DNA of 64,000 nucleotides from Allofournierella massiliensis (GTDB lineage: Bacteria > Bacillota > Clostridia > Oscillospirales > Ruminococcaceae): contig NZ_JAFBIO010000008.1 of NCBI RefSeq assembly GCF_021531255.1, positions 1 to 64,000 on the forward strand, read 5' to 3'. A program made the translations under genes and the position numbers. Of this stretch, positions 1 through 64,000 are shown in pieces; positions within the stretch are counted from its first letter, which is position 1, and each line of letters begins with the position of its first letter. The notes beneath the pieces were generated by a model. That model was not told where the DNA came from, searched no databases, and saw nothing but the letters and a program-made list of their open reading frames with translations.

Positions 1-1406
1 GGAGGCTGGGTGGGCGCTGGGGTGGGTGTCGGAGTGGTGGTATTCGTCACCCCAGGCGTGGGGGTAGGCGTAGAAGTAGGCTTGGGGGTCTCGGTGGGCT
101 CTTCGGTGGGTTCCGGCGTTTCCTCCGGCTCATCCTTTTCAAAGTGAGCTATCAGCACCACGCCGTTGGCATCCGCGCTTTCCGGCACGGTAAATACCAG
201 GGTGGAAGAGGAGCCGACACTACCCAGAGTAGCGGTCCAATGGCTGAAATGCCAACCCTCGTCCGCCACCGCCGTCACAGCAGAGCAGCTCTGGCCCTTC
301 TTAACGCTCTGGGTGGTATTACCTTCCAGATGGCCGCCTTCCGTTGCCTGGAATTCAATGGGTACCTTGGCCCCACGCACAGCGATGGGGTCACTGCTAA
401 TCAATCCCGGAGGTGTCTCGTTCCGCTCAGGCACCGGGCTGAGGGGCTTGGGCCGATCGTCCTCCGTAATATAGGCATGGGTGCGGACATACTCAAACAG
501 GGCGTCCACACCTTTCTGGGAAAGATGCACGCCGTCGCTGAGGGTATAGTCCGTCTTGGCCCAGCCGGTGGTTTCGTCCTTCAGGGCCTCGGCGCTGTTC
601 AGATATTTCCAGTCGTTGGCCTCGCACATATCCACAATGGCCTGGTTGTAGGCATCGATCTGGCTCTGATGGAGATTGGTGTTTTCCCGCAGCTTATCCA
701 GCGGCGGGATGCTGTTCACGATGATATCCACGCTGGGGTAGGCCTCCTGAATGGCCTTGATCCCCTCTTCATACTGTTCGATAAATTTGGTGGCATCCGT
801 ACCGGAACCGGACAGGTTGTTGGTACCGAAGGTGATGATCACCCGCTCCGGCTGCATGATGGAAACCGCCTTGGGCATGGTCACATACTGGGAGTAACCC
901 TTGAAATCCACACAGGCCAGGGTCTTGATGGCCCCCACGCCCATGCTCACCACTCCGATATCATTTTCCAGGGTGGTCTTGCCGTACATCATAAAACGGA
1001 CGGTGTTGCTGTCGCCCAAAAACAGGGTGCTGTTCACATAGTCCTCGCCGGCATCCTTGGTGAGCGGCAGAACCGTGCCCTCGTAAATATCCGTATCAAT
1101 AATACCCTGGGCCGCGTCATAGTCCTTATCGGCTTCCGGCTCTACCCATTCGCTGGATACCGCGGAATACACCGGCTCTTCCCCGCCGCTCACGGCCAGC
1201 ACGATGCCGCCCACCAGGGAAAAGATAGCCAGCAGCACCACGATTGCCGCCACCGGCAGGGCATAGGGGCTTGCCGCAAACAGCAGCAGTTTTTTCTGCA
1301 CGCCCTTCTCTTTCTGTGCTGCCTTGCGCCAGTATTCCTGGCACTGGGCATAGCGCTCCTTCCATTTCTGCCAGGGTGAAGCCCCGGCTGAATGTTTATT
1401 GGACAT
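1..1406 (-). CDS. SGNH/GDSL hydrolase, membrane-anchored, C-terminus outside window (partial)
   Basis: Starts at ATG 1406-1404 and stays open to the window edge (468 codons visible). A cytoplasmic N-terminus of about 35 residues is followed by one membrane segment (about residues 36-62), then an SGNH-hydrolase domain. That domain shows the nucleophile block FLGDSN, the block III motif FGTNN and the catalytic DGVHLS block, so it is probably an extracytoplasmic esterase or acetylhydrolase. After it come a bacterial beta-repeat-like segment (about 90 residues) and a Pro/Thr-rich linker (TPTPTP) running off the window. The linker suggests a wall-spanning or further C-terminal domain. The substrate is unknown. 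It lies 278 bp downstream of the ECF S-component gene, behind that gene's terminator, so it is a separate unit. Confidence 0.8.
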   Translation of the reverse strand, partial: MSNKHSAGASPWQKWKERYAQCQEYWRKAAQKEKGVQKKLLLFAASPYALPVAAIVVLLAIFSLVGGIVLAVSGGEEPVYSAVSSEWVEPEADKDYDAAQGIIDTDIYEGTVLPLTKDAGEDYVNSTLFLGDSNTVRFMMYGKTTLENDIGVVSMGVGAIKTLACVDFKGYSQYVTMPKAVSIMQPERVIITFGTNNLSGSGTDATKFIEQYEEGIKAIQEAYPSVDIIVNSIPPLDKLRENTNLHQSQIDAYNQAIVDMCEANDWKYLNSAEALKDETTGWAKTDYTLSDGVHLSQKGVDALFEYVRTHAYITEDDRPKPLSPVPERNETPPGLISSDPIAVRGAKVPIEFQATEGGHLEGNTTQSVKKGQSCSAVTAVADEGWHFSHWTATLGSVGSSSTLVFTVPESADANGVVLIAHFEKDEPEETPEPTEEPTETPKPTSTPTPTPGVTNTTTPTPTPAPTQP

Positions 1407-1635
1407 AATAAAACCTCTCGCTCTGTTCAGTTTTTCGGAAAGGCTTTGCCTGGAACGCGGTTCCTCCAAATCTCCTCCGCTTTCCGCCTTCCTGTACAGC
1501 AGTAAAGCGGGCCCATGCCCGCAAAATTTTTTTTATTGTACATCATTTCCTCTCTGCTTTCCAGCCCCGGGCGGCTCAAAAAGCGGGATTTCGGCACTTT
1601 GCTGCCTTTTTTGAGGAAAATCCTGCCAGAAAAAA

Positions 1636-1662
1636 GCGCTCCGTCCCAATGGGACGGAGCGC
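1636..1662 (-). terminator. Rho-independent terminator after the ECF S-component gene
   Basis: Perfect 12-bp stem with a 3-nt loop, followed on the minus strand by TTTTTTC. It lies 23 bp after the stop of the S-component gene. Confidence 0.9.
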
Positions 1663-1684
1663 AGATAAGACAAACAAAATACTT

Positions 1685-2281
1685 TTATCCCTGGTATTCT
1701 TCCAGAAGGCCGGAGCTTTCCAGCGCCGGGCGCAGCGCCATATACAGCACCACAGCCGCCGCCGTGCTGATGACCGCGTTGATGACGCAGGCCGCAGCGT
1801 TCCAGGCCAGGGTAAGGTCCGCGGCCGGCTTGCCCAGGATCAGCAGCTTGTAATAGTAGCCCAGCAGCGGGTCAAAGATGCTGTTGAACACCAGGCCTGC
1901 CAGGGAGGAGAGGATCGCCGGCATGGTCCAGGTCTTTTTATCCTGCCGCTCCCGCAGATGGAACAGCCGATGGGCCACAAACCCGGTAATCAGGCCGATA
2001 CAGAGTTTGAGTATCAGGGTCTTGGGGGCATACACCACATACATAGGGTCGAACAGATCCCCGATGGTCATGCCGATGGCGCCGCCCAGGGCCCCGTACA
2101 TCCCGCCGAAAAGCAGTGCCCCCAATACCGGCACCATGTTGCCCAGATGCACGCTGGTGGCATCGCCGCCGGGCAGGCTGATCTTGAACTGAATGTATGT
2201 AAAGCAAACATAACTGAGGGCGGCCAGCAAACCGATGACACACAGATCCCTCACCGTGAATTTTTTCTTTTTTCTCTTCAT
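1685..2281 (-). CDS. ECF transporter S component, candidate vitamin B6 (PdxU-type) importer
   Basis: 198 residues: a basic N-terminus (MKRKKKKFTVRDL), then about six hydrophobic helices, the usual size and layout of an energy-coupling-factor substrate-binding S component. The first helix and the GALLFGG...GAIGMTIGDL region match the S-component style. No ATPase or EcfT gene is nearby, so it presumably uses a shared EcfAA'T module. It is divergent from a MocR/PdxR-type regulator across a 155-bp region. That pairing is known for predicted pyridoxine transporters, so vitamin B6 is the likely substrate (inference). Related HmpT-like or other vitamin specificities cannot be excluded by eye. A minus-strand -10 (TATAAT, 2351-2346) lies upstream. 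Confidence 0.7.
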   Translation of the reverse strand: MKRKKKKFTVRDLCVIGLLAALSYVCFTYIQFKISLPGGDATSVHLGNMVPVLGALLFGGMYGALGGAIGMTIGDLFDPMYVVYAPKTLILKLCIGLITGFVAHRLFHLRERQDKKTWTMPAILSSLAGLVFNSIFDPLLGYYYKLLILGKPAADLTLAWNAAACVINAVISTAAAVVLYMALRPALESSGLLEEYQG

Positions 2282-2345
2282 AACTTTCTGCTCCCATCAA
2301 AATTTCCGACCTGTCTTGACGACGGGCCCCGGTCGGTATATGCTC

Positions 2346-2432
2346 ATTATAGCCATTTCTGAACTCATTAAAATGCCCAGAATATAACTTTTTTATGGAT
2401 TCAGTTTTAAGAATTTATATCCAATAAGGAGA
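2346..2432. promoter_or_regulatory. Divergent control region between the S component and MocR genes
   Basis: Holds a minus-strand TATAAT at 2351-2346, an imperfect dyad (TTATGGAT at 2393-2400 and ATCCAATAA at 2419-2427) that could bind the MocR regulator, and the ribosome site AAGGAGA at 2426-2432 for the MocR gene. The dyad is imperfect, so its operator role is tentative. Confidence 0.4.
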
Positions 2433-2436
2433 TATT

Positions 2437-3858
2437 ATGATAGATTTTACAATCAGTTTATCATCTGATCCCCATCTGCCTTTATACGAAAGGCTCTACC
2501 GCTCCCTCAGTTCCCAGATCCGTTCCGGCCAGCTCAGTGCCGGGCAAAAGCTGCCCGGCAAGCGCAGCCTGGCCCAGGCCCTGGCCGTGAGCGTGAACAC
2601 GGTGGACACGGCCTACCAGCTGCTCACAGCGGAAGGTTACCTGGAAGTGCGGCCCAAAAGCGGGTTTTATGTGCTGCCGGTACCCCAGGCCCTGCCTAAG
2701 GCCGGCCCTGAAGAAGCCCTGCCCCGCCCCTCTCTGCCCGGAGGGGATCCCCTGCCCCAGCCCCGGTTTGACCTTTCCACCGGCGGTGTGGATACCTCTC
2801 TTTTCCCCTTCCGCACCTGGGGACGGATCCAGAAGGAACTTCTCTACTCCTCTCCCCAGCTGCTGACCCGGGGGCCGTCCCAGGGAGACGAAGAATTGCG
2901 GGCGGAAATTGCCGAATACCTGCGGGCCTACCGGGGGGTTCACTGCCGGCCGGATCAGATCGTGATCGGGGCGGGCATTGAATACCTGCTGGGGCTTCTG
3001 GCTCCCCTTCTGCAGGGGCCGGCGGCGGTGGAAAACCCCGGTTACCGGCGTACCCGCACCATCCTGGAAAACAACGGTTTGGCCTGCCTGCCGGTGGATA
3101 TTGACCGGGAGGGGCTCTCGGTCAGGATGCTGGCTGAAAGCGGCGCCCAGGTAGCCTATGTGACCCCCAGCCATCAATTCCCCACCGGGCTCACCATGCC
3201 GGCCGGCCGGCGGGGAGAGCTCCTGCGCTGGGCCGGAGAAAAGCCGGGCCGCTGGATCATTGAGGATGATTACGACAGTGAATTCCGCTTTGACCTTCGC
3301 CCCCTGCCCAGCCTGCAGGGGATGGGCGGGTCGGACGGACCGGTCATCTATCTGACTACCTTTTCCAAAAGCCTGGCCCCCAGCATCCGTATTGCGGCCA
3401 TGGTTCTGCCGGATTCCCTGCTGCTGCCCTACCGGCAGCGGTACTCGGTTTATTCCTGTACCGTGAGCCGGTTTGAACAGCAGACCCTCTGCGAATTCAT
3501 CCGCCGGGGGCATTTTTCCCGGCATCTGGCCCGGCTTCGCAGCCAGTACAAGGGGCGGATGGAAGCCCTGCGGGAGGCCCTGAACGGGGCCTTCGGCCCC
3601 GAATTGCTGGAACTGGAGGGCACCCACACCGGCCTGCACCTATTGATGCGGCTGAAGCGTGGCCCCGGTGAGGAAGAACTGGCCGGGGCGGCCCGGGCCG
3701 GCGGCGTCCCTCTGGGGCGGTTGAGCGATTACTATATATGCCGGAAAGGAAAGTGCCCTGCCCGCACCCTGGTGCTGGGCTATGCCGCCCTGCCGCCGGA
3801 GCGGATCAATGAACTGGCCAGCGCCCTGCAGGAGCTTTGGCGCCCCTTACTGGGATAA
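2437..3858 (+). CDS. MocR-family regulator: GntR winged helix fused to aminotransferase fold
   Basis: 473 residues. The N-terminal 70 or so form a GntR winged-helix DNA-binding domain (LYRSLSSQIRSGQLSAGQKLPGKRSLA is its usual opening). Residues from about 110 on are a fold-type I PLP aminotransferase-like domain. The PLP lysine lies in the TTFSKSLAPS motif. MocR proteins use PLP as a sensor rather than for catalysis. Divergence from an ECF S component points to a PdxR-like regulator of B6 uptake or synthesis (inference). GabR- or other MocR-type roles remain possible. An AAGGAGA ribosome site sits 4 nt before the ATG. Its 3' end overlaps the convergent LCP-like gene by 12 bp. Confidence 0.85.
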   Translation: MIDFTISLSSDPHLPLYERLYRSLSSQIRSGQLSAGQKLPGKRSLAQALAVSVNTVDTAYQLLTAEGYLEVRPKSGFYVLPVPQALPKAGPEEALPRPSLPGGDPLPQPRFDLSTGGVDTSLFPFRTWGRIQKELLYSSPQLLTRGPSQGDEELRAEIAEYLRAYRGVHCRPDQIVIGAGIEYLLGLLAPLLQGPAAVENPGYRRTRTILENNGLACLPVDIDREGLSVRMLAESGAQVAYVTPSHQFPTGLTMPAGRRGELLRWAGEKPGRWIIEDDYDSEFRFDLRPLPSLQGMGGSDGPVIYLTTFSKSLAPSIRIAAMVLPDSLLLPYRQRYSVYSCTVSRFEQQTLCEFIRRGHFSRHLARLRSQYKGRMEALREALNGAFGPELLELEGTHTGLHLLMRLKRGPGEEELAGAARAGGVPLGRLSDYYICRKGKCPARTLVLGYAALPPERINELASALQELWRPLLG

Positions 3859-4752
3859 ATCGGCTTCCTGCGCCTGCCCGGAATCCACTTCTTTCTCCTG
3901 GGTCAGCTGGCCGAATTCCTCCTGGGCCAGGTTCAGGGCCTCTTCATTGAGGGAATAGCGGCTGGTACGCCCCTCCCAGTCTCCCGGCAGCAGCTGTGCT
4001 TCCGGTTCGGCCTGGGCCAGGTAGCCCAGGGTATCCTCCAGGGTATACAGGTCCACCCCGCTTAGATTGGTGAGCAGGCTGCCGCTGTTCTGACGCAGCA
4101 CGCCCCCTACAGCGGAGCCCAGGTTCTCCCGGTTCTGGCGGGCAAAGGCCTGCCAGATGCCCGCCCTCAATCCTGCCAGGCAGACCGGTTCCAATTCTGC
4201 CTCTTCCAGCAGCCGGGCAGCCCCCTCCCCGTTCAGGGTGAGCACCCCTTCGGTGAGGCCCAGGGCTGCCCGCTCCTCCTCATTCAGCAGCCCGTCCAGG
4301 TTGAGCCGGGCAGTGCCAGCCTCCTCTGCCGCCTGGGCCCACACCTCCGGCGTTGCGGCCAGATATTGCTCCAGGGGGATCTGGAGGGTATCCGACAGCA
4401 ACCCGGCAGCCCGGGCCGGCCCGGCTGAAGCATAGGCCTGGGCAAGGGTACAGGGCCCCTCGGCGCTGAGCACCACCGTCTGGGCCGGCAATACATAGAT
4501 CTGAAACCGGGCCTGGGAGGCGTTCAGCCGCACCAGCAGAAAGGCGGGTTCTTCCGCCGCGCTCACCGCCAGCAGAGAGAGATCGTTTTTTCCGGTGGGG
4601 CGGTTGACCGGCACGCCGGACTGAATCTGCTCGGTCCGGGCTGTTTGGGGAAACGCCGCCACATACAGGGCAAAGCCGCCCATCACCGGCATGACCACCG
4701 CCAGGGTGAGCAGAAACGAGAGCCAGAAGCTCCGCACAGGCCCGCTTCTCAT
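3847..4752 (-). CDS. Membrane-anchored degenerate LytR-CpsA-Psr (LCP)-like protein
   Basis: 301 residues with one N-terminal membrane helix (about 9-31) and an extracytoplasmic domain. The run of LLVRLNASQ, then LPAQTVV, then TLAQAYASAG, then LQIPLEQYL follows the order of LCP phosphotransferase motifs, which attach wall polymers to peptidoglycan. However, the IPRDT segment with its catalytic Arg is replaced by LPAQT, and the later Arg-rich active-site motif is absent. It may be a non-catalytic LCP relative. The ribosome site (AAAGGAGGA) is good, and the 3' end overlaps the convergent MocR gene. Family placement rests on motif order alone, so an unrelated secreted domain is possible. Confidence 0.55.
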   Translation of the reverse strand: MRSGPVRSFWLSFLLTLAVVMPVMGGFALYVAAFPQTARTEQIQSGVPVNRPTGKNDLSLLAVSAAEEPAFLLVRLNASQARFQIYVLPAQTVVLSAEGPCTLAQAYASAGPARAAGLLSDTLQIPLEQYLAATPEVWAQAAEEAGTARLNLDGLLNEEERAALGLTEGVLTLNGEGAARLLEEAELEPVCLAGLRAGIWQAFARQNRENLGSAVGGVLRQNSGSLLTNLSGVDLYTLEDTLGYLAQAEPEAQLLPGDWEGRTSRYSLNEEALNLAQEEFGQLTQEKEVDSGQAQEADLSQ

Positions 4753-4865
4753 ATTTTTTCCTCCTTTGGTTTTTGCTGCATAAAGAATGGCCCGAAGGCC
4801 GATGCTTTATACAGGCTTTTCCCCCGCCCTCAATGGGCGGAAAGCCCCGAAAGGAGGAGCGTCCC

Positions 4866-5093
4866 ATGAAAAAGTTCGGAAAGCAGCCGGCTAACCATCA
4901 GGAGGAAGAAAGCTTCTGGGTAGACCTGCCGCCGGTTTCCCCGGAGACTGACCCTCATCACCCGGCCCAGCCGGAAATGCGGGCAGGAATCCCTCAGCCG
5001 CCCCCTGCCAGCCGCCAGGACCCTCAGGGCAGCTGGACCGGCCGCCCCGAGGACCCTTACGAGACCCCGGTGCAGGACCAGGACGACCTGTAA
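4866..5093 (+). CDS. Small hydrophilic Pro/Glu-rich protein, unknown function
   Basis: 75 residues from an ATG placed 5 nt after a strong AAAGGAGGAGC ribosome site, ended by TAA and followed within 20 bp by a terminator. This makes a self-contained small gene. It starts with a short basic stretch (MKKFGKQ) and then is acidic, Pro- and Gln-rich and almost certainly disordered, with no Cys, signal peptide or membrane segment. I do not recognise the family. An in-frame start further upstream (4773) lacks a ribosome site and was not used. It is divergent from the LCP-like gene, with a 113-bp shared upstream region. Confidence 0.65.
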   Translation: MKKFGKQPANHQEEESFWVDLPPVSPETDPHHPAQPEMRAGIPQPPPASRQDPQGSWTGRPEDPYETPVQDQDDL

Positions 5094-5113
5094 CCATCCC
5101 CGGCAGACAAAAC

Positions 5114-5143
5114 GCCCCCTGCCCGATACAACGGGCAGGGGGC
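5114..5143. terminator. Bidirectional terminator between the small gene and rlmA
   Basis: Perfect 12-bp G/C stem with a 6-nt loop. ATTTTC follows on the plus strand. It also lies 5 bp past the rlmA stop on the minus strand, so it can serve both convergent units. Confidence 0.85.
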
Positions 5144-5147
5144 ATTT

Positions 5148-5993
5148 TCAGGTTTTCTTTTGATAGACCAGAAAGCGGAACTGGATGGGGGTGATCAGCT
5201 CTTCCCGCTCCTGCAGTTTCTGAGCGCCCTGACGGGGCGTTTTCCAGTAATAGGGGGTCATGGCAAACAGATCCGGTATCTGGGGGCCCCGAAGGGTGAT
5301 CTGCCCGCTTACCGGCAGATCTGCCTGCTGCACAAAGCCGGGGTATTCCACCTGCCGGCAGGGATTGCGGTAGGGGGTATCATAGAGTACCTCCTTGAGC
5401 CCGAACAGGTGATCCGGGCCGGGCACCGCATAGATCAGCCAGCCGCCCGGGCGCAGAGTACGCAGGTATTCCTCCCGGGCAAAGGGCGCGAACACATTTA
5501 CCGCCAGGTCGGCCCAGCCATCCCGCACCGGGGCGGCAAAACAGCTGGCCACCGCAAAGGCTGCCTGCTCCTTCTGGGCCCGGGCCGCCAGACGGACTGC
5601 CTCCTTGGAGATATCAAAGCCGATCAGCCGGGCATCCCCCGTTTTCTGAACAAGGGCAGGCAGAAGGGCCCGGTCATAGTATCCCTCGCCGCAGCCGGCA
5701 TCCATCACCCGGAATGGCTGGCCGGGCCGGGCCAGGTCGGCGGCCAGATCGGCCAGAGCCTGGGCAAAAAGGGCATAGTTCCCCCCTTCCAGAAACCGGC
5801 GGCGGGCTTCCACCATCAGCGGGCTGTCGCCGGGCTGGCGGGCATGCTTTTTCTGTACCGGCAGCAGGTTTGCGTAGCCCTCCCGGGCCAGATCAAAGCT
5901 GTGCCCCCGGCTGCAGGCCAGCCGGCCGGGGCAAAGTTCCAGCCCCCGCCCGCAGACCGGGCACCGAAACCCCTGGGCTGCCAAGGGGTTCAT
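5148..5993 (-). CDS. rlmA: 23S rRNA (guanine-N1)-methyltransferase, RlmA family
   Basis: 281 residues from ATG 5993. An N-terminal zinc finger (CPVCGRGL, then [10 protein letters not shown]) is followed by the RlmA signature [12 protein letters not shown] and a SAM-binding Rossmann domain ([12 protein letters not shown]). This is the layout of enzymes that methylate G745 or G748 of 23S rRNA. Some RlmA(II) proteins give resistance to mycinosyl macrolides. Which of the two bases is used cannot be told here. The start overlaps the stop of the upstream helicase gene as ATGA, which indicates translational coupling. An in-frame start at 6035 would need to lie inside the helicase gene and is less likely. 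Confidence 0.9.
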
Positions 5994-7609
5994 TCCTCGC
6001 CTTCCTCCACCGGGGCGGAAAATCCGCCGTGGCACTTCATATATTCCTCAAAGTTGGCGAATTTCTTGGCAGGGGGCTTGCGGCTGATGAGCAGCAGGCC
6101 CGGGTCCTCCTCGTCCGGCTTGGGGGCGGGCCGATTCCGCACAGGCGCCGCCTTGGCGGGCTGAGCCTTCACGCTCTCCTTCCCGGCAGGGCGGGCAGGC
6201 CGGCTGCCCCGGCTGCTCTGGGCCCGTGGGGCTTGAGCGGCATTTTCTGCCGCCGTTTTTTCCTTGCCTGCGGCGCTCTCCTTGACGGCGGCGGCAGGGT
6301 TCTGGGCAGCGTCCCGACCGGCCCCGGCCCGATGCCAGCGGCGGCGACGGCGGGCGCTGGAGGACAACCCCTCGGCAGGGGCCGCGTTTGCTGCGCTTCT
6401 TACTTCTTCCACGATTCTTTCCTCTTTTCCTTTTGTTGTTGCGGTGGCGGGACGGAGGGGCTCCTGCGCGGGAGCGGGCTTCTGACCGGCCCAGGGGTGG
6501 TTTTTCACCACCGGTATCTTCTTGCGGTTCAGCTTTTCGATGCCGGCCAGATATTCCTCTTCTTCCGGGCTGCAGAAGCTGATGGCACAGCCATCCTGAC
6601 CCGCCCGGGCGGTACGGCCGATCCGGTGCACATAGGTTTCGGGCACTTCCGGCAGGTCGAAGTTGATCACATGGCTCAGTTCATTGATATCAATGCCCCG
6701 GGCCGCAATATCGGTGGCCACCAGCACCCGGGTGGCCCCGCTCTTGAAGCCTTCCAGAGCGGCTACCCGGGCATTCTGGCTCTTGTTGCCATGAATGGCC
6801 GCAGCCGGGATGCCCGCCCGGTTCAGATCTCTGGCAATGCGGTCGGCCCCGTGCTTGGTGCGGCTGAACACCAGGGCATTGGGGATGGACTGATCCCGCA
6901 GCAGCCAGGCCAGCAGAGCCCGCTTGTCGCCCTTGGCCACAAAATACAGCTTTTGGTCGATCCGGTCCACCGTGCTGGATACAGGGTCCACCTTTACAAA
7001 GGCCGGCCGGTACAGAAAACTTGCGGCCAGCTTTTCGATTTCCCCGGGCATGGTGGCGCTGAACATCAGGTTCTGGCGCTTGGCCGGCAGCCGTGCAATG
7101 ACCTTTTTCACGTCATGGATAAAGCCCATGTCCAGCATCCGGTCGGCTTCGTCCAGCACAAAAATTTCCAGGGCCGAGAGATCCACCAGGCCCTGGCCGA
7201 TCAGATCATTCAGCCTTCCGGGGCAGGCCACCAGCACATCCACCCCTTTTTGCAGGGCGGCCACCTGAGGCCCCTGCCCCACCCCGCCGAAGATCACCGT
7301 GCCGGTGACGGTAAGATACTTGCCGTAGGCGGCAAAACTATCGCCGATCTGCAGGGCCAGTTCCCGGGTGGGGGTAAGGATCAGCGCCCGTATCTTGGTA
7401 TGGGGGGGCCGGCGGGCGGCCAGACGCTGCAGAATAGGCAGCGCAAAGGCCGCGGTTTTGCCGGTGCCGGTTTGGGCGCAGCCCAAAAGATCCCGCCCCT
7501 CCAGCACCGGCGGGATGGCCTTCTGCTGGATGGGGGTGGGGGTGGTATAGCCCTGCTCGGCCACCGCCTTCAGCAGGGGCCGGGTCAGAGACAATTGCTC
7601 AAAATTCAT
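5990..7609 (-). CDS. DEAD-box RNA helicase (RhlE/CshA type)
   Basis: 539 residues. Motifs in order: Q motif (TPIQQKAIP), motif I AQTGTGKT, Ia [26 protein letters not shown], then [10 protein letters not shown] and [10 protein letters not shown]. It is a complete ATP-dependent RNA helicase core of about 370 residues. The C-terminal 170 residues are a low-complexity Ala/Pro/Lys/Arg tail typical of RNA-binding extensions in this family. Likely roles are ribosome assembly or mRNA turnover. It is coupled to rlmA by an ATGA overlap, which fits a ribosome-biogenesis role. A DUF1015 gene lies 80 bp upstream on the same strand. Confidence 0.93.
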
Positions 7610-7689
7610 GTAATCTGATTCCTGTCCTCTTTTTTATCAAAACTTCCGGCTCTGGCCTGCCCCTGCCGCAAAGGGGCAAGTCGGCCTGT

Positions 7690-8985
7690 TTACGGCCGGA
7701 TCCTCCGGCACTCCAAATAATACCGCTTTTCGGTGGCATGGCCCATGCTGAAGGTCTTGCGGGGCAGCACGCCGCCCAGCACCACGCCCCGGAACAGATC
7801 GCTCTTGTCAAAGGCGGGCAGAAGGAAGGCCACTGCCCCCTCCCGGGCCAGGTTGCGGGCCGCCACAGAGCCGTGGATATAGTCCACCCGGCTGCCCAGC
7901 CCTCTGGCCTGGCACAAACCCAGCAGATGCTCCACCGTTCCCACGGTCAAGGGCTCCCGGGGGGCCGCAAAGCCCAGCAGCACTTCGCCCTCGCCCCAGT
8001 TCAGCACTGTCTGCTGGGGGCAATCGCCGGCAGCGTCGCCCAGGCGCAGTTCCAGCCCCTCTTCCCGGCACAGATCTTGGAAACCTTTCAGGAAGTCCTT
8101 GCCGCCTGCGCCGAACAGCACCCGGTGGATGGGCTCCACCGTGATGGCCGGGCTGTGCACATTGCACACCTCCACCAGGCAGAACCGGGCGGGATGATTT
8201 TCTCTTTCCTGCTCCGACAGGGTGGGCTTGATCTCTTCCCACCAGGCCTTGGCGGTGGCCAGGCTGTGGTTGCCGTCGCCCACGGCCAGGGTCAGGGGCG
8301 GCTGGCCCGCCGCTTGGGGATATTTGCGGTCAAAGTGCTGGGCGCTGCCCAGCTGGGCCAGTACCGTGCGGATGCGCCGGCAATGCTCCTCGCTTTCCAC
8401 TGCCCAGCCCCGGACGCTGCCCCCATCCAGCATGAGCCGCCCGCTGTAAAGCGGACGCAGCCCGGCCTTGCAGGCAGCCAGGGGCTCGATGAGGGTATGC
8501 TCCTCATCATCCACCAGCATCATCACATGGGGGCTTTCCAGCAGGGCGTCCCGTCGCACCGCCAGCCGGGGCGGGATCCGCTCTACCACCGTGTTCTCGG
8601 TGGGGCGGATGGGGGTGGAACTGCCCGGGTTATAATCATAGGCTTCCAGGTCCACCATGCCCACCAGGCCCTGGCGCACACAGCCGCCGCCCAGGTCCCG
8701 TTCCAGATAGACAAAGCCCTCCACCTGGCGGGTCAGGTATTTTTCGGCATATTCTTCCATGGCCTGATGGATCTGCTCGATCCGCTGGGGCAGGTCCGCT
8801 TCGCCCAGGTAGATCTCGGGCAGCACAATATGCAGGGCACTGGGCTTTTCCCGCACCATGGCCTCCGCCCGCTGCCAATACTCGGGCTGACTGGTAAACT
8901 GATCGCAGGCAAGGCAGGCCCACTGCTCCACGGGAATCTCTTCATCCGGCAGCAGGATGCGGGCCGGCCCAAAACACTCTTTCAT
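7690..8985 (-). CDS. DUF1015 family protein (ParB/SerK-like fold), function unproven
   Basis: 431 residues, full length for DUF1015. Recognisable features are the opening PARILLPDEEIPVEQWACLACDQF and the central GDGNHSLATAKAWW, which is the family's DGxHxxATA-type motif. That motif resembles the DGHHR active-site motif of ParB-like serine kinases. Family members are often found near serine-biosynthesis genes, but none is present here. The protein is predicted soluble and cytoplasmic. The 18-bp gap to the upstream DUF4015 gene suggests cotranscription. The biochemical function is not assigned. Confidence 0.8.
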   Translation of the reverse strand: MKECFGPARILLPDEEIPVEQWACLACDQFTSQPEYWQRAEAMVREKPSALHIVLPEIYLGEADLPQRIEQIHQAMEEYAEKYLTRQVEGFVYLERDLGGGCVRQGLVGMVDLEAYDYNPGSSTPIRPTENTVVERIPPRLAVRRDALLESPHVMMLVDDEEHTLIEPLAACKAGLRPLYSGRLMLDGGSVRGWAVESEEHCRRIRTVLAQLGSAQHFDRKYPQAAGQPPLTLAVGDGNHSLATAKAWWEEIKPTLSEQERENHPARFCLVEVCNVHSPAITVEPIHRVLFGAGGKDFLKGFQDLCREEGLELRLGDAAGDCPQQTVLNWGEGEVLLGFAAPREPLTVGTVEHLLGLCQARGLGSRVDYIHGSVAARNLAREGAVAFLLPAFDKSDLFRGVVLGGVLPRKTFSMGHATEKRYYLECRRIRP

Positions 8986-9003
8986 GGTCTTTCCCCTTTT
9001 CTG

Positions 9004-10101
9004 TCAGGAATTAAAACTGGCGGTAGAGCCGCTGCGCCATACCCGGTACTGGGCCGAAGCGGAATTGGTCCGGGCCGTTTCCTGCTGGGCCGCCGTCTCC
9101 TCGGTCTGCTCCTCCGGCAGGCTCACCATCAGGTTCTGCACCCCCAGCGCGTCCGGCGTGGCACCGCCCAGCTGGACGGAGCCGCCCTGAGCCATGGCCA
9201 GGCTGTATTCAAACCAGAGGGTGACCTCGGCCTCTTCGGCATCCTGCTGCCAGCGGTCGATCACCGCAGCCAGCTGATCCGCCTGGCTCACGCCGGCGGT
9301 ATCCCCGTAATTGCAGCTGGAAGTGGCCCCGTTGGGGAACTGGACCCCGCTGAGAAGGATCTGCTCAAAGCCCAGATCCTCCACCTCTTGGATCAGCCCG
9401 CTGAGGTACTGGAAGGCCAGGTCGGAATAGGGGTTGAGCCAGGGCTTGCCGCCGTTCTCGGCCGCTGCGTCCAGCCAGAAATAATCGGTATCCTGGTAAT
9501 GCACCGCCGCCGTACGGCTGGTATCCGTATAGGGGGCCACCGGGTCCTGATACATATAGAGGTTGGCCACCGGCACGATGCCCTCTTCCTTCAGCACCCG
9601 CACCGCCGTGGCGGCGTCCAGGGTGGTGGCGGCTACGCTGCCGGAAGCCAGCTCCTGGGCGGACGGATAATAGATATACCCCTGGCTGTCCTTCAGGGTG
9701 ACCACTGCGTACTTGACGCCCTGGGCCGCCAGATCCTGGGCCGTGGCCCGGGCCGCGTCCTCACTGCCCAGAGCCGACAAGGTCACATAACTCCACCCTG
9801 CCGAGGTATCCATCGGTTCGGGGGTGGGAGTGGGCTCCGGCGTGGGGGTTGCTTCCTCCGGCTGGGAGGTAACGATGCTGGAAGCCGTATCCGGCCCCAC
9901 CGGTTCCTCCCGGCCGCCGTCCTTCAGGCTATACCAGGTATGCGTACCAAAATTGATGACCGCTGGGCCGATGAACCAGCCCAGCGCAAAGATCACCGCC
10001 AGCGCAACAGCCCCGGAAAGGAACCGGCGCAGCCAAAAACGGCGGCTGCGGTAGAAGCTGGAACGATAGCGTTTTACCCGACCCAGATTTTTTTTGGACA
10101 T
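9004..10101 (-). CDS. Membrane-anchored DUF4015 putative glycoside hydrolase
   Basis: 365 residues from ATG 10101, preceded by AGAAAGG. A very basic cytoplasmic tail (residues 1-30) and one membrane helix (about 31-50) are followed by a Thr/Pro/Glu linker (TPTPEPTPTPEP). A TIM-barrel-like domain then follows with the motifs VKYAVVTLKDSQGYIYY, GIVPVANLYMYQD and PWLNPYSDLAFQYL, characteristic of DUF4015 putative glycosyl hydrolases. It should face the cell wall side. A start at 10146 is in frame but has no ribosome site. It is 65 bp downstream of the rnfA homologue and 18 bp upstream of DUF1015, so it probably shares that transcript. Confidence 0.75.
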   Translation of the reverse strand: MSKKNLGRVKRYRSSFYRSRRFWLRRFLSGAVALAVIFALGWFIGPAVINFGTHTWYSLKDGGREEPVGPDTASSIVTSQPEEATPTPEPTPTPEPMDTSAGWSYVTLSALGSEDAARATAQDLAAQGVKYAVVTLKDSQGYIYYPSAQELASGSVAATTLDAATAVRVLKEEGIVPVANLYMYQDPVAPYTDTSRTAAVHYQDTDYFWLDAAAENGGKPWLNPYSDLAFQYLSGLIQEVEDLGFEQILLSGVQFPNGATSSCNYGDTAGVSQADQLAAVIDRWQQDAEEAEVTLWFEYSLAMAQGGSVQLGGATPDALGVQNLMVSLPEEQTEETAAQQETARTNSASAQYRVWRSGSTASFNS

Positions 10102-10166
10102 ACTGCCCACCTTTCTCCCACAGGCCGGAATCCCCCGGCCCGGCATTTGTCAGGTTCGATTGAATT

Positions 10167-10778
10167 TCAGATGGCCAGGCCGTGGCCGGTAAAACCATAC
10201 ACTGCCAGCGCTAGGATGCCAATGTAGATCAGCATCACCGGCATGCCCCGGAAAGAGGCCGGCACACTGCGCCGGTCGATCTTGCGATGGCCTTCCATCA
10301 CCAACAGCACCGAGACGAAATAGCCCACCCCGCTGCCCAGGGCAAAGCCCAGATACTGGGAGAGGTTAAAGCTCTGCACCGCGCAGATGAGCAAGGTGCC
10401 CAGCACACAGGTATTGAAGGTGGCCGGGGGCAGCATCCGGGCCATTTTTTCTCCCCGGGCGCCCTTGAACAGCCGCCGGCAAAGCAGGGACACCGCTCCC
10501 ATCACCAGGGCGCTGATCACAAAGAATGTCAGAGGCCGCAGCACCACCCGCAGGCTCAGGGGTGCCATGGCCAGGTTGGCCGCCCAGCACAGGGGGGCAC
10601 TGATGAGCTGCACCAGGGTGAGCAGCAGGCAGAACAGCACGCTGTCCCGGTCCGGGTCTTCCACCATCTGCACGATGCTGGTAATGCCCAGGCTGCGGCC
10701 GAACACCGCGTTCTGGGCGGCAAAAGCCGCCACCGTGTACAAAAAGAATTGGGCAAGGCCGCCGATCACGATACTCAT
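10167..10778 (-). CDS. rnfA: RnfA/NqrE homologue with altered Fe-S ligand positions
   Basis: 203 residues, about six membrane helices. Homology is clear at the C-terminus (VPASFRGMPVMLIYIGILALAVYGFTG corresponds to the RnfA ending VPAPFRG...GFSGL) and at LPPATFNTCVLG, which corresponds to LPLITTNCAVLG. In RnfA the first intramembrane Cys lies in LGLCP; here that is LGITS. The second Cys of NCAVLG becomes Thr, with a Cys one residue later. These two Cys normally hold half of the [2Fe-2S] cluster. The start overlaps the rnfE stop (ATGA). Role: membrane part of an Rnf-like module of uncertain activity. Confidence 0.8.
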   Translation of the reverse strand: MSIVIGGLAQFFLYTVAAFAAQNAVFGRSLGITSIVQMVEDPDRDSVLFCLLLTLVQLISAPLCWAANLAMAPLSLRVVLRPLTFFVISALVMGAVSLLCRRLFKGARGEKMARMLPPATFNTCVLGTLLICAVQSFNLSQYLGFALGSGVGYFVSVLLVMEGHRKIDRRSVPASFRGMPVMLIYIGILALAVYGFTGHGLAI

Positions 10779-11425
10779 ACGCCGCGCTTCGCCTCCATAT
10801 TCACATGTTTTTTATACCAGCGGATGCAGCCCCGCCAGGCGGCGCAGATGGCGCCCACCAGCAGAAAACCGCCCGCCGGCTGGGCCGCCAGGGGGAACAG
10901 GCGCACCGAGAGCACCGGCTCATCCAGCAGGGTGCCAGCCGCCAAAAATTCCCGCAAAAAGCCCACCAGCAGCAGCACCATCCCGTAACCTACCGTGATG
11001 GCAATGCCCCGGCGAAGGGCCCGCAGGGGTTTTTCCGCCTTTTCCTGGGCATAACGGCGGATGGTGAGCTGATCCATCACCAAAAGGGGCAGGTAGATGC
11101 CCACCTGACGGATGCCCACCCCGAATACCTCCAGGCAGGCATAATAGATGGGGATATACAGCAGGCAGGCCACACCCGCATAGTAAAAGATGGAAAAGCG
11201 ACGGGGCAGCACGCCGCCCAGCAGCGCCCCCGCCAGGCGGGTGGGGGTCAGAAGCAGGGCCACCGCCATGGCCAGGATCAGGGCATTGCGCCCGGTGGTG
11301 GCAGCCACCACCAGCGGGGCCAGGCCCAGCCCCTGCATGACCACCGGGTTATTGAGCCAGAGCCGGTCGGTACGGCTGCGCAGTTCCATATTTTCGGCGA
11401 GATATTTTGCTTTTTCCGGATTCAT
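10775..11425 (-). CDS. rnfE: RnfE/NqrD homologue lacking both cluster cysteines
   Basis: 216 residues from ATG 11425, preceded by GGAGGCGAGG. Alignment by eye to RnfE is good at LWLNNPVVMQGLGLAPL (normally NNPxLVQLLGLCPL) and at VGIYLPLLVMDQLTIRRYA (normally GIFIPLIVTNCIIIGRAEA), and at LVGFLREFLAAGTLLD (normally LGAMREILGQGTLFD). So the first Cys is Ala and the second is Gln, and the invariant GRAEAFA is lost. These residues normally ligate the intramembrane [2Fe-2S] cluster shared with RnfA. The gene overlaps rnfD and rnfA by 4 bp on each side. Confidence 0.8.
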   Translation of the reverse strand: MNPEKAKYLAENMELRSRTDRLWLNNPVVMQGLGLAPLVVAATTGRNALILAMAVALLLTPTRLAGALLGGVLPRRFSIFYYAGVACLLYIPIYYACLEVFGVGIRQVGIYLPLLVMDQLTIRRYAQEKAEKPLRALRRGIAITVGYGMVLLLVGFLREFLAAGTLLDEPVLSVRLFPLAAQPAGGFLLVGAICAAWRGCIRWYKKHVNMEAKRGV

Positions 11426-12423
11426 GTCCTCGCCTCCTTTCTGCCGCGGCCCGGGCCGTGCCGGATGACCATCCGATCCACCCAGCCGCTGACGCAGTTG
11501 GCAAACAGGAAGGCAAAGCATACACCCGCCTCATAGCTGCCGTAATAGCTGTAAAACAGGGTAAAGATGGCCAGCATGATGCCGAAGAGCAGCCGGCTGA
11601 GGGGATGCTTGGGCACCGTGTAGGGGTCACACAGCAGGAAGACGCCGGCAAACAGCACGCTGCCGCCCAAGAGCTCATAAATCAGTGCTTCCAGCCGCTC
11701 GGGCAGATATTCCCAGGGCATGGAAAGAGGAATGCCGCCCAGACGGGGCATGATCCAGAACAAAAGGATATAGGTGCCCCAAAAGCCCCCCAGCGCCCGC
11801 AGGGACAGCCGGCGGCGCACCCGAAGATAGAGCGCCGCTGCCGCCAGGATCATCACCGCCGAAGCGCCCATGGGCCCGGCATAATTGCCCAAAAACAGGT
11901 TCAGGGCAGATACATTGGGGATGCCGTTGCTGCGCAGGGTGGCAAAAACCGACTCGCTCAGGCCGGTGGGCTCCTCGGTCATGATCAGGGGCAGATAGTT
12001 GAAAGGCTGGGGATACCGGCAGACCTGCTCCGGCCAGGAGATTGCCGCCAGGGCGTAGCCCACGGCAGTGGGGTGGAAGATATAGGCGCCATAGCCGCCG
12101 AAGGCTTCCTTGCCCACCAGCACCAGGGCCACCACCGACACCACCACCACATAGTAGCTCACCGAGGCAGGCATCAGCATCATCAGCATGGCCGCAAAGG
12201 CCTCATTGCTGAACTCCCGGCTCTCAAAGGGGCGGCGGCGCAGAAGGGCCACCAGCCGGTCGCACAGATTGGCCGTGACCAGCGCCACACCATACAGGGT
12301 CAGGCACCGGGGGCCGTACAGATAGGTGGAAAACGCCAGCAAAGGCAGGGTCATCCACAGCAGATCGGTATAAACGGCCGCATCCTCCCGACGGGGGATC
12401 GCCGCTTTCACGCGTTTTGTCAT
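11422..12423 (-). CDS. rnfD: RnfD/NqrB homologue
   Basis: 333 residues, about ten membrane helices. Homology markers are KEAFGGYGAYIFHPTAVG (RnfD: KHLFGGLGQNIFNPAMVG) and LLCDPYTVPKHPLSRLLFG (RnfD: MATDPVTSPVSPKGRWIFG), plus a near-C-terminal GSYEAGVCFAFL. The covalent-flavin loop of RnfD, GNTGGSIGETS, appears as GNYAGPMGASA. The flavinylated Thr position is therefore Ser, and the preceding Glu is Ala. It has a GGAG-type ribosome site and lies 84 bp after rpe. No rnfC, rnfG, rnfB or apbE is within the window. Confidence 0.82.
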   Translation of the reverse strand: MTKRVKAAIPRREDAAVYTDLLWMTLPLLAFSTYLYGPRCLTLYGVALVTANLCDRLVALLRRRPFESREFSNEAFAAMLMMLMPASVSYYVVVVSVVALVLVGKEAFGGYGAYIFHPTAVGYALAAISWPEQVCRYPQPFNYLPLIMTEEPTGLSESVFATLRSNGIPNVSALNLFLGNYAGPMGASAVMILAAAALYLRVRRRLSLRALGGFWGTYILLFWIMPRLGGIPLSMPWEYLPERLEALIYELLGGSVLFAGVFLLCDPYTVPKHPLSRLLFGIMLAIFTLFYSYYGSYEAGVCFAFLFANCVSGWVDRMVIRHGPGRGRKEART

Positions 12424-12507
12424 ACTCTCTCCTGAAAAGGGGCCGAACCGGTCGGCCCTTCCGGGCGGGGCCGGCTCCGTCGGAGGCCGCCCGCCCCGTG
12501 GGTGTCG

Positions 12508-13158
12508 TTACAGCGCCCGCAGGCGGGCCACCGCCTGGGCCGGGTCGGCTGCGCCGAACACGGCGCTGCCCGCCACCAGCAGGTTGGCTCCCGCCTGTAC
12601 GCAGAGCCGGCCGGTGGTCTCGTCCACCCCGCCGTCCACCTCCAGATAGGGGCAAAGGCCCCGCCGGGCGCACTCCTCTTTCAGCAGGCGCAGCTTATCC
12701 AGTGCCTGGGGCATGAATTTCTGGCCGCCGAAGCCGGGCTCCACACTCATAACCAGCACCAAATCCAGCTGGTCCAGGTAGGGCAGCACCTGCCGGACGT
12801 CGGTGCCCGGCTTGACCGAAATACCCGCCTTGCAGCCCAGCTCGTGGATCTTGCGGATGGTCTGCCCGGCGTCGCAGTCACTTTCCAGATGGAAGGTGAT
12901 CAGGCTGGCCCCCGCCTTGACGAAAGTTTCCAGATAATCCTGCGGGCGGGAGATCATCAGATGCACATCATAGAAAGCATCCGGCAGGGCGGCGTGCAGG
13001 CTTTTCAGCACCGGCACACCAAAAGAAATATTGGGCACAAAATGGCCGTCCATCACATCATAATGCAGCATGTCCGCCCCCGCTTCCAGCACCTGGCGGC
13101 AATCCTGCCCCAGACGGCTGAAATCGGCGGAGAGGATAGAAGGGCTGAGTTTGGTCAT
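12508..13158 (-). CDS. rpe: Ribulose-phosphate 3-epimerase
   Basis: 216 residues from ATG 13158. This is a TIM-barrel epimerase interconverting ribulose-5-phosphate and xylulose-5-phosphate in the pentose phosphate pathway. The signature runs are LSPSILSADF, HYDVMDGHFVPNISFG, DVHLMI, VMSVEPGFGGQKF and EVDGGV, with the metal-binding His and Asp residues present. Length is normal. Upstream are two direct GATACAAT copies and a TATAAA (13216-13211) as promoter. Downstream, 84 bp of GC-rich sequence leads to the rnfDEA homologues, which are probably read from the same promoter. Confidence 0.95.
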   Translation of the reverse strand: MTKLSPSILSADFSRLGQDCRQVLEAGADMLHYDVMDGHFVPNISFGVPVLKSLHAALPDAFYDVHLMISRPQDYLETFVKAGASLITFHLESDCDAGQTIRKIHELGCKAGISVKPGTDVRQVLPYLDQLDLVLVMSVEPGFGGQKFMPQALDKLRLLKEECARRGLCPYLEVDGGVDETTGRLCVQAGANLLVAGSAVFGAADPAQAVARLRAL

Positions 13159-13258
13159 GGTTCTTCTCTCCTTCTGCGGCAAAATCCGCCCCGAAAGGCG
13201 TTTTGGCCGCTTTATACCATTATTGTATCATTGTATCTCAATCCCGGGCAAAACGCAA

Positions 13259-13285
13259 ACCGCAGAGGGGCGCGCCCCCTGCGGT
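13259..13285 (-). terminator. Terminator after the sensor kinase gene
   Basis: Long hairpin (ACCGCAG paired with CTGCGGT around a GGGGC/GCCCC core, one bulge), followed on the minus strand by TTTGCGTTTTG. It separates the two-component operon from rpe. Confidence 0.75.
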
Positions 13286-13293
13286 GATTCCGC

Positions 13294-14799
13294 TTACTTT
13301 TTGGCGCTGCCGTCCCCCTTGCCCAGGCGCACCTTCTTGCCGGGCGCCTCCGCGGGCAGGCTGAAACTGAACCGGCACCATTCGCCCTCCTGGCTCTCGG
13401 CCCAGATCTTGCCGCCGGAAAGGCTGACCAGCACCTTGCAGATATGCAGGCCCAGGCCGCTGCCCCGCACATTGAGGCCGCGGCTCTTGTCCTCCTTATA
13501 GAACCGGTCAAATACAAAGGGCAGGGCCTCCTTGGCAATGCCCGCGCCGCTGTTCCAGACGCTGATGATCACCCTGCCCCCGTTTTTCTGCACCCCAAAG
13601 CGGATGATTCCGCCTTCCGGGGTGAATTTCAGGGCATTGTCCACCAGATTGGAGAGCACTTGATGTACCAGGTCCGGGTCGGCATAGACCATGACCGGGT
13701 CCGGTGCCAGGCCCTCGATCTGCACCTTTCCGTCCTCGATCCGCTTTTCGGCGGCAAAGACCACCCCGGTGATGGTGTTCCAGATATCATACTGCCGGGC
13801 ATCGGCCTTGTACTCGCCGGCTTCCAGCTTGGTGATGTCCAGCATGTTCTGGATCAGCCGGGTCAGCCGTCCCGCTTCCTGGCTCACCAGTTCCAGATAA
13901 TGGGAATAGAGTTCCGGCGGGATGGTGCCGTCTATCATGCCGTCCACAAAGCCCTTGATGCTGGTCATGGGAGTGCGCAGCTCATGGGCGATATTGCCCA
14001 TAAACTGGCTGCGGGAGGAATCGGCCGCCTCCAGGTTCCGGGCCATGGTGTTGAAGGTATCGGCCAATTGGCTGATCTCTTCACAGGATTTGTCGGCCGG
14101 GGCCCGGGCGGAAAAATCCCCGCTGCCAAAACGGCGGGCCGCCTCGGCGATATGCCGCAGAGGCTGGGTGAGCCGGCCGGTGATCACAATGCTCAGGATG
14201 CTGGCCAGCAGCAGCATCAGGCCTGCCGACAGGATGAAGGAGGAGAAGATATCCCCCATATAGCTGGCCAGGCCGGCGGCGCTGCTGGAGGCGATCACAT
14301 AGCCCACCACCTGGTTTTCCCGGCCGTAAGCCGCCTTGCCGGCGGTATAGTACCGGTCGGTCAGCACGCCGTCCAGGTCTCCGATGGCAAAATACCCGTC
14401 CCGGGTATCCATGGCAGCCAGACAATCTGCCGGCACGGCCTTACCCTTTACCAGGATGCTCCGGTTGGAACAGAGGATCACATTCCCCTCGGTATCCAGA
14501 AGGGTGAGCACCACGCTGGAGGAGGAACCGATCAGCTCCACCCGCTGCTCGATCTGGTCGGCGATCTCGCCGTCCAGCTGCAATTCATCCACCGTGTCGG
14601 GGGTATCGGTGCGCAGCAGCAGCTGCATGGACTGGGCCACCGCCAGGTTTACCGCGTCGGTAAGGGCCTGCTGGCGCTCGGCATGGAAATAGCGCACCGT
14701 GAACACCATCTGGGCGGTGCCCATGATGAAGATGCCGATCAGCAGGATGGTGGCAATGGCATTGAACACCAGGGTGCTGATGCTGCGCTGCTTTTCCAT
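13294..14799 (-). CDS. Two-component sensor histidine kinase (PhoR/ResE-like)
   Basis: 501 residues. TM1 at about 10-34, an extracytoplasmic sensor domain of roughly 150 residues, TM2 at about 187-208, then HAMP. The HisKA motif NIAHELRTPMTSIKGF puts the phosphorylated His at about 272. The HATPase domain shows the N box (LSNLVDNALKFT) and the G boxes (NSGAGI, GSGLGL). It is a complete bifunctional kinase. The start is 7 bp after the stop of the response regulator, with AAGGA overlapping that stop. The sensed signal is unknown. The presence of htrA nearby hints at envelope stress (inference). Confidence 0.93.
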   Translation of the reverse strand: MEKQRSISTLVFNAIATILLIGIFIMGTAQMVFTVRYFHAERQQALTDAVNLAVAQSMQLLLRTDTPDTVDELQLDGEIADQIEQRVELIGSSSSVVLTLLDTEGNVILCSNRSILVKGKAVPADCLAAMDTRDGYFAIGDLDGVLTDRYYTAGKAAYGRENQVVGYVIASSSAAGLASYMGDIFSSFILSAGLMLLLASILSIVITGRLTQPLRHIAEAARRFGSGDFSARAPADKSCEEISQLADTFNTMARNLEAADSSRSQFMGNIAHELRTPMTSIKGFVDGMIDGTIPPELYSHYLELVSQEAGRLTRLIQNMLDITKLEAGEYKADARQYDIWNTITGVVFAAEKRIEDGKVQIEGLAPDPVMVYADPDLVHQVLSNLVDNALKFTPEGGIIRFGVQKNGGRVIISVWNSGAGIAKEALPFVFDRFYKEDKSRGLNVRGSGLGLHICKVLVSLSGGKIWAESQEGEWCRFSFSLPAEAPGKKVRLGKGDGSAKK

Positions 14800-14806
14800 G
14801 GTTTTC

Positions 14807-15496
14807 TCAGTCCTTCACTTCAAACTTGTAGCCCACGCCCCACACCGTTTTCAGGCTCCACTGGTCGCTGGCGCCTTCCAGTTTTTCCCGCAGGCGCTTG
14901 ATGTGTACGTCGATGGTGCGGGAATCCCCATAGTACTCAAAGCCCCACACCTCGTCCAGCAGCTGGTCCCGGGTGAACACCCGGTTGGGGTGGCTGGCCA
15001 GAAAGCTCAGCAGTTCCAGCTCCTTGGGGGGTGCATCCACCACCTTGTCCTTCACCTTCAGCTCATACCGGGACATATCCACGCTCAGGTTGTCGTAACG
15101 GATAATGCCGTCCCGGTTTTCCTCCCCGGCGCTGCAGCGGCGCAGCACCGCCTTGATGCGGGCCACCACCTCCTTGGCGTCGAAGGGCTTGACCACATAG
15201 TCATCTGCCCCCAGCTCCAGGCCCAGCACCTTATCAAAGGTTTCGCCCTTGGCGGTAAGCATGATCACCGGGGTATCCCCCGCGGCCCGGATGCGGCGGC
15301 AGACCTCCCAGCCGTCCATCTTGGGCATCATCACATCCAGCAGCACCAGGTCGGGGTGCTGCTGCTCAAAGGTATCCACCGCGGCCTGACCGTCGTGGGC
15401 AAGGCTGATCTGATAGCCTTCCTTATTCAGATACAGGCGAAGCAGTTCACAGATATTTTTATCATCATCCACAATCAGGATCTTCTCGTTGGCCAT
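14807..15496 (-). CDS. OmpR/PhoB-family response regulator
   Basis: 229 residues. The receiver domain has the acidic pocket VDDD and the phosphorylated Asp54 in LVLLDVMMPKMDG, with Lys in VKPF. The C-terminal winged helix has the OmpR pattern LTxxELxLLxxL (here PPKELELLSFLASHPNRVFTR) and the DVHIKRLREKLE recognition helix. Such proteins bind direct repeats spaced by about 11 bp, which is the pattern seen upstream of htrA and of the candidate RNA near 56.1 kb. A minus-strand -10 TATAAT lies at 15566-15561. It is the first gene of the operon with the kinase. Confidence 0.95.
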   Translation of the reverse strand: MANEKILIVDDDKNICELLRLYLNKEGYQISLAHDGQAAVDTFEQQHPDLVLLDVMMPKMDGWEVCRRIRAAGDTPVIMLTAKGETFDKVLGLELGADDYVVKPFDAKEVVARIKAVLRRCSAGEENRDGIIRYDNLSVDMSRYELKVKDKVVDAPPKELELLSFLASHPNRVFTRDQLLDEVWGFEYYGDSRTIDVHIKRLREKLEGASDQWSLKTVWGVGYKFEVKD

Positions 15497-15560
15497 GGGA
15501 CTTTCCTTCCTTTCCTTCTGCGTTTTCGGTGTCCCCCGGTACCCCGCGGTTATATTTTTT

Positions 15561-15566
15561 ATTATA
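15561..15566 (-). promoter_or_regulatory. -10 element for the two-component operon
   Basis: TATAAT read on the minus strand, about 65 bp before the response regulator ATG. No consensus -35 is evident, so activation by a regulator is possible. No TTCACA repeat is present at the positions used at htrA. Confidence 0.55.
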
Positions 15567-15613
15567 CAATATCTGCCGGCGCAAATGTATAAACAAAATG
15601 CGAAAATTTGCCT

Positions 15614-16501
15614 TCAGTGCTTGAGCACAAAGCAGGGCAGCGGGGCGGTCTCGGGCCGGTTGGCAAACCGGCAGATCAGGACGGTATATCGCTCCGGGGG
15701 CAGAGCCTCCAGATAGGCGGTCACCGCCTTCTTTTCCTCATCCCCATTCACGCCCCCGCTGTACAGGCAGGCCGAGAGCACCCCGCCCGGCCGCAGGATC
15801 TCCAGTGCGGCCTCCAGGGCGGGCAGGCTGGAGGCGGGCCGGGTAAAGAGCCGGTGATCGGCCCCCGGCAGATACCCGAAATTAAAGACCACGCAGTCGG
15901 CACTGGCCGGCAGGGCCCAGTCGGCCAGCCGGGCATGGTCCGCCTGCACCGCCCGGCCGATCTTTTCCAGCCCTTCCTGATGCAGCCGCCGGTTGGCCGC
16001 CTCCACCGCCTGGGGCTGGATATCCAGCCCCAGCACCCGGCCGGAAGGGCCGGCCAGCCGGCACAAAAACACGGTATCGTGCCCGTTGCCGCAGGTGGCG
16101 TCGATAAAAAAGCCGCCCGGCTTCAGCCACCGGCTCAGGTTCTGCTGTATAAAGGCCACGGCGCTCAGTTCCGGCCGGCGCAGCCGCACCCAGGCACCTT
16201 CCTCGCCCCCGGCCGGCGGCAGAAAGCCATATTTCCGGCACAGGGCCCGGCCCGCCTCCTGACCGGGAGAGACAATGCGGTGGCAGCTCTCCTTGTCCCG
16301 GTCAAAGCCGCCGGTAAGGGCCAGCACCTTTTTCAGAAAAAAGCTGCCATAGCCCCTGCTCTGCCATTGAGGGCTGATCTCAAACCCGACCAGGTTTATC
16401 CTCTCTTCTTCCTCCCGGGCACGGCAGAAGCCGACCCGCTGCTTTTCCTTATATAAATAAAAGAGAAGGTCTCCGCCTTCCCTGCGCATTTCTACCTGCA
16501 T
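15614..16501 (-). CDS. GNAT acetyltransferase fused to MnmM/YtqB-type tRNA methyltransferase
   Basis: 295 residues in one frame. Residues 1 to about 110 are a GNAT domain (ISPQWQSRGYGSFFLKKVL is the acetyl-CoA pyrophosphate loop, then ALCRKYGF). Residues from about 115 on are a class I SAM methyltransferase of the YtqB/MnmM group (FIDATCGNGHDTVFL, then VVFNFGYLPGADH). MnmM methylates the 5-aminomethyl-2-thiouridine at tRNA position 34 in Gram-positive bacteria. The GNAT substrate is unknown. Fusion of the two is unusual in my knowledge. The gene stands alone, on the minus strand, between the two-component system and htrA. Confidence 0.8.
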   Translation of the reverse strand: MQVEMRREGGDLLFYLYKEKQRVGFCRAREEEERINLVGFEISPQWQSRGYGSFFLKKVLALTGGFDRDKESCHRIVSPGQEAGRALCRKYGFLPPAGGEEGAWVRLRRPELSAVAFIQQNLSRWLKPGGFFIDATCGNGHDTVFLCRLAGPSGRVLGLDIQPQAVEAANRRLHQEGLEKIGRAVQADHARLADWALPASADCVVFNFGYLPGADHRLFTRPASSLPALEAALEILRPGGVLSACLYSGGVNGDEEKKAVTAYLEALPPERYTVLICRFANRPETAPLPCFVLKH

Positions 16502-16538
16502 GGCTTTCTCCTTACCCGTTTATCCCAAGGCCGGGTTG

Positions 16539-16547
16539 TGGTATACT
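16539..16547 (+). promoter_or_regulatory. Extended -10 promoter upstream of htrA (P1)
   Basis: TGGTATACT, an extended -10 about 220 bp before htrA. It resembles six other TGG-type promoters in this window and would give a long leader. Confidence 0.5.
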
Positions 16548-16634
16548 AAGTTTGCCCGGCATGGGAAGAGATTTGGCTGAACAGCGTTTTATTTTGATGG
16601 TAGCGGCCCGCCGCCGGAATGTCAAGGGCCGGTT

Positions 16635-16688
16635 TTCACATTTTCTTCACCCTGCCACTATCCTCTTTTCACAATTAGCCGGTACAAT
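16635..16688 (+). promoter_or_regulatory. htrA promoter P2 with phased TTCACA operator repeats
   Basis: TTCACA at 16635, TTCACC at 16646 (11 bp apart) and TTCACA at 16668 (22 bp further). A -10 TACAAT is at 16683-16688 and there is no consensus -35. The first two repeats start 48 and 37 bp before the -10, exactly as at 56024-56077. The pattern fits a PhoB/OmpR-type activator site. Confidence 0.65.
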
Positions 16689-16769
16689 ACAATTACCGCA
16701 AAGGAAAACGGGCAGCGCAAAAGCGGGCGCGCCCCCTTCCCCGAGCAAAGAAAGGAATGAACAGCAATT

Positions 16770-18095
16770 ATGGAAAATAAATGGGAATATAATTACGAAA
16801 ATCTCCATACCGATCGCCCCGGCGATACCAGCACCTACTCCACCGATGCCGCCTGCGGATATCAGCCCGCGCCGGTTTCCGCCGGTCCTGCCAGCGGCCC
16901 GGCCGGCGGCGGCCCCGGCGGCCCCGCAGGCCCCCAGAACGGCGAACCCGCCCCTGCGCCTGCTCCCCAGCCCTCCGGGCACAAAAACCACGGCGGCAAG
17001 AAATGGCTGACCCGGGCGCTCTGCCTGGTTCTGGTGGCTGCGGTAGGTTTTGCCGGCGGCGTGGCGGGCTCCCGCTTTGCGGGCGGCTCCAACCGGGTGA
17101 TCTACCAGAGCGTGAACCGGGGCGACGCCTCCTCTTCCGAGGGCAGCGTGCCGGAAGGTGAAGCCATGAACACCAAGCAGGTGGCCAGCCTGGTCGCCCC
17201 CAGCGTGGTGGTCATCACCACCGAGGAAGTGGTCACCAGCAACTACTGGTTCGGCGGCCAATATGTGGAAAGCGGCGCCGGCAGCGGCGTGATCATGACT
17301 GAGGACGGCTATATTCTCACCTGCGCCCACGTGGTCAGCGGCGCTTCCTCCATCACGGTTACCCTGACCGACGGCACCGAGTACCCTGCCACCCTGGTGG
17401 GGGCCGACAGCCAGAGCGACATTGCGGTGATCAAGGTGGAAGCCACCGGCCTGACCCCCGCCGTGATGGGCGACAGCGACGCCCTTGCCGTGGGTGAGGA
17501 CGTGGTGGCCGTGGGCAACCCCCTGGGTGAATTGGGCGGCACCGTTACCAACGGCATTGTCAGCGCCCTGAACCGGGAGATCGAGGTCAACTCCTCCACC
17601 ATGAGCGTGATCCAGACCAACGCGGCAGTCAGCCCCGGCAACTCCGGCGGCGGCCTGTTTAATGCGGCCGGCGAGCTGATCGGCATCGTGAACGCCAAAT
17701 CCACCGGCGATTACGCCGAGGGCCTGGGCTTCGCGATCCCCATCAACACGGCTCTTCCCGTGGCGCAGGATCTGATTGAAAACGGTTATGTCACCGGCCG
17801 GCCCGCCCTGGGCGTGACCGTGCTGACCATCAGCGACGCCCAGACTGCCGCCCAGTACGGCGTGAGCAACTACGGCGTATATATCATTGAAGTCAACGCG
17901 GGCAGCGGTGCCGAGGCGGCCGGGCTGCAGGCGGGCGATATGTTCGTCAGCGTGGACAACACGGTGGTCTCCTCCACTGCGGAGCTCACCGACATCATCA
18001 GCCAGCACCAGGTGGGCGACGTGCTCAGCGTGCAGATCAGCCGCGACCGGCAGCTGCTCACCGTGGACGTGACCCTGGGTGAAAGCGCCTCCTGA
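16770..18095 (+). CDS. htrA: HtrA/DegP-like serine protease with PDZ domain
   Basis: 441 residues. A Pro/Gly/Ala-rich cytoplasmic region of about 75 residues precedes one membrane helix (about 79-100). The S1C protease domain follows with His187 (LTCAHVV), Asp217 (SQSDIAVIKV) and Ser292 (SPGNSGGGLF), then a single C-terminal PDZ domain (from about 340). It is a membrane-anchored quality-control protease acting outside the membrane. It is driven by a promoter with phased TTCACA repeats, probably under a two-component regulator such as the one 1.3 kb away. The ATG is preceded by AAAGGAATG. It ends with a strong hairpin at 18140. Confidence 0.93.
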   Translation: MENKWEYNYENLHTDRPGDTSTYSTDAACGYQPAPVSAGPASGPAGGGPGGPAGPQNGEPAPAPAPQPSGHKNHGGKKWLTRALCLVLVAAVGFAGGVAGSRFAGGSNRVIYQSVNRGDASSSEGSVPEGEAMNTKQVASLVAPSVVVITTEEVVTSNYWFGGQYVESGAGSGVIMTEDGYILTCAHVVSGASSITVTLTDGTEYPATLVGADSQSDIAVIKVEATGLTPAVMGDSDALAVGEDVVAVGNPLGELGGTVTNGIVSALNREIEVNSSTMSVIQTNAAVSPGNSGGGLFNAAGELIGIVNAKSTGDYAEGLGFAIPINTALPVAQDLIENGYVTGRPALGVTVLTISDAQTAAQYGVSNYGVYIIEVNAGSGAEAAGLQAGDMFVSVDNTVVSSTAELTDIISQHQVGDVLSVQISRDRQLLTVDVTLGESAS

Positions 18096-18139
18096 TCTTT
18101 GACATCTTCTCTTTGTTCCCTTTTTTGGTTTGTATGTGC

Positions 18140-18175
18140 AAAGCCCTCCTTCCTCGAACCAGGAAGGAGGGCTTT
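18140..18175. terminator. Hairpin terminator after htrA
   Basis: Perfect 15-bp stem (AAAGCCCTCCTTCCT and its complement) with a 6-nt loop, about 45 bp past the htrA stop. The U-tract is short (TTT), so efficiency is uncertain. Confidence 0.65.
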
Positions 18176-18303
18176 GTGCATATCTTCTCTTCCGGCAGGC
18201 CGGGCCGCTCCCATCTGCCGGCCCGCCCTCCCTTGTTTTCTGCCTGTCCCTGCCAAAAATTGCCGATTGTGACAAAATCACGGAAAACCTTCCCCATTTG
18301 GGG

Positions 18304-18350
18304 TATACTGTAGCCATAGCAAGAATCCTCCGGGCCGGAAACCCGGAGCT
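18304..18350 (+). promoter_or_regulatory. trxA promoter -10 and leader hairpin
   Basis: TATACT at 18304-18309 is followed by a leader containing the hairpin CTCCGGG/CCCGGAG (18328-18349) just before the AAAGGAG ribosome site. No clear -35 is present. GTGACAAAATCAC upstream (18269-18281) is a short dyad that could be an operator. Confidence 0.45.
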
Positions 18351-18371
18351 ACGATAAGAAAGGAGCCCTTT

Positions 18372-18692
18372 ATGTCTGCCATTCAACTGAACGCCGATAC
18401 CTTCCGTACCCAGGTGCTGGAGCAAAAGCAGCCCGCCCTGGTGGAATTCATGGCCCCCTGGTGTGTGTACTGCCGCCGGATCGGCCCCGCCTTTGACAAG
18501 ATCGCCCAGGAAAAGGGCCCTGGCCTGCTGGTGGGCAAGCTGGATATTGACGACCAGCCCCAGCTGGCCGACCGCTACCAGGTAGAAGTGGTGCCCACCC
18601 TGCTCTTCTTCAAGGACGGCGAGCCCGTGGGCCGGATCGTGGCCCCCGACTCCAAGGCCAAGATCGACGCATTCCTGGAACAATACCTGTAA
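18372..18692 (+). CDS. trxA: Thioredoxin
   Basis: 106 residues, standard thioredoxin fold. The active site is APWCVYCRR with Cys31 and Cys34; the usual WCGPC dipeptide Gly-Pro is replaced by Val-Tyr. The cis-Pro loop (EVVPTLLFF) is present. Cytoplasmic dithiol reductant. It is followed 18 bp later by trxB, its reductase, so the two form an operon. The non-canonical CVYC dipeptide may shift the redox potential (inference) but is seen in anaerobe thioredoxins. Confidence 0.95.
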   Translation: MSAIQLNADTFRTQVLEQKQPALVEFMAPWCVYCRRIGPAFDKIAQEKGPGLLVGKLDIDDQPQLADRYQVEVVPTLLFFKDGEPVGRIVAPDSKAKIDAFLEQYL

Positions 18693-18710
18693 AGAAAGGA
18701 GACTACCCGA

Positions 18711-19643
18711 ATGGACAAGATCCATGACGTCCTGATTCTGGGCGGCGGCCCCGGCGGATACACCGCGGCCCTCTACTGCGCCCGGGCCGGGCTGGACACC
18801 CTGGTGGTGGAAAAACTTTCGGCGGGCGGCCAGATGGCCCTGACCCAGCAGATCGACAACTACCCCGGCTTTGAGGAAGGGATCGACGGATTTACCCTGG
18901 GCGAAAGGATGCGGCAGGGGGCCGAACGCTTCGGCGCCCGCACCCTGCTGGCCGAGGCCCATTCGGCGGAACTGACCGGCCCGGTCAAAAAAATCCACAC
19001 CAGCGAGGGCACACTGCAGGCCCGGGCGGTCATCCTGGCCACCGGGGCCGGGGCCCGGCCTCTGGGCCTTGAGCGGGAGGACGAATTCACCGGCCGGGGG
19101 CTCTACTACTGCGCCGCCTGCGACGGCATGGCCTGCCGGGGCAAAACGGTCGTGGTGGTGGGCGGCGGCAATACCGCCGCGGCGGACGCGCTGCTTCTGA
19201 GCCGACTGTGTGAGAAGGTCATCCTAGTGCACCGGCGCGGCACCCTGAAAGCCACCAAAATCTACCACGAGCCCCTCTTCAAGGCCCCCAACCTGGAATT
19301 CCACTGGAACAGCCAGGTCACCGCCCTGCTGGGTGAGGGCCGGCTGAGCGGGGTGGAGATCCGCCAGAATGAAACCGGCAAGATCACCCGCCTGGACTGC
19401 GCCGGTATTTTTGTAAGCATCGGCCGTTCTCCCGCCACCGAGCTCTTCCGGGGCCAGCTGGAACTGGACGAGGGCGGCTATATCCAGGCGGATGAGACCA
19501 CCCGCACCAGTCTGCCCGGCGTTTTTGCCGTGGGCGATGTGCGCACCAAGGCGGTGCGGCAGGTGGTGACCGCGGTGGGCGACGGCGCCGCCGCCAGCCA
19601 CTTTGCCGAGGAATACCTGGCCGGCCTGGACGCTTCCCATTGA
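18711..19643 (+). CDS. trxB: Thioredoxin reductase
   Basis: 310 residues. FAD-binding GGGPGGYTAALYCARAG at the N-terminus, redox pair CAACDG (Cys134 and Cys137), NAD(P)H-binding VVVGGGNTAAADA and the C-terminal FAD motif GVFAVGDVRTKAVRQVVTAVGDG. This is the low-molecular-weight class. It reduces the thioredoxin encoded 18 bp upstream. Whether it takes NADPH or reduced ferredoxin/F420-like donors is not decidable by eye. A terminator-like hairpin lies 80 bp downstream, directly before the ECF sigma gene. Confidence 0.95.
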   Translation: MDKIHDVLILGGGPGGYTAALYCARAGLDTLVVEKLSAGGQMALTQQIDNYPGFEEGIDGFTLGERMRQGAERFGARTLLAEAHSAELTGPVKKIHTSEGTLQARAVILATGAGARPLGLEREDEFTGRGLYYCAACDGMACRGKTVVVVGGGNTAAADALLLSRLCEKVILVHRRGTLKATKIYHEPLFKAPNLEFHWNSQVTALLGEGRLSGVEIRQNETGKITRLDCAGIFVSIGRSPATELFRGQLELDEGGYIQADETTRTSLPGVFAVGDVRTKAVRQVVTAVGDGAAASHFAEEYLAGLDASH

Positions 19644-19723
19644 GCCGGCCCCTCCCTGCACTTTTCTCTTTGCCTTTTTCTTTGAACAGGATACGAACGA
19701 ATCCCCCTTTTCCCCCTCTTTTC

Positions 19724-19763
19724 CGGCGGGGCTGTCACCTTTTGGGCAGCCCCGCCGTCTTTT
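19724..19763 (+). terminator. Terminator/attenuator between trxB and the ECF sigma gene
   Basis: Perfect 11-bp stem, 12-nt loop, then TCTTTT. Only 8 nt separate the T-run from the AAAGGAG ribosome site of the sigma gene. That leaves no room for a promoter after it, so the sigma gene must be read through it. Confidence 0.8.
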
Positions 19764-19784
19764 GTGCAAGAAAGGAGAATCGCC

Positions 19785-20297
19785 ATGGACACCTTACTCA
19801 AAAAAGCCCGTGAGGGGGATGCCGGCGCCTTCACCGCCCTGATGCAGGCCCAGGAACAGAACCTTTGGCGGGCCGCCCGGGCCATCCTGAAAAACGACGC
19901 CGACGCGGCGGACGCTTTGCAGGATACGGCCCTGCGGGCCTGGCAGCGGATGGGGGAAGTACGGGAGGATACCTCCTTCAAGGCCTGGATCACCCGGATC
20001 CTGGTAAACCGATGCTGCGACATCCTGCGGGGCAAAAAGCGGCTGGTCTCCCTGGAAGCCCTGCCGGAACAGGGGCAGGAAGAGGACCGGGACCTGAGCC
20101 TGGATGTGCGGTCGGTGCTGGCCGCCCTGGCCGAAAATGACCGGCTGATCCTGACCCTGTTTTACCTGGATGATCTTTCGGTCCGCCAGATCGCCTTTGT
20201 GCTGGACCTGAAAGAATCCGCCGTGCGCACCCGGCTGACCCGTGCCCGGGAACGCTTTCGCCGTCAATACGCATCCTGCAAGGAGGTACCCGTATGA
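19785..20297 (+). CDS. ECF-type sigma-70 factor
   Basis: 170 residues from ATG 19785 (AAAGGAG 8 nt upstream). It has region 2 (AFTALMQAQEQNLWRAARAILKNDADAADALQDTALRAW, with the DALQD core) and region 4 (DRLILTLFYLDDLSVRQIAFVLDLKESAVRTRLTRARERF), with no sigma regions 1 or 3. Its stop overlaps the next ATG by 4 bp, coupling it to a DUF4179 membrane protein that is probably its anti-sigma factor. Upstream lies a hairpin that could attenuate transcription. Target promoters are unknown. Confidence 0.93.
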   Translation: MDTLLKKAREGDAGAFTALMQAQEQNLWRAARAILKNDADAADALQDTALRAWQRMGEVREDTSFKAWITRILVNRCCDILRGKKRLVSLEALPEQGQEEDRDLSLDVRSVLAALAENDRLILTLFYLDDLSVRQIAFVLDLKESAVRTRLTRARERFRRQYASCKEVPV

Positions 20298-21733
20298 ACA
20301 TCCAGAGAAATGACCCGGAAACCCGTGAACTGAAGCAGCTGCTGGACACCCCCGAACCGGAATGGGTGCGGAAAAGAATGTCCCAGGTATACGCCTCCCT
20401 GCCTCCCCGGCAGGAATCGGCCCCTCCCCTTCGCCGTGCCCGCCGGGCCGGGCGCACCCTGCTCATTGCCGCCGCCCTGGGCTGCTGCCTCTCCCTCTCG
20501 GCCCTGGCCGCCAGTGGGGAGCTGGGCAGGATGACCCAGAACCTGATCGGCTTTTTCCATGGGGATAGCGCCGAGAGCCAGTCCACCACCTACCAGCCCA
20601 TGACCGCCCTGCTGGAAGCCCACAGCCTGCAGGTGGGCCAGGCGCAAAGCCAGAACGGGCTGACCGTGCGGGTGGATGAGATCTCGGTGGACCACAACTT
20701 CATCAACGTCTTTTCCACCTTCACCTCCGAAACGCCCTTTGCCATGGATGAAAACCTGCCTGATCGGCTCTCCTCTGGCCTGAACAGCCAGTTCTCCTTT
20801 ATGGTGGACGGGCAGGAAGTCACCGACACGGTCTATTCCTCCGACCTGACCCAGGGCTACCTGGTGGACGAACACACCTACAAGGCCGCCCAGAGGTTTG
20901 TGGCCTCCCAGCCCCTGCCCGACACCTTTACCCTGGAACTGTGCAGCCCCCGGTATTATGGTGAAGAGGAGGAGCACCTGGGCAATTTCATGGGGGGCAC
21001 CGGTCAGTGGGATTTCACCATCCCGGTGGACATTTCCGACCTGGGCCAAAAGGAGATCCCGGCCCAGACCCTGACCTTCGGTTCCGGCAAGCTGGAACTG
21101 AGCCAGTTCAGCGCCTCCGCCCTGGGTACCGTGGCCCGCTTTGAACAGCCCCAGGCCGAGCAGGGCCCCATGCCGGAAAACGCCGGCCCTGCCCAGGGGT
21201 ATCTCTGGGCGGATCAGATCATCCTGCGGGATGACCAGGGCAGCTACCTGCAGCCCGTGCCCCTGCAGGGGTATTCCTCCGTCGGCACCTATGCCTCTGA
21301 GTATGTGGGCCTTTCCGAGGAAGCCTCCGCCATCACCTTCCTGCCCTATACCCTGGAGGGAACTTCCCGCACGGAAACCGCTCCTTTGGAGGAGGGCAGC
21401 AAGCTGGCCACCAACTCCCTCAGCGGCTATACCATCCGGAGCGTCTCCAACACCCAGAATGGCCTGACCCTGACCCTGGAACCCTATGGCCCCCTGCCCC
21501 GCCTTGGCAGCCATGCCCTGGAACTGTGGCCCTGCGACAGCCAGGGCAATCGGTTGGAACTGCCCCGCTGCCTGATGGAATCCACCGTGGACCGGACCAC
21601 CGGCCTGGTGAGCTACACCCTTTCTTACTATGAGCCCTTTGAGGGCTGGGAGCAGATCTCTCAGCTGGCCTTCCTCCATGAGGGCACCCTCACTTTGCAG
21701 GAGGACGAAGCCGTAACCCTTCCCCTTGGCTGA
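20294..21733 (+). CDS. DUF4179-type membrane protein, probable anti-sigma factor
   Basis: 479 residues. A cytoplasmic N-terminus of about 50 residues (likely sigma-binding) is followed by one membrane helix (about 52-72, LLIAAALGCCLSLSALAA) and a large extracytoplasmic beta-rich domain with a VDEISVDHNFINVF-type motif. The gene architecture (ATGA overlap with an ECF sigma gene) is the classic sigma/anti-sigma arrangement. The anti-sigma role is inferred from context. The ligand is unknown. A second, shorter homologous pair occurs at 30.3-31.9 kb. Confidence 0.75.
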   Translation: MNIQRNDPETRELKQLLDTPEPEWVRKRMSQVYASLPPRQESAPPLRRARRAGRTLLIAAALGCCLSLSALAASGELGRMTQNLIGFFHGDSAESQSTTYQPMTALLEAHSLQVGQAQSQNGLTVRVDEISVDHNFINVFSTFTSETPFAMDENLPDRLSSGLNSQFSFMVDGQEVTDTVYSSDLTQGYLVDEHTYKAAQRFVASQPLPDTFTLELCSPRYYGEEEEHLGNFMGGTGQWDFTIPVDISDLGQKEIPAQTLTFGSGKLELSQFSASALGTVARFEQPQAEQGPMPENAGPAQGYLWADQIILRDDQGSYLQPVPLQGYSSVGTYASEYVGLSEEASAITFLPYTLEGTSRTETAPLEEGSKLATNSLSGYTIRSVSNTQNGLTLTLEPYGPLPRLGSHALELWPCDSQGNRLELPRCLMESTVDRTTGLVSYTLSYYEPFEGWEQISQLAFLHEGTLTLQEDEAVTLPLG

Positions 21734-21757
21734 TTGGCATATCCCCCATCCCATCTT

Positions 21758-21800
21758 CCGCCGGGCGTTTCCCCAAAAAGAAACGCCCGGCGGACTTTTT
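21758..21800 (+). terminator. Terminator after the sigma/anti-sigma operon
   Basis: 14-bp perfect stem (CCGCCGGGCGTTTC and complement), 8-nt loop, then ACTTTTTG. Confidence 0.92.
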
Positions 21801-21855
21801 GTACCTCTTTTCCTATTCTTTTCCCCGCGGCTGACACTTCCCGCCTGTTTTTTTC

Positions 21856-21885
21856 TTGACAGGCTTCCGGCTTCCATTCTATACT
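21856..21885 (+). promoter_or_regulatory. Sigma-A promoter for the BTAD regulator gene
   Basis: TTGACA at 21856-21861 and TATACT at 21880-21885 with an 18-bp spacer, about 95 bp before the start codon. Confidence 0.8.
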
Positions 21886-21979
21886 AAAATTACTATTTTA
21901 CATTTTTTATCCACCGGTTTTTGCGGGGCAAAATAATCATTCAGCCCCCTGCCGCATAGGGGGAAGAAAGGTAATCGCT

Positions 21980-23188
21980 ATGTACGAAATGAAGCTTCGC
22001 GTCACCATGCTGGGGGAATTCTGCCCGGTCTGGCGCCGCCGCCCGCTGGACCTGGAAAATGCCGGCGCCAAAGTGCTGATGGTTTGGCAGGCCCTTCTGT
22101 ACGCCGGGGATCAGGGCGTATCCCGGGATGATCTGCAGATGCGGCTGTACGGCCATATGGACAGCGAAACCGCCAACAGCCTTCGGGCCCTGGTGTTCCG
22201 CCTCCGTCGTTTTCTCACCAGCCGGGGGCTGGACGGCAACCGGAATGTGCGGGTGCGGGGCGGAGTTTACATGTGGGTGGGGCCAAAGCCTTTGGTGGAT
22301 GCCCACCGCTTTGCCCAGGCTGCCGAAAAAATCCGGGATTGCGATACCCCCCGCCGGGTGGAGGATACCGCCCGGGCCGCCGCCCTGTACACCGGCCGGC
22401 TCCTGCCGGACAGCACCGACCCGGTGATCCAGGCCGAGGCCGACCGGCTGGAAAAGCTGTATCTTCAGTGCCTGCGGGTCCTGATCCCCATTTTCCGGCG
22501 GGAAAACCGGCTGGAAGAACTGCTGGAACTGGCCAGCAAGGCCGCCTGCCTGCTGCCCTGCCAGGAGGAATGGACCCTTTGCCGGCTGGATTGCCTCATT
22601 GCCATGGGCCGCTGTGAAGAGGCCATGCAGATTTACCAGGAGGCGGTTTCCCGGCTGGCCAGCGAGCAGGGTGTTGCCCCTTCCGACGCCATGATCGGCC
22701 GGTTTAAGGAGCTGAGCACCAAGCTCCGCTTTACCCCCAGCGGCCTGACCGCCGTGCAGGCCGACCTGTGGGAGCACGCCATCTCCACCAGCTATTTCTG
22801 CAGCTATCCCGGCTTTGTGGATTGCTATCGCCTGGCCACCCGGGGCCTCGCCCGGGAAAAGAATACCGGTTTCCTGATGCTTTGCACCCTCACCGACGTG
22901 GCGGGCGCTCCCCTGGAAAAAAGCCCCCGGCAGGAAGCCTCTTCCGAAGCGCTGAAATTCAGCATCGGGCAATCCTTGCGGGGCAGCGATGTATACACCT
23001 GCTACAGCCCCAACCAGTACCTCATTCTGCTGATGGGCCTTCAGCAGCAGGACTGCGACCGGGTAGCCCGGCGCATTCGGGACACCTTCTCGGAACAGAG
23101 CGCCTCCTGGGGCTGCCGGCTGAAATTCGAAACCGCCCAGGCCACCGCCCCTCTGACCCTGCCCCACAGCCAGACCAAGGCCCCCTGA
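21980..23188 (+). CDS. BTAD-domain transcriptional regulator with GGDEF-like C-terminus
   Basis: 402 residues. An OmpR-like winged helix with SARP/BTAD features occupies about 1-95 (GVSRDDLQMRLYGHMDSETANSLRALVFRLRRFL). A BTAD/TPR region follows (about 105-250: YTGRLLPD...EADRLEKLYLQCLRVL). The last 130 residues resemble a diguanylate-cyclase-type fold: the segment SLRGSDVYTCYSPNQYLILLMG occupies the place of RxxDxxaRyGGDEFxvlL, but the GGDEF signature is lost, so it cannot be catalytic. Such proteins probably act as ligand-sensing activators. No obvious target operon is adjacent. GAAAGG precedes the ATG. A consensus promoter is at 21856. Confidence 0.75.
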   Translation: MYEMKLRVTMLGEFCPVWRRRPLDLENAGAKVLMVWQALLYAGDQGVSRDDLQMRLYGHMDSETANSLRALVFRLRRFLTSRGLDGNRNVRVRGGVYMWVGPKPLVDAHRFAQAAEKIRDCDTPRRVEDTARAAALYTGRLLPDSTDPVIQAEADRLEKLYLQCLRVLIPIFRRENRLEELLELASKAACLLPCQEEWTLCRLDCLIAMGRCEEAMQIYQEAVSRLASEQGVAPSDAMIGRFKELSTKLRFTPSGLTAVQADLWEHAISTSYFCSYPGFVDCYRLATRGLAREKNTGFLMLCTLTDVAGAPLEKSPRQEASSEALKFSIGQSLRGSDVYTCYSPNQYLILLMGLQQQDCDRVARRIRDTFSEQSASWGCRLKFETAQATAPLTLPHSQTKAP

Positions 23189-23302
23189 ACCCCTTTTTCC
23201 GGCATTCCAATCGGCAGATTTTTGGCGTGGGCAGGCTCATTCACCCCGCAAAATGGCAAATTGTGGGTTTTGTTGGATTTTAAAGATTATTTTCCCCAAA
23301 AG

Positions 23303-23359
23303 TTGTTAATATTTTAATTAACAAACCCGTTGCAATTTCCTGAGGCCCTGTGTTATACT
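23303..23359 (+). promoter_or_regulatory. Promoter of candidate small RNA with Rex-like dyad
   Basis: TTGCAA at 23330-23335 and TATACT at 23354-23359 (18-bp spacer). Immediately upstream is a perfect dyad, TTGTTAAT at 23303-23310 and ATTAACAA at 23317-23324. The half-sites match Rex, but the spacing is 4 bp longer than the usual Rex box. Confidence 0.6.
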
Positions 23360-23365
23360 TTTTCT

Positions 23366-23510
23366 TGCTAAGGATGTGCGTGTTCCGGCTTGCCGTTGAA
23401 CCCGTCCCTGGCCGGTTCCTGCCATGGCAGGCCACTGAATTTGCTATCTCCTTACCCTTTTTCTTTTTTCTTTGAAAAAGCCGCCGATTTCTCGGCGGCT
23501 TTTTCATTTT
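23366..23510 (+). ncRNA. Candidate small RNA (about 145 nt), no coding potential
   Basis: Bounded by a good promoter and a perfect terminator (23475-23504) and separated from the next gene by that terminator. It carries a short hairpin (CCTGCC/GGCAGG near 23420), then an unstructured CU-rich stretch including ATCTCCTTACCC, complementary to Shine-Dalgarno sequences. No start codon with a ribosome site lies inside. It does not resemble 6S, SRP or tmRNA. Expression is inferred. Confidence 0.5.
23475..23504 (+). terminator. Terminator ending the 23.4-kb RNA unit
   Basis: Perfect 13-bp stem (AAAAAGCCGCCGA and complement) with a 4-nt loop and a T-rich tail. Confidence 0.9.
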
Positions 23511-23542
23511 TTATTTTTTTCTCTTTCCCCGCCGGGGGATTG

Positions 23543-23551
23543 TGGTACAAT
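23543..23551 (+). promoter_or_regulatory. Extended -10 promoter for the AAA+ gene
   Basis: TGGTACAAT, 58 bp before the ATG, directly after the preceding terminator. Confidence 0.6.
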
Positions 23552-23608
23552 CTTAGAAAAGCCAAGTTGATTCGGCGGCTCTTTTGCCGCCTTACAGGAG
23601 GAAAGCCC

Positions 23609-25684
23609 ATGAGCAATATCAACGACTGGGAATCCCTGATGAATGGCGTGTTCGGCAGCGGCGGCCGTTTCCGGTCTTCCGCCTCCGCCCCCAAAGAGGA
23701 GAAAAAGTCTTCCGATGCCGGCAAAACGCCGGCCCCGGCCAAGACCTCTGCCGCCCGGCAGCCCGCCGGGGCGGACCCCATGGAGGCCTTGCGCCAGAAT
23801 GCCCAAAAGCTGGATGACGCCCTGGCCCGGCAGGCCCGGGAGATTGCCGCCATGGGGGACAGCCTGACCCGCCGGATGGAACAGGATGGCCTGCTTGAGC
23901 CCCAGCCTGCCCGGCAGGAAACGCCGGATTCTTCCGGCGAGACTTTCCGGGCTATCCGCCAGGCCCTGGAAGAAAAGGTGCTGGGCCAGCCGGAATTCCT
24001 CAAAAAGCTGGTCATGGCCTTCCGCCGGCCCTTTGTGTCCGGCGCCATGGGCGACATGCCCAAGAACCTGGTGCTGATCTGCGGGCCGGAAGGGACCGGC
24101 CGCCATTACGCCCTGCGATGCCTGGCCTATGAGATGGGAGCCCGGGGCCTTTTGAAGAGCCCGGAAATCGCCTGGATGGAGCTTTCCGCCTACCCGGACC
24201 CCAGTGCCGAAAAGCTGTTTCTGCAGGATCTGTTCGGGGCGCTGAACGCCCCGGGGGAGATCCTGGCCTTTGACGAATACGAACAGTGCCACCCGGCCTT
24301 TTTGCAGCTGCTGGCCCAGCTGGCCCTTACCGGCAGCGCCCCCCTGGACAACCGGTATGTGCTGCAGAAGGGGATGCTGGTGGATGCCGGCACCGCCCTG
24401 GTCCCCAACGCGGTCTCCCGCCTTTCGGCCCGAGGCAAATACCTGGTCTTTTTCAGCCACCAGGGCACCGACCAGCTGGCCAGGGTCCTGGGCGCGGCCT
24501 TTGTGAACGGCCTGGGGGACGTTTGCGCCACCACCGCCTTCCGGGAAGAGGAGCTTTCGGCCCTGGCGGCCCGCCAGCTGAACGAGCTGGCCCAGCGGGT
24601 CAAGGCCCGGCTGGGGCTGACCCTGCAGGCTGGGGAGGACCTGCGGAACGCCGCCGCGGCCCAGGGCACTGCCCGCCAGGGCGCCGAGCCGGTGCTGAGC
24701 TATACCGAACGGCTCTTCAAGGCCCTGAGCCAGTATGTACTGGAACAGGAGCCCCCTGCCGGCGGCACCGTGCGGCTGGAAGTTCGGGAAGGCCGGGTCA
24801 TGGCTTTCTTTGGCGGCCCCCAGGGCGCGGAATCTGATGCCGCCCCGGTAGATCTCTTCTCCCTGCTGCCCGGCGCCTACACCGGCGAGGTGGAGGCGGT
24901 GCGGGCCCAGCTGGATCGGGTGGTGGGCCTGGCCCCGGTGAAGGAGTATGTGCTGGGCCTGGCCGACAATGTGGCCGCCCAGCAGCGCCGCCAGGCTCAG
25001 GGGCTCAAGACCTCCGGGCTGAATATGCATATGATTTTCGCCGGCAACCCGGGTACCGGCAAAACCACCATTGCCCGGCTGGTGGGCAGCTACCTGAAGG
25101 CCATTGGGGCTCTTTCCGGCGGGCAGCTGGTGGAGGTGAGCCGGGCCGACCTGGTGGGCCGCTATGTGGGCCATACCGCCCCGCTCACCAATCAGGTCAT
25201 CCACTCGGCGCTGGGCGGGGTCCTGTTCATCGACGAGGCCTACAGCCTGTATCGGGGCCGGGAGGACAGCTTTGGCCTGGAAGCCATCGATACCCTGGTC
25301 AAGGGGATCGAGGATCACCGGGATGAGCTGGTGGTGATCCTGGCCGGATATACCCGGGAAATGCAGGGCTTTTTGGAAGCCAACAGCGGCCTGGCCAGCC
25401 GATTCCCCAACTTTATCCAGTTCCCCGACTATTCGGCCCAGGAACTGCTCCAGATCACCCATCTGCAGGCCGAGGACAAGGGCTATCGGCTGGAGGAAGG
25501 CTGCGATGAGCCCCTGCGTGAGTATTACGCTCTCCGCCAGGCCCAGGATGCCGCCAAGGCCGGCAACGGCCGCCTGGCCCGCAATACCCTGGAAGCTGCC
25601 ATCCTGAACCAGAGCCGCCGCCTGGCCGGCCAGCCCCAGGCCCCCCTGGACCTTCTGCTGCGGGAGGATTTCGAGCTTTCCTGA
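23609..25684 (+). CDS. Two-domain AAA+ ATPase, CbxX/SpoVK-like, first domain degenerate
   Basis: 691 residues from ATG 23609 (CAGGAGGAAAGCCC upstream). The N-terminal 110 residues are Ala/Pro-rich and disordered. AAA domain 1 (about 120-400) has GPEGTGRH (159-166) where Walker A needs GKT/S, so it has lost the P-loop lysine. It keeps a Walker B-like ILAFDEYE. AAA domain 2 (about 440-690) is intact CbxX/CfxQ type: GNPGTGKTT (about 479), FIDEAYSL, then the arginine-rich NSGLASRFP. SpoVK and CbxX are remodelling ATPases; the client here is unknown. Its own promoter follows a terminator. Confidence 0.85.
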   Translation: MSNINDWESLMNGVFGSGGRFRSSASAPKEEKKSSDAGKTPAPAKTSAARQPAGADPMEALRQNAQKLDDALARQAREIAAMGDSLTRRMEQDGLLEPQPARQETPDSSGETFRAIRQALEEKVLGQPEFLKKLVMAFRRPFVSGAMGDMPKNLVLICGPEGTGRHYALRCLAYEMGARGLLKSPEIAWMELSAYPDPSAEKLFLQDLFGALNAPGEILAFDEYEQCHPAFLQLLAQLALTGSAPLDNRYVLQKGMLVDAGTALVPNAVSRLSARGKYLVFFSHQGTDQLARVLGAAFVNGLGDVCATTAFREEELSALAARQLNELAQRVKARLGLTLQAGEDLRNAAAAQGTARQGAEPVLSYTERLFKALSQYVLEQEPPAGGTVRLEVREGRVMAFFGGPQGAESDAAPVDLFSLLPGAYTGEVEAVRAQLDRVVGLAPVKEYVLGLADNVAAQQRRQAQGLKTSGLNMHMIFAGNPGTGKTTIARLVGSYLKAIGALSGGQLVEVSRADLVGRYVGHTAPLTNQVIHSALGGVLFIDEAYSLYRGREDSFGLEAIDTLVKGIEDHRDELVVILAGYTREMQGFLEANSGLASRFPNFIQFPDYSAQELLQITHLQAEDKGYRLEEGCDEPLREYYALRQAQDAAKAGNGRLARNTLEAAILNQSRRLAGQPQAPLDLLLREDFELS

Positions 25685-25721
25685 AAGGCGCCTGGCAAGT
25701 TGCCCGGCCTCACCCGTCCTA

Positions 25722-25776
25722 TTGTAAACCATTTGAAAATCTGTTTGTTGACCTTTCCGTCTTTGCCCGTTAAGAT
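25722..25776 (+). promoter_or_regulatory. bioY promoter with BirA-like half-sites
   Basis: TTGACC at 25748-25753 and TAAGAT at 25771-25776 (17-bp spacer). TTGTAAACC at 25722-25730 matches one half of the BirA/bio operator; a second copy, TTGTTGACC (25745-25753), is in direct, not inverted, orientation and overlaps the -35. Confidence 0.5.
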
Positions 25777-25837
25777 AGAGATGCGCCCCGGCACGGAGCC
25801 GGGACGCAATCTTTCCGGTGGAAAAGAGGAATCTGTC

Positions 25838-26386
25838 ATGAAACAGCAAACTATATTTTCTCCCCGCAATATGGCCCTGATGGCCCTTTTTACGGCGCTC
25901 ACCTGTGTGCTGGCGCCCCTTTCCCTGCCCATCGGGCCGGTGCCCATCTCCCTCACCAACCTGGTGCTGTACCTGGCGCTGTATCTTCTGGGCACCCGGC
26001 GCACGGCCTTGAGTTTTATCCTGTATATGCTGATCGGGGCGGTGGGCTTGCCTGTTTTTTCCGGCTTTTCCGGCGGGCTTTCCAAACTGGCAGGCCCCAC
26101 CGGCGGCTATATCCTGGGCTTTCTGGTAATGGTACTGGTGGCCGGCCCCTTTGTGGATCGCTCCGGCGGGCATTTTCTGCCGGATTTTGCGGGGATGATC
26201 CTGGGCACAGCCCTGTGCTACGCCCTGGGCACCGCCTGGTTCGTCTACCTGATGGATTGCCCCTTCTGGTATGCCCTGACCGTCTGCGTCTTTCCCTTTA
26301 TCCCCGGTGACCTGGTCAAGATGGTTGCGGCTCACCTGCTGGGCAAAACCCTTCGGGTCAGCCTGCGGCAGGCCCATCTGCTGTAA
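25838..26386 (+). CDS. bioY: BioY, biotin ECF transporter S component
   Basis: 182 residues from ATG 25838 (AAAAGAGGA 8 nt upstream). Six-helix BioY protein with its signatures: an opening MALFTALTCVLAPLSLPIGPVPISLTN, then SGGLSKLAGPTGGYILGF, and a final CVFPFIPGDLVKMVAAHLLG containing the biotin-site region. It captures biotin for the shared ECF energizing module. It is monocistronic. A birA gene for biotin attachment is at 55.3 kb. Biotin synthesis genes are not seen, so uptake may be the source. Confidence 0.95.
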   Translation: MKQQTIFSPRNMALMALFTALTCVLAPLSLPIGPVPISLTNLVLYLALYLLGTRRTALSFILYMLIGAVGLPVFSGFSGGLSKLAGPTGGYILGFLVMVLVAGPFVDRSGGHFLPDFAGMILGTALCYALGTAWFVYLMDCPFWYALTVCVFPFIPGDLVKMVAAHLLGKTLRVSLRQAHLL

Positions 26387-26401
26387 ATTCCATACAAACG
26401 C

Positions 26402-26438
26402 AAAAGCCGCCCCCTCCGTGCAGAGGGGGCGGCTTTTT
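26402..26438. terminator. Bidirectional terminator between bioY and the SseB-family gene
   Basis: 15-bp stem, 6-nt loop, with a T-run on the plus strand and AAAA upstream, giving T's on the minus strand. Confidence 0.9.
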
Positions 26439-27347
26439 TCAGTTCTGTTCCGATTCGCTCTTCGCCTGGTCGGCGGGGGCAAAGGCCGGGTCCGGCCCTT
26501 CCATCTTCAGGCCAAAACGCGTGGCCAGGGGCTCCAGCTGCTTTTTGGGCAGGGCCAAGGCAAAGCCCGCCGGGTTGATCAGGCAGCTTTCCGCATCCTT
26601 CAGGATGTAATTGTGCAGCCGGGTAAAAGCCACCCGCATGGCTGCCATCCTGCGGCCCTGGGCGTATTTCTGCAGCTCGGCAATATCGGTGAATACCGGC
26701 ATGAGCACCTGTCCCTTTTTATTTTTCACAAAGGGGAACCGGCATTTGGCCAGGGGAATTTTGGCCAGGTTCTCCCCCGCCTCCTGCCCTTCCGGGGGCA
26801 GAACTGCCAGGAACAGGCTGCTCTTGACCAGGTTGGCCGAAAACTCCTCCTCGGCCAGGCGCAGCTCTTCCGGGTCCTGTTTTTCCCGGGGCAGCCGGGC
26901 CGCCTGGCAGAAAAAGATGCCGGTAAGCTGAAGCAGGGGGTTATACATGCCGCCCCCGGTAAGCTTCTGGGTAAAACCGGCAGGCAGGATGTCCGACACA
27001 TAGCATTCCTGCCCTTCCTCCATCTCCCTGCCCCGGAAACAGACCACGTCCACATCCAGGGTGGGCAGCGAAGCCAGAAAACGGCGCACCTCGCTCACCG
27101 CGCGGCCCTGCACCCCCGGCACCGGCCGGGTATGCAGGGGAACGGGAAGCAGCGGGCCCGCCTTATCCTGCCAGGCTGCGCAGAATTCCTTGGCCTGAGC
27201 TTCATCCTCAAACAAAAACACCTGGTCATTCACCGTTTTTTCGCTGCACTGCACATAGGGCATGTTGGTACAGCCCGAGCGAATGGCATAGGCCTCGTCC
27301 AAACTGAAAATTCTCTTGCTGAGCTCCATATTTTCCTGCTGGGACAT
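26439..27347 (-). CDS. SseB family protein
   Basis: 302 residues, soluble. The SseB N-terminal-type domain occupies the second half: CRFPFVKNKKGQVLMPVFTDIAELQKYAQGRRMAAM, then SCLINPAGFALALPKKQLEPL. The first half looks like a diverged second copy of the same fold (FLFEDEAQAKEFCAAW...LLPVPLHTRP), so it may be a tandem SseB. SseB-type proteins are poorly characterised. It is last in the ychF-mtnN-GT2 cluster, 42 bp after the glycosyltransferase gene. Confidence 0.7.
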   Translation of the reverse strand: MSQQENMELSKRIFSLDEAYAIRSGCTNMPYVQCSEKTVNDQVFLFEDEAQAKEFCAAWQDKAGPLLPVPLHTRPVPGVQGRAVSEVRRFLASLPTLDVDVVCFRGREMEEGQECYVSDILPAGFTQKLTGGGMYNPLLQLTGIFFCQAARLPREKQDPEELRLAEEEFSANLVKSSLFLAVLPPEGQEAGENLAKIPLAKCRFPFVKNKKGQVLMPVFTDIAELQKYAQGRRMAAMRVAFTRLHNYILKDAESCLINPAGFALALPKKQLEPLATRFGLKMEGPDPAFAPADQAKSESEQN

Positions 27348-27389
27348 GATCGTTTTTCCTCGCTTTTATTTGTCTGGCTTTGCCGGCTG

Positions 27390-28199
27390 TTACTGGCGGT
27401 CCTTGTATTTTTTCAGGCTGGCCCAAGCCTTCGGGAATTTCTTTTTCACGGCCCCCCGTATTGCCAGGGGCAGCCGTTTTTTCAAGACACCCAGGTAGGC
27501 AGCGCCTGTAGGCCAGTGCCCGCAACTTGTGGCTATCACCGGCGTGGTTTTCCGATATCTGCCGGCCAGCTTTGCCATGGTGCAGAAATAGTTCAGATCG
27601 GTGGTCTGGCCGCCCTTCTCCGCGCCGCCCCAATGGTGCTGTACCGACGCATGGAAGATTCCCACCCGGTACCCCATCTGGCTCAGGTGCAGGCTCAATT
27701 CCACCCCATAGGCATGCCAGGTGCGGCCCAGGTCCGCAAAGCGGGCCTGCTGCCACAGGGCCCGGGGCAGTACCAGAATGCACTCGTCCACCGTCATGCA
27801 GGGGATCACCCGGGGGCCGGTGAATTCCTGGCCCATGGCGATATAATTTTTACCGCCCTCCTGGCCGCCCGCGGCCCCCAACAGGCCATATCCCTGCTCG
27901 CCAAAGGCCTGTTCACATTCCTGCCGCAGACATGCCAGGGTATCCGGCCGGCAGAATTCCATATCCTGGTGCGCAATCACCAGATACCTCCCCCGGGCGC
28001 GGCTGCAGGCCTCGTTCAGCGCCGCCGATGCCCGGTCAAATTTTTCGGTGCGGGTATCCAGCAGCACCTGTTCATATTCCACACCCTGCTGCCGGCTCAG
28101 GGAAGGCAGCAGATCTCTTTCCAGGATTTCCGGCTTATTGTAAACGCATACCACCGAAAAGACCGGAGCCTGCGGGGATGCTTGCTCTTCCTTTGACAT
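27390..28199 (-). CDS. Family 2 glycosyltransferase
   Basis: 269 residues with a GT-A fold. The opening FSVVCVYNKPEILERDLLPSL is the nucleotide-sugar-binding start. RGRYLVIAHQDMEF supplies the D-x-D-like motif (QDM), and WHAYGVELSLHLSQMGYRV corresponds to the acceptor and catalytic ED region. It has no membrane helix, so it is cytoplasmic or peripheral. Sugar and acceptor are unknown. It sits between mtnN (24 bp) and the SseB gene (42 bp), an odd setting for a surface-polysaccharide enzyme. A strongly basic tail ends the protein. Confidence 0.8.
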   Translation of the reverse strand: MSKEEQASPQAPVFSVVCVYNKPEILERDLLPSLSRQQGVEYEQVLLDTRTEKFDRASAALNEACSRARGRYLVIAHQDMEFCRPDTLACLRQECEQAFGEQGYGLLGAAGGQEGGKNYIAMGQEFTGPRVIPCMTVDECILVLPRALWQQARFADLGRTWHAYGVELSLHLSQMGYRVGIFHASVQHHWGGAEKGGQTTDLNYFCTMAKLAGRYRKTTPVIATSCGHWPTGAAYLGVLKKRLPLAIRGAVKKKFPKAWASLKKYKDRQ

Positions 28200-28223
28200 T
28201 TGCTTCCTTCCTTTTGCCCGGTC

Positions 28224-28910
28224 TTACAGCCGGCGCAGCATTCCGGCCACAATGGCGGTGGCGGTGGTCACATACTCGGCAATGCTGAACTTCTTCACCA
28301 CCAGCAGTTCGTGCCCCGCCTCGTCGGCGTTGTCGCTCATGGCCCGCAGCACCACGCAGGGCACCCCATTCTTGGCGGCGATCTGGCTCACGGCAGCACC
28401 TTCCATCTCCACACAGTCGGGGGCGCACTTGGCGGCAATGGCCTTTTTGGTGTCGGCATCCCCCACAAAGGTATCGCCGGTGGCAATTTTGCCCACCAGG
28501 CAGCGAACCCCTTCTTCCTGGCAGGCCGCCCGGGCCGCCTCGATCATGGCCTCATCCCCCGGGTACTCCTTCAGGAAGGGGGCGCTCTGGCAGATCATGC
28601 TGTCCTCTGCATCGTGGTACACCACCGTTTTGCCGATGACCACATCCCCAATGCCGATCTTGTCGGTCATATTGCCGGCAATGCCGGAAAAGATGATGCG
28701 GCCTGCCCCGTACCGGGTAATGAGCACCTGGGTGGTGGCGGCGGCGTTGGCCTTGCCCATACCGGCGCAGCAGACCACCGCCTCCTTGTCATCCAGGAAG
28801 CCCCGGTGGTATTCCACCCCGCCGTAGCTTTCCTCGCTCACATCCCGCAGCTTCTGGCAGAGCTGCTCCACCTCGTCGGGCATGGCTCCCATGATGCCGA
28901 AAATTTCCAT
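28224..28910 (-). CDS. mtnN: 5'-methylthioadenosine/S-adenosylhomocysteine nucleosidase
   Basis: 228 residues, complete. Signatures are FGIMGAMPDEVEQL (catalytic Glu at about 13), IIFSGIAGN, VEMEGAAVSQIA and RAMSDNAD (catalytic Asp). It hydrolyses SAH and MTA to adenine and S-ribosylhomocysteine or methylthioribose, supporting SAM recycling and AI-2 precursor supply. It lies 11 bp after ychF in a four-gene minus-strand run. Confidence 0.95.
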   Translation of the reverse strand: MEIFGIMGAMPDEVEQLCQKLRDVSEESYGGVEYHRGFLDDKEAVVCCAGMGKANAAATTQVLITRYGAGRIIFSGIAGNMTDKIGIGDVVIGKTVVYHDAEDSMICQSAPFLKEYPGDEAMIEAARAACQEEGVRCLVGKIATGDTFVGDADTKKAIAAKCAPDCVEMEGAAVSQIAAKNGVPCVVLRAMSDNADEAGHELLVVKKFSIAEYVTTATAIVAGMLRRL

Positions 28911-28921
28911 CTTTTTCTCCT

Positions 28922-30052
28922 TTATACGTTGAACAGGAACTCGATGATGTCCCCGTCTCTCACCACATAGTCCTTGCCCTCGGTGCGCTGCAAGCCCTTT
29001 TCCTTCACCGTCTGCATGCTGAAACCGCAGGCCGCCAGGTCCTCATAGCTCACCACCTGGGCCCGGATAAAGCCCCGCTCAAAGTCCGAGTGAATCTTGC
29101 CCGCCGCCTGGGGGGCCTTGGTACCCTTGCGGATGGTCCAGGCACGGCACTCCTTCTTGCCGTCGGTCAAAAAGCTGATCAGGCCCAGCAGTTCATAGCT
29201 GGCAGTGATCAGATTATCCAGGCCGGTGGCCTCAATGCCCATCTCAGCCAGGAACTCTTTCTTCTCCTCGGGGGTGTAGTCGGCGATATCCTCCTCGGTC
29301 TTGGCACAGATGGGGATCACCTGGGCGCCCTCGATCCGGGCCCGCTCCACCACCACCGGGTAGTGACGGTTGTGCTCGATGCCCTCCATCAGGTCGTCCT
29401 CGCTCATGTTGGCGGCATAGATCACCGGCTTATCGCTGAGCAGTCCCATCTCCCGGAACGCCGCGGCCTGGGCTTCATCCCCTTCGGTGCGGGGGAAGGT
29501 GCGGGCGCTCTTGCCCTGGCCCAGGTGATCGGCCAGTTCTTCCAGCCAGGCTGCTTCGGCCCCGGCGGCCTTGTTGCCGGTCTTGGCGGCCTTGGCCATC
29601 TTGCCGGCACGGTTCTGCACCACTTCCAGGTCGCTGAGGATCAGCTCATAGTCGATGGCGTCGATATCGGCGGCGGGGTCCACCTTTTCCGGCTTGTTCA
29701 CATCCTCCACCACATGGACGATATTGTCATCGTCAAAGCAGCGCACCACATGGACGATGGCGTCGCAGTTGCGGATATTGCCCAAAAAGCGGTTGCCCAG
29801 ACCTGCGCCCTGGCTGGCCCCCTTTACCAGGCCGGCGATATCCACAAATTCCACAATGGCGGGCGTTTTCTTGTCGGTATCCCAAATCTCGGCCAGCTTG
29901 TCCAGCCGGGGGTCGGGCACCGCCACCACACCGGTGTTGGGCTCGATGGTGCAGAAGGGATAGTTGGCCGCCTGGGCGTGCTTGGCGCTGGTGATGGCGT
30001 TGAACAGGGTGCTTTTGCCCACGTTGGGCAGCCCCACGATACCTAATTTCAT
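28922..30052 (-). CDS. ychF: Redox-regulated ATPase YchF (OBG-like)
   Basis: 376 residues, slightly longer than the usual 363-366. P-loop GLPNVGKST, switch/G motifs NYPFCTIEPN and DIAGLVKGASQGAGLGN, an ATP-specific replacement of the NKxD motif (YAANMSE), a coiled coil and a C-terminal TGS domain (FIRAQVVSYEDL, then VRDGDIIEFLFNV). It is a ribosome-associated P-loop NTPase that prefers ATP. It has a clear minus-strand promoter at 30170-30142 and a leader of about 80 nt. It heads the ychF-mtnN-GT2-SseB group. Confidence 0.96.
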   Translation of the reverse strand: MKLGIVGLPNVGKSTLFNAITSAKHAQAANYPFCTIEPNTGVVAVPDPRLDKLAEIWDTDKKTPAIVEFVDIAGLVKGASQGAGLGNRFLGNIRNCDAIVHVVRCFDDDNIVHVVEDVNKPEKVDPAADIDAIDYELILSDLEVVQNRAGKMAKAAKTGNKAAGAEAAWLEELADHLGQGKSARTFPRTEGDEAQAAAFREMGLLSDKPVIYAANMSEDDLMEGIEHNRHYPVVVERARIEGAQVIPICAKTEEDIADYTPEEKKEFLAEMGIEATGLDNLITASYELLGLISFLTDGKKECRAWTIRKGTKAPQAAGKIHSDFERGFIRAQVVSYEDLAACGFSMQTVKEKGLQRTEGKDYVVRDGDIIEFLFNV

Positions 30053-30141
30053 GCTCTGCTTCTCCTCTTTCCTGCTATACTGCCCCAGAAGGGCGGAGCG
30101 GGCAGCGCCTTGCCGCCCGCCGTTTTCGCATATATAACTGT

Positions 30142-30170
30142 ATTATACAGGAGAGTGCTTTTCTGCGCAA
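30142..30170 (-). promoter_or_regulatory. Sigma-A promoter for ychF
   Basis: On the minus strand: TTGCGC (30170-30165), 17-bp spacer, TATAAT (30147-30142). Confidence 0.8.
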
Positions 30171-30299
30171 GGGAGAGGGCCTTGGCCCGTTCTTTTCCTG
30201 CTTTTTTGTCCTGCGTCGTGCCCATTCTGTAAGAAACGCCCCTCTTTGCCGTATTATAGGACAGAAAGCGCTTTTGATTCTGAAAAAAGGAGCAGGCCA

Positions 30300-30839
30300 A
30301 TGGAACTATACAAGGATGAAGCCTCCTTTGTCCGGGCTCTGCAGGCCCGGGAGCCCCGGGCTGCCGAGGCTCTGCTGCGGGAATACGGCGGGCTGTTCAA
30401 AAGCATCGCCCTTCGCTGGGCCCCCGGGCTGGATTGGGAGGATATCGTGGCGGACACGGTGCTGGCCATCTGGCAGAACGCTGACCGGTTCGACCCTGCC
30501 GGCAGTTTCCGGGCATGGGCCGGGGCGGTGGCCCGCTACCGGGCCATCGACGCGGTACGGGCTGCCGCCCGGGAGACCCCCGCCGGCCAGCACACCGAGC
30601 TGGAAGCGCTGGGCGCTGCCGGCCCGGATGAGTATTTCCGCACCCAGCTGGAAGACCTGTTCCGGGGCTTATCCCCGGAGGACCGAAATCGTCTTTTGGA
30701 ACGCTATTTTTACGGCTACTCCCCCCGCCAGCTGGCAAGGCGGCTCAGCCTGAGCGAGAACGCCCTGAACACCCGGGTGAGCCGGGCCAAAAAGCGGCTG
30801 GCCGCATTGAGGAAAGGAGAAGGCACCCATGAAGAATGA
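30300..30839 (+). CDS. ECF-type sigma-70 factor (second)
   Basis: 179 residues from ATG 30300 (AAAAAAGGAG upstream; an in-frame ATG at 30246 has no ribosome site). Region 2 is LLREYGGLFKSIALRWAPGLDWEDIVADTVLAIWQNADRF; region 4 is LSPEDRNRLLERYFYGYSPRQLARRLSLSENALNTRVSRAKKRL. Its 3' end overlaps the next gene by 11 bp. TATTAT at 30252 may be its -10. Paired with a probable anti-sigma, it is the second such module in 11 kb. Confidence 0.92.
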   Translation: MELYKDEASFVRALQAREPRAAEALLREYGGLFKSIALRWAPGLDWEDIVADTVLAIWQNADRFDPAGSFRAWAGAVARYRAIDAVRAAARETPAGQHTELEALGAAGPDEYFRTQLEDLFRGLSPEDRNRLLERYFYGYSPRQLARRLSLSENALNTRVSRAKKRLAALRKGEGTHEE

Positions 30840-31851
30840 ATATGATGCCCTGAACAAGGCCTGGATGGACCTGGACGGTCTGGATGACGCCCCCCTGTCT
30901 TCGGCGGAGCTTGGCGCCTTGAAAAAGCGGCTGGGCCGGGAAGGTATGCCTTTCCCCACCCGGGCACCGGGGCGGGGCATGCTGGCGCTGGGTCTTGCTG
31001 CCGTCCTGACCGCCGGCCTTTTCACCGCAGGCGCGGCGGGCCGGCTGGATTGGGGCCAGGCCCTTACCCAGGCCCTGGGCATGGACCAGGCCCGGGCCGA
31101 GAAACTGGGCCTGCCGGGGGAGAGCCTGGGCCTCACCGAGACGGTCGGCTCCTCCTCCATCACTCTGGAAGGGGTGATTGGCTCCGGCCAGGCCTACTAT
31201 TTCCCCTTCACGGTCACCGGCCCGGAAGGCAGCGTGCTGGGCAGCCCGGAGGGCTGCTCCTTCGACCATGCCTATGTGCTGTTTGAGGGCAGCGGCAGTT
31301 CGGCCTGCACCCTCCGGATGCTGGAGGACCCGGACCCCACGGACAACCGGCTCTCCTTCCTGCTGGAAGCGGTCACCGACCAGGACGCCGGCGGCCAAAA
31401 AGCGACCCTGTACCTTAAAAATCTCTTCGCTTATCCCACCGAAACGGACCGATACCATGACGAGGACGCCCAGGTGCCGGGCAGCTTTGAATTCACCTTC
31501 CGGCTGCCCCAGTCCGAAGCCGGCACCCTGCTGTTTGAGTCGAAAGAAGGGCTGGACCTGGGGCTGGCCGCCCCTCTTGGCCGGCTTTGGCTCTCTCCCC
31601 TTTGCCTGGAACTGGAACTGACCGGCCAGGCCGATCCTTCCCGCAGTCTGCTGGACGGGATCGAGCTCACCCTCCTTTTTGAGGACGGAACCCACCGGCA
31701 GGTGGTGGGTGAGGGTGTATCCGGCGAAGATTCCGCCAAGCTGTACGGCGCCGAAAGCTGGATTCTCTGCTCCTTTGCCCAGCTGGTGGATACCGACACC
31801 CTGAGCGGGGTGGAACTGAACGGTCAGATCTTCTCTCTGGAAGGCACCTGA
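30829..31851 (+). CDS. Membrane protein paired with ECF sigma, probable anti-sigma (DUF4179-like)
   Basis: 340 residues. A cytoplasmic N-terminus of about 50 residues leads to one membrane helix (about 51-69, MLALGLAAVLTAGLFTAGAAG) and an extracytoplasmic beta-rich domain (SSSITLEGVIGSGQAYYFPFTV...). Overall design matches the 20.3-kb protein but is shorter and divergent. Translationally coupled to its sigma factor by overlapping frames. The anti-sigma role is inferred from context, not from a catalytic or zinc motif. It is followed by a strong bidirectional terminator. Confidence 0.7.
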   Translation: MKNEYDALNKAWMDLDGLDDAPLSSAELGALKKRLGREGMPFPTRAPGRGMLALGLAAVLTAGLFTAGAAGRLDWGQALTQALGMDQARAEKLGLPGESLGLTETVGSSSITLEGVIGSGQAYYFPFTVTGPEGSVLGSPEGCSFDHAYVLFEGSGSSACTLRMLEDPDPTDNRLSFLLEAVTDQDAGGQKATLYLKNLFAYPTETDRYHDEDAQVPGSFEFTFRLPQSEAGTLLFESKEGLDLGLAAPLGRLWLSPLCLELELTGQADPSRSLLDGIELTLLFEDGTHRQVVGEGVSGEDSAKLYGAESWILCSFAQLVDTDTLSGVELNGQIFSLEGT

Positions 31852-31877
31852 CCCCCTTTGCATCGGCACTTACGCAA

Positions 31878-31910
31878 GAGAGGCGCAGCCCTTTTGGGGC
31901 TGCGCCTCTC
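31878..31910. terminator. Bidirectional terminator between the sigma operon and chromate genes
   Basis: 14-bp stem (GAGAGGCGCAGCCC and complement), 4-nt loop, then TATTTTT on the plus strand. Confidence 0.92.
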
Positions 31911-31931
31911 TATTTTTACCGCAAAAAGCCT

Positions 31932-32462
31932 TTACCTCACCAGCACCAGGCCCAGGGCTGCCGAAAGCAGGATCAGCTTGGGCACGCTGAGTTTAAAGCG
32001 GGCCAGCAGAACCAGGCCCACCACACCGATGAGAACCGCCGGCCACACCAAGCTTCCCGCCTCGGTATAGTTGGAAAGAGCCTGGCTCAGGATGACCGAA
32101 GCGATCATGCCCATGCACATAGGGCGGATGCCGGTAAGCAGATTGGCCAGCAAGCGGCTGTTTTTGAATTTTTCAAAGGCCATAGCTGCCGCCAGGCAGA
32201 CCGTGAGGGTGGGGCTCAGCACCCCGAACACGGTGACCAGACTACCGGGCAGCCCGGCCACCTGCATGCCCGCAAAGGTTGCGCAGTTCAGGCCCAGGGG
32301 GCCAGGGGTCATCTCGGCAATGGCCACAATATCGGCCACCTCTTCCAGCGTCATCCAGCCGTGGCTCACCATCTCATGGTTGATGAGGGGGATCATGGAA
32401 AGGCCGCCAAAACTGGTAAATCCGATCTTCACAAAGCTCCAGAACAGTTCCAGATATACCAC
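31932..32462 (-). CDS. Chromate transporter family protein, short-chain, second subunit
   Basis: 176 residues starting at GTG 32462, which has AGGAGGG 7 nt upstream and lies 4 bp after the previous stop. It is a single CHR domain: FWSFVKIGFTSFGGLSMIPLI, then EMTPGPLGLNCATFAGMQVAG, with about five or six helices. Short-chain CHR proteins act as pairs that together equal one long ChrA. Chromate is the reference substrate, but in gut anaerobes the natural anion is unknown. It pairs with the gene immediately upstream. Confidence 0.9.
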   Translation of the reverse strand: MVYLELFWSFVKIGFTSFGGLSMIPLINHEMVSHGWMTLEEVADIVAIAEMTPGPLGLNCATFAGMQVAGLPGSLVTVFGVLSPTLTVCLAAAMAFEKFKNSRLLANLLTGIRPMCMGMIASVILSQALSNYTEAGSLVWPAVLIGVVGLVLLARFKLSVPKLILLSAALGLVLVR

Positions 32463-32466
32463 CGTC

Positions 32467-33042
32467 TCAGCCCTCCTTCCCGGCTTTAGCTGCGTCCACA
32501 GCCCGCATGATGGCGAGGCCGCACAGGCCGCCCAGCACCACCACCAGGGCATTGCTCAGACCGGTGAAGGTGCACAGCACAAAGCCCAGCAGGGTAACCC
32601 CATAGCACAATTTATAGGGAAAGGCGGTTTTCACCATGCTCTTCATGGATACCAGCATGATGGGCACCACCGCTGCCCGCACCCCCACCAGGGCCCGGGC
32701 CACATAGACATTGTCCCGGAACTGGCCATAGCAGAAGGTAAGGATGCTGAGGATGATCACCGGCGCGGTGATGATGCCCAGCACGCTGAGGATCGCCCCC
32801 GGCACCCCTGCCTGGGAATACCCGAACAGCAGGGTCACGTTGCTGATCATGGTGCCGGGTACGCTGCGCCCCACACTGATCTTATCCAGCAGTTCCTCAT
32901 CGGTGGTCCATCCCCGCTTTGCCACAAAGTCCTTCTGCATCTGGGCGATGATGCTCCACCCTCCGCCGAAGGTGTAACAGCCCACCTTGGCAAAATACAG
33001 ATAAAGCCACAGCGCTTTTTTCCATCGTTCCTTCTGGGTCAT
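32467..33042 (-). CDS. Chromate transporter family protein, short-chain, first subunit
   Basis: 191 residues from ATG 33042. CHR domain with KVGCYTFGGGWSIIAQMQKDFV and SVGRSVPGTMISNVTLLFGYSQAG, matching the FGG and PGP-type motifs of the superfamily; here the second motif reads VPGTM where PGP is usual. Start 171 bp from a divergent LysR regulator, with a TATAG/CTATA dyad between them, so LysR probably controls the pair. Confidence 0.9.
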   Translation of the reverse strand: MTQKERWKKALWLYLYFAKVGCYTFGGGWSIIAQMQKDFVAKRGWTTDEELLDKISVGRSVPGTMISNVTLLFGYSQAGVPGAILSVLGIITAPVIILSILTFCYGQFRDNVYVARALVGVRAAVVPIMLVSMKSMVKTAFPYKLCYGVTLLGFVLCTFTGLSNALVVVLGGLCGLAIMRAVDAAKAGKEG

Positions 33043-33148
33043 AGCCTTCTCCCCTTTTTCGGCCTGCCACCGAAACAAATATTTCTTTCCGGGTTACGAT
33101 TATATCCCTCCCCAAGCAGAATGTAAAATATATATTTTTCATTTCAAG

Positions 33149-33190
33149 TATAGTTTTAAGCTATAATTTTACTTTCCCCTCTGGTATACT
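33149..33190. promoter_or_regulatory. LysR-type operator dyad and LysR-gene promoter
   Basis: TATAG-N7-CTATA at 33149-33165 is a T-N11-A-type LysR box. An extended -10 TGGTATACT is at 33182-33190 for the plus-strand LysR gene. The minus-strand chr gene has TTGAAA then TACATT just across the dyad. Confidence 0.6.
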
Positions 33191-33213
33191 GGCATACAAA
33201 GGGGGTTTTCACC

Positions 33214-34125
33214 ATGGATTTTCGGGAACTGAGCTATATCTGCGCCATCGCCCATGCCGGCAGCATCAGCGGGGCTGCCGAAGAACTGCATATTGCGCAG
33301 CCCTCTCTAAGCCGCTTTCTACAGCAGACCGAGGCCCTGTATGGTCTCGCGCTTTTCCACCGGGTGAACGGTCGGTACCTGCCCACCGACGCGGGCCGCC
33401 TTTACCTGGAAGAAGCCCGGGAGATTCTGGAGCGAAAAGAGATTTTGAATGCCCGGCTGGCCCGGCTGAAGGACCCGGACTCAGGCAGCCTCCGGATCGG
33501 CTTTTCCCCCACCCGGGCAGCCACCCTTCTGCCCCGGATCCTTCCCGCTTTCCGGAAGATGTATCCCCATGTGGACCTGCGCCTGCGGGAAGCCATTGCG
33601 GATGAACTGGAGGAAGAGCTGAACAAAGGGGAGCTGGACCTTTTCTTCTGCGACCTGGAACGTCGCCGCTCCCCTTTCTCTTACCAGATTCTTCGCCGGG
33701 AGGAGATCCTTTTGATACTGGCTGCCGGGCACCCGGCCGTTTCCCAGGCTCTCCCCATGCCGGACGGCGGTTTTTCCCGTCTTCCCCTGGAACTTCTTTC
33801 CGGGGAAACGTTCCTTCTTCTCACCGAACTGCATCGCCTGGGCCGGCACAGCCGCTCGGCCCTGCGCCGGCATCTGCCCGCCGATATAAAAACCCTCACT
33901 CTGGGCAACCTGCGGGCCGCCGCGGAACTGGTCTGCCAGGGCTACGGCGCTTCCTTCCTGTATGATTCCCTGATTCCTGCCCTGGGCTTTGAAAACCGGC
34001 TGGCCGCCTTTTGTTTTGAGCCCCAACGTCTCACCACCAGTTATGCGGCGGTCAGTCTGAAAAGCGCCCCACCGCCCCCCTGCGCCGCCGCTTTTGTGAA
34101 TCTGGTACGCCAGGCCCTTGGCTGA
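33214..34125 (+). CDS. LysR-family transcriptional regulator
   Basis: 303 residues. N-terminal winged helix (SYICAIAHAGSISGAAEELHIAQPSLSRFLQQTEALYGLALFHRVN) and a periplasmic-binding-protein-like effector domain of normal length. Divergent from the chromate-transporter pair across a region with a LysR-type dyad, so it most likely regulates that pair and itself. The effector is unknown. It ends in a strong terminator. Confidence 0.92.
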   Translation: MDFRELSYICAIAHAGSISGAAEELHIAQPSLSRFLQQTEALYGLALFHRVNGRYLPTDAGRLYLEEAREILERKEILNARLARLKDPDSGSLRIGFSPTRAATLLPRILPAFRKMYPHVDLRLREAIADELEEELNKGELDLFFCDLERRRSPFSYQILRREEILLILAAGHPAVSQALPMPDGGFSRLPLELLSGETFLLLTELHRLGRHSRSALRRHLPADIKTLTLGNLRAAAELVCQGYGASFLYDSLIPALGFENRLAAFCFEPQRLTTSYAAVSLKSAPPPPCAAAFVNLVRQALG

Positions 34126-34126
34126 C

Positions 34127-34171
34127 AAAACGCTCCCCCGCCCGGATTTCTCCGAACGGGGGAGCGTTTTT
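34127..34171 (+). terminator. Terminator after the LysR gene
   Basis: 14-bp stem (AAAACGCTCCCCCG and complement) with a 17-nt loop and a T-run. Confidence 0.88.
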
Positions 34172-34335
34172 CTGATTGCTTTTCAGGCTTTTGGCGGTCA
34201 AGGCCCGGGCCAATTTGCTCAACCGGAATACCGGGGCGCCCTGTGGCCCTTATGGCGGGCCAAAATCGGAACCCTGCACCGGCCCGATTCAGCCCATCAC
34301 CGGCAAGCCCTTTTGCGTTTATTCTTTTTGTATAC

Positions 34336-34830
34336 TTATTTGATTTTATCCTTACTGTATCCAACCAGCCCGCCGGCAGCGATCAGTTTCTGCAGGAAAG
34401 GCGGGAAGGGGTCGGCCTGCCACTGCTGCCCGGTGGTGTGGTCGGTGATGAGGCCGGTGTCGAAATCCACACTCACCTCGTCGCCCTGGTTGATGGAGCG
34501 GGCTGCCTCGTCACATTCCACAATGGGCAGGCCGATATTGATGGCGCTGCGGAAGAAGATCCGGGCAAAGGTGGAAGCGATAACACAGCTGATGCCCAGC
34601 GCCTTGATGGAGATGGGGGCGTGCTCCCGGGAAGAGCCGCACCCGAAATTCTTGCCCGCCACCATAATGTCGCCGGGCTTTGCTTTGTGGACAAATTCCG
34701 GGTCTTCCGATTCCATGCAGTGCTGGGCCAGCTGCTGGGGATCCTGCAGGTTGAGATATTTGCCCGGCAGGATCACATCCGTATTCACATCGTCGCCGAA
34801 TTTAAAGGCGGTTCCTTTTGCTGCTTGCAT
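34336..34830 (-). CDS. leuD: 3-isopropylmalate dehydratase small subunit
   Basis: 164 residues. The swivel-domain protein shows [15 protein letters not shown] at the N-terminus and [15 protein letters not shown], the substrate-specificity loop of the LeuD/HacB group. With LeuC it interconverts 2- and 3-isopropylmalate in leucine synthesis. Its ATG shares one base with the LeuC stop (TGATG). The short, archaeal-type length fits the separate-subunit family. leuA and leuB are not in the window. Homoaconitase or other isomerase use is less likely. Confidence 0.93.
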
Positions 34831-36104
34831 CAGTCGTTCCCTCCCATGATCTCATCCGGGTCCACGATCCGGCCGGCCACGGCCGAGGCAGCCGCCACGG
34901 CGGGGCTGGTCAGGTAGACCTCGCTCTTCACATGGCCCATACGGCCCACAAAATTCCGGTTGGTGGTGGAAAGGCATCTCTCCCCTTCGGCCAGGATGCC
35001 CATATGTCCGCCCAGGCAGGCGCCGCAGGTGGGGGTGGAAACGGCGCAGCCCGCCTCGATAAAGGTGCGCAGATACCCTTTTTCCTCACACTGGAGGTAG
35101 ATCTCCTGGGTGGCCGGGATGACGATGGTACGGGTGAAGGGCGCCACCTTCCGGCCCTTCAGGATGGAGGCCGCCATGGCCATATCCTCCAGCCGGCCGT
35201 TGGTGCAGCTGCCGATGTACACCTGATCCAGCGGCACCTGGCCCACCTGGTCGATGGTGCGCACATTGCTGGGCAGATGGGGGAAGGCCACCATGGGGCG
35301 GATGGCCGACAAATCGATCTGGATCACCTGCTCATACTCGGCGTCCTCATCCGGCTGATAGACCGTATAGGGCTTGGCACAGTGCTCAGCCAGATAGGCC
35401 CGGGTGCGCTCGTCCACCGGGAAGATGCCGTTCTTGGCGCCCGCCTCAATGGCCATGTTGCAGATGGTGAAGCGGTCATCCATGGAAAGCTCAGCCACGC
35501 CGGGGCCGGCGAATTCCATGCTCTTGTACAGGGCGCCGTCCACCCCGATCTTGCCGATGATGGTGAGCATCACATCCTTGCCGCAGACCCATTTGCCCGG
35601 CTTGCCGGTGAGCTCAAACCGGATGGCCTCGGGCACCTTGAACCAGTTTTCGCCGGTGGCCATGCCCACGGCCAGATCGGTGGAACCTACGCCGGTGCTG
35701 AAAGCCCCCAGCGCGCCATAGGTGCAGGTATGGCTGTCGCCGCCGATGATGGCTTCACCGGGGGCCACAATGCCCTGTTCGGGCAGCAGGGCATGTTCCA
35801 CACCCATACGGCCCACATCATAAAAATGGGTCAGGCCCTGGGCCCGGGCAAAGTCCCGGCAGGTCTTGCTCTGCATGGCGCTGGTAATGTCCTTGTTGGG
35901 GGTGAAATGGTCCAGCACCACCACCACTTTTTCCTTATCAAAAACGCGGGTCGCGCCCATTTTGGCCAGCACCGGCTGGGCCAGGGCCACCGTGATATCG
36001 TTGCCCATCACCACATCCAGCTTTGCCTCGATCAGCTGCCCCGCTTTTACCCGGTCCAGCCCGGCATGGGCTGCCAGGATCTTCTGGGTCATGGTCATCC
36101 CCAA
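34830..36104 (-). CDS. leuC: 3-isopropylmalate dehydratase large subunit
   Basis: 424 residues. [4Fe-4S] aconitase-fold enzyme with cluster cysteines in [10 protein letters not shown] and [10 protein letters not shown], plus the active-site run DHFTPNKD and [15 protein letters not shown] set the start at TTG 36104 because AAGGAGG ends 8 nt before it. The in-frame ATG at 36098 is 14 nt from that site. It forms the leuCD pair. A minus-strand promoter (TTTACC, 17 bp, TATGAT) lies at 36217-36189. No T-box leader is present. Confidence 0.95.
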
Positions 36105-36188
36105 GGTTCATTCCTCCTTATACCCTCTTGAGTTTATGGTTTCCCGCCCCCGGGGCCTGGCCGCCGGGAGTGATATATATACAAAAAT

Positions 36189-36217
36189 ATCATAGCATAA
36201 ACCTTCTTTCCGGTAAA
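36189..36217 (-). promoter_or_regulatory. leuCD promoter
   Basis: On the minus strand: TTTACC (36217-36212), 17-bp spacer, TATGAT (36194-36189). The leader to leuC is about 75 nt. Confidence 0.7.
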
Positions 36218-36359
36218 GAAAAAAGCCGGCCTTCCCCGCCCGGCTCGCTCAGCCTGGAACATGCCGGCTTTTCCGGTGCCGGAACTAAGCGCTTTCCACA
36301 TTTTCGCCGATTCTCACTGGGAAAAAGCCGCTCAAAGGGGAGAAAAGTTGGCTCTGTAT

Positions 36360-36388
36360 TTGCACATTCAAAAAAATCATAGTATAAT
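36360..36388 (+). promoter_or_regulatory. Sigma-A promoter for the cytidylate-kinase-like/MATE pair
   Basis: TTGCAC at 36360-36365, 17-bp spacer, TATAAT at 36383-36388. The gene-free 36105-36503 stretch otherwise holds the leuCD promoter and the leader hairpin below. Confidence 0.85.
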
Positions 36389-36422
36389 TAGCTATAACAA
36401 ACGGGGCCCCTGGCCTCAGTGT

Positions 36423-36453
36423 ATGGGGCCGGCCCTTTTGGGGCCGGCCCCAT
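36423..36453 (+). promoter_or_regulatory. Large leader hairpin before the kinase-like gene
   Basis: 13-bp perfect G/C stem (ATGGGGCCGGCCC) with a TTTT-type loop in the 5' leader, not followed by a T-run. GGGGCCCC upstream could pair alternatively. It is a candidate regulatory leader; I see no match to a known riboswitch. Confidence 0.5.
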
Positions 36454-36503
36454 CAATGCCCTTGGCCGGGATTTTGCCCTTTGGGAAATGGAGGAAATGA
36501 TTT

Positions 36504-37109
36504 ATGGCATACGGCGTCATTACTCTGGGCCGCGAGATCTGCAGTGGCGGCTGCGATATCGCCAAGGAAGCCGCCCGTGAACTGGGCCTGCCCTATTATG
36601 ACAAAGAGCTCATCACCATTGCCGCCAAAAAGAGCGGTCTTTCCGAAGAGGCCATTGCCGCCAGCGAGAAGCGCCGCACCGGCAGCCTGATGTACAGCCT
36701 GTACACCATGGGCAACCAGCTTCCTCTGGCCGACCAGGTGTTCATCCTGCAAAGCCGCATCATTAAGGAAATTGCGGAAAAAGGGCCCTGCGTCATTGTG
36801 GGCCGCTGCGCCGACTATGTGCTGCGGGATATTCCGGGCGTATTGAAGGTGTTCGTCTACGCGCCCATGAGCTACCGCATCGCCTGGGGCCGCCAGCACG
36901 AAAACCTGCCTGCCGACGACACAGCCGCCGAGGCAGCTATCCGCAAGGCCGACCGGCGCAAGGCCGACTACTACAACTATTACACCCAGAACCGCTGGGG
37001 CGAGGCTGCCAGCTATGATCTGTGCCTGAACGCGGCCATGGGCACCGAGACCTGCGCCCACATTCTGCTCACAGCATACAAAGCGATCCAGGAGGGACTG
37101 CCCAAGTGA
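36504..37109 (+). CDS. Cytidylate kinase-like family protein
   Basis: 201 residues. Matches the cytidylate-kinase-like family by LGREICSGGCDIAKEAARELGLPYYDKELI, where GREyGSGGreIa is usual, and by PCVIVGRCADYVLRDIPGVLKVFVYAP. Like its family, it lacks a canonical P-loop lysine in this segment, so kinase activity on CMP is unproven. It is coupled to the downstream MATE gene by a GTGA overlap, so the two are translated together. Its TGA overlaps the next GTG. Confidence 0.8.
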   Translation: MAYGVITLGREICSGGCDIAKEAARELGLPYYDKELITIAAKKSGLSEEAIAASEKRRTGSLMYSLYTMGNQLPLADQVFILQSRIIKEIAEKGPCVIVGRCADYVLRDIPGVLKVFVYAPMSYRIAWGRQHENLPADDTAAEAAIRKADRRKADYYNYYTQNRWGEAASYDLCLNAAMGTETCAHILLTAYKAIQEGLPK

Positions 37110-38515
37110 GTGAATCTTCCGCGGCGATGCCGCAAAACAACAAGATGGGTTATATGCCCATCAATCGACTTCTGATCTCCATGGCGGTGCCCATGATGAT
37201 CTCCATGCTGGTACAGGCCCTGTACAACGTGGTGGACAGCATCTTTGTGGCCCAGCTCAGCGAGGACGCCCTCACCGCCGTGACCCTGGCCTTCCCCATG
37301 CAGAACCTGATGATCAGCGTGGGCGTGGGCACCGGCGTGGGCGTGAACGCCCTGCTGAGCAAATCCCTGGGTGAAAAGGACTATGCCCAGGCCGACCGGG
37401 CTGCCGTGAACGGGTTGTTTTTGAACCTGTGCAGCATGCTGGTTATCATGCTCTTCGGCTTTACCGGCGTCAAACTGTTTTTTGCCAGCCAGACCAGCGA
37501 TGCCCTGATCGCCGGCTACGGGGAACAGTACCTTTCCATCTGCTGCATCTTCTCGGTGGGCCTGTACCTGCAGACCATGGCGGAAAAGCTGCTGGTGGCC
37601 ACCGGCAAGACCTTCTACAGCATGCTCACCCAGCTGGCGGGTGCGCTGACCAATATCATTCTGGATCCCATCATGATCTTTGGCCTGCTGGGCTGCCCCA
37701 AGATGGGGGTGGCCGGTGCCGCCATCGCCACCGTCATCGGCCAGTGCGTGGGCGGGGCCACGGGCATGTTCCTGAACCTGCGGGTCAACCGGGAGATTCA
37801 CCTTTCCATCAAGGGCTTCCGTCCCCACAAGGCCACCATCCTGCGCATCTACAGCGTGGGTGTGCCCAGCATCATCATGCAGTCGGTGGGCAGCATCATG
37901 ACCTTCTGCATGAACAAGATCCTGATCGCCTTCTCCTCCACCGCAGTGGCGGTGTTCGGCGTCTATTTCAAACTGCAGAGCTTCATCTTCATGCCGGTGT
38001 TCGGCCTGAACAACGGCATGGTGCCCATCCTCAGCTTCAACTACGGCGCCCGCAAGCCGGACCGGATGGCCCAAACCATCCGCCTGGCCTATACCTACGC
38101 CTTTTTGATTATGCTGCTGGGCTTTGCCTTGTTCCAGCTGCTGCCGAATGTATTCCTGGATATGTTCAGCGCCAGCCAGGATATGCTGGCCATCGGTCGG
38201 CCGGCCCTGCGCATCATCAGCATCAGCTTTTTGCTGGCCGGCATCTCGGTCATCAGCTGCTCGGTGTTCCAGGCCCTGGGCCACGGCTTTCTGGCCATGG
38301 TGGTCTCGGTGGGCCGTCAGCTCTTCGTGCTGATCCCGGCAGCCTACCTGCTCAGCCTGGCGGGGGATGTGAACCTGGTATGGTGGGCCTTCCCCATTGC
38401 CGAACTGGCCGCCGTTGCCCTGTGTATCCTCTTTATGTTCCGGGTATGGCGGCGGGTCATCACCCCCATGCGCAAACAGGTGGAAGAACAGACGGCCGAG
38501 GCTTCGGAACTGTAA
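37106..38515 (+). CDS. MATE family efflux transporter
   Basis: 469 residues starting at GTG 37106, with AGGAGGG about 10 nt upstream; the GTG overlaps the stop of the kinase-like gene. Twelve membrane helices in two repeats: INRLLISMAVPMMISMLVQALYNVVDSIFVAQ at the start, and the repeat-2 counterpart VPSIIMQSVGSIMTFCMNKILIAF. The DinF/NorM-like family exports cationic drugs or metabolites using sodium or proton gradients. The substrate is unknown. A later in-frame ATG (37145) is possible but has no ribosome site. Confidence 0.92.
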   Translation: MSESSAAMPQNNKMGYMPINRLLISMAVPMMISMLVQALYNVVDSIFVAQLSEDALTAVTLAFPMQNLMISVGVGTGVGVNALLSKSLGEKDYAQADRAAVNGLFLNLCSMLVIMLFGFTGVKLFFASQTSDALIAGYGEQYLSICCIFSVGLYLQTMAEKLLVATGKTFYSMLTQLAGALTNIILDPIMIFGLLGCPKMGVAGAAIATVIGQCVGGATGMFLNLRVNREIHLSIKGFRPHKATILRIYSVGVPSIIMQSVGSIMTFCMNKILIAFSSTAVAVFGVYFKLQSFIFMPVFGLNNGMVPILSFNYGARKPDRMAQTIRLAYTYAFLIMLLGFALFQLLPNVFLDMFSASQDMLAIGRPALRIISISFLLAGISVISCSVFQALGHGFLAMVVSVGRQLFVLIPAAYLLSLAGDVNLVWWAFPIAELAAVALCILFMFRVWRRVITPMRKQVEEQTAEASEL

Positions 38516-38536
38516 AACCTTACCCATATATTTTTT

Positions 38537-38566
38537 AAGCCCGGAGAATTTCTCCGGGCTTTTTTA
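38537..38566 (+). terminator. Terminator after the MATE gene
   Basis: 12-bp stem (AAGCCCGGAGAA and complement) with a tight loop and TTTTTT. Confidence 0.93.
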
Positions 38567-38606
38567 TTGCCCCAAAGCTCTCTCGCTTTTTTTCGCTGCC
38601 GGTTTG

Positions 38607-38615
38607 TGGTACACT
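38607..38615 (+). promoter_or_regulatory. Extended -10 promoter for the DUF308 gene
   Basis: TGGTACACT, 77 bp before the ATG, preceded by TTTG, in the same style as 23543 and 16539. Confidence 0.55.
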
Positions 38616-38691
38616 GTATTTGTTGAAGTATGTCTTTTGCATGCTTTAAAATAAATACCCTTTTAAAATCAACGGGAAATGAGGCGTTTTT

Positions 38692-39360
38692 ATGTTCAAT
38701 CCTCTCAAAAGCAGCCTGGCTGTCTCGGGTATTGTGTATCTTGTTCTCGGCTTTTTCCTGGTGGGCTGGCCGGATATCTCCCTTCGGCTTTGCTGCTATG
38801 GGCTGGGGGCCCTTCTTTTGCTGGGCGGCGCGGCCCAGATCTGGCGTTTTTTCGCCCGGAAGGATGAGGGCCGCTTTTTCCCCCGCCTGAACCTGGCCTG
38901 CGGGGCCATCTGCCTGGCGGCAGGGCTGTTCCTTTTTCTGCAGCCGGAAGCAGCCGTCAGCCTTTTCCCCATCCTGTTCGGCCTGTTTGTGGTGCTGGAC
39001 AGCATTTCCCGCTTTGAAAATGCCATGGCCCTGCGGCAGGCAGGGTATGGGCGCTGGGGCTGGTTTCTGGCCCTTAGCCTTCTAAGCGTAGGGCTGGGGC
39101 TGTTCATGATCTTCAATCCCTTTGCCACGGCGGCAGCCATGGTGGCTGCCGTGGGGGTGATCCTGCTGGTAGAAGGCTTTTTCAACCTGTTCGGGCAAAT
39201 TTTTTCCCGCCTGACCCTGGCCAAGATGGAAAAGGAGATCCGCCGTCAGGAAGAAGCCCTGGACCAGGCCATTGCCCAGGAAAAAGCCCGCCGCCACGGC
39301 GCCGAAGGGCCGGTGCAGGATGTTTCGTCCCGCCCGGTGGAGGATGAAAACCCCAACTGA
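38692..39360 (+). CDS. DUF308 (HdeD-like) membrane protein
   Basis: 222 residues with six membrane helices in three hairpin repeats of the DUF308 type (GIVYLVLGFFLVGWPDISLRLCCYGLGALLLLGGAAQIW; repeated as AGLFLF... and VGLGLFMIFNP...). The last 45 residues form a charged, coiled-coil-like cytoplasmic tail (KMEKEIRRQEEALDQAIAQEKARRH). HdeD in E. coli relates to acid stress, but function here is unknown. Its downstream neighbour is 52 bp away, with a GGGCGGT/ACCGCCC hairpin between. Confidence 0.82.
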   Translation: MFNPLKSSLAVSGIVYLVLGFFLVGWPDISLRLCCYGLGALLLLGGAAQIWRFFARKDEGRFFPRLNLACGAICLAAGLFLFLQPEAAVSLFPILFGLFVVLDSISRFENAMALRQAGYGRWGWFLALSLLSVGLGLFMIFNPFATAAAMVAAVGVILLVEGFFNLFGQIFSRLTLAKMEKEIRRQEEALDQAIAQEKARRHGAEGPVQDVSSRPVEDENPN

Positions 39361-39412
39361 ACCGCAAACCCCAAAATCGGGCGGTTCTGACCGCCCTCAC
39401 AGGAGGACGCAC

Positions 39413-40834
39413 ATGGCATACGATCTGATCATTGTGGGCGCCGGCCCGGCCGGCATCTTCACCGCCCTGGAACTGCTGCGCCGGGGCAGCAAAAAGAAGA
39501 TCCTGATTCTGGAAAAAGGGCAGCCGGTGGAAAAGCGCCGCTGCCCCAAGGCCGAAACCGGCCGCTGCATGAACTGCAAGCCCTACTGCCACATCACCAC
39601 CGGCTTTTCGGGCGCCGGCGCTTTTTCGGACGGCAAGCTGAGCCTTTCCTGCGAAGTAGGCGGCGATCTGCCGGAACTGATTGGCGAGGATCTGGCCCAG
39701 AGCCTGATCGACTACACCGACGGCATCTACCTGGAATTCGGCGCTGATGAGCATGTGGAGGGCGTGGGCCACAGCGAGGAGATCAAGGAGATCCGCAAAC
39801 GGGCCATCCAGGCCGGGCTGCGGCTGGTGGACTGCCCTATCCGCCATCTGGGCACCGAAAAAGCCCAGCAGCTGTACTACGCCATCCAGTGCTATCTGCA
39901 GGAGCAGGGCGTGGAACTCCGCTTTGGGGTGCCCTGCACCAACCTGATTCTGGACAAAGGGGTCTGCCTGGGGGTGGTGATCGAAGAAAAAGGCCGGCAG
40001 GAAGAACTGCGGGCCGAGCAGGTGGTCATCGCCACCGGCCGGCGGGGCGCCGACTGGCTGGAAAGCCTCTGCGCCGAGCACAACATTGCCCACCGCCCCG
40101 GCACGGTGGATATCGGCGTACGGGTGGAATGCCGCAACGAGGTGATGGAGAAGGTCAACCGGGTGCTGTACGAATCCAAGCTGGTGGGCTACCCCCGCCC
40201 CTGGAAGAACAAGGTGCGCACCTTCTGCCAGAACCCCGGCGGCTTTGTGAGCCAGGAAAACTATGACAACGACCTGGCGGTGGTGAACGGCCACAGCTAT
40301 AAGGACCTGAAGAGTGACAACACCAACCTGGCCATTCTGGTAAGCCACAACTTCACCGAGCCCTTCAATCAGCCCATCGCCTACGCCCAGAAGGTGGGCG
40401 AGCTGACCAACATGCTGGGTGCGGGGCATATTCTGGTACAGCGATACGGGGATATTCTGGACGGCAAGCGCACCTGGCAGAAGGAGCTCTCCCGCTCCAA
40501 CCTCAAGCCCACCCTGAAGGATGCGGTGGCCGGTGATATCACCGCCGCCATGCCTTACCGGGCCATGGTGAACATCATCGAATTCATCAAGATGCTGGAT
40601 CAGGTGGTGCCCGGCTTTGCCAGCACCGAGACCCTCCTCTACTCCCCCGAGCTGAAGTTCTACTCCAACCGGGTGAAGATGGACGAGGACCTGGATACCA
40701 ACGTGAAGGGCCTGCACTGCCTGGGGGATTCCTCCGGCTGGACCCGGGGCCTGATGATGGCCAGCGTGATGGGCGTGCTCATGGGCCGCAAGCTGGCCCA
40801 GAAGGAGGGGCTGGAACTGCCCCGCCTGCCCTGA
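39413..40834 (+). CDS. NAD(P)/FAD-dependent dehydrogenase (COG2509-type)
   Basis: 473 residues from ATG 39413 (AGGAGG 8 nt upstream; an open frame starts earlier but lacks a site). The FAD-binding motif DLIIVGAGPAGIFTALELL opens the protein, then a Cys-rich segment CPKAETGRCMNCKPYCHITTGFSGAGAFSDGKL. The C-terminal FAD motif is LHCLGDSSGWTRGLMMASVMG. This large flavoprotein family is widespread in Firmicutes and remains without an assigned substrate. The Cys cluster could hold a metal centre (inference). Confidence 0.8.
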   Translation: MAYDLIIVGAGPAGIFTALELLRRGSKKKILILEKGQPVEKRRCPKAETGRCMNCKPYCHITTGFSGAGAFSDGKLSLSCEVGGDLPELIGEDLAQSLIDYTDGIYLEFGADEHVEGVGHSEEIKEIRKRAIQAGLRLVDCPIRHLGTEKAQQLYYAIQCYLQEQGVELRFGVPCTNLILDKGVCLGVVIEEKGRQEELRAEQVVIATGRRGADWLESLCAEHNIAHRPGTVDIGVRVECRNEVMEKVNRVLYESKLVGYPRPWKNKVRTFCQNPGGFVSQENYDNDLAVVNGHSYKDLKSDNTNLAILVSHNFTEPFNQPIAYAQKVGELTNMLGAGHILVQRYGDILDGKRTWQKELSRSNLKPTLKDAVAGDITAAMPYRAMVNIIEFIKMLDQVVPGFASTETLLYSPELKFYSNRVKMDEDLDTNVKGLHCLGDSSGWTRGLMMASVMGVLMGRKLAQKEGLELPRLP

Positions 40835-40873
40835 TTTGGTTTGTCTCCTGCCCCTTTTGGGCAGATTTTCCGC

Positions 40874-40905
40874 AAAAAAGGCGGCCCCGACGGGGCCGCC
40901 TTTTT
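40874..40905. terminator. Bidirectional terminator after the FAD protein gene
   Basis: 14-bp stem (AAAAAGGCGGCCCC and complement), 3-nt loop, T-run on both strands. It also ends the convergent 40959-41390 gene. Confidence 0.93.
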
Positions 40906-40958
40906 CTTTCCCGGGCGCTTTTTTGACTGCCTGCCCGCCGGGGCAGACGAAAAGCGCC

Positions 40959-41390
40959 TTACAGGAACTGCCGCAGATTTTCGATGTTCTGTTCCTCAAA
41001 TTTCTGCAGCTGCCGGGTCAGTTTCACCGCGCCGGTGCTGGCACGGGGGCAATCCTTCAGGCCGGTGACGCACTCGTTCACCCCCATCTGGTTTCCCTCC
41101 ACCAGCATGCCGGCCAGCTTATGGGTAGACCGGTCGGTGATGGTGCGGCCCGCAATGCCTGCTTTGGCCATCCATTTTTCCACCAGGCCCTGTCCCTGGG
41201 CCTTGGCGCCGCAGGCATCCAGCGCCGTGTGGGCCTGCTGGCCAAAACTGCGGTAGCCGTTCTGCTGGCGCATCAGCTCGGCCTTGAACTCGGCCCGCTC
41301 GGCCATGGGGATCATCTGATCCAGGGTAGCCTTGCCCATATCGGTGACCCGGATGACGGTATTCAGCAAATTTTCATTATCCTGCTGCAT
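40959..41390 (-). CDS. Small helical protein, possibly ferritin-like, unknown function
   Basis: 143 residues from ATG 41390. No signal or membrane helix; predicted all-helical with long amphipathic stretches (LNTVIRVTDMGKATLDQMIPMAERAEFKAELMRQQ; KLTRQLQKFEEQNIENLRQFL). The pattern suggests a four-helix bundle like small ferritin-fold stress proteins, but the metal ligands are not evident. Its ribosome site GGAAAGGGGG is inside the hairpin at 41397-41436, so translation may be controlled by that structure or by read-through from malQ upstream. Confidence 0.7.
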   Translation of the reverse strand: MQQDNENLLNTVIRVTDMGKATLDQMIPMAERAEFKAELMRQQNGYRSFGQQAHTALDACGAKAQGQGLVEKWMAKAGIAGRTITDRSTHKLAGMLVEGNQMGVNECVTGLKDCPRASTGAVKLTRQLQKFEEQNIENLRQFL

Positions 41391-41396
41391 AAAAAC

Positions 41397-41440
41397 AGCC
41401 CCCTTTCCTTGCAAACAGCATTTGCAGAAAGGGGCCGTTT
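41397..41440 (-). terminator. Terminator of malQ whose 3' arm holds the next gene's ribosome site
   Basis: On the minus strand, GGCCCCTTTC pairs with GGAAAGGGGGC and TGCAAA with TTTGCA, then TGTTTTT runs directly into ATG 41390. The Shine-Dalgarno of the downstream gene is the right arm of the stem. Confidence 0.7.
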
Positions 41441-41458
41441 TATACAGATTTTCTTGAA

Positions 41459-42994
41459 TCAGTCTGGGGAAGAACTCAGATCGGCCTGCCGCTCACAGCG
41501 GCCGTACAGTTCGCATTGGACCCGGATCAGGCAGGCCAGGGAATCCTCCAGCCGGCCGGGCCGGACCCGCCAGTTCCAGTTTCCGCCCACCACGCCGGGG
41601 GTGTTGATCCGCCCCTCACAGCCCAGGCCCAGCCAATCGGCCAGGGGCAGGATACAGGTGTCGGCACAGCTGGCCAGGGCGGCCCGCAGGATGGCCTGGG
41701 GCAGCTCTTCCCGTTTGCCGGGGCGCAGGTAGTGCATGGCAAACCGCAGCTCCTCCTCGCCGGCCTCCTGTTCCATCCAGCCCAGAAGGGTGTTGTTGTC
41801 GTGGGTGCCGGTATAAACCAGACAGTTGGGGATGTGGTTGTGGGGCAGGTATTCGTTGGTGGGGCCCGAAGAAAAGGCGAACTGCAACACTTTCATGCCC
41901 GGCAGCCCGGTCTGGGCCAGCAGCCGGCGGACACTGTCGAACATCTCTCCCAGATCCTCCGCCACCAGGGGCAGAGGGCCCAGCTTTTTCCCCAGCACCT
42001 CAAAGAAATCCATGCCCGGTCCCTGTTCCCACCGGCCCTCCCGGGCGGTGGCCGCATCGGCAGGGATGGACCAATAGGTGTCAAAGGCCCGGAAGTGGTC
42101 GATCCGCACCAGGTCGTACAGATCCAGCGCATGGCGGATCCGGCGGATCCACCAGTCATATCCGGTGCTCCGGTGGTAGTCCCAGTCATAGAGGGGATTG
42201 CCCCAGAACTGCCCGTCCTCGCTGAAATAATCCGGGGGACAACCCGCCACCCGGGTGGGATGCCCCTGCCCGTCGGTCTGGAACAGGGGGCCGCCGGCCC
42301 AGGTATCCGCCGAATCCATGGATACATAGATGGGCATATCCCCCAGGATCCGCACCCCTTTGGAAGCTGCGTAGTCCCGCAGGGCCTTCCACTGTTTCCA
42401 AAACAGGTACTCCACAAACTTCCAGAAGCCGATCTCCCCGGCCTGGCGCTCTTTCAGCTCTTCCAGTGCCTGGGGCTGGCGCAGCCGCAGGGGCAGGGGC
42501 CATTCGTTCCAGGGCTTGGCGTCGTTTTCCTTCTGGGCCGCCCGGTAGAGGGCGTATTCCTCCAGCCAATCCTGGTTGAGGAAAAGGAACCGATAATATT
42601 CATCGGAATAGGGCGTATCGCAGCCCGGCAGCGGGCGGGCTGCCAGGAAGTTTTCGTAGGCACGGCGCAGTAGGGGCAGGCGGGTGCGCTCCAAAAGCCG
42701 ATAATCCGCCCGGCCGGTATTGGGCGCGCGCACCGGGTCCAGGTCAGCCTCTTCCAGCAATCCTTCCTGCACCAGAAGTTCCGGGTCGATGAGCCAGGGG
42801 TTGCCCGCAAAGGCCGAACAGCTCTGGTAGGGGCTATCCCCCGAACCGGTGGGCCCCAAAGGCAGGATCTGCCAGACGCCCTGGCCTGCCCGGCTCAAAA
42901 AATCCACAAAGGCATATGCTTCCCGGCCCAGCGTCCCGGCGCCGAAGGGGCCGTCCAGACTGCTCACCGGCATCAGAATACCGCAGGTTCTCAT
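41459..42994 (-). CDS. malQ: 4-alpha-glucanotransferase (amylomaltase, GH77)
   Basis: 511 residues, full length. Amylomaltase signatures: GILMPVSSLDGPFGAGTLG, WQILPLGPTGSGDSPYQSCSAFAGNP, the nucleophile region VRIDHFRAFDTYWSIP (Asp in RIDHFRA), the acid/base VAEDLG and the final THDNNTLLGW. It transfers alpha-1,4-glucan segments in maltodextrin or glycogen use. It lies 64 bp after an orphan binding lipoprotein, which suggests a maltodextrin context, but no permease or ATPase is nearby. Confidence 0.96.
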   Translation of the reverse strand: MRTCGILMPVSSLDGPFGAGTLGREAYAFVDFLSRAGQGVWQILPLGPTGSGDSPYQSCSAFAGNPWLIDPELLVQEGLLEEADLDPVRAPNTGRADYRLLERTRLPLLRRAYENFLAARPLPGCDTPYSDEYYRFLFLNQDWLEEYALYRAAQKENDAKPWNEWPLPLRLRQPQALEELKERQAGEIGFWKFVEYLFWKQWKALRDYAASKGVRILGDMPIYVSMDSADTWAGGPLFQTDGQGHPTRVAGCPPDYFSEDGQFWGNPLYDWDYHRSTGYDWWIRRIRHALDLYDLVRIDHFRAFDTYWSIPADAATAREGRWEQGPGMDFFEVLGKKLGPLPLVAEDLGEMFDSVRRLLAQTGLPGMKVLQFAFSSGPTNEYLPHNHIPNCLVYTGTHDNNTLLGWMEQEAGEEELRFAMHYLRPGKREELPQAILRAALASCADTCILPLADWLGLGCEGRINTPGVVGGNWNWRVRPGRLEDSLACLIRVQCELYGRCERQADLSSSPD

Positions 42995-43058
42995 TCACGC
43001 ATCCTCCCTTTTGGTTTCATTCTGTCCCGCCGGCCGGCGGTCTATCCCCTCCGGGGGC

Positions 43059-44357
43059 TCAGCCTGCCGGGCAGAGGACGCCGCAGAGGCCCTGGACATA
43101 GCTCTGCCGGTTCAGGGAGGCCAGGGCCCCGGCCCCTGGGATCAGGGCCCCCGCGCCGGCCAGCGCCTCATCACTGAGCTGAGCCGAAAACGCCGGCAGG
43201 GTCTCGCCGGCCTGCACAAAGGCAAATAGACTGCGTCCGGGCTCCCCGGAGGGGCTGCGCAGACCGCTCTGCACCAGCCCCAGGGTGTCGGTAAGCATCC
43301 GCTGGCCCTGATGGGACACATACAGCCAATACATGAATGCCTGGGCGGCCCCGGTATCCCCCTCTTTCCGCAGGGCCAGATACCGATAGGTCCCCACCAC
43401 CGGCCAGCTGTGCAGCTGTTCCGCATCCAGCCCCTGGGCCCCGATCTCATCGGCGCTCAGGTCCAGCTTGAGCCCCAGCAGGCCGGGGCTCATCCCCTGG
43501 CCTGCCAGCACCGAGCCCCGCACCGTATCGGCCCGGTAAAAGAGCGCCTTTCCGTTCAGAAAAGCCTCCTCGGCCTGGGCCTGGGCCAGAGGGTCCTGAC
43601 TGCCCTCCGGCCGCCACAGGCTGCCGGCTTCCAGGCAGAAGGCGTCGTACAAAGCCCCTGCCGGGCTGCCGAGGGCTTCGGAGGTGAGGGCTTCCAGGCC
43701 ATCGGCCGAGGCAGCCAGGGCATAGCTCAGCGCCTCGCCCCCATAGCAGCTGCTCTCCCCATCCGCCAGGAGAAAGACCGCCTCCAAGCTGCCGGTGGTT
43801 TCATCCTTGGCCGCGGGCAGGGTATAGGCATTCTCGTTCAGATTCACCTTTTTGGCTGAGGGGGAAGCGATCCAGCTGGCCAAGGCCTGACAAAAGGCGC
43901 TCCAATCCTGGTAGGAACAACTTTGCAGATCCGACAGCGCCCCCTCGCCCAGCAGTGCGCTCAGCATCTGGGTATTCACCAGATACCCATAGCCGCTGCT
44001 GCCCATGAGCAGGCAGTTTTCGCCCTGGTCTACCCCCAGCATTCCGCACAAAGCGCCGTACAGGGAATCTTCTTCCAGGCCGCCCCAGCCTTCGCCCGGC
44101 CGGGTGCGCAGCACCGCCAGGTCGCACTCCTGCTCACCCACATATTCCACCGTCACATTCTGCCCGGCCCCATAGGCCTCGAACACCGGCTTGAGAACTT
44201 CGTCCTGCTCATTCAGGAAAACCGACAGATGGGTGGGCGTCTGGGTGGGCCCGGCCTGGGGCGTCTGCTCCTCCTGGGGGCGGGAGGGCGTCAGGTTCAG
44301 GCTGCCGCAGCCCGCCAGCAGAGCGGCACTGAGCAGCACAGACAGGATTCGTTTCAT
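43059..44357 (-). CDS. Extracellular solute-binding-protein-like lipoprotein
   Basis: 432 residues from ATG 44357 (AAAGGGGA upstream). Signal peptide with lipobox LLAGC (MKRILSVLLSAALLAGCGS) and a Pro/Gln/Thr linker, then a two-lobe binding-protein fold: HLSVFLNEQDEVLKPVFEAYGAG resembles the start of family 1 sugar-binding proteins, and ends with RYLALRKEGDTGAAQAFMYWLYVSHQGQ, typical of that family's C-terminal helices. No ABC permease is encoded nearby, so it is an orphan. Followed by malQ 64 bp later. The substrate is unknown; an oligosaccharide is inferred from malQ. Confidence 0.7.
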   Translation of the reverse strand: MKRILSVLLSAALLAGCGSLNLTPSRPQEEQTPQAGPTQTPTHLSVFLNEQDEVLKPVFEAYGAGQNVTVEYVGEQECDLAVLRTRPGEGWGGLEEDSLYGALCGMLGVDQGENCLLMGSSGYGYLVNTQMLSALLGEGALSDLQSCSYQDWSAFCQALASWIASPSAKKVNLNENAYTLPAAKDETTGSLEAVFLLADGESSCYGGEALSYALAASADGLEALTSEALGSPAGALYDAFCLEAGSLWRPEGSQDPLAQAQAEEAFLNGKALFYRADTVRGSVLAGQGMSPGLLGLKLDLSADEIGAQGLDAEQLHSWPVVGTYRYLALRKEGDTGAAQAFMYWLYVSHQGQRMLTDTLGLVQSGLRSPSGEPGRSLFAFVQAGETLPAFSAQLSDEALAGAGALIPGAGALASLNRQSYVQGLCGVLCPAG

Positions 44358-44433
44358 GGCTTGATTCCCCTTTCGGCTGCCGGGAACAGAAAAAGGCCTC
44401 CCGGCCGGCCCGAAGCTTTTCATTTTCCTGATT

Positions 44434-44442
44434 ATTGTAGCA
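44434..44442 (-). promoter_or_regulatory. Extended -10 promoter for the binding lipoprotein gene
   Basis: On the minus strand TGCTACAAT (44442-44434), about 80 bp before the start codon. Confidence 0.55.
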
Positions 44443-44510
44443 TACCCCCCGCCTTTTCTTCAAGCAAGGCGGCTTTTCCCGGGCGGGAAGGTGAAACCCG
44501 GCCGCAAATA

Positions 44511-44519
44511 TGGTAAAAT
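44511..44519 (+). promoter_or_regulatory. Extended -10 promoter for the alaX-trmB unit
   Basis: TGGTAAAAT, 86 bp before the alaX start, divergent from the lipoprotein promoter. Confidence 0.6.
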
Positions 44520-44604
44520 AAAAAACAAGGCCTTCTTCGCCCTTTTGGGGCCCGGAATATCGCCTGCCTTTCCCCGCAAACCCGCCGCTCTGCCGGCTTT
44601 GGAA

Positions 44605-45774
44605 ATGGAGTGTATCAAGTTGGAGCCTACCAAGCGAATTTACGAAAACGAATCCTTCTGCTTTGAATTTACCGGCCATGTGCTGGATTGCCAGCCCGAC
44701 AAAAAGGGCTGGCTGGTGGTGCTGGACCGCACCGCTTTCTTCCCGGAAGGGGGCGGCCAGCCCGCCGACACCGGCCTGCTGGGCCAGGCCCATGTGCTGG
44801 ATGTGCATATCCGGGAGAACGTGATCTATCACCTGACGGACGCCCCCCTCACCCCCGGCCAGGAGGTGAAGGGCCAGGTGGACAGTACCCGCCGGATTGA
44901 CCATATGGAACAGCACACCGGCGAGCACATTCTCAGCGGCATTCTCCACAGCCTGTACGGGGTGGAAAATGTGGGCTTTGGCATCAGCGCCGACAATGTG
45001 CGGCTGGATGCCAACCTGGAATTGAGCGCCGAACAGCTGGCCGCCGCCGAGGAAGCCGCCAATGCCGCCATCCGGGCCGACAGCCCGGTGCAGGTGCTCT
45101 ACCCCACCGACCAGGAGCTGGCCGCCATGACCTACCGCAGCAAAAAGGAGCTGGAGGGCCAGGTGCGGATCGTGGCCATCCCCGGCTCGGATGTATGCGC
45201 CTGCTGCGGCACCCATCTGGCCCGCACCGGGCAGGTGGGCATCATCAAGATCCTCAGCGCCGAAAAATACAAGGGCGGCACCCGGCTCTCCCTGGCTTGC
45301 GGCGGGCGCGCCTGGAAGGTACTGACCCATGATCATGACCAGGTGAGCCAGATCAGCGCCCTTCTCAGCGCCAAGCCCGACCAGGTAGCCCAGGCCGTCC
45401 AGCGGCAGGGCGAAGAGCTGGCTGCCCAGAAGCAGCGCTGCGCCCTGGCCGAGACCCATTGGTTCGAGTCCCTGGCCGGTCAGGTAAAACCGGGCGAAAA
45501 GCAGGTGATGCTGGCAGAAAACCTCAGCCCCGACAGCCTGCGCCGGCTCTGCCTGGCCCTCAGCGAAAAGACCGACGCCCCCTGCGCCGTATTCAGCCCG
45601 GGCGGCAGCGGCCTGGCCTATGCCCTGGCCTGGGCGGGGCAGGATGTGCGCCCCCTGGGCAAGGCCCTGAACGAGGCCCTCAGCGGCCGGGGCGGCGGCA
45701 AGCCGGTGCTGGTGCAGGGCAGCATCGCCGAAACGGATTTTGAAAAGGTCCGCGCCTTTTTTGAGACTCTTTGA
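44605..45774 (+). CDS. Alanyl-tRNA editing protein, AlaX-L type with DHHA1 domain
   Basis: 389 residues from ATG 44605; TTG 44620 is an alternative start. Editing-domain motifs: DRTAFFPEGGGQPADTG, the zinc-binding HMEQHTGEHILSG and CACCGTHLARTG (Cys-x3-His). A C-terminal DHHA1-like region (about 240-389) ends with GSGLAYALA and GGGGKP-like GRGGGKPVLVQG, as in AlaRS. It hydrolyses mischarged Ser- or Gly-tRNA-Ala in trans. It has no aminoacylation domain. trmB follows 42 bp later, so both are tRNA-related. Confidence 0.92.
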   Translation: MECIKLEPTKRIYENESFCFEFTGHVLDCQPDKKGWLVVLDRTAFFPEGGGQPADTGLLGQAHVLDVHIRENVIYHLTDAPLTPGQEVKGQVDSTRRIDHMEQHTGEHILSGILHSLYGVENVGFGISADNVRLDANLELSAEQLAAAEEAANAAIRADSPVQVLYPTDQELAAMTYRSKKELEGQVRIVAIPGSDVCACCGTHLARTGQVGIIKILSAEKYKGGTRLSLACGGRAWKVLTHDHDQVSQISALLSAKPDQVAQAVQRQGEELAAQKQRCALAETHWFESLAGQVKPGEKQVMLAENLSPDSLRRLCLALSEKTDAPCAVFSPGGSGLAYALAWAGQDVRPLGKALNEALSGRGGGKPVLVQGSIAETDFEKVRAFFETL

Positions 45775-45816
45775 GCCCCGCCCTTTGATCCCCACATACA
45801 GAGAGGAATCTTGCCC

Positions 45817-46611
45817 ATGAGAATGCGCTTTAAACCCTACGCCCGGCCGGAACTGCTGGCCTGCGATTTTCACGCCCACACCCCCCTGGAAAACAAAGGC
45901 CGCTGGAAGAGCCTCTTCGCCCGGCCCCAGCAGCCCATGCATCTGGAACTGGGCTGCGGCAAGGGCGGTTTTCTGGCCCGGCTGGCCGTGGCACACCCCC
46001 AGATCAATTATCTGGGCATCGACATCACCGATAAGGTGCTGATCCTGGCCAAGCGGAACATCGACAAACAGTATGCCGCCGCCCATATCCCCCCGGACAA
46101 TGTGAAGATCATGAGCCTGGATATTGAGCGGATCGACAACGCCTTTTCCCCCCAGGATCAGGTGGAGCGGATTTATATCAACTTCTGCAACCCCTGGAAT
46201 GTGAAGGCCTCCCACAAAAAACACCGGCTCACCCATCCCCGCCAGCTCATCCTGTACCGGGATTTTCTGGCCGACGGGGGCGAAATCTACTTTAAAACCG
46301 ATGACAGCGACCTGTTTGAGGACAGCCTGACCTATTTCCAGGCCGCCGGTTTTACGGTACGCTGGCTTACCCGGGATCTCCATGCCCAGGAACCGGACTG
46401 GAACATCCGCACCGAGCATGAAGCCATGTTCACCGAACAGGGCATCCCCACCAAAGCCCTGATCGCGGTGAAGGGGCCTCTGGATGAGGCCGGCCGGGAA
46501 TATTGCCGGCTGTATGACCGGCTGGTGGAAGCGCCCCTGCGCCGGGCCGCCGCCCAAAAGGCCGAGCAGGAGGCTCAGGCCCGGAAAGCCGCCCAAAAGA
46601 AAAACAAGTAA
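45817..46611 (+). CDS. trmB: tRNA (guanine-N7)-methyltransferase
   Basis: 264 residues from ATG 45817 (GAGAGG upstream; a TTG two codons earlier is weaker). SAM-binding motif LELGCGKGGFL, then GIDITDKVL, and the family signature FCNPWNVKASHKKHRLTHP (PWPKxRHxKxR in many homologues; the second Pro is Asn here), followed by FKTDDSDLFED. Methylates G46 of tRNAs. The tail (about 245-264) is a Lys/Ala-rich extension. It ends in a terminator hairpin. Confidence 0.95.
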   Translation: MRMRFKPYARPELLACDFHAHTPLENKGRWKSLFARPQQPMHLELGCGKGGFLARLAVAHPQINYLGIDITDKVLILAKRNIDKQYAAAHIPPDNVKIMSLDIERIDNAFSPQDQVERIYINFCNPWNVKASHKKHRLTHPRQLILYRDFLADGGEIYFKTDDSDLFEDSLTYFQAAGFTVRWLTRDLHAQEPDWNIRTEHEAMFTEQGIPTKALIAVKGPLDEAGREYCRLYDRLVEAPLRRAAAQKAEQEAQARKAAQKKNK

Positions 46612-46618
46612 AGCAAAG

Positions 46619-46656
46619 CGGTCCCTTTGCCCTGGTAAGGCAGAGGGACCGTTTTT
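46619..46656. terminator. Terminator between trmB and the NhaC-type gene
   Basis: CGGTCCCT pairs with AGGGACCG (plus inner GCC/GGC), followed by TTTTTGATT on the plus strand; it can also end the convergent antiporter gene. Confidence 0.85.
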
Positions 46657-46665
46657 GATTCTTAG

Positions 46666-47982
46666 TCAGGCGGTTTTCAACCCTGCGCGCATTCGGCGGA
46701 AGATTGCCTTCGCCCAGACCCACAAGGGGATGAAATACAGGTACACCGCATACAGCATGCTGCTCATGGGCGCGCCCACACTGGCCAGCGGCACACTGCC
46801 CGCAATGCTCCAGGGAATGAGGGCCGCCAGCAGGATGACCGTATTCTCCAGGATGAGGGCCTGTTCCTCCTTGCTCTCGAACAGCTGCCCGCAAACCTGA
46901 TGCACCAGCATGGCGGCCAGGGTCTGGTTGCAGGCCAGGCCCCCCAGCAACACCGAGGCCAGAACCGTGGCGCCGGCGGCGGTGATCCTGCCGGCCAGAC
47001 GGTGAAGGGGTTCCTTCAGGCCGTCCAGCAGGCGGGTGGAATCAAAGATGCCGAAGCTGGCGGAAGATACAATAATAATACAGGTCACATTGACCATGCT
47101 GGCCAGGCCGCCCCCGGCCAACAGGTCGGCCAGCTGCGGGTCGGCGGGGCTATACCCCAGCACCAGGGTGGAGAGAAGCTGTACCGGGGGCGTTTTCTGC
47201 ACCAGCAGGGCCACCAGGCAGGCGGCCACCGCGCTGACGGCCATAGTGCGCACCACCTTTACCCGGAAGCAGGCCAGAACCAGGATGAGCAGGGCCGGCA
47301 CCGCCGTCCAGAAAGAAAGGTTGAAATTTTTGGCAAAGGCATCCACGCAGGAAGCGTCCATCTCCGCCCCGGCCCCCTGCCGGCCGGCCAGCAGATAGAA
47401 CAGACAGGCGGCCGCAAAGGGCACCACCGCCGAGCGGAACATATTGCCTATATTCTTATAAATATCCGTATCGGTAATGGTGGCCACCAGCAGGGCGCTG
47501 GAAGACATGGGCGAGCACCGGTCCCCGAAAAACACGCCGGACAGGATGGCCCCGCCCAGTAAGGGCGCCGGCAGGCCGGCAGCCCGGCCCAGCATCATGC
47601 AGATAAAGCCCATGGTACTGGCAGTGCCGAAGGAGGTACCGGTGAGGAAGGACATCAGGCTGCAGAGCAGAAAAGCGCAGAGGGCAAAAGCCCCGGGCTG
47701 GATCCACCCCACCGCATGGTACAGAATGAACGGAATGGTGCCGCAGATCCGCCAGCCTGCGGTGATAAGGCCGATAAAGACAAACACCCACAGAATGGTA
47801 GCGCTTTTCAGCACCCCCCGTTTGAGCATCCCTCCGATGGCGGCGGGCGAAAAGCCCAGCCAGGCCGCATAGGCGCAGAAAATGGCAAGGCCCACGCAAA
47901 GCCCTGCCAGCAGCGGGGCCCCGGTGAGGATACAGACCACCAGCACTGCCAGAAACAGCCCCAATGTAAGATTCCGGGCCAA
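46666..47982 (-). CDS. NhaC-type Na+/H+ antiporter family protein
   Basis: 438 residues from TTG 47982, chosen because AAGGGGGG lies 7 nt upstream. The ATG at 48009 is in frame but has no ribosome site. About eleven helices. FFGDRCSPMSSSALLVA corresponds to the NhaC core GDxxSPLSdtt, and LLSFLTGTSFGTASTMG-like LMSFLTGTSFGTASTMG is the first-repeat partner. Ion specificity (sodium/proton or a carboxylate exchanger such as malate-lactate) is not fixed by eye. It is monocistronic. Confidence 0.85.
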   Translation of the reverse strand: MARNLTLGLFLAVLVVCILTGAPLLAGLCVGLAIFCAYAAWLGFSPAAIGGMLKRGVLKSATILWVFVFIGLITAGWRICGTIPFILYHAVGWIQPGAFALCAFLLCSLMSFLTGTSFGTASTMGFICMMLGRAAGLPAPLLGGAILSGVFFGDRCSPMSSSALLVATITDTDIYKNIGNMFRSAVVPFAAACLFYLLAGRQGAGAEMDASCVDAFAKNFNLSFWTAVPALLILVLACFRVKVVRTMAVSAVAACLVALLVQKTPPVQLLSTLVLGYSPADPQLADLLAGGGLASMVNVTCIIIVSSASFGIFDSTRLLDGLKEPLHRLAGRITAAGATVLASVLLGGLACNQTLAAMLVHQVCGQLFESKEEQALILENTVILLAALIPWSIAGSVPLASVGAPMSSMLYAVYLYFIPLWVWAKAIFRRMRAGLKTA

Positions 47983-48275
47983 AGAAATTCCCCCCTTTTC
48001 CTTTTCCATATAAGGCCGCCAGGCGGCCTTCGCTGTTGATTATACCGCAACGCCAAAAGGTTGTACAGCCCGATAAAAAACCGGTACATCGCTTTTGCCG
48101 GTCTTTTCCCGGCACAGCGGCAGGCGGCCGGCACTGGCAGCCCTTTCTTGCGGCAACATCTTCCACACATAGCGGCAGGATGCGGGAAAATACTAAAGGC
48201 GAACCCTTCCGCACAGGATTCTGACGGAAGCGTATTCATTTTCACGCACCGAAACCAAGAAGGAGGGTATTCCCT

Positions 48276-48455
48276 ATGAAAAGCCAGAGCAGCAACAGCC
48301 TGTACAATCCCGGCCAGGACAATGTTCCCGCCGGCACCTATCAGGAGGTGGGCCCCCGGGGTGGCAAGATCCCCCAGGCACGCACCTGCCGCATTGGCCG
48401 CGGCGACCGCCTGCCCCCCGTGCAGGAGAGCGGCAACAAATGGGCCAAGCAGTAA
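48276..48455 (+). CDS. YjzC-like small protein
   Basis: 59 residues, AAGGAGGG 8 nt before the ATG. The layout PG-x-(8-10)-GTYQEVGPRGGKI, then GRGDRLPPVQESGNKWAKQ, matches YjzC-type proteins (PGxxAPxxGxYxEVGxxGG, then GDRFPPT...GxKW). Function is unknown; Bacillus relatives are small soluble proteins. It stands alone between the antiporter and a DUF2089 gene. The 293 bp upstream hold a GGCCGCC/GGCGGCC hairpin at 48011-48031 but no clear promoter. Confidence 0.75.
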   Translation: MKSQSSNSLYNPGQDNVPAGTYQEVGPRGGKIPQARTCRIGRGDRLPPVQESGNKWAKQ

Positions 48456-48551
48456 CCTTTCTCTTCCATGCTGAACAAGAGGCCGGGCTTTTGCCCGGCC
48501 CCTTGCCTTTTATTGCACGTTTATTTATCTTATTTTTTAATAATATTAATA

Positions 48552-48580
48552 TTGACTTTAATTTTATTGAATGCTATCCT
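48552..48580 (+). promoter_or_regulatory. Sigma-A promoter for the DUF2089 operon, with A/T-rich upstream element
   Basis: TTGACT at 48552-48557, 17-bp spacer, TATCCT at 48575-48580. The preceding 40 bp are almost entirely A/T and include the palindrome AATATTAATATT (48543-48554). Confidence 0.8.
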
Positions 48581-48623
48581 ATTTATAGATCCAATACATA
48601 TCCATTCAAGGGAGGGAACGCCT

Positions 48624-48926
48624 GTGAATCCTTCCATGCTGCCCCCTTGGCTTGGCGGGCTGGAGGAAGAGGACCTGAATTTTATCCGCCGTTTTCTGCT
48701 GGCTTCCGGGAGCCTGAAGGAAGTGGCCCACCAATACGGGGTAAGCTACCCCACCGTGCGGCTCCGGCTGGACCGGCTGATCCAGAAGATCCAGCTGAAC
48801 GAACAGGCTGTGGAAGAGCCCTATATCCGTCTGGTCAAACAGCTGGCGGTGGATGACAAGCTGGACCTGGAAACCGCCCGGCTTCTGATTCAGGAATACC
48901 GAAAAGCGCAAAAGGAGGAATCCTGA
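48624..48926 (+). CDS. DUF2089 family protein (helix-turn-helix-like)
   Basis: 100 residues starting at GTG 48624, with AGGGAGGG 7 nt upstream. The DUF2089 signature LPPWLGGLEEEDLNFIRRFLLASGSLKEVAHQYGVSYPTVRLRLDRLIQKI reads as a helix-turn-helix of the type used for regulation. A short acidic/basic tail follows. It is 1 bp from the stop to the next start, so it forms an operon with a small membrane protein. It may sense a signal through that protein (inference). Confidence 0.85.
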   Translation: MNPSMLPPWLGGLEEEDLNFIRRFLLASGSLKEVAHQYGVSYPTVRLRLDRLIQKIQLNEQAVEEPYIRLVKQLAVDDKLDLETARLLIQEYRKAQKEES

Positions 48927-48927
48927 G

Positions 48928-49260
48928 ATGTTTGTAATGACAATTACTACAATTTCCTTTCTGCTGTTTCTGCTGGCGGTGCTGGTGGGGGCCATCCTGC
49001 TGCAGATTTTTTTATCCCGCCGCAAAAGCCGCTGGCCGGGGCTGGTGCTGCCGGCGCTCACCTTTTTATATTCCCTGCTCTCGATTTTTTCTATGGCGGC
49101 CCCGCCGGAGGCCACGGCCCTTTCCATTGCGAGCACCCTTGTGATGACCCTGATTTTGAGCAATATCCCCACCCTGATCCTGCTGGCCATTTATTTCGTC
49201 TGCCGGGAAAGGCAGAAACGGAACCGGCAGCTGGACAAGATGAATATTCAGGATCTTTGA
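48928..49260 (+). CDS. Small three-helix membrane protein
   Basis: 110 residues with three membrane helices (about 6-30, 40-60, 66-90) and a basic cytoplasmic tail (CRERQKRNRQLDKMN). Ribosome site AAAGGAGG overlaps the end of the DUF2089 gene. I do not recognise the family. Coexpression with the DUF2089 protein suggests a regulatory pair. It is followed by two tandem terminators. Confidence 0.8.
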   Translation: MFVMTITTISFLLFLLAVLVGAILLQIFLSRRKSRWPGLVLPALTFLYSLLSIFSMAAPPEATALSIASTLVMTLILSNIPTLILLAIYFVCRERQKRNRQLDKMNIQDL

Positions 49261-49279
49261 GTTTTGCCACCATCGCCAC

Positions 49280-49358
49280 AAAAGGCCGGCGCCAAAAGTG
49301 CCGGCCTTTTTGGCGCTCAGAAACAGAAAAAGGCCCCGGCATACGCCGGGGCCTTTTT
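49280..49358 (+). terminator. Tandem terminators
   Basis: Two hairpins 15 bp apart: AAAAGGCCGGC with complement (49280-49311), then AAAAAGGCCCCGGC with complement (49327-49358), each followed by T-runs. Confidence 0.93.
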
Positions 49359-49465
49359 CCTGTCCAAAACAAAAATCGCTGAGCGCGTTTATGTCTGGAA
49401 TATAAAATGGAACCCACCCGCACCGCCAAAAGCAGGCGAACCCAAATGAAGGAAAAGTCAGAAGA

Positions 49466-50305
49466 TTACTTCTTGGTGTAATCGTAGAAGCCCTTGCCGG
49501 TCTTGCGGCCCAGCAGGCCGCCGCGGACCATCTTCTTGAGCAGGGGATGAGGACGATACTTGGTATCGCCGGTCTCCTCGTAGAGAACATTCATGATCTC
49601 CAGGCAGACGTCCAGGCCGATCAAATCGCCCAGAGCCAGGGGGCCCATGGGATGGTTGGCGCCCAGACGCATGGCCTTATCCACGCCTTCCACCGTGGCC
49701 AGACCCTCGGCGTAGATGGAAATGCCCTCGTTGATCATGGGGATCAGGATACGGTTGACCACGAAGCCGGGGCCTTCCTGCACAATAACCGGCTCCTTGC
49801 CGATCTCCTCGCTGATCTTGACGATCTTGTCAACCAGCTCCTGCGGGGTGAGGATGCCGGGGATGACCTCCACCAGCTTCATCACAGGGGCGGGGTTGAA
49901 GAAGTGCATGCCCACCAGAGGCCGTTTAATCCGGCTCATGATCTCGGTGATGGAAAGAGAAGAGGTGTTGGTGGTGAAGACGGTCTCGGGCTTGCAGATG
50001 GCATCCAGCTTCTCGAAGATCTCGATCTTGGCATCCATCTCTTCCAGGGCGCTCTCCACAACCAGGTCGGCGTCTTTAGCCAGCTCCATGGGGCCGAAGC
50101 TCACCTTGCCGCAGATTTCATCGCAGCGCTCCTGGGTGATCTTGCCCTTGTCGGCCAGGCGCTGAATGCCCTTGTTGAAGCGGGCACGCTTGCCCTCGGG
50201 ATCTTTGCCGGTGACAATGCACATGGCCACTTCATCGCCGTGGGTGGCGAAAACCTGGGCAATGCCCATACCCATAGTGCCGGTACCTACAACTGCAACT
50301 TTCAT
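49466..50305 (-). CDS. hbd: 3-hydroxybutyryl-CoA dehydrogenase
   Basis: 279 residues, full length. Rossmann motif [14 protein letters not shown], active-site His/Glu region [17 protein letters not shown], then [11 protein letters not shown] and [14 protein letters not shown]. It reduces acetoacetyl-CoA to 3-hydroxybutyryl-CoA in butyrate formation. It is monocistronic here, not beside crt, bcd or etf. A strong promoter with a Rex-like operator at the start site and a leader of about 275 nt containing a terminator-like hairpin precede it. Confidence 0.96.
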
Positions 50306-50400
50306 AGTGCTTTACCTCTTTCTCTTTTGGATTTTTGTTTTGGCATGGTTCCGAAATATCTATCTCTCAACCGCCCCCATAAGGCGGAAAAGGTCTTGAA

Positions 50401-50422
50401 AAGCCGCCCGGGGTAGGGCGGC
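50401..50422 (-). terminator. Terminator-like hairpin inside the hbd leader
   Basis: On the minus strand GCCGCCC pairs with GGGCGGC (50422-50403) with a 6-nt loop, then TTTTC. It lies within the hbd leader, 95 nt before the coding start. Confidence 0.55.
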
Positions 50423-50557
50423 CCGCCGCCTGCCTTCCCTTGCAGGGCGGGGCTCAGGCAGAACCCCGGCGGCAGCGAACAGAGTAAAAGGACCGGGCGA
50501 ACTGCCGGCAACAGTTTCGCCCATTGCAGCCCGGACGGAGGAGGCCCGGACCACAAC

Positions 50558-50614
50558 CTCGTTAATTTTGTAACGAGTCTGGTTGTATTATAGCACCTGT
50601 TAGTTTTATGTCAA
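50558..50614 (-). promoter_or_regulatory. hbd promoter with Rex-like operator
   Basis: On the minus strand TTGACA (50614-50609), 16-bp spacer, TATAAT (50592-50587). CTCGTTAATTTTGTAACGAG at 50558-50577 is a perfect 7-bp dyad over +4 to +23, matching 11 of 14 fixed positions of the clostridial Rex consensus TTGTTAANNNNTTAACAA. Confidence 0.75.
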
Positions 50615-50907
50615 TCCTTTTTTGGGGGATTTAATACTCTTGCCACAAACTTCGGCAAAGCTGCTAATTTCAAGGTATTTTTTTGCAGCAGAAGGTCAAA
50701 AAGAGAACTATATACCGTTGAAAAGCACATATGGATACATCTCGGCATGTTGTTCTCCACAAGGAAACCGCCTCTTTTGGCCCGGAAATTTTATCCTTTT
50801 TCAGTGGCCTTTTTCTCCCTTTTTTCCTGGTAAAAGGGCAGCCTCTTTTCCCGGGCAGACAGGCAGAGGGATAAGCTCCTTCCCTTGCCCTGGGGGGAGG
50901 GCTTCTC
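50615..50907. other. Gene-free spacer, A/T-biased, no recognised feature
   Basis: Between the hbd and EamA promoters. An open frame crosses it (50622-51002), but it has no ribosome site and no recognisable family. I see no RNA structure I can name. Confidence 0.6.
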
Positions 50908-50936
50908 TTGTTTCGGGGTGGATTTTATGCTATTCT
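50908..50936 (+). promoter_or_regulatory. Promoter for the EamA gene
   Basis: TTGTTT at 50908-50913, 17-bp spacer, TATTCT at 50931-50936. A direct repeat (ATTCTATAGAG then ATTCTTTATAGAG) covers the -10 and start. Confidence 0.6.
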
Positions 50937-50994
50937 ATAGAGGTATTCTTTATAGAGAGAAAACCTGAGGGCAGAGGGAAAAGAGGAATCTTCC

Positions 50995-51909
50995 GTGAAT
51001 AAAAATCACCTGCGGGGCAGCCTTTGCTGTGTGCTGGCAGCCCTCATCTGGGGCGTTGCTTTTGTGGCCCAGGTGGCCGGGATGGACCATGTGGGCCCCT
51101 TTACCTTTTTGGGGCTGCGCTGCTGGCTGGCTGCCGCTGTGCTGGCCCCCCTGGCCCTGCGGGGCCGGGCAGGCAAGGCGCCCGCCTCCTCTGCCGACCG
51201 CCGGGCTTTGTGGGGGGCTGGCATCCTCTGCGGGCTTTGCCTGTACACCGCTTCGGCTTTCCAGCAATACGGGCTGCAGTACACCACTGCCGGGAAATCC
51301 GGTTTTATCACTGCTCTGTATGTGGTGCTGGTGCCCCTTGCCCGCCTGCTGACCGGCCGGCGTCCTCCTCTTCTTTTATGGATTTGCGCCGCCCTGGCTG
51401 CCGCCGGGCTCTGGCTGCTCTGCATGACGCCGGGGCAGGCCGGTTTCAACCCGGGCGACCTGCTCACCCTCATCTGCGCCCTGATCTTTACCTGCCATAT
51501 CCTGCTGCTGGACCATTTTTCGCCCCGGTTTTCATCGGTGCAGCTCAGCTGCATCCAATTTTTGACCGGCGGAGTGATTGGTGCCCCCATCTTTTTGCTC
51601 AGCGAGGGCTTTTGCTGGCAGGACGTGGCGGGGGCGGCCCTGCCCATCCTGTACGCGGGCATCCTGAGCAGCGGTGTTGCCTATACCCTGCAGGCCTATG
51701 CACAAAAAAATACCGACCCCACGGTGGCCAGCATCCTGCTCTGCCTGGAAAGCGTTTTTTCGGTGCTGGCCGGCTGGATCCTGCTGGGCCAGGCCCTTTC
51801 GAGGCGGGAACTGGCAGGCTGCGGCGTGATGTTTGCGGCCATTCTGCTGGCCCAGCTGCCCTCCGCCCAGAAAACAGCCCCCGCCCGGGGCAACGGCTCG
51901 GCTGCCTGA
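50995..51909 (+). CDS. EamA/DMT family transporter
   Basis: 304 residues starting at GTG 50995 (AGAGGA 7 nt upstream). Ten helices in two EamA repeats: SLCCVLAALIWGVAFVAQVAG in the first and YAGILSSGVAYTLQAYAQKNTDPTVASILLCLESVFSVLAGWILLG in the second. This latter is the hallmark of drug/metabolite exporters. The substrate is unknown (amino-acid or metabolite efflux). An aminotransferase gene follows 78 bp later. Confidence 0.92.
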   Translation: MNKNHLRGSLCCVLAALIWGVAFVAQVAGMDHVGPFTFLGLRCWLAAAVLAPLALRGRAGKAPASSADRRALWGAGILCGLCLYTASAFQQYGLQYTTAGKSGFITALYVVLVPLARLLTGRRPPLLLWICAALAAAGLWLLCMTPGQAGFNPGDLLTLICALIFTCHILLLDHFSPRFSSVQLSCIQFLTGGVIGAPIFLLSEGFCWQDVAGAALPILYAGILSSGVAYTLQAYAQKNTDPTVASILLCLESVFSVLAGWILLGQALSRRELAGCGVMFAAILLAQLPSAQKTAPARGNGSAA

Positions 51910-51987
51910 GGGGGCCGGGTGTTTTGTGGAAATCCGCCGGCTCTGCCCATGGGCCGGCTTTGTTGAATGAAAAGGAGCGTATCTGCC

Positions 51988-53172
51988 ATGCTGAACCAGA
52001 CCTATCTGCAAATGCTGAACCAGAAATCCGTGATCCGCACCCTGAACGAGTACGGCGCCCAGCGGGCCAAGGAGATCGGCTACCAAAACGTTTTTGACTA
52101 CAGCCTGGGCAACCCCAGCGTCCCCACCCACCCTGCCTTCACCCAGGAAATGATCCGCCTTCTGCAGGAAGAGGACCCGGTGGCCCTCCACGGCTACAGC
52201 CCCACTCTGGGTATCCCCTCGGTGCGGCAGGCGGTGGCCGAAAGCCTGAGCCGCCGTTTCGGCCTGCCTTATACCGCCGACGGCATCTTTATGACCAGCG
52301 GCGCCGCCGGGGCCCTGGCCCATGCCCTGCGGGCAGTGACCCAGCCGGGGGATGAGCTGATCGTATTCGCTCCCTTCTTCTCGGAATACAGCGCCTATGC
52401 CCAGGGGGCGGGGCTCACCCTGAAGGTGGTGCCGGCAGATACTAAGTCCTTCCAGATCCCCTTTGACAAGCTGGAAGAGATGCTCACCGACAAGGTGACC
52501 GCCCTGCTCATCAACACCCCCAACAACCCCAGCGGCGCGGTGTACTCTGCCGAGACCCTCACCCGCCTGGCCGAGCTGCTCCGCAAAAAATCCGCCGAAC
52601 TGGGCCGTCCCCTCTTTTTAATCAGCGACGAGCCCTATCGGGAGATCCTGTTCCATGGGGCGCAGCAGCCCTACCCCGCCGCCTTCTATGAATACACCCT
52701 GGTATGCTACAGCTTTTCCAAAAGCCTGAGCCTGCCTGGCGAGCGGATCGGCTATGTGGCGGTGGCCCCCCGGTTCGAGGGCTGGGAAAAGATCGTGCCC
52801 ATGTGCGGCCAGATCAGCCGGGGCACCGGCCACAACTGCCCCTCCAGCATCATTCAGCTGGCAGTGAGCAAGGTGCTGGAACTGACCAGCGACCTTTCCG
52901 TCTATGAGACCAACGCCGACATCCTCTGCCGGGAGCTGAGCGGCCTGGGCTTTGAGATCTGCCGGCCTCAGGGCACCTTCTACATCTTCCCCCGGGCCCT
53001 GGAAGAGGACGCCGTCCGCTTCTGCGAAAAGGCCAAGGAATTTGATCTTCTGCTGGTGCCCAGCGATGGCTTTGGGGTGCCGGGCCATTTCCGGGCGGCC
53101 TACTGCATCGACACCGAAAAGGTGGAACGAAGCCTGGAGGCCTTCAAGAAGCTGGCCGACTGCTACCGCTGA
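51988..53172 (+). CDS. PLP-dependent aminotransferase (class I/II)
   Basis: 394 residues from ATG 51988 (AAAAGGAG 10 nt upstream; a start at 51967 lies before that site). Fold-type I motifs: SLGNPSVPTHPAF, HGYSPTLGIPSVRQAVAESL, LINTPNNPSGAVY, ISDEPYREI and the PLP lysine in CYSFSKSLSLPGERIGYVAVA (SFSKS). This looks like the aspartate/alanine/aromatic aminotransferase group. The exact amino donor is not clear. It may be cotranscribed with the EamA gene. Confidence 0.9.
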   Translation: MLNQTYLQMLNQKSVIRTLNEYGAQRAKEIGYQNVFDYSLGNPSVPTHPAFTQEMIRLLQEEDPVALHGYSPTLGIPSVRQAVAESLSRRFGLPYTADGIFMTSGAAGALAHALRAVTQPGDELIVFAPFFSEYSAYAQGAGLTLKVVPADTKSFQIPFDKLEEMLTDKVTALLINTPNNPSGAVYSAETLTRLAELLRKKSAELGRPLFLISDEPYREILFHGAQQPYPAAFYEYTLVCYSFSKSLSLPGERIGYVAVAPRFEGWEKIVPMCGQISRGTGHNCPSSIIQLAVSKVLELTSDLSVYETNADILCRELSGLGFEICRPQGTFYIFPRALEEDAVRFCEKAKEFDLLLVPSDGFGVPGHFRAAYCIDTEKVERSLEAFKKLADCYR

Positions 53173-53180
53173 ATCCATCC

Positions 53181-53214
53181 GGCGGCCCTCCCCACCCGGG
53201 CGGGCCGCTTTTTT
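53181..53214 (+). terminator. Terminator directly before the DUF523 ribosome site
   Basis: GCGGCCC/GGGCCGC hairpin followed by TTTTTT, 9 bp before the GGAAGGAG ribosome site of the next gene. It ends the aminotransferase transcript but also leaves no space for a promoter of its own for the DUF523 gene. Confidence 0.75.
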
Positions 53215-53237
53215 CATAACCCGGGAAGGAGATCCTC

Positions 53238-53708
53238 ATGAATGTTCTGATCAGCGCCTGCCTGCTGGGCGTACCCTGCAAATACAGCGGCGGTTCCAAT
53301 GCCCATCCCCTTTTGATGGAGGCGGCCCGGCAGGGCGAGATACACTTTATCCCGGTCTGCCCGGAATGCCTGGGCGGGCTGCCTATCCCCCGACTGCCCA
53401 GCGAAAAGCAGGGAGACCGGGTGTTTTCCAAAAGCGGGGAAGATCTGACCGAAGCTTTCGAGCGGGGGGCACGGTCGGCTTTGCATCTGGCCCGGCTGTT
53501 TGACTGCCGCTGTGCCATTTTAAAGGAGCGCAGCCCCAGCTGCGGCTTTGGCCAGATCTATGACGGCAGCTTTACCGGCAGTCTGCGGCAGGGGGACGGG
53601 GTGACCGCCGCCCTGCTGGCCCAAAACGGGGTGCGGATCTGGGGCGAGAGCCAGGCCCGGCAGGCTCTGACGGAATGGGGGGCCTTTGCCCTGGCCGGAG
53701 AAGCATAA
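53238..53708 (+). CDS. DUF523 family protein
   Basis: 156 residues, full length. Conserved Cys and Ser/Gly positions are present: ISACLLGVPCKYSGGSN at the N-terminus, VCPECLGGLPIPR, and AILKERSPSCGFGQIYDGSFTG. The conserved Cys suggest metal or Fe-S binding. Function unassigned; in some genomes the fold joins DUF1722. It follows a terminator and is probably expressed by read-through or from a promoter overlapping that hairpin. Confidence 0.88.
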   Translation: MNVLISACLLGVPCKYSGGSNAHPLLMEAARQGEIHFIPVCPECLGGLPIPRLPSEKQGDRVFSKSGEDLTEAFERGARSALHLARLFDCRCAILKERSPSCGFGQIYDGSFTGSLRQGDGVTAALLAQNGVRIWGESQARQALTEWGAFALAGEA

Positions 53709-53751
53709 ATCGCTCATTCATAAATTCTCTGTTTTTTTTCGGGGCATCTTT

Positions 53752-53760
53752 TGGTATAAT
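53752..53760 (+). promoter_or_regulatory. Extended -10 promoter for rsmI-yfcE
   Basis: TGGTATAAT, 46 bp before the rsmI ATG. Confidence 0.65.
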
Positions 53761-53806
53761 GTACGAATATCGTATAGATGAGAACCCTGCCAAAGGAGGA
53801 GTTTCT

Positions 53807-54652
53807 ATGGCCGGAACCCTGTATATCGTGGCCACCCCCATCGGCAACCTGGGCGATCTGACGCCCCGCGCCGCCGCCACCTTTGGCAGTGTGGATTTTG
53901 TGGTTGCCGAAGACACCCGGGTGACCCTGCGCCTTTTGAACCATCTGGGGCTGAAAAAGCCCATGATCAGCTATTATGAGCACAACTTCACCCATGCAGG
54001 GGAGATCCTGCGCCGGCTGGAGGAGGGGCAGAGCTGCGCCCTGTGCAGTGATGCAGGCATGCCCGCCATCTCTGACCCCGGCGAGCTGCTGGTAAAGGAC
54101 GCATTGGCCCGGGGCATTCCGGTCACTCCCATCCCGGCGGCCAGCGCCTGCGTCACGGCGCTGGCGGTGAGCGGGCAGGCCACCGGCCGCTGGGTCTTTG
54201 AGGGTTTCCTGCCCACCAACCGCCGTCAGAAAAAGGAACGGCTGGACCAGCTGCAGGGGGAAATCCGCACCGTGATCTTTTATGAGGCTCCCCACAAGTT
54301 GCTCACCACCTTAAAGGATCTGAACGAGGCCTTTGGCCCGGAGCGGAGCATCACCCTCTGCCGGGAGCTGACCAAGCTCCATGAAGAGATCTGCAAGACC
54401 ACCCTGGGCCAGGCTCTGGAGCGATACAGCAATGAGCCGCCCCGGGGGGAGTATGTGCTGGTGATGGCCGGGGCAGAACCCGGCCCTGCCCTCTGTGAGG
54501 AACAGCCCACCCTGGAACAGGCAGCCGAAAAGGCCCGCCAAATGATCCGGGAAGGACAAAAAACCAGCGCGGCCGCCAAGGCCGCCGCCGCGGGCACTCC
54601 CTACGGCAAAAGCGAAATATACCGACTCCTGACAAGGGAGGAAGAGGAATGA
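53807..54652 (+). CDS. rsmI: 16S rRNA (cytidine-2'-O)-methyltransferase
   Basis: 281 residues from ATG 53807 (AAAGGAGG 9 nt upstream). Tetrapyrrole-methylase fold with the RsmI motifs TLYIVATPIGNLGDLTPRA, VAEDTRVT, SDAGMPAISDPG and FEGFLPTNRRQKKER. It methylates the ribose of C1402 in 16S rRNA. The stop overlaps the yfcE start by ATGA, so the pair is translationally coupled. Confidence 0.97.
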   Translation: MAGTLYIVATPIGNLGDLTPRAAATFGSVDFVVAEDTRVTLRLLNHLGLKKPMISYYEHNFTHAGEILRRLEEGQSCALCSDAGMPAISDPGELLVKDALARGIPVTPIPAASACVTALAVSGQATGRWVFEGFLPTNRRQKKERLDQLQGEIRTVIFYEAPHKLLTTLKDLNEAFGPERSITLCRELTKLHEEICKTTLGQALERYSNEPPRGEYVLVMAGAEPGPALCEEQPTLEQAAEKARQMIREGQKTSAAAKAAAAGTPYGKSEIYRLLTREEEE

Positions 54653-55173
54653 AAAAACTACTTGTCCTTTCGGACTCGCATGGCGATACCCAGGCGCTGC
54701 GCCGCTGCCTGGAACAGGAACCTGAGGTGGACGCCCTGATTTTTTTGGGCGACGGCTGCCGGGATCTGGACCAGGTACTGAGCCAGCTGCACCGCCGGCT
54801 GCCCGCCTATATGGCCAAGGGCAACTGCGATTACAACTGTGAATATCCCGCCGAAGGGCTGGCGGTTTTTGAGGGCCAGCTGGTGTTTTACACCCACGGA
54901 TATATGTATGGGGTGGAGGCCACCCTGGGCGGCATCTGCCGCACGGCCAAGGCCCGGGGGGCGGATGTGGTTTTGTTCGGCCACACCCATCGCCCTCTCA
55001 CCCTGGAAATGCCGGAACTTCCCCGGCTGTACAACCCGGGCAGTGTCAGCCGCCCCCGGGGCCGGGAAGGCCCCACCTACGGCCTGCTGACCCTGCAGCG
55101 GGGCCAGCCGCCCCAGTTCGAGCTGAAGCCGGTCCCTCCCATCATCCCGCCGGGATGCCGGGACCTGTTCTGA
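54649..55173 (+). CDS. YfcE/MJ0936-type metallophosphoesterase
   Basis: 174 residues. Calcineurin-like motifs: VLSDSHGD, FLGDGCRDLD, AKGNCDYNCEY (GNxD), FYTHGYMYGVEA and FGHTHRPL. All metal-binding positions are present. A phosphodiesterase; the in vivo substrate is not known. Coupled to rsmI. Confidence 0.93.
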   Translation: MKKLLVLSDSHGDTQALRRCLEQEPEVDALIFLGDGCRDLDQVLSQLHRRLPAYMAKGNCDYNCEYPAEGLAVFEGQLVFYTHGYMYGVEATLGGICRTAKARGADVVLFGHTHRPLTLEMPELPRLYNPGSVSRPRGREGPTYGLLTLQRGQPPQFELKPVPPIIPPGCRDLF

Positions 55174-55216
55174 GCTTTTCCCCTGTTTTTTCCGCCCCGA
55201 ACCCTCTGGGCCGGGG

Positions 55217-55231
55217 CGATAAATTTTATCG
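55217..55231 (+). promoter_or_regulatory. Palindrome upstream of birA
   Basis: CGATAAA-T-TTTATCG, a perfect 7-bp dyad 41 bp before the birA start. Could be an operator overlapping the -10 (TAAATT). Confidence 0.4.
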
Positions 55232-55272
55232 GGCAGGGCCCGATTTCAAGAAAGAAGGGTAGTTTTTCGATC

Positions 55273-56010
55273 ATGTTTGAGGAAGCCAAATTGCTGTATC
55301 TGCCCAGTGTGGACAGCACCAATCTCTGGGCCAAGGAACATCTGGACCAGCTCTCCCCCATCGGCGCGGTGTGGACCACCAGCCAGACCCAAGGCCGCGG
55401 CCGGCTGGGTCGCACCTGGGTCAATGCGGCCGGCCGGGCACTGTATTACACGGTGGCCTATACCCAGCCCCTGGCCCAGCCCGCCGCCCTTTCCCTCTTT
55501 GCCAGCCTGGCGGTGGCTCAGGCCATCCAGGAAAAATTCAAGGCGGAGCTTTCCATCAAATGGCCCAATGACCTGCTGCTCAACGGCAAAAAGGTGGTGG
55601 GGATCCTGTGCGAGGGAGTGCCCGGCGCCGCTTTGTGCGGGATCGGGGTCAACCTGGCCCAGCCCCAGCGCTACTTTGAGGAGGCCGGCCTGCCCTACGG
55701 CACCAGCCTTGCCCTGGAGGGCTGCACCGTCAACACCGAAAGCGCCCCCAACCGCCTGGCCATGCGGCTGAACCGCCGGCTGACCGGCGAGAGCTTTGAG
55801 CTCTTTGCCAAGGAGGGGATCGCCCCCTTCCTGGAGGAATACCGGGCCCGCTGCGTCAACTTGGGCCGCAAGGTACGTTTTGAGGGCGGCGAAGGCATTG
55901 CCGAGACCATCGACGACCAGGGTCGGCTGGTGGTGCGCACGGCAGACGGTGAAGCGCGGGTTTTCACCGGTGAGGTGAGCGTTCAGGGCGTGTATGGGGC
56001 GGAAGATTGA
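55273..56010 (+). CDS. birA: Biotin-[acetyl-CoA-carboxylase] ligase, catalytic-domain-only
   Basis: 245 residues. Biotin ligase motifs: PSVDSTNLWAKEH, the biotin-binding loop QGRGRLGRTWV, KWPNDLLLNGKKVVGILCE and GIGVNLAQ, then a C-terminal SH3-like domain. It lacks the N-terminal winged helix of bifunctional BirA, so it cannot act as the bio operator repressor. It attaches biotin to acceptor proteins such as carboxylases. It is monocistronic, followed by the TTCACA-repeat promoter. Confidence 0.95.
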   Translation: MFEEAKLLYLPSVDSTNLWAKEHLDQLSPIGAVWTTSQTQGRGRLGRTWVNAAGRALYYTVAYTQPLAQPAALSLFASLAVAQAIQEKFKAELSIKWPNDLLLNGKKVVGILCEGVPGAALCGIGVNLAQPQRYFEEAGLPYGTSLALEGCTVNTESAPNRLAMRLNRRLTGESFELFAKEGIAPFLEEYRARCVNLGRKVRFEGGEGIAETIDDQGRLVVRTADGEARVFTGEVSVQGVYGAED

Positions 56011-56023
56011 GCTTTCGGCGAAA

Positions 56024-56077
56024 TTCACAGATTGTTCACAGCACTTTAAAGAAATACACGCATCTTGCTTCTATACT
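56024..56077 (+). promoter_or_regulatory. Promoter of a candidate small RNA with phased TTCACA repeats
   Basis: TTCACA at 56024 and TTCACA at 56035 (11 bp apart), then TTAAAG in register at 56046. -10 TATACT at 56072-56077, no consensus -35. The distances of 48 and 37 bp to the -10 are identical to those at htrA. Confidence 0.7.
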
Positions 56078-56083
56078 ATAAGC

Positions 56084-56193
56084 ACAGAGCAAGGGAGCCG
56101 CAACCTTTGTTTCTGTACATGATTCCTCCTCACACCAAAGCGATACCCCAACAAAAGAAAGCGCCCCTGTACCGCAAGCAGGGGCGCTTTTCC
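56084..56193 (+). ncRNA. Candidate regulated small RNA (about 110 nt)
   Basis: Starts 7 bp after a clear -10 and ends in a terminator (56158-56191: AAAGCGCCCCTG/CAGGGGCGC, then TTTTCC). The RNA is mostly unstructured before the terminator and shows ATTCCTCCTCACACC (56122-56136), complementary to Shine-Dalgarno sequences. No convincing ORF with a ribosome site on this strand. On the minus strand a 14-codon frame (56119-56075) has a Shine-Dalgarno, so the anti-SD could partly mirror that. Confidence 0.55.
56158..56191 (+). terminator. Terminator of the 56.1-kb RNA unit
   Basis: 12-bp G/C-rich stem, 9-nt loop, TTTT. Confidence 0.88.
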
Positions 56194-56262
56194 TTTGCCT
56201 TTTTATTTGTGCAGGGTGTTCGGGTTTGCAGGCAAAAAAACAGAAGGGGTAAACTTATGAAA

Positions 56263-56310
56263 AAAGCCCGGGCAAAACCCGGGCTTTCGGAACGGAACGC
56301 AGTCCGTTCC
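56263..56310 (-). terminator. Hairpins after the tRNA gene, with terminator
   Basis: On the minus strand after the tRNA come GGAACGG/CCGTTCC (56310-56289), then AAAGCCCGGG/CCCGGGCTTT (56287-56263) ending in TTTTTT. Confidence 0.85.
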
Positions 56311-56315
56311 CATCA

Positions 56316-56392
56316 TGGTGGGCCAGGCAGGACTTGAACCCGCGGCCAAGCGGTTATGAGCCGCCAGCTCTGACCAGCTGAGCTACTGGCCC
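56316..56392 (-). tRNA. tRNA with CAT anticodon (elongator Met or Ile2)
   Basis: 77 nt including encoded CCA, read on the minus strand. The acceptor GGGCCAG pairs with CTGGCCC. The D-stem GCTC/GAGC and T-stem GCGGG/CCTGC are formed. The anticodon loop is CTCATAA (anticodon CAT) on a GGCGG/CCGCT stem. The 5' base pairs normally, so it is not an initiator. The variable-loop context CTTGGCCGC resembles tRNA-Ile2 (lysidine-modified) as much as elongator Met. Which it is needs the sequence set of the genome. Confidence 0.9.
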
Positions 56393-56573
56393 TTGACAAA
56401 CGGCGGATGCCGCGAATAGAATTATACCATCTTTTTCAGGGCCGGGCAAGCGGCCCCGGGGGAAAGTCTTTCTTTTTTCCTGTCCGGCATGGGTCCGGAG
56501 GCAGCCGCATACAATAGGGCTGGCTTCTCTTCTTCTTCCCCCGTTTTTATTTTACCGCCAAGAGGTTTTGAAT

Positions 56574-57851
56574 ATGCCGCGTTTTTCTTTATTCCGCCGG
56601 GCGCTTTGCCTTTGCGTCGCCCTCTGCCTGCTGGCAGGCTGCGGGGCCTCGTCCTCTTCTTCCCAGGCCGGGCAGCCGGCTTCTTCCGTTTCCTCTGCCG
56701 CCTCTTCCCCGGAGGCAGAAAAGCCCCAAACCGCTCCCCAATCAGAGGGCGAACTTTTCCCCCAGGGCGAATACCGCGCCGTCTGGATCAGCTATCTGGA
56801 ATGGGAAAACGTGGATTTTTCCAGCGAGGAAAGCTTTACCCGGGATGTGGGGGCCATGCTGGACAACTGCGTGGATCTGGGGCTGAATGTGGTACTGGCC
56901 CAGGTGCGCCCCTTTGGGGATGCCCTTTATCCCAGCGAGCTCTTCCCCTTCAGCCATCTCTGCACCGGCACTCAGGGGCAGGACCCCGGCTATGACCCCC
57001 TGGCCATCCTGGTGGAAATGGCCCATGAGCGGGACCTGGAAATTGAGGCCTGGATCAACCCCTACCGGCTGCAGCTCAGTGAGAACATGCCCGACGCCCT
57101 TGCCGATTCCAATCTGGCCAACACCCACCCGGAGTGGGTGCGCCAGGCAAACGGCGGGCTGTATCTGGACCCCGCCTCGGAGGATGTGCGGGCCTACATC
57201 ACCGCCGGAGTGCTGGAACTGGTGGAGAACTATGACCTGGACGGCATCCATCTGGACGACTACTTCTACCCCACCACCGACCCCGCCTTTGACCAGGAGG
57301 AATACGCCGCCTGCGGCACCACCCTCAGCCTGGAGGACTGGCGGCGGGAGAACGTGAACCAGCTGGTGCGGGCGCTGTACGCGGCCGTGCACCAGGCCGG
57401 CGGCGGCTCGGTGCGTTTTGGTATCAGCCCCCAGGGCAATAATGACAACAACTACAACGGCCAGTACAGTGACCTGGGGCTCTGGCTTTCCCAGCCGGGC
57501 TACCTGGACTATGCGGCCCCTCAGCTCTACTGGGGCAACGGGCACCAGCTCTCCTCGGGCAGCGGCCGGTTCGCCTTTGAAAATGTGGCCGCCGAATGGC
57601 TGGCCCTGGAGCGTGACCCTCAGGTGCGGCTGATCTTGGGCCTGGGCGCCTACCGCATCGGGGAGGGGGACGGCTGCGACACCGATCTCGCCTTCTGGCA
57701 GAGCGGCTCGGCCCTGGCCCAGCAGGCGGCCCTGGGGCGGGAGCTGGGCGCCGACGGCTTCGCTTTGTACCGGTACGATTCCCTGTTCAGAAATACCGGC
57801 TGGGAAGAGCTGGCCGCCTCGGAGGCCGCCGCCCTGACCCAGCTGCCCTGA
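56574..57851 (+). CDS. Lipoprotein glycoside hydrolase-like (GHL10/DUF187 type)
   Basis: 425 residues from ATG 56574 (AGAGG 7 nt upstream). Lipobox LLAGC, then a Ser/Ala/Gln linker of about 40 residues, then the GHL10 barrel: EYRAVWISYLEWEN, DLGLNVVLAQVRPFGDALYPS, IEAWINPYRLQL, and DLDGIHLDDYFYP (probable catalytic acidic pair) with RFGISPQGN. Family members are predicted to cleave carbohydrate in the wall or exopolysaccharide. Substrate unknown. Anchored outside the membrane. Confidence 0.9.
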   Translation: MPRFSLFRRALCLCVALCLLAGCGASSSSSQAGQPASSVSSAASSPEAEKPQTAPQSEGELFPQGEYRAVWISYLEWENVDFSSEESFTRDVGAMLDNCVDLGLNVVLAQVRPFGDALYPSELFPFSHLCTGTQGQDPGYDPLAILVEMAHERDLEIEAWINPYRLQLSENMPDALADSNLANTHPEWVRQANGGLYLDPASEDVRAYITAGVLELVENYDLDGIHLDDYFYPTTDPAFDQEEYAACGTTLSLEDWRRENVNQLVRALYAAVHQAGGGSVRFGISPQGNNDNNYNGQYSDLGLWLSQPGYLDYAAPQLYWGNGHQLSSGSGRFAFENVAAEWLALERDPQVRLILGLGAYRIGEGDGCDTDLAFWQSGSALAQQAALGRELGADGFALYRYDSLFRNTGWEELAASEAAALTQLP

Positions 57852-57871
57852 AAAGCATTTTCCCGGCTCGC

Positions 57872-57900
57872 TTGTAACGGCGGCCCAAAGCCGCTATAAT
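57872..57900 (+). promoter_or_regulatory. Sigma-A promoter for the 57992 lipoprotein
   Basis: TTGTAA at 57872-57877, 17-bp spacer, TATAAT at 57895-57900. A CCGGCCC/GGGCCGG hairpin follows in the leader, just before the GGGAGG ribosome site. Confidence 0.85.
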
Positions 57901-57991
57901 AGTACAAGACCCTTTTGCCCTTGCGCCTGCCCCTTTTGCCGGGGCGGGCCATTGATCAGGCCGGCCCCCGGGCCGGTTTCGGGAGGTTTTT

Positions 57992-58582
57992 ATGAAAAGG
58001 AATTTCCGGCGCCTTGGGGCGCTGAGTCTTGCGCTTGTGCTCTGTCTGTTCTGCCTGACCGGCTGCTCCTTCGATATGCGCAGCCTGCTGGGCATGTCGG
58101 ATGAGGAGGACGAGGGAGAAGAACTGTTCATCATTGCCCAGCCGGGCGGCTCGGATGTGCCCTACCCGGAAGGCTTTGACCTGACGGCCAAGTTTGCGGC
58201 CCAGATCTCGGGGGATACCATGTGCATCGCCTTCAACGGGCTGGGTATTGCGGGGCGGGATACCGGCTACTTCACCCCCAGCGGTGACACCATCACCCTG
58301 ACCGCCGCCGCCACCACCGATTCCCAGTCTCTGTTCACCTACAAGGCGGCTCTGTGGCAGAAAACCGATCAGGGCGCGGCCTATGTATCCGGCTGCACCG
58401 TCCAGTTCACCTGTGACGGGGAGCTGTACACCGCGGATATCTCCGGGCTGGACCCTGCCGGCCAGTACAAGCTGACCATCTCCTTTGACAGCGGCAGCTA
58501 TACCATCACCGGCGGCATGTCGGTGAGCGGGCTGAGCACTGCGGAAGCAGTGGATGACCCGGCTGACGAGGAAGCGGCCTGA
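57992..58582 (+). CDS. Small lipoprotein, unknown function
   Basis: 196 residues: signal peptide with lipobox LTGC (MKRNFRRLGALSLALVLCLFCLTGC), an acidic linker (SDEEDEGEE) and a beta-rich domain (TITLTAAATTDSQSLFTYKAALWQKTDQGAAYVSG; LTISFDSGSYTITGGMSV). Acidic tail. I do not recognise the family. The strong promoter suggests good expression. Followed by a bidirectional terminator. Confidence 0.85.
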   Translation: MKRNFRRLGALSLALVLCLFCLTGCSFDMRSLLGMSDEEDEGEELFIIAQPGGSDVPYPEGFDLTAKFAAQISGDTMCIAFNGLGIAGRDTGYFTPSGDTITLTAAATTDSQSLFTYKAALWQKTDQGAAYVSGCTVQFTCDGELYTADISGLDPAGQYKLTISFDSGSYTITGGMSVSGLSTAEAVDDPADEEAA

Positions 58583-58599
58583 CCCTTTTTCCCATAACC

Positions 58600-58637
58600 A
58601 AAACGGCAGCTGCCCGGAAAGGCAGCTGCCGTTTTTT
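58600..58637. terminator. Bidirectional terminator
   Basis: 15-bp perfect stem (AAAACGGCAGCTGCC and complement) with T-runs on the plus strand and AAAA on the other side. Confidence 0.93.
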
Positions 58638-59632
58638 CATTCTTCTTCCAGGAAATCAAAGAGAGCGCCCACGCCCTTTTCCTTGGCCCGCTTCAGGTAT
58701 TCCTGGCCCACGGCGATATCCAGCATACCGGTGCCGATCATAACGCAGAGCAGGATCTGCGCGGAAAGATCCCCCAGGGGCTTTTGCCCCAATGCCAGCT
58801 GGGAAACGGTGGCATATACCTTTTCGGGGCCAAAGCGCCCTTCTTCCACCACGGTTTTCAGGCAGCCTCGCTCCATGGTCTGGCCGATATGATCCACGAT
58901 CACCTTATCCGCCGCCAGGATCAGCTCGCTTTCCACCTCCTGGTAGGTACCCAGGGCAAAGATCAGGGTGCCGGGGCGCACCCACTCTTTTTTCAGCACC
59001 GGCGTGAGGGAGAGGGTCACCAGGGCGATCAGGTCCGCGTCGGCGGCCTGGCTGGGCTCGTCACAGACCAGTACCGGCCCCTGCACCAGCCCTGCCACCT
59101 CCCCGGCCATCTTTTCCGCCGCCGGCCGGTAGATATCGTACAGCCGCAGCTCGGTGATCCTGGCCACGGCTGCCAGGGCCTGGATCTGGGTATACCCCTG
59201 GGAACCGCAGCCGAACAGGCCCACCCGCAGGCTGGCCCCCTCCCCTTTCATGAAGCGCAGGGCGGCCCCCGTCTGGGCGCCTGTGCGCATCTGGGTGAGG
59301 TATTCCGCATCCATCACTCCGGCCAGGTCGCCGGTGGCCGGATCGATCATGAGTTGGCTGGCATAGATATAGGGCAGCCCCCGGCTTCGCCTGCCGGTAT
59401 TGCCCCCGATGAACTTGCAGCCCGCCGCATTCTGCCAGCCCACAAAGGCCGGCATCACGCTCACCGTGCCGGCAGGCTGACCTTCCGGCCCCTGCAGATG
59501 GGTGGGCACCTTGGCCGGGCAGTCCACACCGCCCCGGGCCTCGTCCTCAAAGGTGCGGGCGCAAAGCTCCACCACCTCTTTCATGGACAGAAGGCCCTGC
59601 ATCTGTTTTTTGCTGAGCAATCTTGTCTTCAA
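58637..59632 (-). CDS. Ornithine cyclodeaminase/mu-crystallin family NAD-binding protein
   Basis: 331 residues. Family motifs: CKFIGGNTGRRSRGLPYIYASQLMIDPATGDLAGVMDAEYLTQMRTGAQTGAALRFM and the dinucleotide fold VGLFGCGSQGYTQIQAL. Enzymes of this group include ornithine cyclodeaminase, alanine dehydrogenase and imine reductases; the exact substrate cannot be told. A divergent LysR regulator is 295 bp away. A short promoter-terminator unit lies between them. Confidence 0.88.
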   Translation of the reverse strand: MKTRLLSKKQMQGLLSMKEVVELCARTFEDEARGGVDCPAKVPTHLQGPEGQPAGTVSVMPAFVGWQNAAGCKFIGGNTGRRSRGLPYIYASQLMIDPATGDLAGVMDAEYLTQMRTGAQTGAALRFMKGEGASLRVGLFGCGSQGYTQIQALAAVARITELRLYDIYRPAAEKMAGEVAGLVQGPVLVCDEPSQAADADLIALVTLSLTPVLKKEWVRPGTLIFALGTYQEVESELILAADKVIVDHIGQTMERGCLKTVVEEGRFGPEKVYATVSQLALGQKPLGDLSAQILLCVMIGTGMLDIAVGQEYLKRAKEKGVGALFDFLEEE

Positions 59633-59712
59633 CTGAATCCCTTCTTTCTTTTTCTGGGAGGTTTCCTCCCGCTTTCATTATAAGGGAGAAAACCCGGGCG
59701 CTGCAAGCCGGG

Positions 59713-59818
59713 ACAAACAAAAACGGGATTCCCCCGGCGAAAGGGAAGCCCGTTTTTGCTGTATGTTGAATGTAAGGAGGTTTTGCTGAAAAAGAGAAGT
59801 CTTGCCCTCTTCTCTTGC
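59713..59818 (-). ncRNA. Candidate small RNA (about 105 nt)
   Basis: On the minus strand between an extended -10 TGCTATCAT (59833-59825) and the terminator at 59757-59719. A hairpin AAGAGAAG/CTTCTCTT near the 5' end is followed by a single-stranded run containing AACCTCCTTA, complementary to Shine-Dalgarno sequences. No ribosome site or ORF on this strand. It lies in the intergenic region between two divergent genes. Confidence 0.5.
59719..59757. terminator. Terminator in the divergent intergenic region
   Basis: AAAAACGGG/CCCGTTTTT outer stem with an inner TTCCC/GGGAA pair. T-rich tail on the minus strand (TTTTTGTTTG). Confidence 0.75.
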
Positions 59819-59824
59819 AAGGCC

Positions 59825-59833
59825 ATGATAGCA
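59825..59833 (-). promoter_or_regulatory. Extended -10 for the 59.8-kb RNA unit
   Basis: TGCTATCAT on the minus strand. No strong -35. Confidence 0.45.
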
Positions 59834-59927
59834 TATCCCCATTAAAAAATAAAATACATATATTATTGCCTTTTCCATATTTTTTATGTATGATAAATTC
59901 AGCTTTATGAGGGGAGGAAACCAAGGC

Positions 59928-60845
59928 ATGGATCTGCGGGCTCTGCGGTATTTTGTGGCCACCGCTGAAGAACTGAATATCACCCGGGCGGCGGAAAAGC
60001 TGCATATGAGCCAGCCGCCCCTGAGCCACCAGCTGCACCTGCTGGAGGAAGAGCTGGGCACCCCGCTGTTTTTGCGGGGGCACCGCCGGCTGCAGCTGAC
60101 CCCGGAGGGGGAACTGCTGCTGCGCCGGGCCCGGCAGCTGCTGGAACTGGAGGAAAAGACCCGGGGAGAGATCCGTCAGGTACAGCAGAGCCTTTCCGGC
60201 CGGCTGTTCCTGGGCATGGTGGAGGGCCGGGCCCCCTACCTGGCCGCCGGCTGGATCGCCGGCTTCCGGCAGGCCCACCCGGCCGTGAGCTACAGCCTCT
60301 GGAACGGCAGCAGCGATGATGTGGCCGACCGGCTGGATAAGGGGCTTTCCGATCTGGGAATCGTGGCTTCCCCCTACAACACCGAACAGCTGAGGGGGCT
60401 GGTGGTGGGGCAGGAACCCTGGGCGGCCATTCTGCCCCGGGATCATCCCCTGGCCCGGGACCCTTCCCCTCAAATTCCCCTTGCCAGCCTGGTGGGCGTC
60501 CCCCTCATCGTGCCCTCTCTCCGTTCTCGGATGGAGGCCATCCGCCGATGGTTTGCCCAGATCGGCAAGGAGCCCCTTTTCCTGTGCGATACCTCCAACT
60601 ATCTGGACGCGGTGGCCCTGACCGAGCAGGGGGCCGGGGTGAGCATCTTCCCCCAAACCACCCTCACCCCCAACCAGCTGGTGGTATCCAAGGTGATCGT
60701 AGACCCGCCCCGCCGGGCGGAATACGTGCTGGTCTGGAGCCGCCGGCACCGGCCCGGCCCCCTGGCGGGGGAGTTCATCCGCTATGTGCAGAGCCTGGCC
60801 CCGGAACCCATCCCGCTACCCCAGGCTCCCCTGCTGGAAACATAA
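59928..60845 (+). CDS. LysR-family transcriptional regulator
   Basis: 305 residues from ATG 59928 (GGGGAGG upstream). N-terminal winged helix YFVATAEELNITRAAEKLHMSQPPLSHQLHLLEEELGTPLFLRGHRRLQLT, then the effector domain. Divergent from the ornithine-cyclodeaminase-like gene and the likely regulator of it (inference). Ligand unknown. Confidence 0.93.
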   Translation: MDLRALRYFVATAEELNITRAAEKLHMSQPPLSHQLHLLEEELGTPLFLRGHRRLQLTPEGELLLRRARQLLELEEKTRGEIRQVQQSLSGRLFLGMVEGRAPYLAAGWIAGFRQAHPAVSYSLWNGSSDDVADRLDKGLSDLGIVASPYNTEQLRGLVVGQEPWAAILPRDHPLARDPSPQIPLASLVGVPLIVPSLRSRMEAIRRWFAQIGKEPLFLCDTSNYLDAVALTEQGAGVSIFPQTTLTPNQLVVSKVIVDPPRRAEYVLVWSRRHRPGPLAGEFIRYVQSLAPEPIPLPQAPLLET

Positions 60846-60888
60846 AAAAGACCGCGCCTTTGGTCAAAGCCAGAGGCACGATCTTTTC
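60845..60888. terminator. Convergent terminator between LysR and nrdG
   Basis: AAAAGA/TCTTTT outer stem with inner GCCT/AGGC pairs around a 17-nt loop. Moderately stable. Confidence 0.55.
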
Positions 60889-60896
60889 TCTTTCAT

Positions 60897-61427
60897 TCAA
60901 TCCCGGGGAACCTCTTCGTCCCCCACCCAGCGGCGGCTGGTCTCCCAGACGGCCCGGCCTTTTTCCAGGCTGGCCGGCAGATTCAGGATTCTCTGGTTGC
61001 GGCTGCCCCGGAAACGCAGATCCAGGCTGAGCTGATCCTGCTCAAAGCGGCCGTCCACCAGGATATCCAGGCAGCCCAGCAGCTCCTTCTGTTCGGGAGT
61101 GCCTTTTTCCATCAGCTCCTCGAAGGTATAGCCGGTGTAGCTGGCCACCTCGTAGCCCTTTGCCTTGAGCAGCCGGGCCAGACGGGCAAATTCCCCGGCC
61201 TGGCTGAAGGGCTCGCCCCCGGAAAAGGTCACCCCTTTTACCAGAGGGTCCTTCTGCACAAAGGAGAGGATATCCTCTGGCTCGAAGGGGCTTCCCCCCT
61301 CAAAGGGCCAGGTGGATTCGTTCTGGCAGCCCGGACAGTGATGGGGGCAGCCCTGGCAGAACACGGTGAACCGGATGCCGGGGCCGTCCACAATGCTGTT
61401 CTCCACGATCCCCGCAAGCATCAGCAT
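60897..61427 (-). CDS. nrdG: Anaerobic ribonucleotide reductase activating protein
   Basis: 176 residues from ATG 61427 (GTGAGGA overlapping the stop of the preceding small gene). Radical SAM enzyme: ENSIVDGPGIRFTVFCQGCPHHCPGC with the Cys-x3-Cys-x2-Cys cluster (CPHHCPGC), then TFSGGEPF. It makes the glycyl radical on NrdD. A small 48-codon gene separates it from nrdD. Confidence 0.95.
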   Translation of the reverse strand: MLMLAGIVENSIVDGPGIRFTVFCQGCPHHCPGCQNESTWPFEGGSPFEPEDILSFVQKDPLVKGVTFSGGEPFSQAGEFARLARLLKAKGYEVASYTGYTFEELMEKGTPEQKELLGCLDILVDGRFEQDQLSLDLRFRGSRNQRILNLPASLEKGRAVWETSRRWVGDEEVPRD

Positions 61428-61438
61428 TCCGGTATTCC

Positions 61439-61585
61439 TCACATATGCTTGACGCGGTCCCGCTCTTCGGCCTTCTTGGCGTCGTTCCACTTATCCATGG
61501 TGCCCACCAGGTAGCCGGTGATGCGGCGGATGCGCTCAAAACCCACGTCTTTGCCCAGAACGGACTGTCTCTGTACTGCTGCCAT
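61439..61585 (-). CDS. Stand-alone glycyl-radical segment of class III ribonucleotide reductase
   Basis: 48 residues, GGAGG 8 nt before ATG 61585. Residues 16-48 (FERIRRITGYL... to DRVKHM) match the C-terminus of E. coli NrdD, whose RRVCGYLG holds the radical Gly681 and which ends RRVKHL. Here the equivalent Gly is residue 24 in RITGYL, and the motif ends in DRVKHM. The downstream nrdG ribosome site overlaps its stop. The large NrdD chain at 61779 lacks this segment, so the two polypeptides together make one NrdD. An extended -10 (TGGTACAAT, 61702-61694) upstream would allow separate expression. Not a pseudogene remnant by its clean ribosome site and full motif. Confidence 0.88.
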   Translation of the reverse strand: MAAVQRQSVLGKDVGFERIRRITGYLVGTMDKWNDAKKAEERDRVKHM

Positions 61586-61693
61586 AGTCGTATACCTCCA
61601 CTATCAGTTCTATCTGAATTGTTAATCGTTTACAGGAATGAGAAAAATCAATTGGTCAATTTGCGTGTTTGGTTCTTTTGCTGTTTGAAATTC

Positions 61694-61716
61694 ATTGTAC
61701 CAAAATTTATAAATTT
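61694..61716 (-). promoter_or_regulatory. Extended -10 and AT-palindrome before the glycyl-radical gene
   Basis: On the minus strand TGGTACAAT (61702-61694) and, directly upstream, the perfect palindrome AAATTTATAAATTT (61716-61703). It could drive and control the glycyl-radical gene and nrdG separately from nrdD. Confidence 0.5.
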
Positions 61717-61778
61717 GTCGGTGATCTCATCACCTTCCGCCGGTTTTCACCCGGCTGCGGGCCACAGGGCCCGGCCGC

Positions 61779-64000
61779 TCACTGGCAGCCGCAGAATTTG
61801 GGAACGCTGGGGTACTTCTTGCGCAGCTCCGCCAGTTTTTCCGGGCTGATGGGCTCGCCGTTGCGGCGACCGCACCGGGGGCAGACATCCCCGATCACGC
61901 CCACATAGCCGCAGACCGGGTCACGGTCCACCGGGTGGTTCACACTGCCGTAGCCCACACCCGCATCGTGCATGCAGCGGATGACGCTCTCAAAGGCCTC
62001 GGTGTTGTTGGCGGTGTCGCCATCCAGCTCCACATAGGTGATGTGGCCGGCGTTGCACAGGGCGTGGAAGGGAGCTTCCAACTGGATCTTGTCATAGGCC
62101 TTGATGGGGTACCAGACCGGAATGTGGAAGCTGTTGGTGTAGTATTCCCGGTCGGTAACGCCGGGGATGGTGCCGAACCGCTTCTGATCCATCCGGGTAA
62201 ATCGGCCGGAAAGGCCCTCGGCGGGGGTGGCCAGGATGCCGTAGTTCATATGGGTCTCGGCGGCCCGCTTGTCGGCAAAGTCCCGCATGTGCTTGATGAT
62301 GGCATAGCCCTTATCCCAGTATTCCTTGCCCTCGCCGTGGTGATGGCCGTAGAGGGAAACCAGGGTCTCGGCCAGGCCGATAAAGCCGATGGAAAGGCTG
62401 CCGTGCTTGAGCACCTCGCCCACTTCGTCGTTGGGGCCCAGCTTGTCGCTGTCCAGCCAGACGCCCTGGCCCATCAGGAAGGGGTAGTTGTACACATGCT
62501 TGGCGGCCTGGATGTGGTAACGGTCCATCAGCTGACGGGCCACCAGATCCATCATCTTGTCCAGGCTCTCGTAAAAGGCCTTTTCATCCCCCTTGGCCAG
62601 GATGGCCAGACGGGGCAGGTTGATGGAAGTGAAGCTCAGGTTGCCCCGGCCATAGGCGATCTCCTGCTCGGGGTCGTACACATTGCCCATCACCCGGGTG
62701 CGGCAGCCCATGGTGGCTACCTCGGTCTCAGGGTGGCCGGGCTTGTAATACTGCAGATTGAAGGGAGCGTCCTCAAACACATAGTTGGGGAAGAGACGCC
62801 GGGCGCTCACCTCCATGCTGTACTTGAACAGGTCATAGTTGGGGTCGCCGGGGTTGTAGTTGACCCCCTCCTTCACCTTGAAGATGTGGATGGGGAAGAT
62901 GGCGGTCTCCCCGTGGCCCAAGCCTGCGTCCAGCGCCTTCATGGTGTTCCACATCACCATCCGCCCTTCGGGGCTGGTGTCGGTGCCGTAGTTGATGCTG
63001 CTGAAGGGGGTCTGGGCGCCGGCACGGCTGTGCATGGTGTTCAGGTTGTGGATAAAGCCCTCCATGGCCTGGTAGGTATCTCGGTCCACCTGCTTTTCGG
63101 CCCGCTGGCGGCTGCGGCTGACCAGATGGCCGGCCTTTTCCCGGTCGATCCGGCCGCTCTTGGCCAGCTCGTCGGCCACGATGCCGTCGAAGGTCTCCCT
63201 CACATCCCCCAGCCCGGGCTTGCCGGCCTCGGCAATGGCCTTTTCGGTCAGCTCGCTCTCGTCGTCGGTGTCGAAATAATCCTCCAGCGCCTCCCGCAGC
63301 TTGCGGGTGTAGGTGCGGGCAAAGCTCTTGGCCACACCCTCGGCCAGGGCATAATCAAAGTTGGGAATGCCCTGCCCGCCGTGCTGATCGTTCTGATTGG
63401 CCTGAATGGCGATGGCCGCCAGGGCCGCGTAGCTGGCAATGCTCTGGGGCTCCCGCAGGAAACCATGGCCGGTGGAAAAACCGCCGTGGAACAGCTTGAT
63501 CAGGTCGATCTGGCAGCAGGTCTCGGTGAGGGCATAGAAGTCAAAGTCATGGATATGGATGTCGCCCTGGCTGTAGGCCTCAGCCTGCTCGGGGGTGAGC
63601 AGGTACATGCTGTTGTAGGCCTTGGCGGTACTGGCGCCCATCTGCAGCATGGCGCCCATGCTGCCGTTGCCGTCGATGTTGGCGTTATCCCGCTTCATGT
63701 TGCTTTCCCGGGCGTCCACATTGACGATCTCGTCGATGGCCTTCATCAGGCTGGTGCGGGCTTCCCGGATGCGGGTGCGGTTGGCACGGTACAGGATATA
63801 TTTCTTGGCGGCCTCGTCGTGGCCGGTCTCCATCAGGCTGCGCTCCACCACATCCTGGATCTGCTCAATGGTGGGAGATTCGTCCTTGAACATCAGCTCC
63901 AGCTGTTTGGAAGCCTTGTTGGTCACCCGGGCCGCTTCGGCCGCGTCGCCCTCCTCGGCGGCTTCCAGGGCCTTCAGGACAGCCCGCGCGATCTTGCTTT
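61779..64000 (-). CDS. nrdD: Anaerobic ribonucleoside-triphosphate reductase, large chain (partial, N-terminus outside window)
   Basis: About 740 codons visible; the N-terminus runs past the window, with the end of an ATP-cone just before ASKQLELMF. Class III reductase: TETCCQIDLIKLFHGGFSTGHGFL, then the active-site-type TMGCRTRVMGN, and a Cys-rich tail DPVCGYVGVIGDVCPRCGRRNGE ending PKFCGCQ. Standard enzymes continue with an RxxGYL-type glycyl-radical segment. Here the chain stops before it, and a 48-codon gene 193 bp downstream supplies that segment. Reduces NTPs in the absence of oxygen. Its product needs NrdG. Confidence 0.95.
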   Translation of the reverse strand, partial: SKIARAVLKALEAAEEGDAAEAARVTNKASKQLELMFKDESPTIEQIQDVVERSLMETGHDEAAKKYILYRANRTRIREARTSLMKAIDEIVNVDARESNMKRDNANIDGNGSMGAMLQMGASTAKAYNSMYLLTPEQAEAYSQGDIHIHDFDFYALTETCCQIDLIKLFHGGFSTGHGFLREPQSIASYAALAAIAIQANQNDQHGGQGIPNFDYALAEGVAKSFARTYTRKLREALEDYFDTDDESELTEKAIAEAGKPGLGDVRETFDGIVADELAKSGRIDREKAGHLVSRSRQRAEKQVDRDTYQAMEGFIHNLNTMHSRAGAQTPFSSINYGTDTSPEGRMVMWNTMKALDAGLGHGETAIFPIHIFKVKEGVNYNPGDPNYDLFKYSMEVSARRLFPNYVFEDAPFNLQYYKPGHPETEVATMGCRTRVMGNVYDPEQEIAYGRGNLSFTSINLPRLAILAKGDEKAFYESLDKMMDLVARQLMDRYHIQAAKHVYNYPFLMGQGVWLDSDKLGPNDEVGEVLKHGSLSIGFIGLAETLVSLYGHHHGEGKEYWDKGYAIIKHMRDFADKRAAETHMNYGILATPAEGLSGRFTRMDQKRFGTIPGVTDREYYTNSFHIPVWYPIKAYDKIQLEAPFHALCNAGHITYVELDGDTANNTEAFESVIRCMHDAGVGYGSVNHPVDRDPVCGYVGVIGDVCPRCGRRNGEPISPEKLAELRKKYPSVPKFCGCQ

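Follow-up and report, generated by a model that had tools for sequence, protein, structure and literature searches.

Among described regulatory systems, the closest in its working to the one reported here is CiaRH of Streptococcus, whose csRNAs consist of two stem-loops and an unpaired anti-Shine-Dalgarno (anti-SD)/anti-AUG stretch (PMC3091779, PMC8186281). CiaR controls htrA as well (PMC12826053); its site is TTTAAG-N5-TTTAAG, 10 bp from the -10, and its recognition helix reads VVEVYVSK(V/I)RKKL (PMC3091779). A second point of reference is CssRS of Bacillus and Streptomyces, a secretion-stress two-component system that lies beside an htrA-family gene and activates htrA (PMC12826053, PMC12802291). 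Additionally, 11-bp TTNAYA repeats are common among OmpR/PhoB-type sites, and the Pho regulon (PhoP/PhoB) is marked by 11-bp tandem half-sites of this type upstream of the -10.

In the window, by which we mean the whole 64,000-nucleotide stretch of Allofournierella massiliensis DNA that was analyzed, the promoter of htrA and that of a small RNA (sRNA) carry matching repeats (Table 1), and we consider it likely that a single response regulator of the OmpR/PhoB type uses both as its operator, in a CiaRH-like envelope/heat-stress regulon that includes a new sRNA. As in CiaRH, there is an OmpR-family two-component system and a direct repeat of N5-spaced hexamers (11-bp period) before the -10; htrA and sRNAs fall under one regulator, which here means a shared operator recognized by sequence and conservation only; and the window sRNA has the csRNA plan of two stem-loops and an unpaired anti-SD/anti-AUG region. 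The differences, however, are several. The motif is TTYACA rather than TTTAAG, the boxes span -48 to -15 instead of forming one pair 10 bp from the -10, and the recognition helix of the window response regulator is TIDVHIKRLREKL, as opposed to VVEVYVSKVRKKL in CiaR; moreover, one sRNA per genome is the rule and it has no Rfam match, hsp20 with its CIRCE element belongs to the regulon, and the hosts are an order of gut anaerobes, not streptococci. Membership in CiaRH is therefore rejected on motif and recognition helix, despite a working like that of CiaRH and its csRNAs. CssRS shares with this locus the genetic linkage of response regulator and kinase to htrA and the same proposed signal, misfolded extracytoplasmic protein, but an sRNA is not mentioned for CssRS in PMC12826053 and PMC12802291. 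A Pho-regulon reading was rejected too, since the pstS promoters lack the operator: pstS of this genome is absent from the matches of the operator model described below, the TTTAC-type repeats upstream of it differ from the operator, and in place of phosphate genes the targets here are htrA, hsp20 and the sRNA.

Table 1. Features of the proposed regulon in the window (positions count from the first letter of the window).
Feature	Position	Strand	Details
Sensor histidine kinase	13294..14799	-	HAMP, HisKA, HATPase_c; directly after the response regulator, same strand
OmpR/PhoB-family response regulator (proposed regulator)	14807..15496	-	Response_reg + Trans_reg_C
Response regulator promoter, -10 TATAAT	15561..15566	-	TTCGCA and TTTATA, 11 bp apart, starting 38 and 27 bp upstream
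htrA operator	16635..16673	+	TTCACA 16635-16640, TTCACC 16646-16651, TTCACA 16668-16673
htrA promoter, -10 TACAAT	16683..16688	+	no consensus -35
htrA, trypsin-like serine protease with PDZ domain	16770..18095	+	Trypsin_2 3e-36, PDZ_2 5.5e-14
sRNA operator	56024..56062	+	TTCACA 56024, TTCACA 56035, TTAAAG 56046, CACGCA 56057
sRNA promoter, -10 TATACT	56072..56077	+	no consensus -35
sRNA, ~110 nt	56084..56197	+	ends inferred from -10 and terminator; expression inferred
sRNA hairpin 1, loop region GGAGCCGCAACC	56084..56116	+	covarying stem, helices 1-3
sRNA ultraconserved unpaired core ACATGATTCCTCCTCACACCAAAGCGATACCCC	56117..56149	+	anti-start-codon CAU and anti-Shine-Dalgarno CCUCCUC
sRNA intrinsic terminator	56158..56193	+	helix 4 covariation, 98.5% of cells paired

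The boxes at htrA start 48, 37 and 15 bp before the -10, with 33 bp (3x11) between the first and the third and a degenerate in-phase slot at 16657, and the two TTCACA boxes of the sRNA promoter start 48 and 37 bp before its -10. With spacers of 16-18 bp, the -35 region reads ATCCTC/TCCTCT/TATCCT at htrA and AAGAAA/AGAAAT/AAAGAA at the sRNA, none of them consensus. The HtrA protein matches degP_htrA_DO at 1e-80, which is under the curated cut-off. An initial annotation, made from the letters of the window without database searches, had placed the htrA repeats with their 48- and 37-bp offsets and a third box in register, had found two TTCACA repeats 48 and 37 bp before TATACT at 56024, and had noted the lack of a consensus -35 at either promoter; the positions held exactly and the last point held as well. 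The RNA that it saw there is a conserved sRNA, the novelty and anti-ribosome-binding-site core of which it did not notice.

Are two such promoters more than a coincidence? The initial annotation held that the match is hard to explain by chance and proposed a genome-wide repeat scan; the bare pair of repeats, on its own, occurs near chance level. Exact TTCAC-N6-TTCAC is found twice in the window, and with one mismatch allowed there are three sites against 2.0 expected, which is not significant. Genome-wide scans were carried out with patterns and with models; the exact pattern occurs seven times in the 2.53 Mb genome (three for the reversed-pattern control), and by inspection only the htrA and sRNA promoters among the seven are intergenic with a -10 in register. 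The raw count was dropped as evidence, and the significance of the operator rests instead on conservation and cross-prediction.

With regard to conservation, TTCAC-N6-TTCAC-N17-TTCAC at htrA is retained in 10 relatives (genomes of Gemmiger and Fournierella, plus one very close relative), in whose promoters the -10 stays in place while the bases between the boxes vary. Several other genera of the family have the same operator upstream of htrA. All 32 distinct sRNA promoters, from about 15 genera, have four 11-bp-phased TTYACA-type boxes at -48, -37, -26 and -15 from the -10. When these promoters are aligned at the -10, TTNA-type boxes stand out at -48 and -37, those at -26 and -15 being weaker, and box scores peak at the 11-bp steps of this register, the exactness of which is slightly favoured by our having picked the -10 jointly with the boxes. 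The first box is TTTACA in many sRNA promoters. One promoter (L108, in G189) has a longer TTCAYA-type array, with two extra boxes upstream and one spacing of 10 rather than 11 bp. With regard to cross-prediction, a matrix built from the sRNA promoters of other genera places the window htrA site second among 127,894 positions, surpassed only by the sRNA site (score 35.4, the next being 10.5), and one built from the htrA promoters of other genera places the window sRNA site second, after the htrA site (23.5, next 5.7). A matrix from Ruminococcus promoters of the operon of response regulator, histidine kinase and htrA gives the window sRNA site the top rank, with the htrA site only in 30th place. 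The rival view that the two promoters are alike by chance can point to the seven genomic occurrences of the bare pair, near chance level, but it is contradicted by conservation across about 15 genera, by the reciprocal matrix predictions and by a held-out third target, and we regard it as all but excluded. The shared operator of 11-bp direct repeats of the OmpR/PhoB type that the initial annotation had read into the two promoters is thus supported.

The third target is hsp20. An operator model built from 31 promoters has three matches below 1e-3 in its own genome, namely the sRNA (E 2.1e-7, a site that was among the training sites), htrA and a site that had been held out of training, before a gene for the heat-shock chaperone Hsp20. 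Directly upstream of the last lies a CIRCE-like inverted repeat, TTAGCACTC...GAGTGCTAA, with the phased TTYACA boxes immediately after it (G000, C55:19522-19576; L162, L238), and the arrangement of CIRCE, operator and hsp20 is found again in G001, in G020 and, outside the family, in G436. HrcA and the proposed response regulator would thus appear to control hsp20 jointly, an inference from sequence alone without binding data. 

Other held-out matches of the model include a diverged sRNA copy in G005, two more operator-driven RNAs in G407 (L222, L231), and operator-like boxes (L235; G031, C57:2990) upstream of a gene whose product we take, by eye and without a family search, to be FtsH-like. 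The two G407 RNAs each have a hairpin, a CUCC-containing linker and a terminator, and do not evidently resemble the main sRNA in sequence, so that this genome has several csRNA-like RNAs. In G105 (L159, C3:205350), the operator precedes another RNA of hairpin, linker and terminator, again without evident sequence similarity to the main one, and in G003 (L221, C2:144608), CIRCE and operator occur with no hsp20 downstream; a short hairpin follows and then a tmRNA-like 3' end on the opposite strand.

Conservation of the sequence that follows the 56-kb promoter is that of a transcription unit in its own right. Its fold has a minimum free energy of -39.7 (z -4.2), it scores 118.9 bits against the covariance model, and the same architecture is seen in each of 31 folded copies: a hairpin at the 5' end with a GCCGCAAC loop, then a core left largely unpaired, and finally a terminator. 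RNAalifold on a plain MAFFT alignment, in which hairpin 1 was misaligned, recovered for that reason no more than a portion of the terminator and was set aside in favour of single-sequence folds and a structure-fitted alignment. In the latter, 94.5% of pair cells are standard pairs (73% when shuffled), and double-sided changes number 106, compared with 27 in shuffles and at most 22 in slid controls; such an alignment leans towards its own structure, and the margin over the controls is wide. The 22-base core, with at most two mismatches, is present in 33 of 248 genomes of the family, spread over 15 of 126 genera (control, 0). A wider RNA model, trained on a set that included three of the distant rows, extends the sRNA to further families of the order, with homologs in 31 of 394 genomes (E <=0.001), mostly with the variant core CATGTTCTACCCTCCTCAA. 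This model contains no promoter sequence, yet phased boxes precede most of the homologs that it detects, with the -10 displaced by one base in some. Two sRNA copies occur in certain genomes of a single genus (L183, L184; G195, G260). No Rfam family scored above its gathering threshold in a search with the sRNA, and the literature we searched held no such sRNA family and no described sRNA in the group related to Gemmiger, Fournierella and Ruminococcus. In all likelihood, then, this is a previously undescribed conserved family, its expression as a discrete RNA being inferred.

What would such an RNA do? Its core, 5'-ACAUGAUUCCUCCUCACACC-3', complements an mRNA start region GGUGUGAGGAGGAAUCAUGU comprising a Shine-Dalgarno sequence, a short spacer and AUG. 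Since csRNAs share the plan and CiaR controls htrA, we infer by analogy that the sRNA represses translation of several mRNAs under envelope/heat stress; its targets, like its expression and mode of action, are inferred. Pattern searches found no mRNA in this genome with a perfect or near-perfect complement to the core, relatives yielded scattered matches with one or two mismatches and no gene in common, and duplex energies between the sRNA and the start regions of the window gave no usable discrimination. In G020 (L192, C1:898794), the ribosome-binding site of a six-codon ORF, MKKRFM, matches the core complement at 15 of 16 positions; the ORF, possibly a target or a leader peptide, was not seen in the other genomes searched. 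It remains possible that the conserved RNA is not a trans-acting anti-ribosome-binding-site sRNA and instead binds a protein or works by another mechanism. In favour of this alternative, the core and the loop GGAGCCGCAAC are conserved beyond what pairing to drifting ribosome-binding sites needs, no clear target emerged from the pattern searches, and one other family has core CATGTTCTACCCTCCTCAA with the CCGCA loop unchanged. Against it, CAU and CCUCC are retained, unpaired, in nearly all copies at spacings that fit SD-AUG, and the similar csRNAs have documented anti-ribosome-binding-site action (PMC3091779, PMC8186281). A further alternative is that the core encodes a short peptide, MIPPHTKAIP..., as the conserved stretch begins with ATG. 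However, third codon positions are identical, the frame is broken after seven codons in some genera (L038, L039) and runs into the terminator in others, and there is no well-placed Shine-Dalgarno sequence; we consider this very unlikely and rejected the peptide reading, as the frame is not kept.

The preferred reading, a translational repressor under a shared operator, calls for a regulator. The response regulator in the window meets the definition of the OmpR/PhoB family (receiver domain plus winged-helix Trans_reg_C), and its start lies 1.27 kb from that of htrA, in agreement with the 1.3 kb of the initial annotation. It has a single ortholog in 38 of 40 family genomes (its own included) at 59-99% identity, the next paralog reaching at most 52%. 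The Ruminococcus response regulator is its ortholog (67-69% identity), and the ortholog heads a cluster with the kinase and HtrA in Ruminococcus, in Cacconaster loci and in nine of nine sRNA-negative family genomes examined; in Gemmiger-type genomes, htrA adjoins mnmM instead. The promoter of the Ruminococcus cluster itself has TTTAC/TTCAY boxes at -59, -48, -37 and -26, in the same phase. In the window, the box pair at the response regulator's own promoter is weak and one base off register, possibly a weak autoregulatory site, as judged from sequence only, and in Gemmiger-type genomes these promoters mostly have one box, at -15. Because of the orthology, the conserved linkage to HtrA and the in-phase boxes of the Ruminococcus cluster, the 14807-15496 protein is likely the regulator and the best candidate for it; the initial annotation's choice of this protein is thereby supported indirectly, and binding has not been shown. 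Could the operator be real and bound by another OmpR-family regulator, such as a PhoB/PhoP-type or WalR-like paralog? The first box is TTTACA in many sRNA promoters. Other OmpR-family regulators use similar 11-bp repeats, and TTTAC repeats do occur upstream of pstS here, so that cross-talk is possible. The in-register boxes before the Ruminococcus operon, the synteny with htrA, and model targets that are protein-quality-control genes and RNAs, with pstS not among them in this genome, make this alternative unlikely.

Computation establishes the operator with its conservation and register, the three targets, the fold and conservation of the sRNA, and the linkage of the response regulator to htrA. 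On this basis we propose the following mechanism, in which binding by the response regulator, activation rather than repression, and the inducing signal are all inferred, without data on binding, expression or mutants. Under extracytoplasmic or heat stress, the histidine kinase would activate the response regulator, dimers of which, once phosphorylated, would occupy TTYACA half-sites in a head-to-tail arrangement, spaced by 11 bp at -48, -37, -26 and -15, and would bring RNA polymerase to these promoters, which have no -35 of their own. Members of the regulon here would then be htrA, hsp20 (also under CIRCE, presumably through HrcA) and the ~110-nt sRNA. The last would expose, between hairpin and terminator, a single-stranded anti-SD/anti-AUG stretch that blocks translation initiation of target mRNAs. 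In this way, the sRNA may lower the load of new, probably exported, proteins, and HtrA and Hsp20 would handle misfolded ones.

We also lean, by a narrow margin, toward a bolder reading: that gut anaerobes related to Gemmiger and Ruminococcus share an envelope/heat-stress regulon throughout the order, with htrA, hsp20 (CIRCE acting there as well) and an undescribed sRNA family, the ultraconserved anti-ribosome-binding-site core of which throttles translation, all under a single two-component system. Such a regulon would be a second version of the CiaRH-csRNA circuit of streptococci, built independently of it. For abundant and poorly studied gut anaerobes (Gemmiger, Fournierella and Ruminococcus relatives), the analysis supplies a defined stress regulon with an operator, a likely regulator and targets, together with a conserved family of sRNAs that Rfam does not contain. 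Its likeness to CiaRH suggests that the coupling of HtrA induction to an anti-ribosome-binding-site sRNA has arisen, or been kept, more than once, and such recurrence makes that design testable.

Follow-up and report, generated by a model that had tools for sequence, protein, structure and literature searches.

The enterobacterial small RNAs (sRNAs) of the sigma-E, Cpx and Rcs responses (MicA, RybB and CpxQ) depend on Hfq and have outer-membrane proteins as their targets, and the LhrC RNAs of Listeria monocytogenes are roughly 110 nt in length. LhrC1-5 need the LisRK envelope-stress two-component system and block Shine-Dalgarno (SD) sites through C-rich single-stranded motifs, and an anti-SD C-rich seed with UCCC motifs is likewise found in RsaE/RoxS, FsrA and other C-rich Firmicute sRNAs (PMC4132741). 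In the CssRS regulon of Bacillus subtilis (htrA, htrB), the CssR box reads TTTTCACA and htrA lies under tandem boxes upstream of its promoter (PMC6749698). Searching the literature, we found neither a paper describing an sRNA under CssR nor a regulatory sRNA of such kind described for Faecalibacterium, Gemmiger and their relatives.

Here we analyze a locus within a 64,000-nucleotide stretch of DNA from Allofournierella massiliensis (the window), for which the original prediction had proposed a small RNA controlled like htrA. We put at about two in three the probability that the locus encodes a trans-acting sRNA of ~110 nt that belongs to the HtrA envelope/secretion-stress regulon and represses translation by pairing through its linker. 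LhrC may be regarded as its nearest working analogue, given the similar size (~110 nt), the C-rich anti-SD single-stranded region, the presence of two copies in some of the genomes studied here, and a possibly related mode of control, with an htrA/hsp20-type operator and a two-component regulator that is here only putative. LhrC, however, carries three UCCC sites, whereas the present RNA has one linker, CAUnAUUCCUCCUCA, with CCUCCUC, and loops with CCGCA, and it lacks an Rfam match to any family. RsaE/RoxS and FsrA are alike in their C-rich anti-SD seed but differ in control, and Rfam matched the present RNA to them in neither sequence nor structure. The CssRS system is resembled in that tandem boxes akin to TTTTCACA precede the htrA promoter, with the core TTCACA/TTTACA in common (the octamers read AATTCACA and TGTTCACA at the window's sRNA and TTTTCACA at htrA); it differs in that hsp20 shares the promoter design here. 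As with MicA, RybB and CpxQ, an envelope-stress regulator would make an sRNA that lowers envelope-protein synthesis beside a quality-control protease, but the RNAs and regulators are unrelated and outer-membrane protein targets are missing in this Gram-positive family.

Structure and conservation of the predicted sRNA gene

The predicted gene occupies positions 56084-56193 of the plus strand, its start being placed from the -10 element, and is matched at 56083-56196 (E = 6.6e-24) by a covariance model, R1, that we built from six close homologues of the sRNA. The individual elements named in the original prediction, namely the twin TTCACA operator, the -10 element, the terminator, the anti-SD stretch and a 14-codon minus-strand frame with SD and ATG, were all found in place. 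With its own promoter and an intrinsic terminator, the locus is, as judged from its predicted parts, built as in the trans-encoded class of small regulatory RNAs. The 111-nt RNA has a predicted folding energy of -38.6 kcal/mol (z = -4.5 against dinucleotide shuffles, 0 of 200 of which fold as well) and consists of a 5′ hairpin (56084-56116), a long unpaired linker and an intrinsic terminator (56157-56191) with a 14-pair stem, a T-rich tail and a loop with CCGCAAG. The linker, CAUGAUUCCUCCUCACACCAAAGCGAUACCCC (56118-56149), is the antisense of an SD-spacer-AUG sequence, near-invariant in 50 homologues and the proposed pairing region; it holds the anti-SD stretch ATTCCTCCTCACACC (56122-56136), which is single-stranded in the predicted fold. 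CCGCAA is common to the loop of the 5′ hairpin (AGCCGCAA, 56096-56103) and that of the terminator (CCGCAAG, 56173-56178) and is kept in many relatives; it may represent a protein site or a second seed.

A first DNA search of 61 genomes revealed close homologues in several genera. Among 297 genomes of the same family, R1 matches were present in 51, representing 22 of 126 genera (E <= 0.01; a few of them weak); across the order, 394 sampled genomes yielded just a single weak hit outside this family. Named genomes were examined by a pattern scan and then with the covariance model. Strong members occur in Faecalibacterium (F. prausnitzii ATCC 27768, F. longum, F. hattorii and F. gallinarum), Gemmiger, Ruthenibacterium, Fournierella, Anaerofilum, Pygmaiobacter and Subdoligranulum, which assigns the sRNA family to the Faecalibacterium/Gemmiger group of Ruminococcaceae. 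The culturable F. prausnitzii ATCC 27768 has a copy at L167:51-165. In several Faecalibacterium-type genomes, namely F. longum (L147), Faecalibacterium sp. I4-1-79 (L210) and genome G194 (L087), two copies lie some 2-7 kb apart, the second differing in its linker ends.

In an alignment of 50 sRNA copies, which was fitted to the model and is thus biased towards structure, 94.8% of cells are paired over the three helices sampled, every one of the 18 pairs has changed on both sides, and the score for covariation is 0.74, as compared to 0.22 for shuffled controls and no more than 0.15 when the structure is slid. Pairs of the terminator stem are kept in 99.8% of cells, with both sides changed at every pair. 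Despite the model-fitted alignment, the slid controls and the raw sequences leave little doubt on the predicted structure. The most conserved stretch is the nearly invariant linker core CAUnAUUCCUCCUCA, after which CACCAAA and AUACCCC usually come, and UUCCUCCUCA is unpaired with a mean probability of 0.78 over 49 homologues. In the 5′ loop CCGCA hardly varies, and it is found again in the loops of many terminators.

A small peptide could in principle be the product, read either from the 14-codon minus-strand frame (56076-56120) or from a plus-strand frame starting MIPPHTKAIP, and such a reading would account for the conservation of the minus-strand SD and ATG at a fixed spacing as well as for the identical codons with which the plus-strand frame opens in most members. 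The minus-strand frame, however, ranges from 1 to 39 codons and shifts its reading frame between relatives, and we judge that it is not a gene. On the plus strand, the statement that the unit contains no open reading frame has to be qualified, as a mechanical call returns a 90-codon frame at 56065-56337, but its ATG has no Shine-Dalgarno site and is lost in the divergent copies L096 and L097, and indels break the frame in relatives. Moreover, the conservation is explained by base-pair covariation, and promoter and terminator both point to the plus strand. With neither frame conserved, both peptides were rejected and the main counter-argument raised beforehand falls; we consider a peptide product extremely unlikely. 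The call for an sRNA rather than a peptide is thus upheld by covarying hairpins, a near-invariant unpaired linker, and a promoter and terminator present in dozens of genomes: in comparative terms the RNA structure of the locus is conserved and no reading frame is, and the evidence for an sRNA unit beyond chance is very strong.

The intergenic position and the terminator at its end would also suit a cis-acting leader, attenuator or riboswitch of a neighboring gene. Yet the neighbors and their orientation differ between genera: the flanks feature birA in the window's genus and in genomes g20, g82 and g105, a NERD-domain membrane protein in g9, g18, g25 and others, a yfcE phosphodiesterase, and other genes elsewhere. 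In the window itself, the first gene downstream of the unit is a tRNA encoded on the other strand. The original prediction suggested searching relatives for the unit upstream of the tRNA; this link to the tRNA is not general, as among the relatives checked tRNA-Met adjoins the unit only within the same genus. Such varying flanks argue against the leader of one particular gene, to which we give a very slim chance, and show a unit kept together with its promoter and terminator; by its genomic context, the predicted sRNA is a stand-alone gene.

None of the Rfam 15 covariance models identified a family at gathering score, LhrC being absent even among permissive matches, and our literature search, by sequence or by topic, returned no earlier description, while a 2021 human-microbiome screen with thousands of candidate structured RNAs (PMC8040213) might include it. 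Judged by Rfam 15 and the literature searched, the sRNA therefore appears to represent a family not described before, with a mechanism that would be of a known kind.

A promoter design in common with htrA and hsp20

Tandem repeats in fixed helical phase with the -10 element and without a -35 element are the design of activated OmpR-family promoters. Upstream of the sRNA, the twin operator TTCACA-GATTG-TTCACA (56024-56040, plus strand), an OmpR-family/CssR-like direct repeat with an 11-bp period, is the sole exact match to TTCACA-N5-TTCACA within the window, and the 2.53-Mb genome contains 2 exact matches and, with at most one mismatch, 17 matches as compared to 4 for the reversed control pattern. 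Extra degenerate half-sites follow at +22 (TTAAAG) and +33 (CACGCA) from the box start (56046-56062), and the -10 element TATACT (56072-56077) has no -35 hexamer. This geometry is strictly kept: the distance from the start of a TTYACA-N5-TTCAYA box to the -10 element is exactly 48 bp in 47 of 48 distinct sRNA promoters, again without a -35 element and with box scores far above those of shuffles, a further degenerate half-site is often seen at +22, and NNC(A/G/T)CA stands at +33 in 29 of the 48.

The window's htrA (16770-18095, plus strand), a serine protease gene with a PDZ domain (HtrA by both NCBIfam and Pfam) that box comparison indicates to be coregulated, has a promoter at 16635-16688 in which the box TTCACATTTTCTTCACC (16635-16651) precedes the -10 element TACAAT (at 16683) by the same 48 bp. 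As a minor qualification of the proposed match between the two operators, the htrA box differs from the twin repeat by one mismatch. The 48-bp spacing is found in ten htrA promoters, including that of the window, from this and other genera, and in two hsp20 promoters, one of them from the window's genome (L041, G000:C55:19560; L117, G020:C1:907135), so that the regulon would reach a cytoplasmic chaperone. Genes sharing the box in this geometry encode protein-quality-control functions. Since the box and its 48-bp spacing are identical in the promoters of the sRNA, htrA and hsp20 throughout many genera, the predicted control of the sRNA in common with htrA is well supported, and the 48-bp rule delimits a regulon recognizable in genome sequences.

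Two further genes carry related upstream sequences. A twin TTCACA box precedes the -10 element of a cyclophilin-type lipoprotein gene (L133, G188:C1:678748) by 49 bp, and this gene is likely a further member of the regulon; a homologous aldo/keto-reductase-like gene has, in two genera (L115, G082:C48:22036; L122, G031:C1:137617), a twin TTCACA box upstream of a putative long-spacer promoter.

Firmicute PhoP boxes are likewise TT-rich direct repeats with an 11-bp period, and on this general likeness in repeat type and period the operator could be a phosphate box that places the RNA in a phosphate-starvation rather than an envelope-stress regulon. The box sharers argue otherwise, being htrA and hsp20 in the 48-bp geometry and the cyclophilin-type lipoprotein gene at 49 bp, and the pstS upstream region of the window's genome, inspected by eye, has no clear box of such form. 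We therefore regard control by PhoP as very unlikely. The regulator of the sRNA, htrA and hsp20 boxes is probably an OmpR/CssR-type response regulator.

The window's genome has 13 Trans_reg_C matches, with only weak boxes upstream of regulators. An OmpR-type response regulator and a histidine kinase are encoded near htrA (13294-15496, minus strand), where the regulator promoter contains a weak TTCGCA-N5-TTTATA repeat. This response regulator was rejected as the one acting on the sRNA and htrA, as it is not beside htrA in eight relatives, in which the usual htrA neighbor is a methyltransferase-like gene. Another regulator gene, at G000:C1:15638, has TTTCACA upstream and offers a lead for a candidate.

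The exposed linker and its possible targets

In the mechanism that we propose, envelope or protein-folding stress would lead a phosphorylated OmpR/CssR-type response regulator to bind the repeats and recruit RNA polymerase. The transcript would fold into the 5′ hairpin and the terminator with CAUnAUUCCUCCUCACACC held open between them, and the linker would pair with target mRNAs over their Shine-Dalgarno region and start codon, keep ribosomes from binding and so reduce the output of selected proteins, probably exported ones, while misfolded proteins are handled by HtrA and Hsp20. Because the linker core matches SD-spacer-AUG exactly in antisense, a block of translation initiation is the natural reading, and the combination of an htrA-like promoter with an exposed, strictly conserved anti-ribosome-binding-site (anti-RBS) sequence probably denotes an undescribed stress-induced translation-blocking RNA. 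If true, the secretion-stress response around htrA would gain an RNA arm in Faecalibacterium, Gemmiger and their relatives, which are abundant human gut commensals, and the strictly conserved anti-SD/anti-AUG linker makes the specificity of C-rich Firmicute sRNAs directly testable.

Target prediction at ribosome sites had been suggested as a check; in an energy scan of 455 sites from a single genome, that of the window (~0.86 Mb, about a third of it), no target rose above shuffled controls that keep the UUCCUCCUC core. The best matches, a histidine kinase (C44:12310) and two membrane proteins resembling MBOAT acyltransferases, likewise do not exceed the core-preserving shuffles, and the lean of predicted targets to membrane or exported products is weak (p = 0.02, uncorrected) and absent for secreted proteins alone. 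Near-complete antisense sites in 14 genomes are almost only the sRNA loci themselves, and in 12 genomes the genes whose ribosome sites carry TGAGGAGGA have mixed functions with few recurrent orthologues. Since no target stands above controls, the selective repression of envelope proteins is suggested by analogy. Of the three parts of the original prediction, the sRNA and its control in common with htrA have comparative support, and the third, the repression of selected mRNAs via ribosome-site pairing, is plausible.

The invariant core CAUnAUUCCUCCUCA is the antisense of SD-spacer-AUG and of little else, and the RNA could therefore serve as a broad envelope-stress brake on many mRNAs with strong SD sites, or else act on one mRNA that matches the whole ribosome-binding site, rather than on a few chosen targets, a possibility that we consider real though unlikely. 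Alternatively, the stress-induced RNA might act mainly on a protein or on ribosomes as a sponge or decoy and not via mRNA pairing, with contacts made by the AGCCGCAA and CCGCAAG loops or by GGA at the hairpin. The near-constant CCGCA of the 5′ loop, its reappearance in many terminator loops and the energy scan, in which no target stood out, would fit such a role, but it is the unpaired anti-SD/anti-AUG linker that is the most conserved element, and we deem a sponge or decoy quite doubtful relative to repression by linker pairing.

A single case of longer complementarity was observed at L405 (G020:C1:1838171 region): the gene after a response regulator is a possible target, its ribosome site containing GGTATCGCTTT, which is perfectly antisense over 11 bases to AAAGCGAUACC, a conserved part of the linker.
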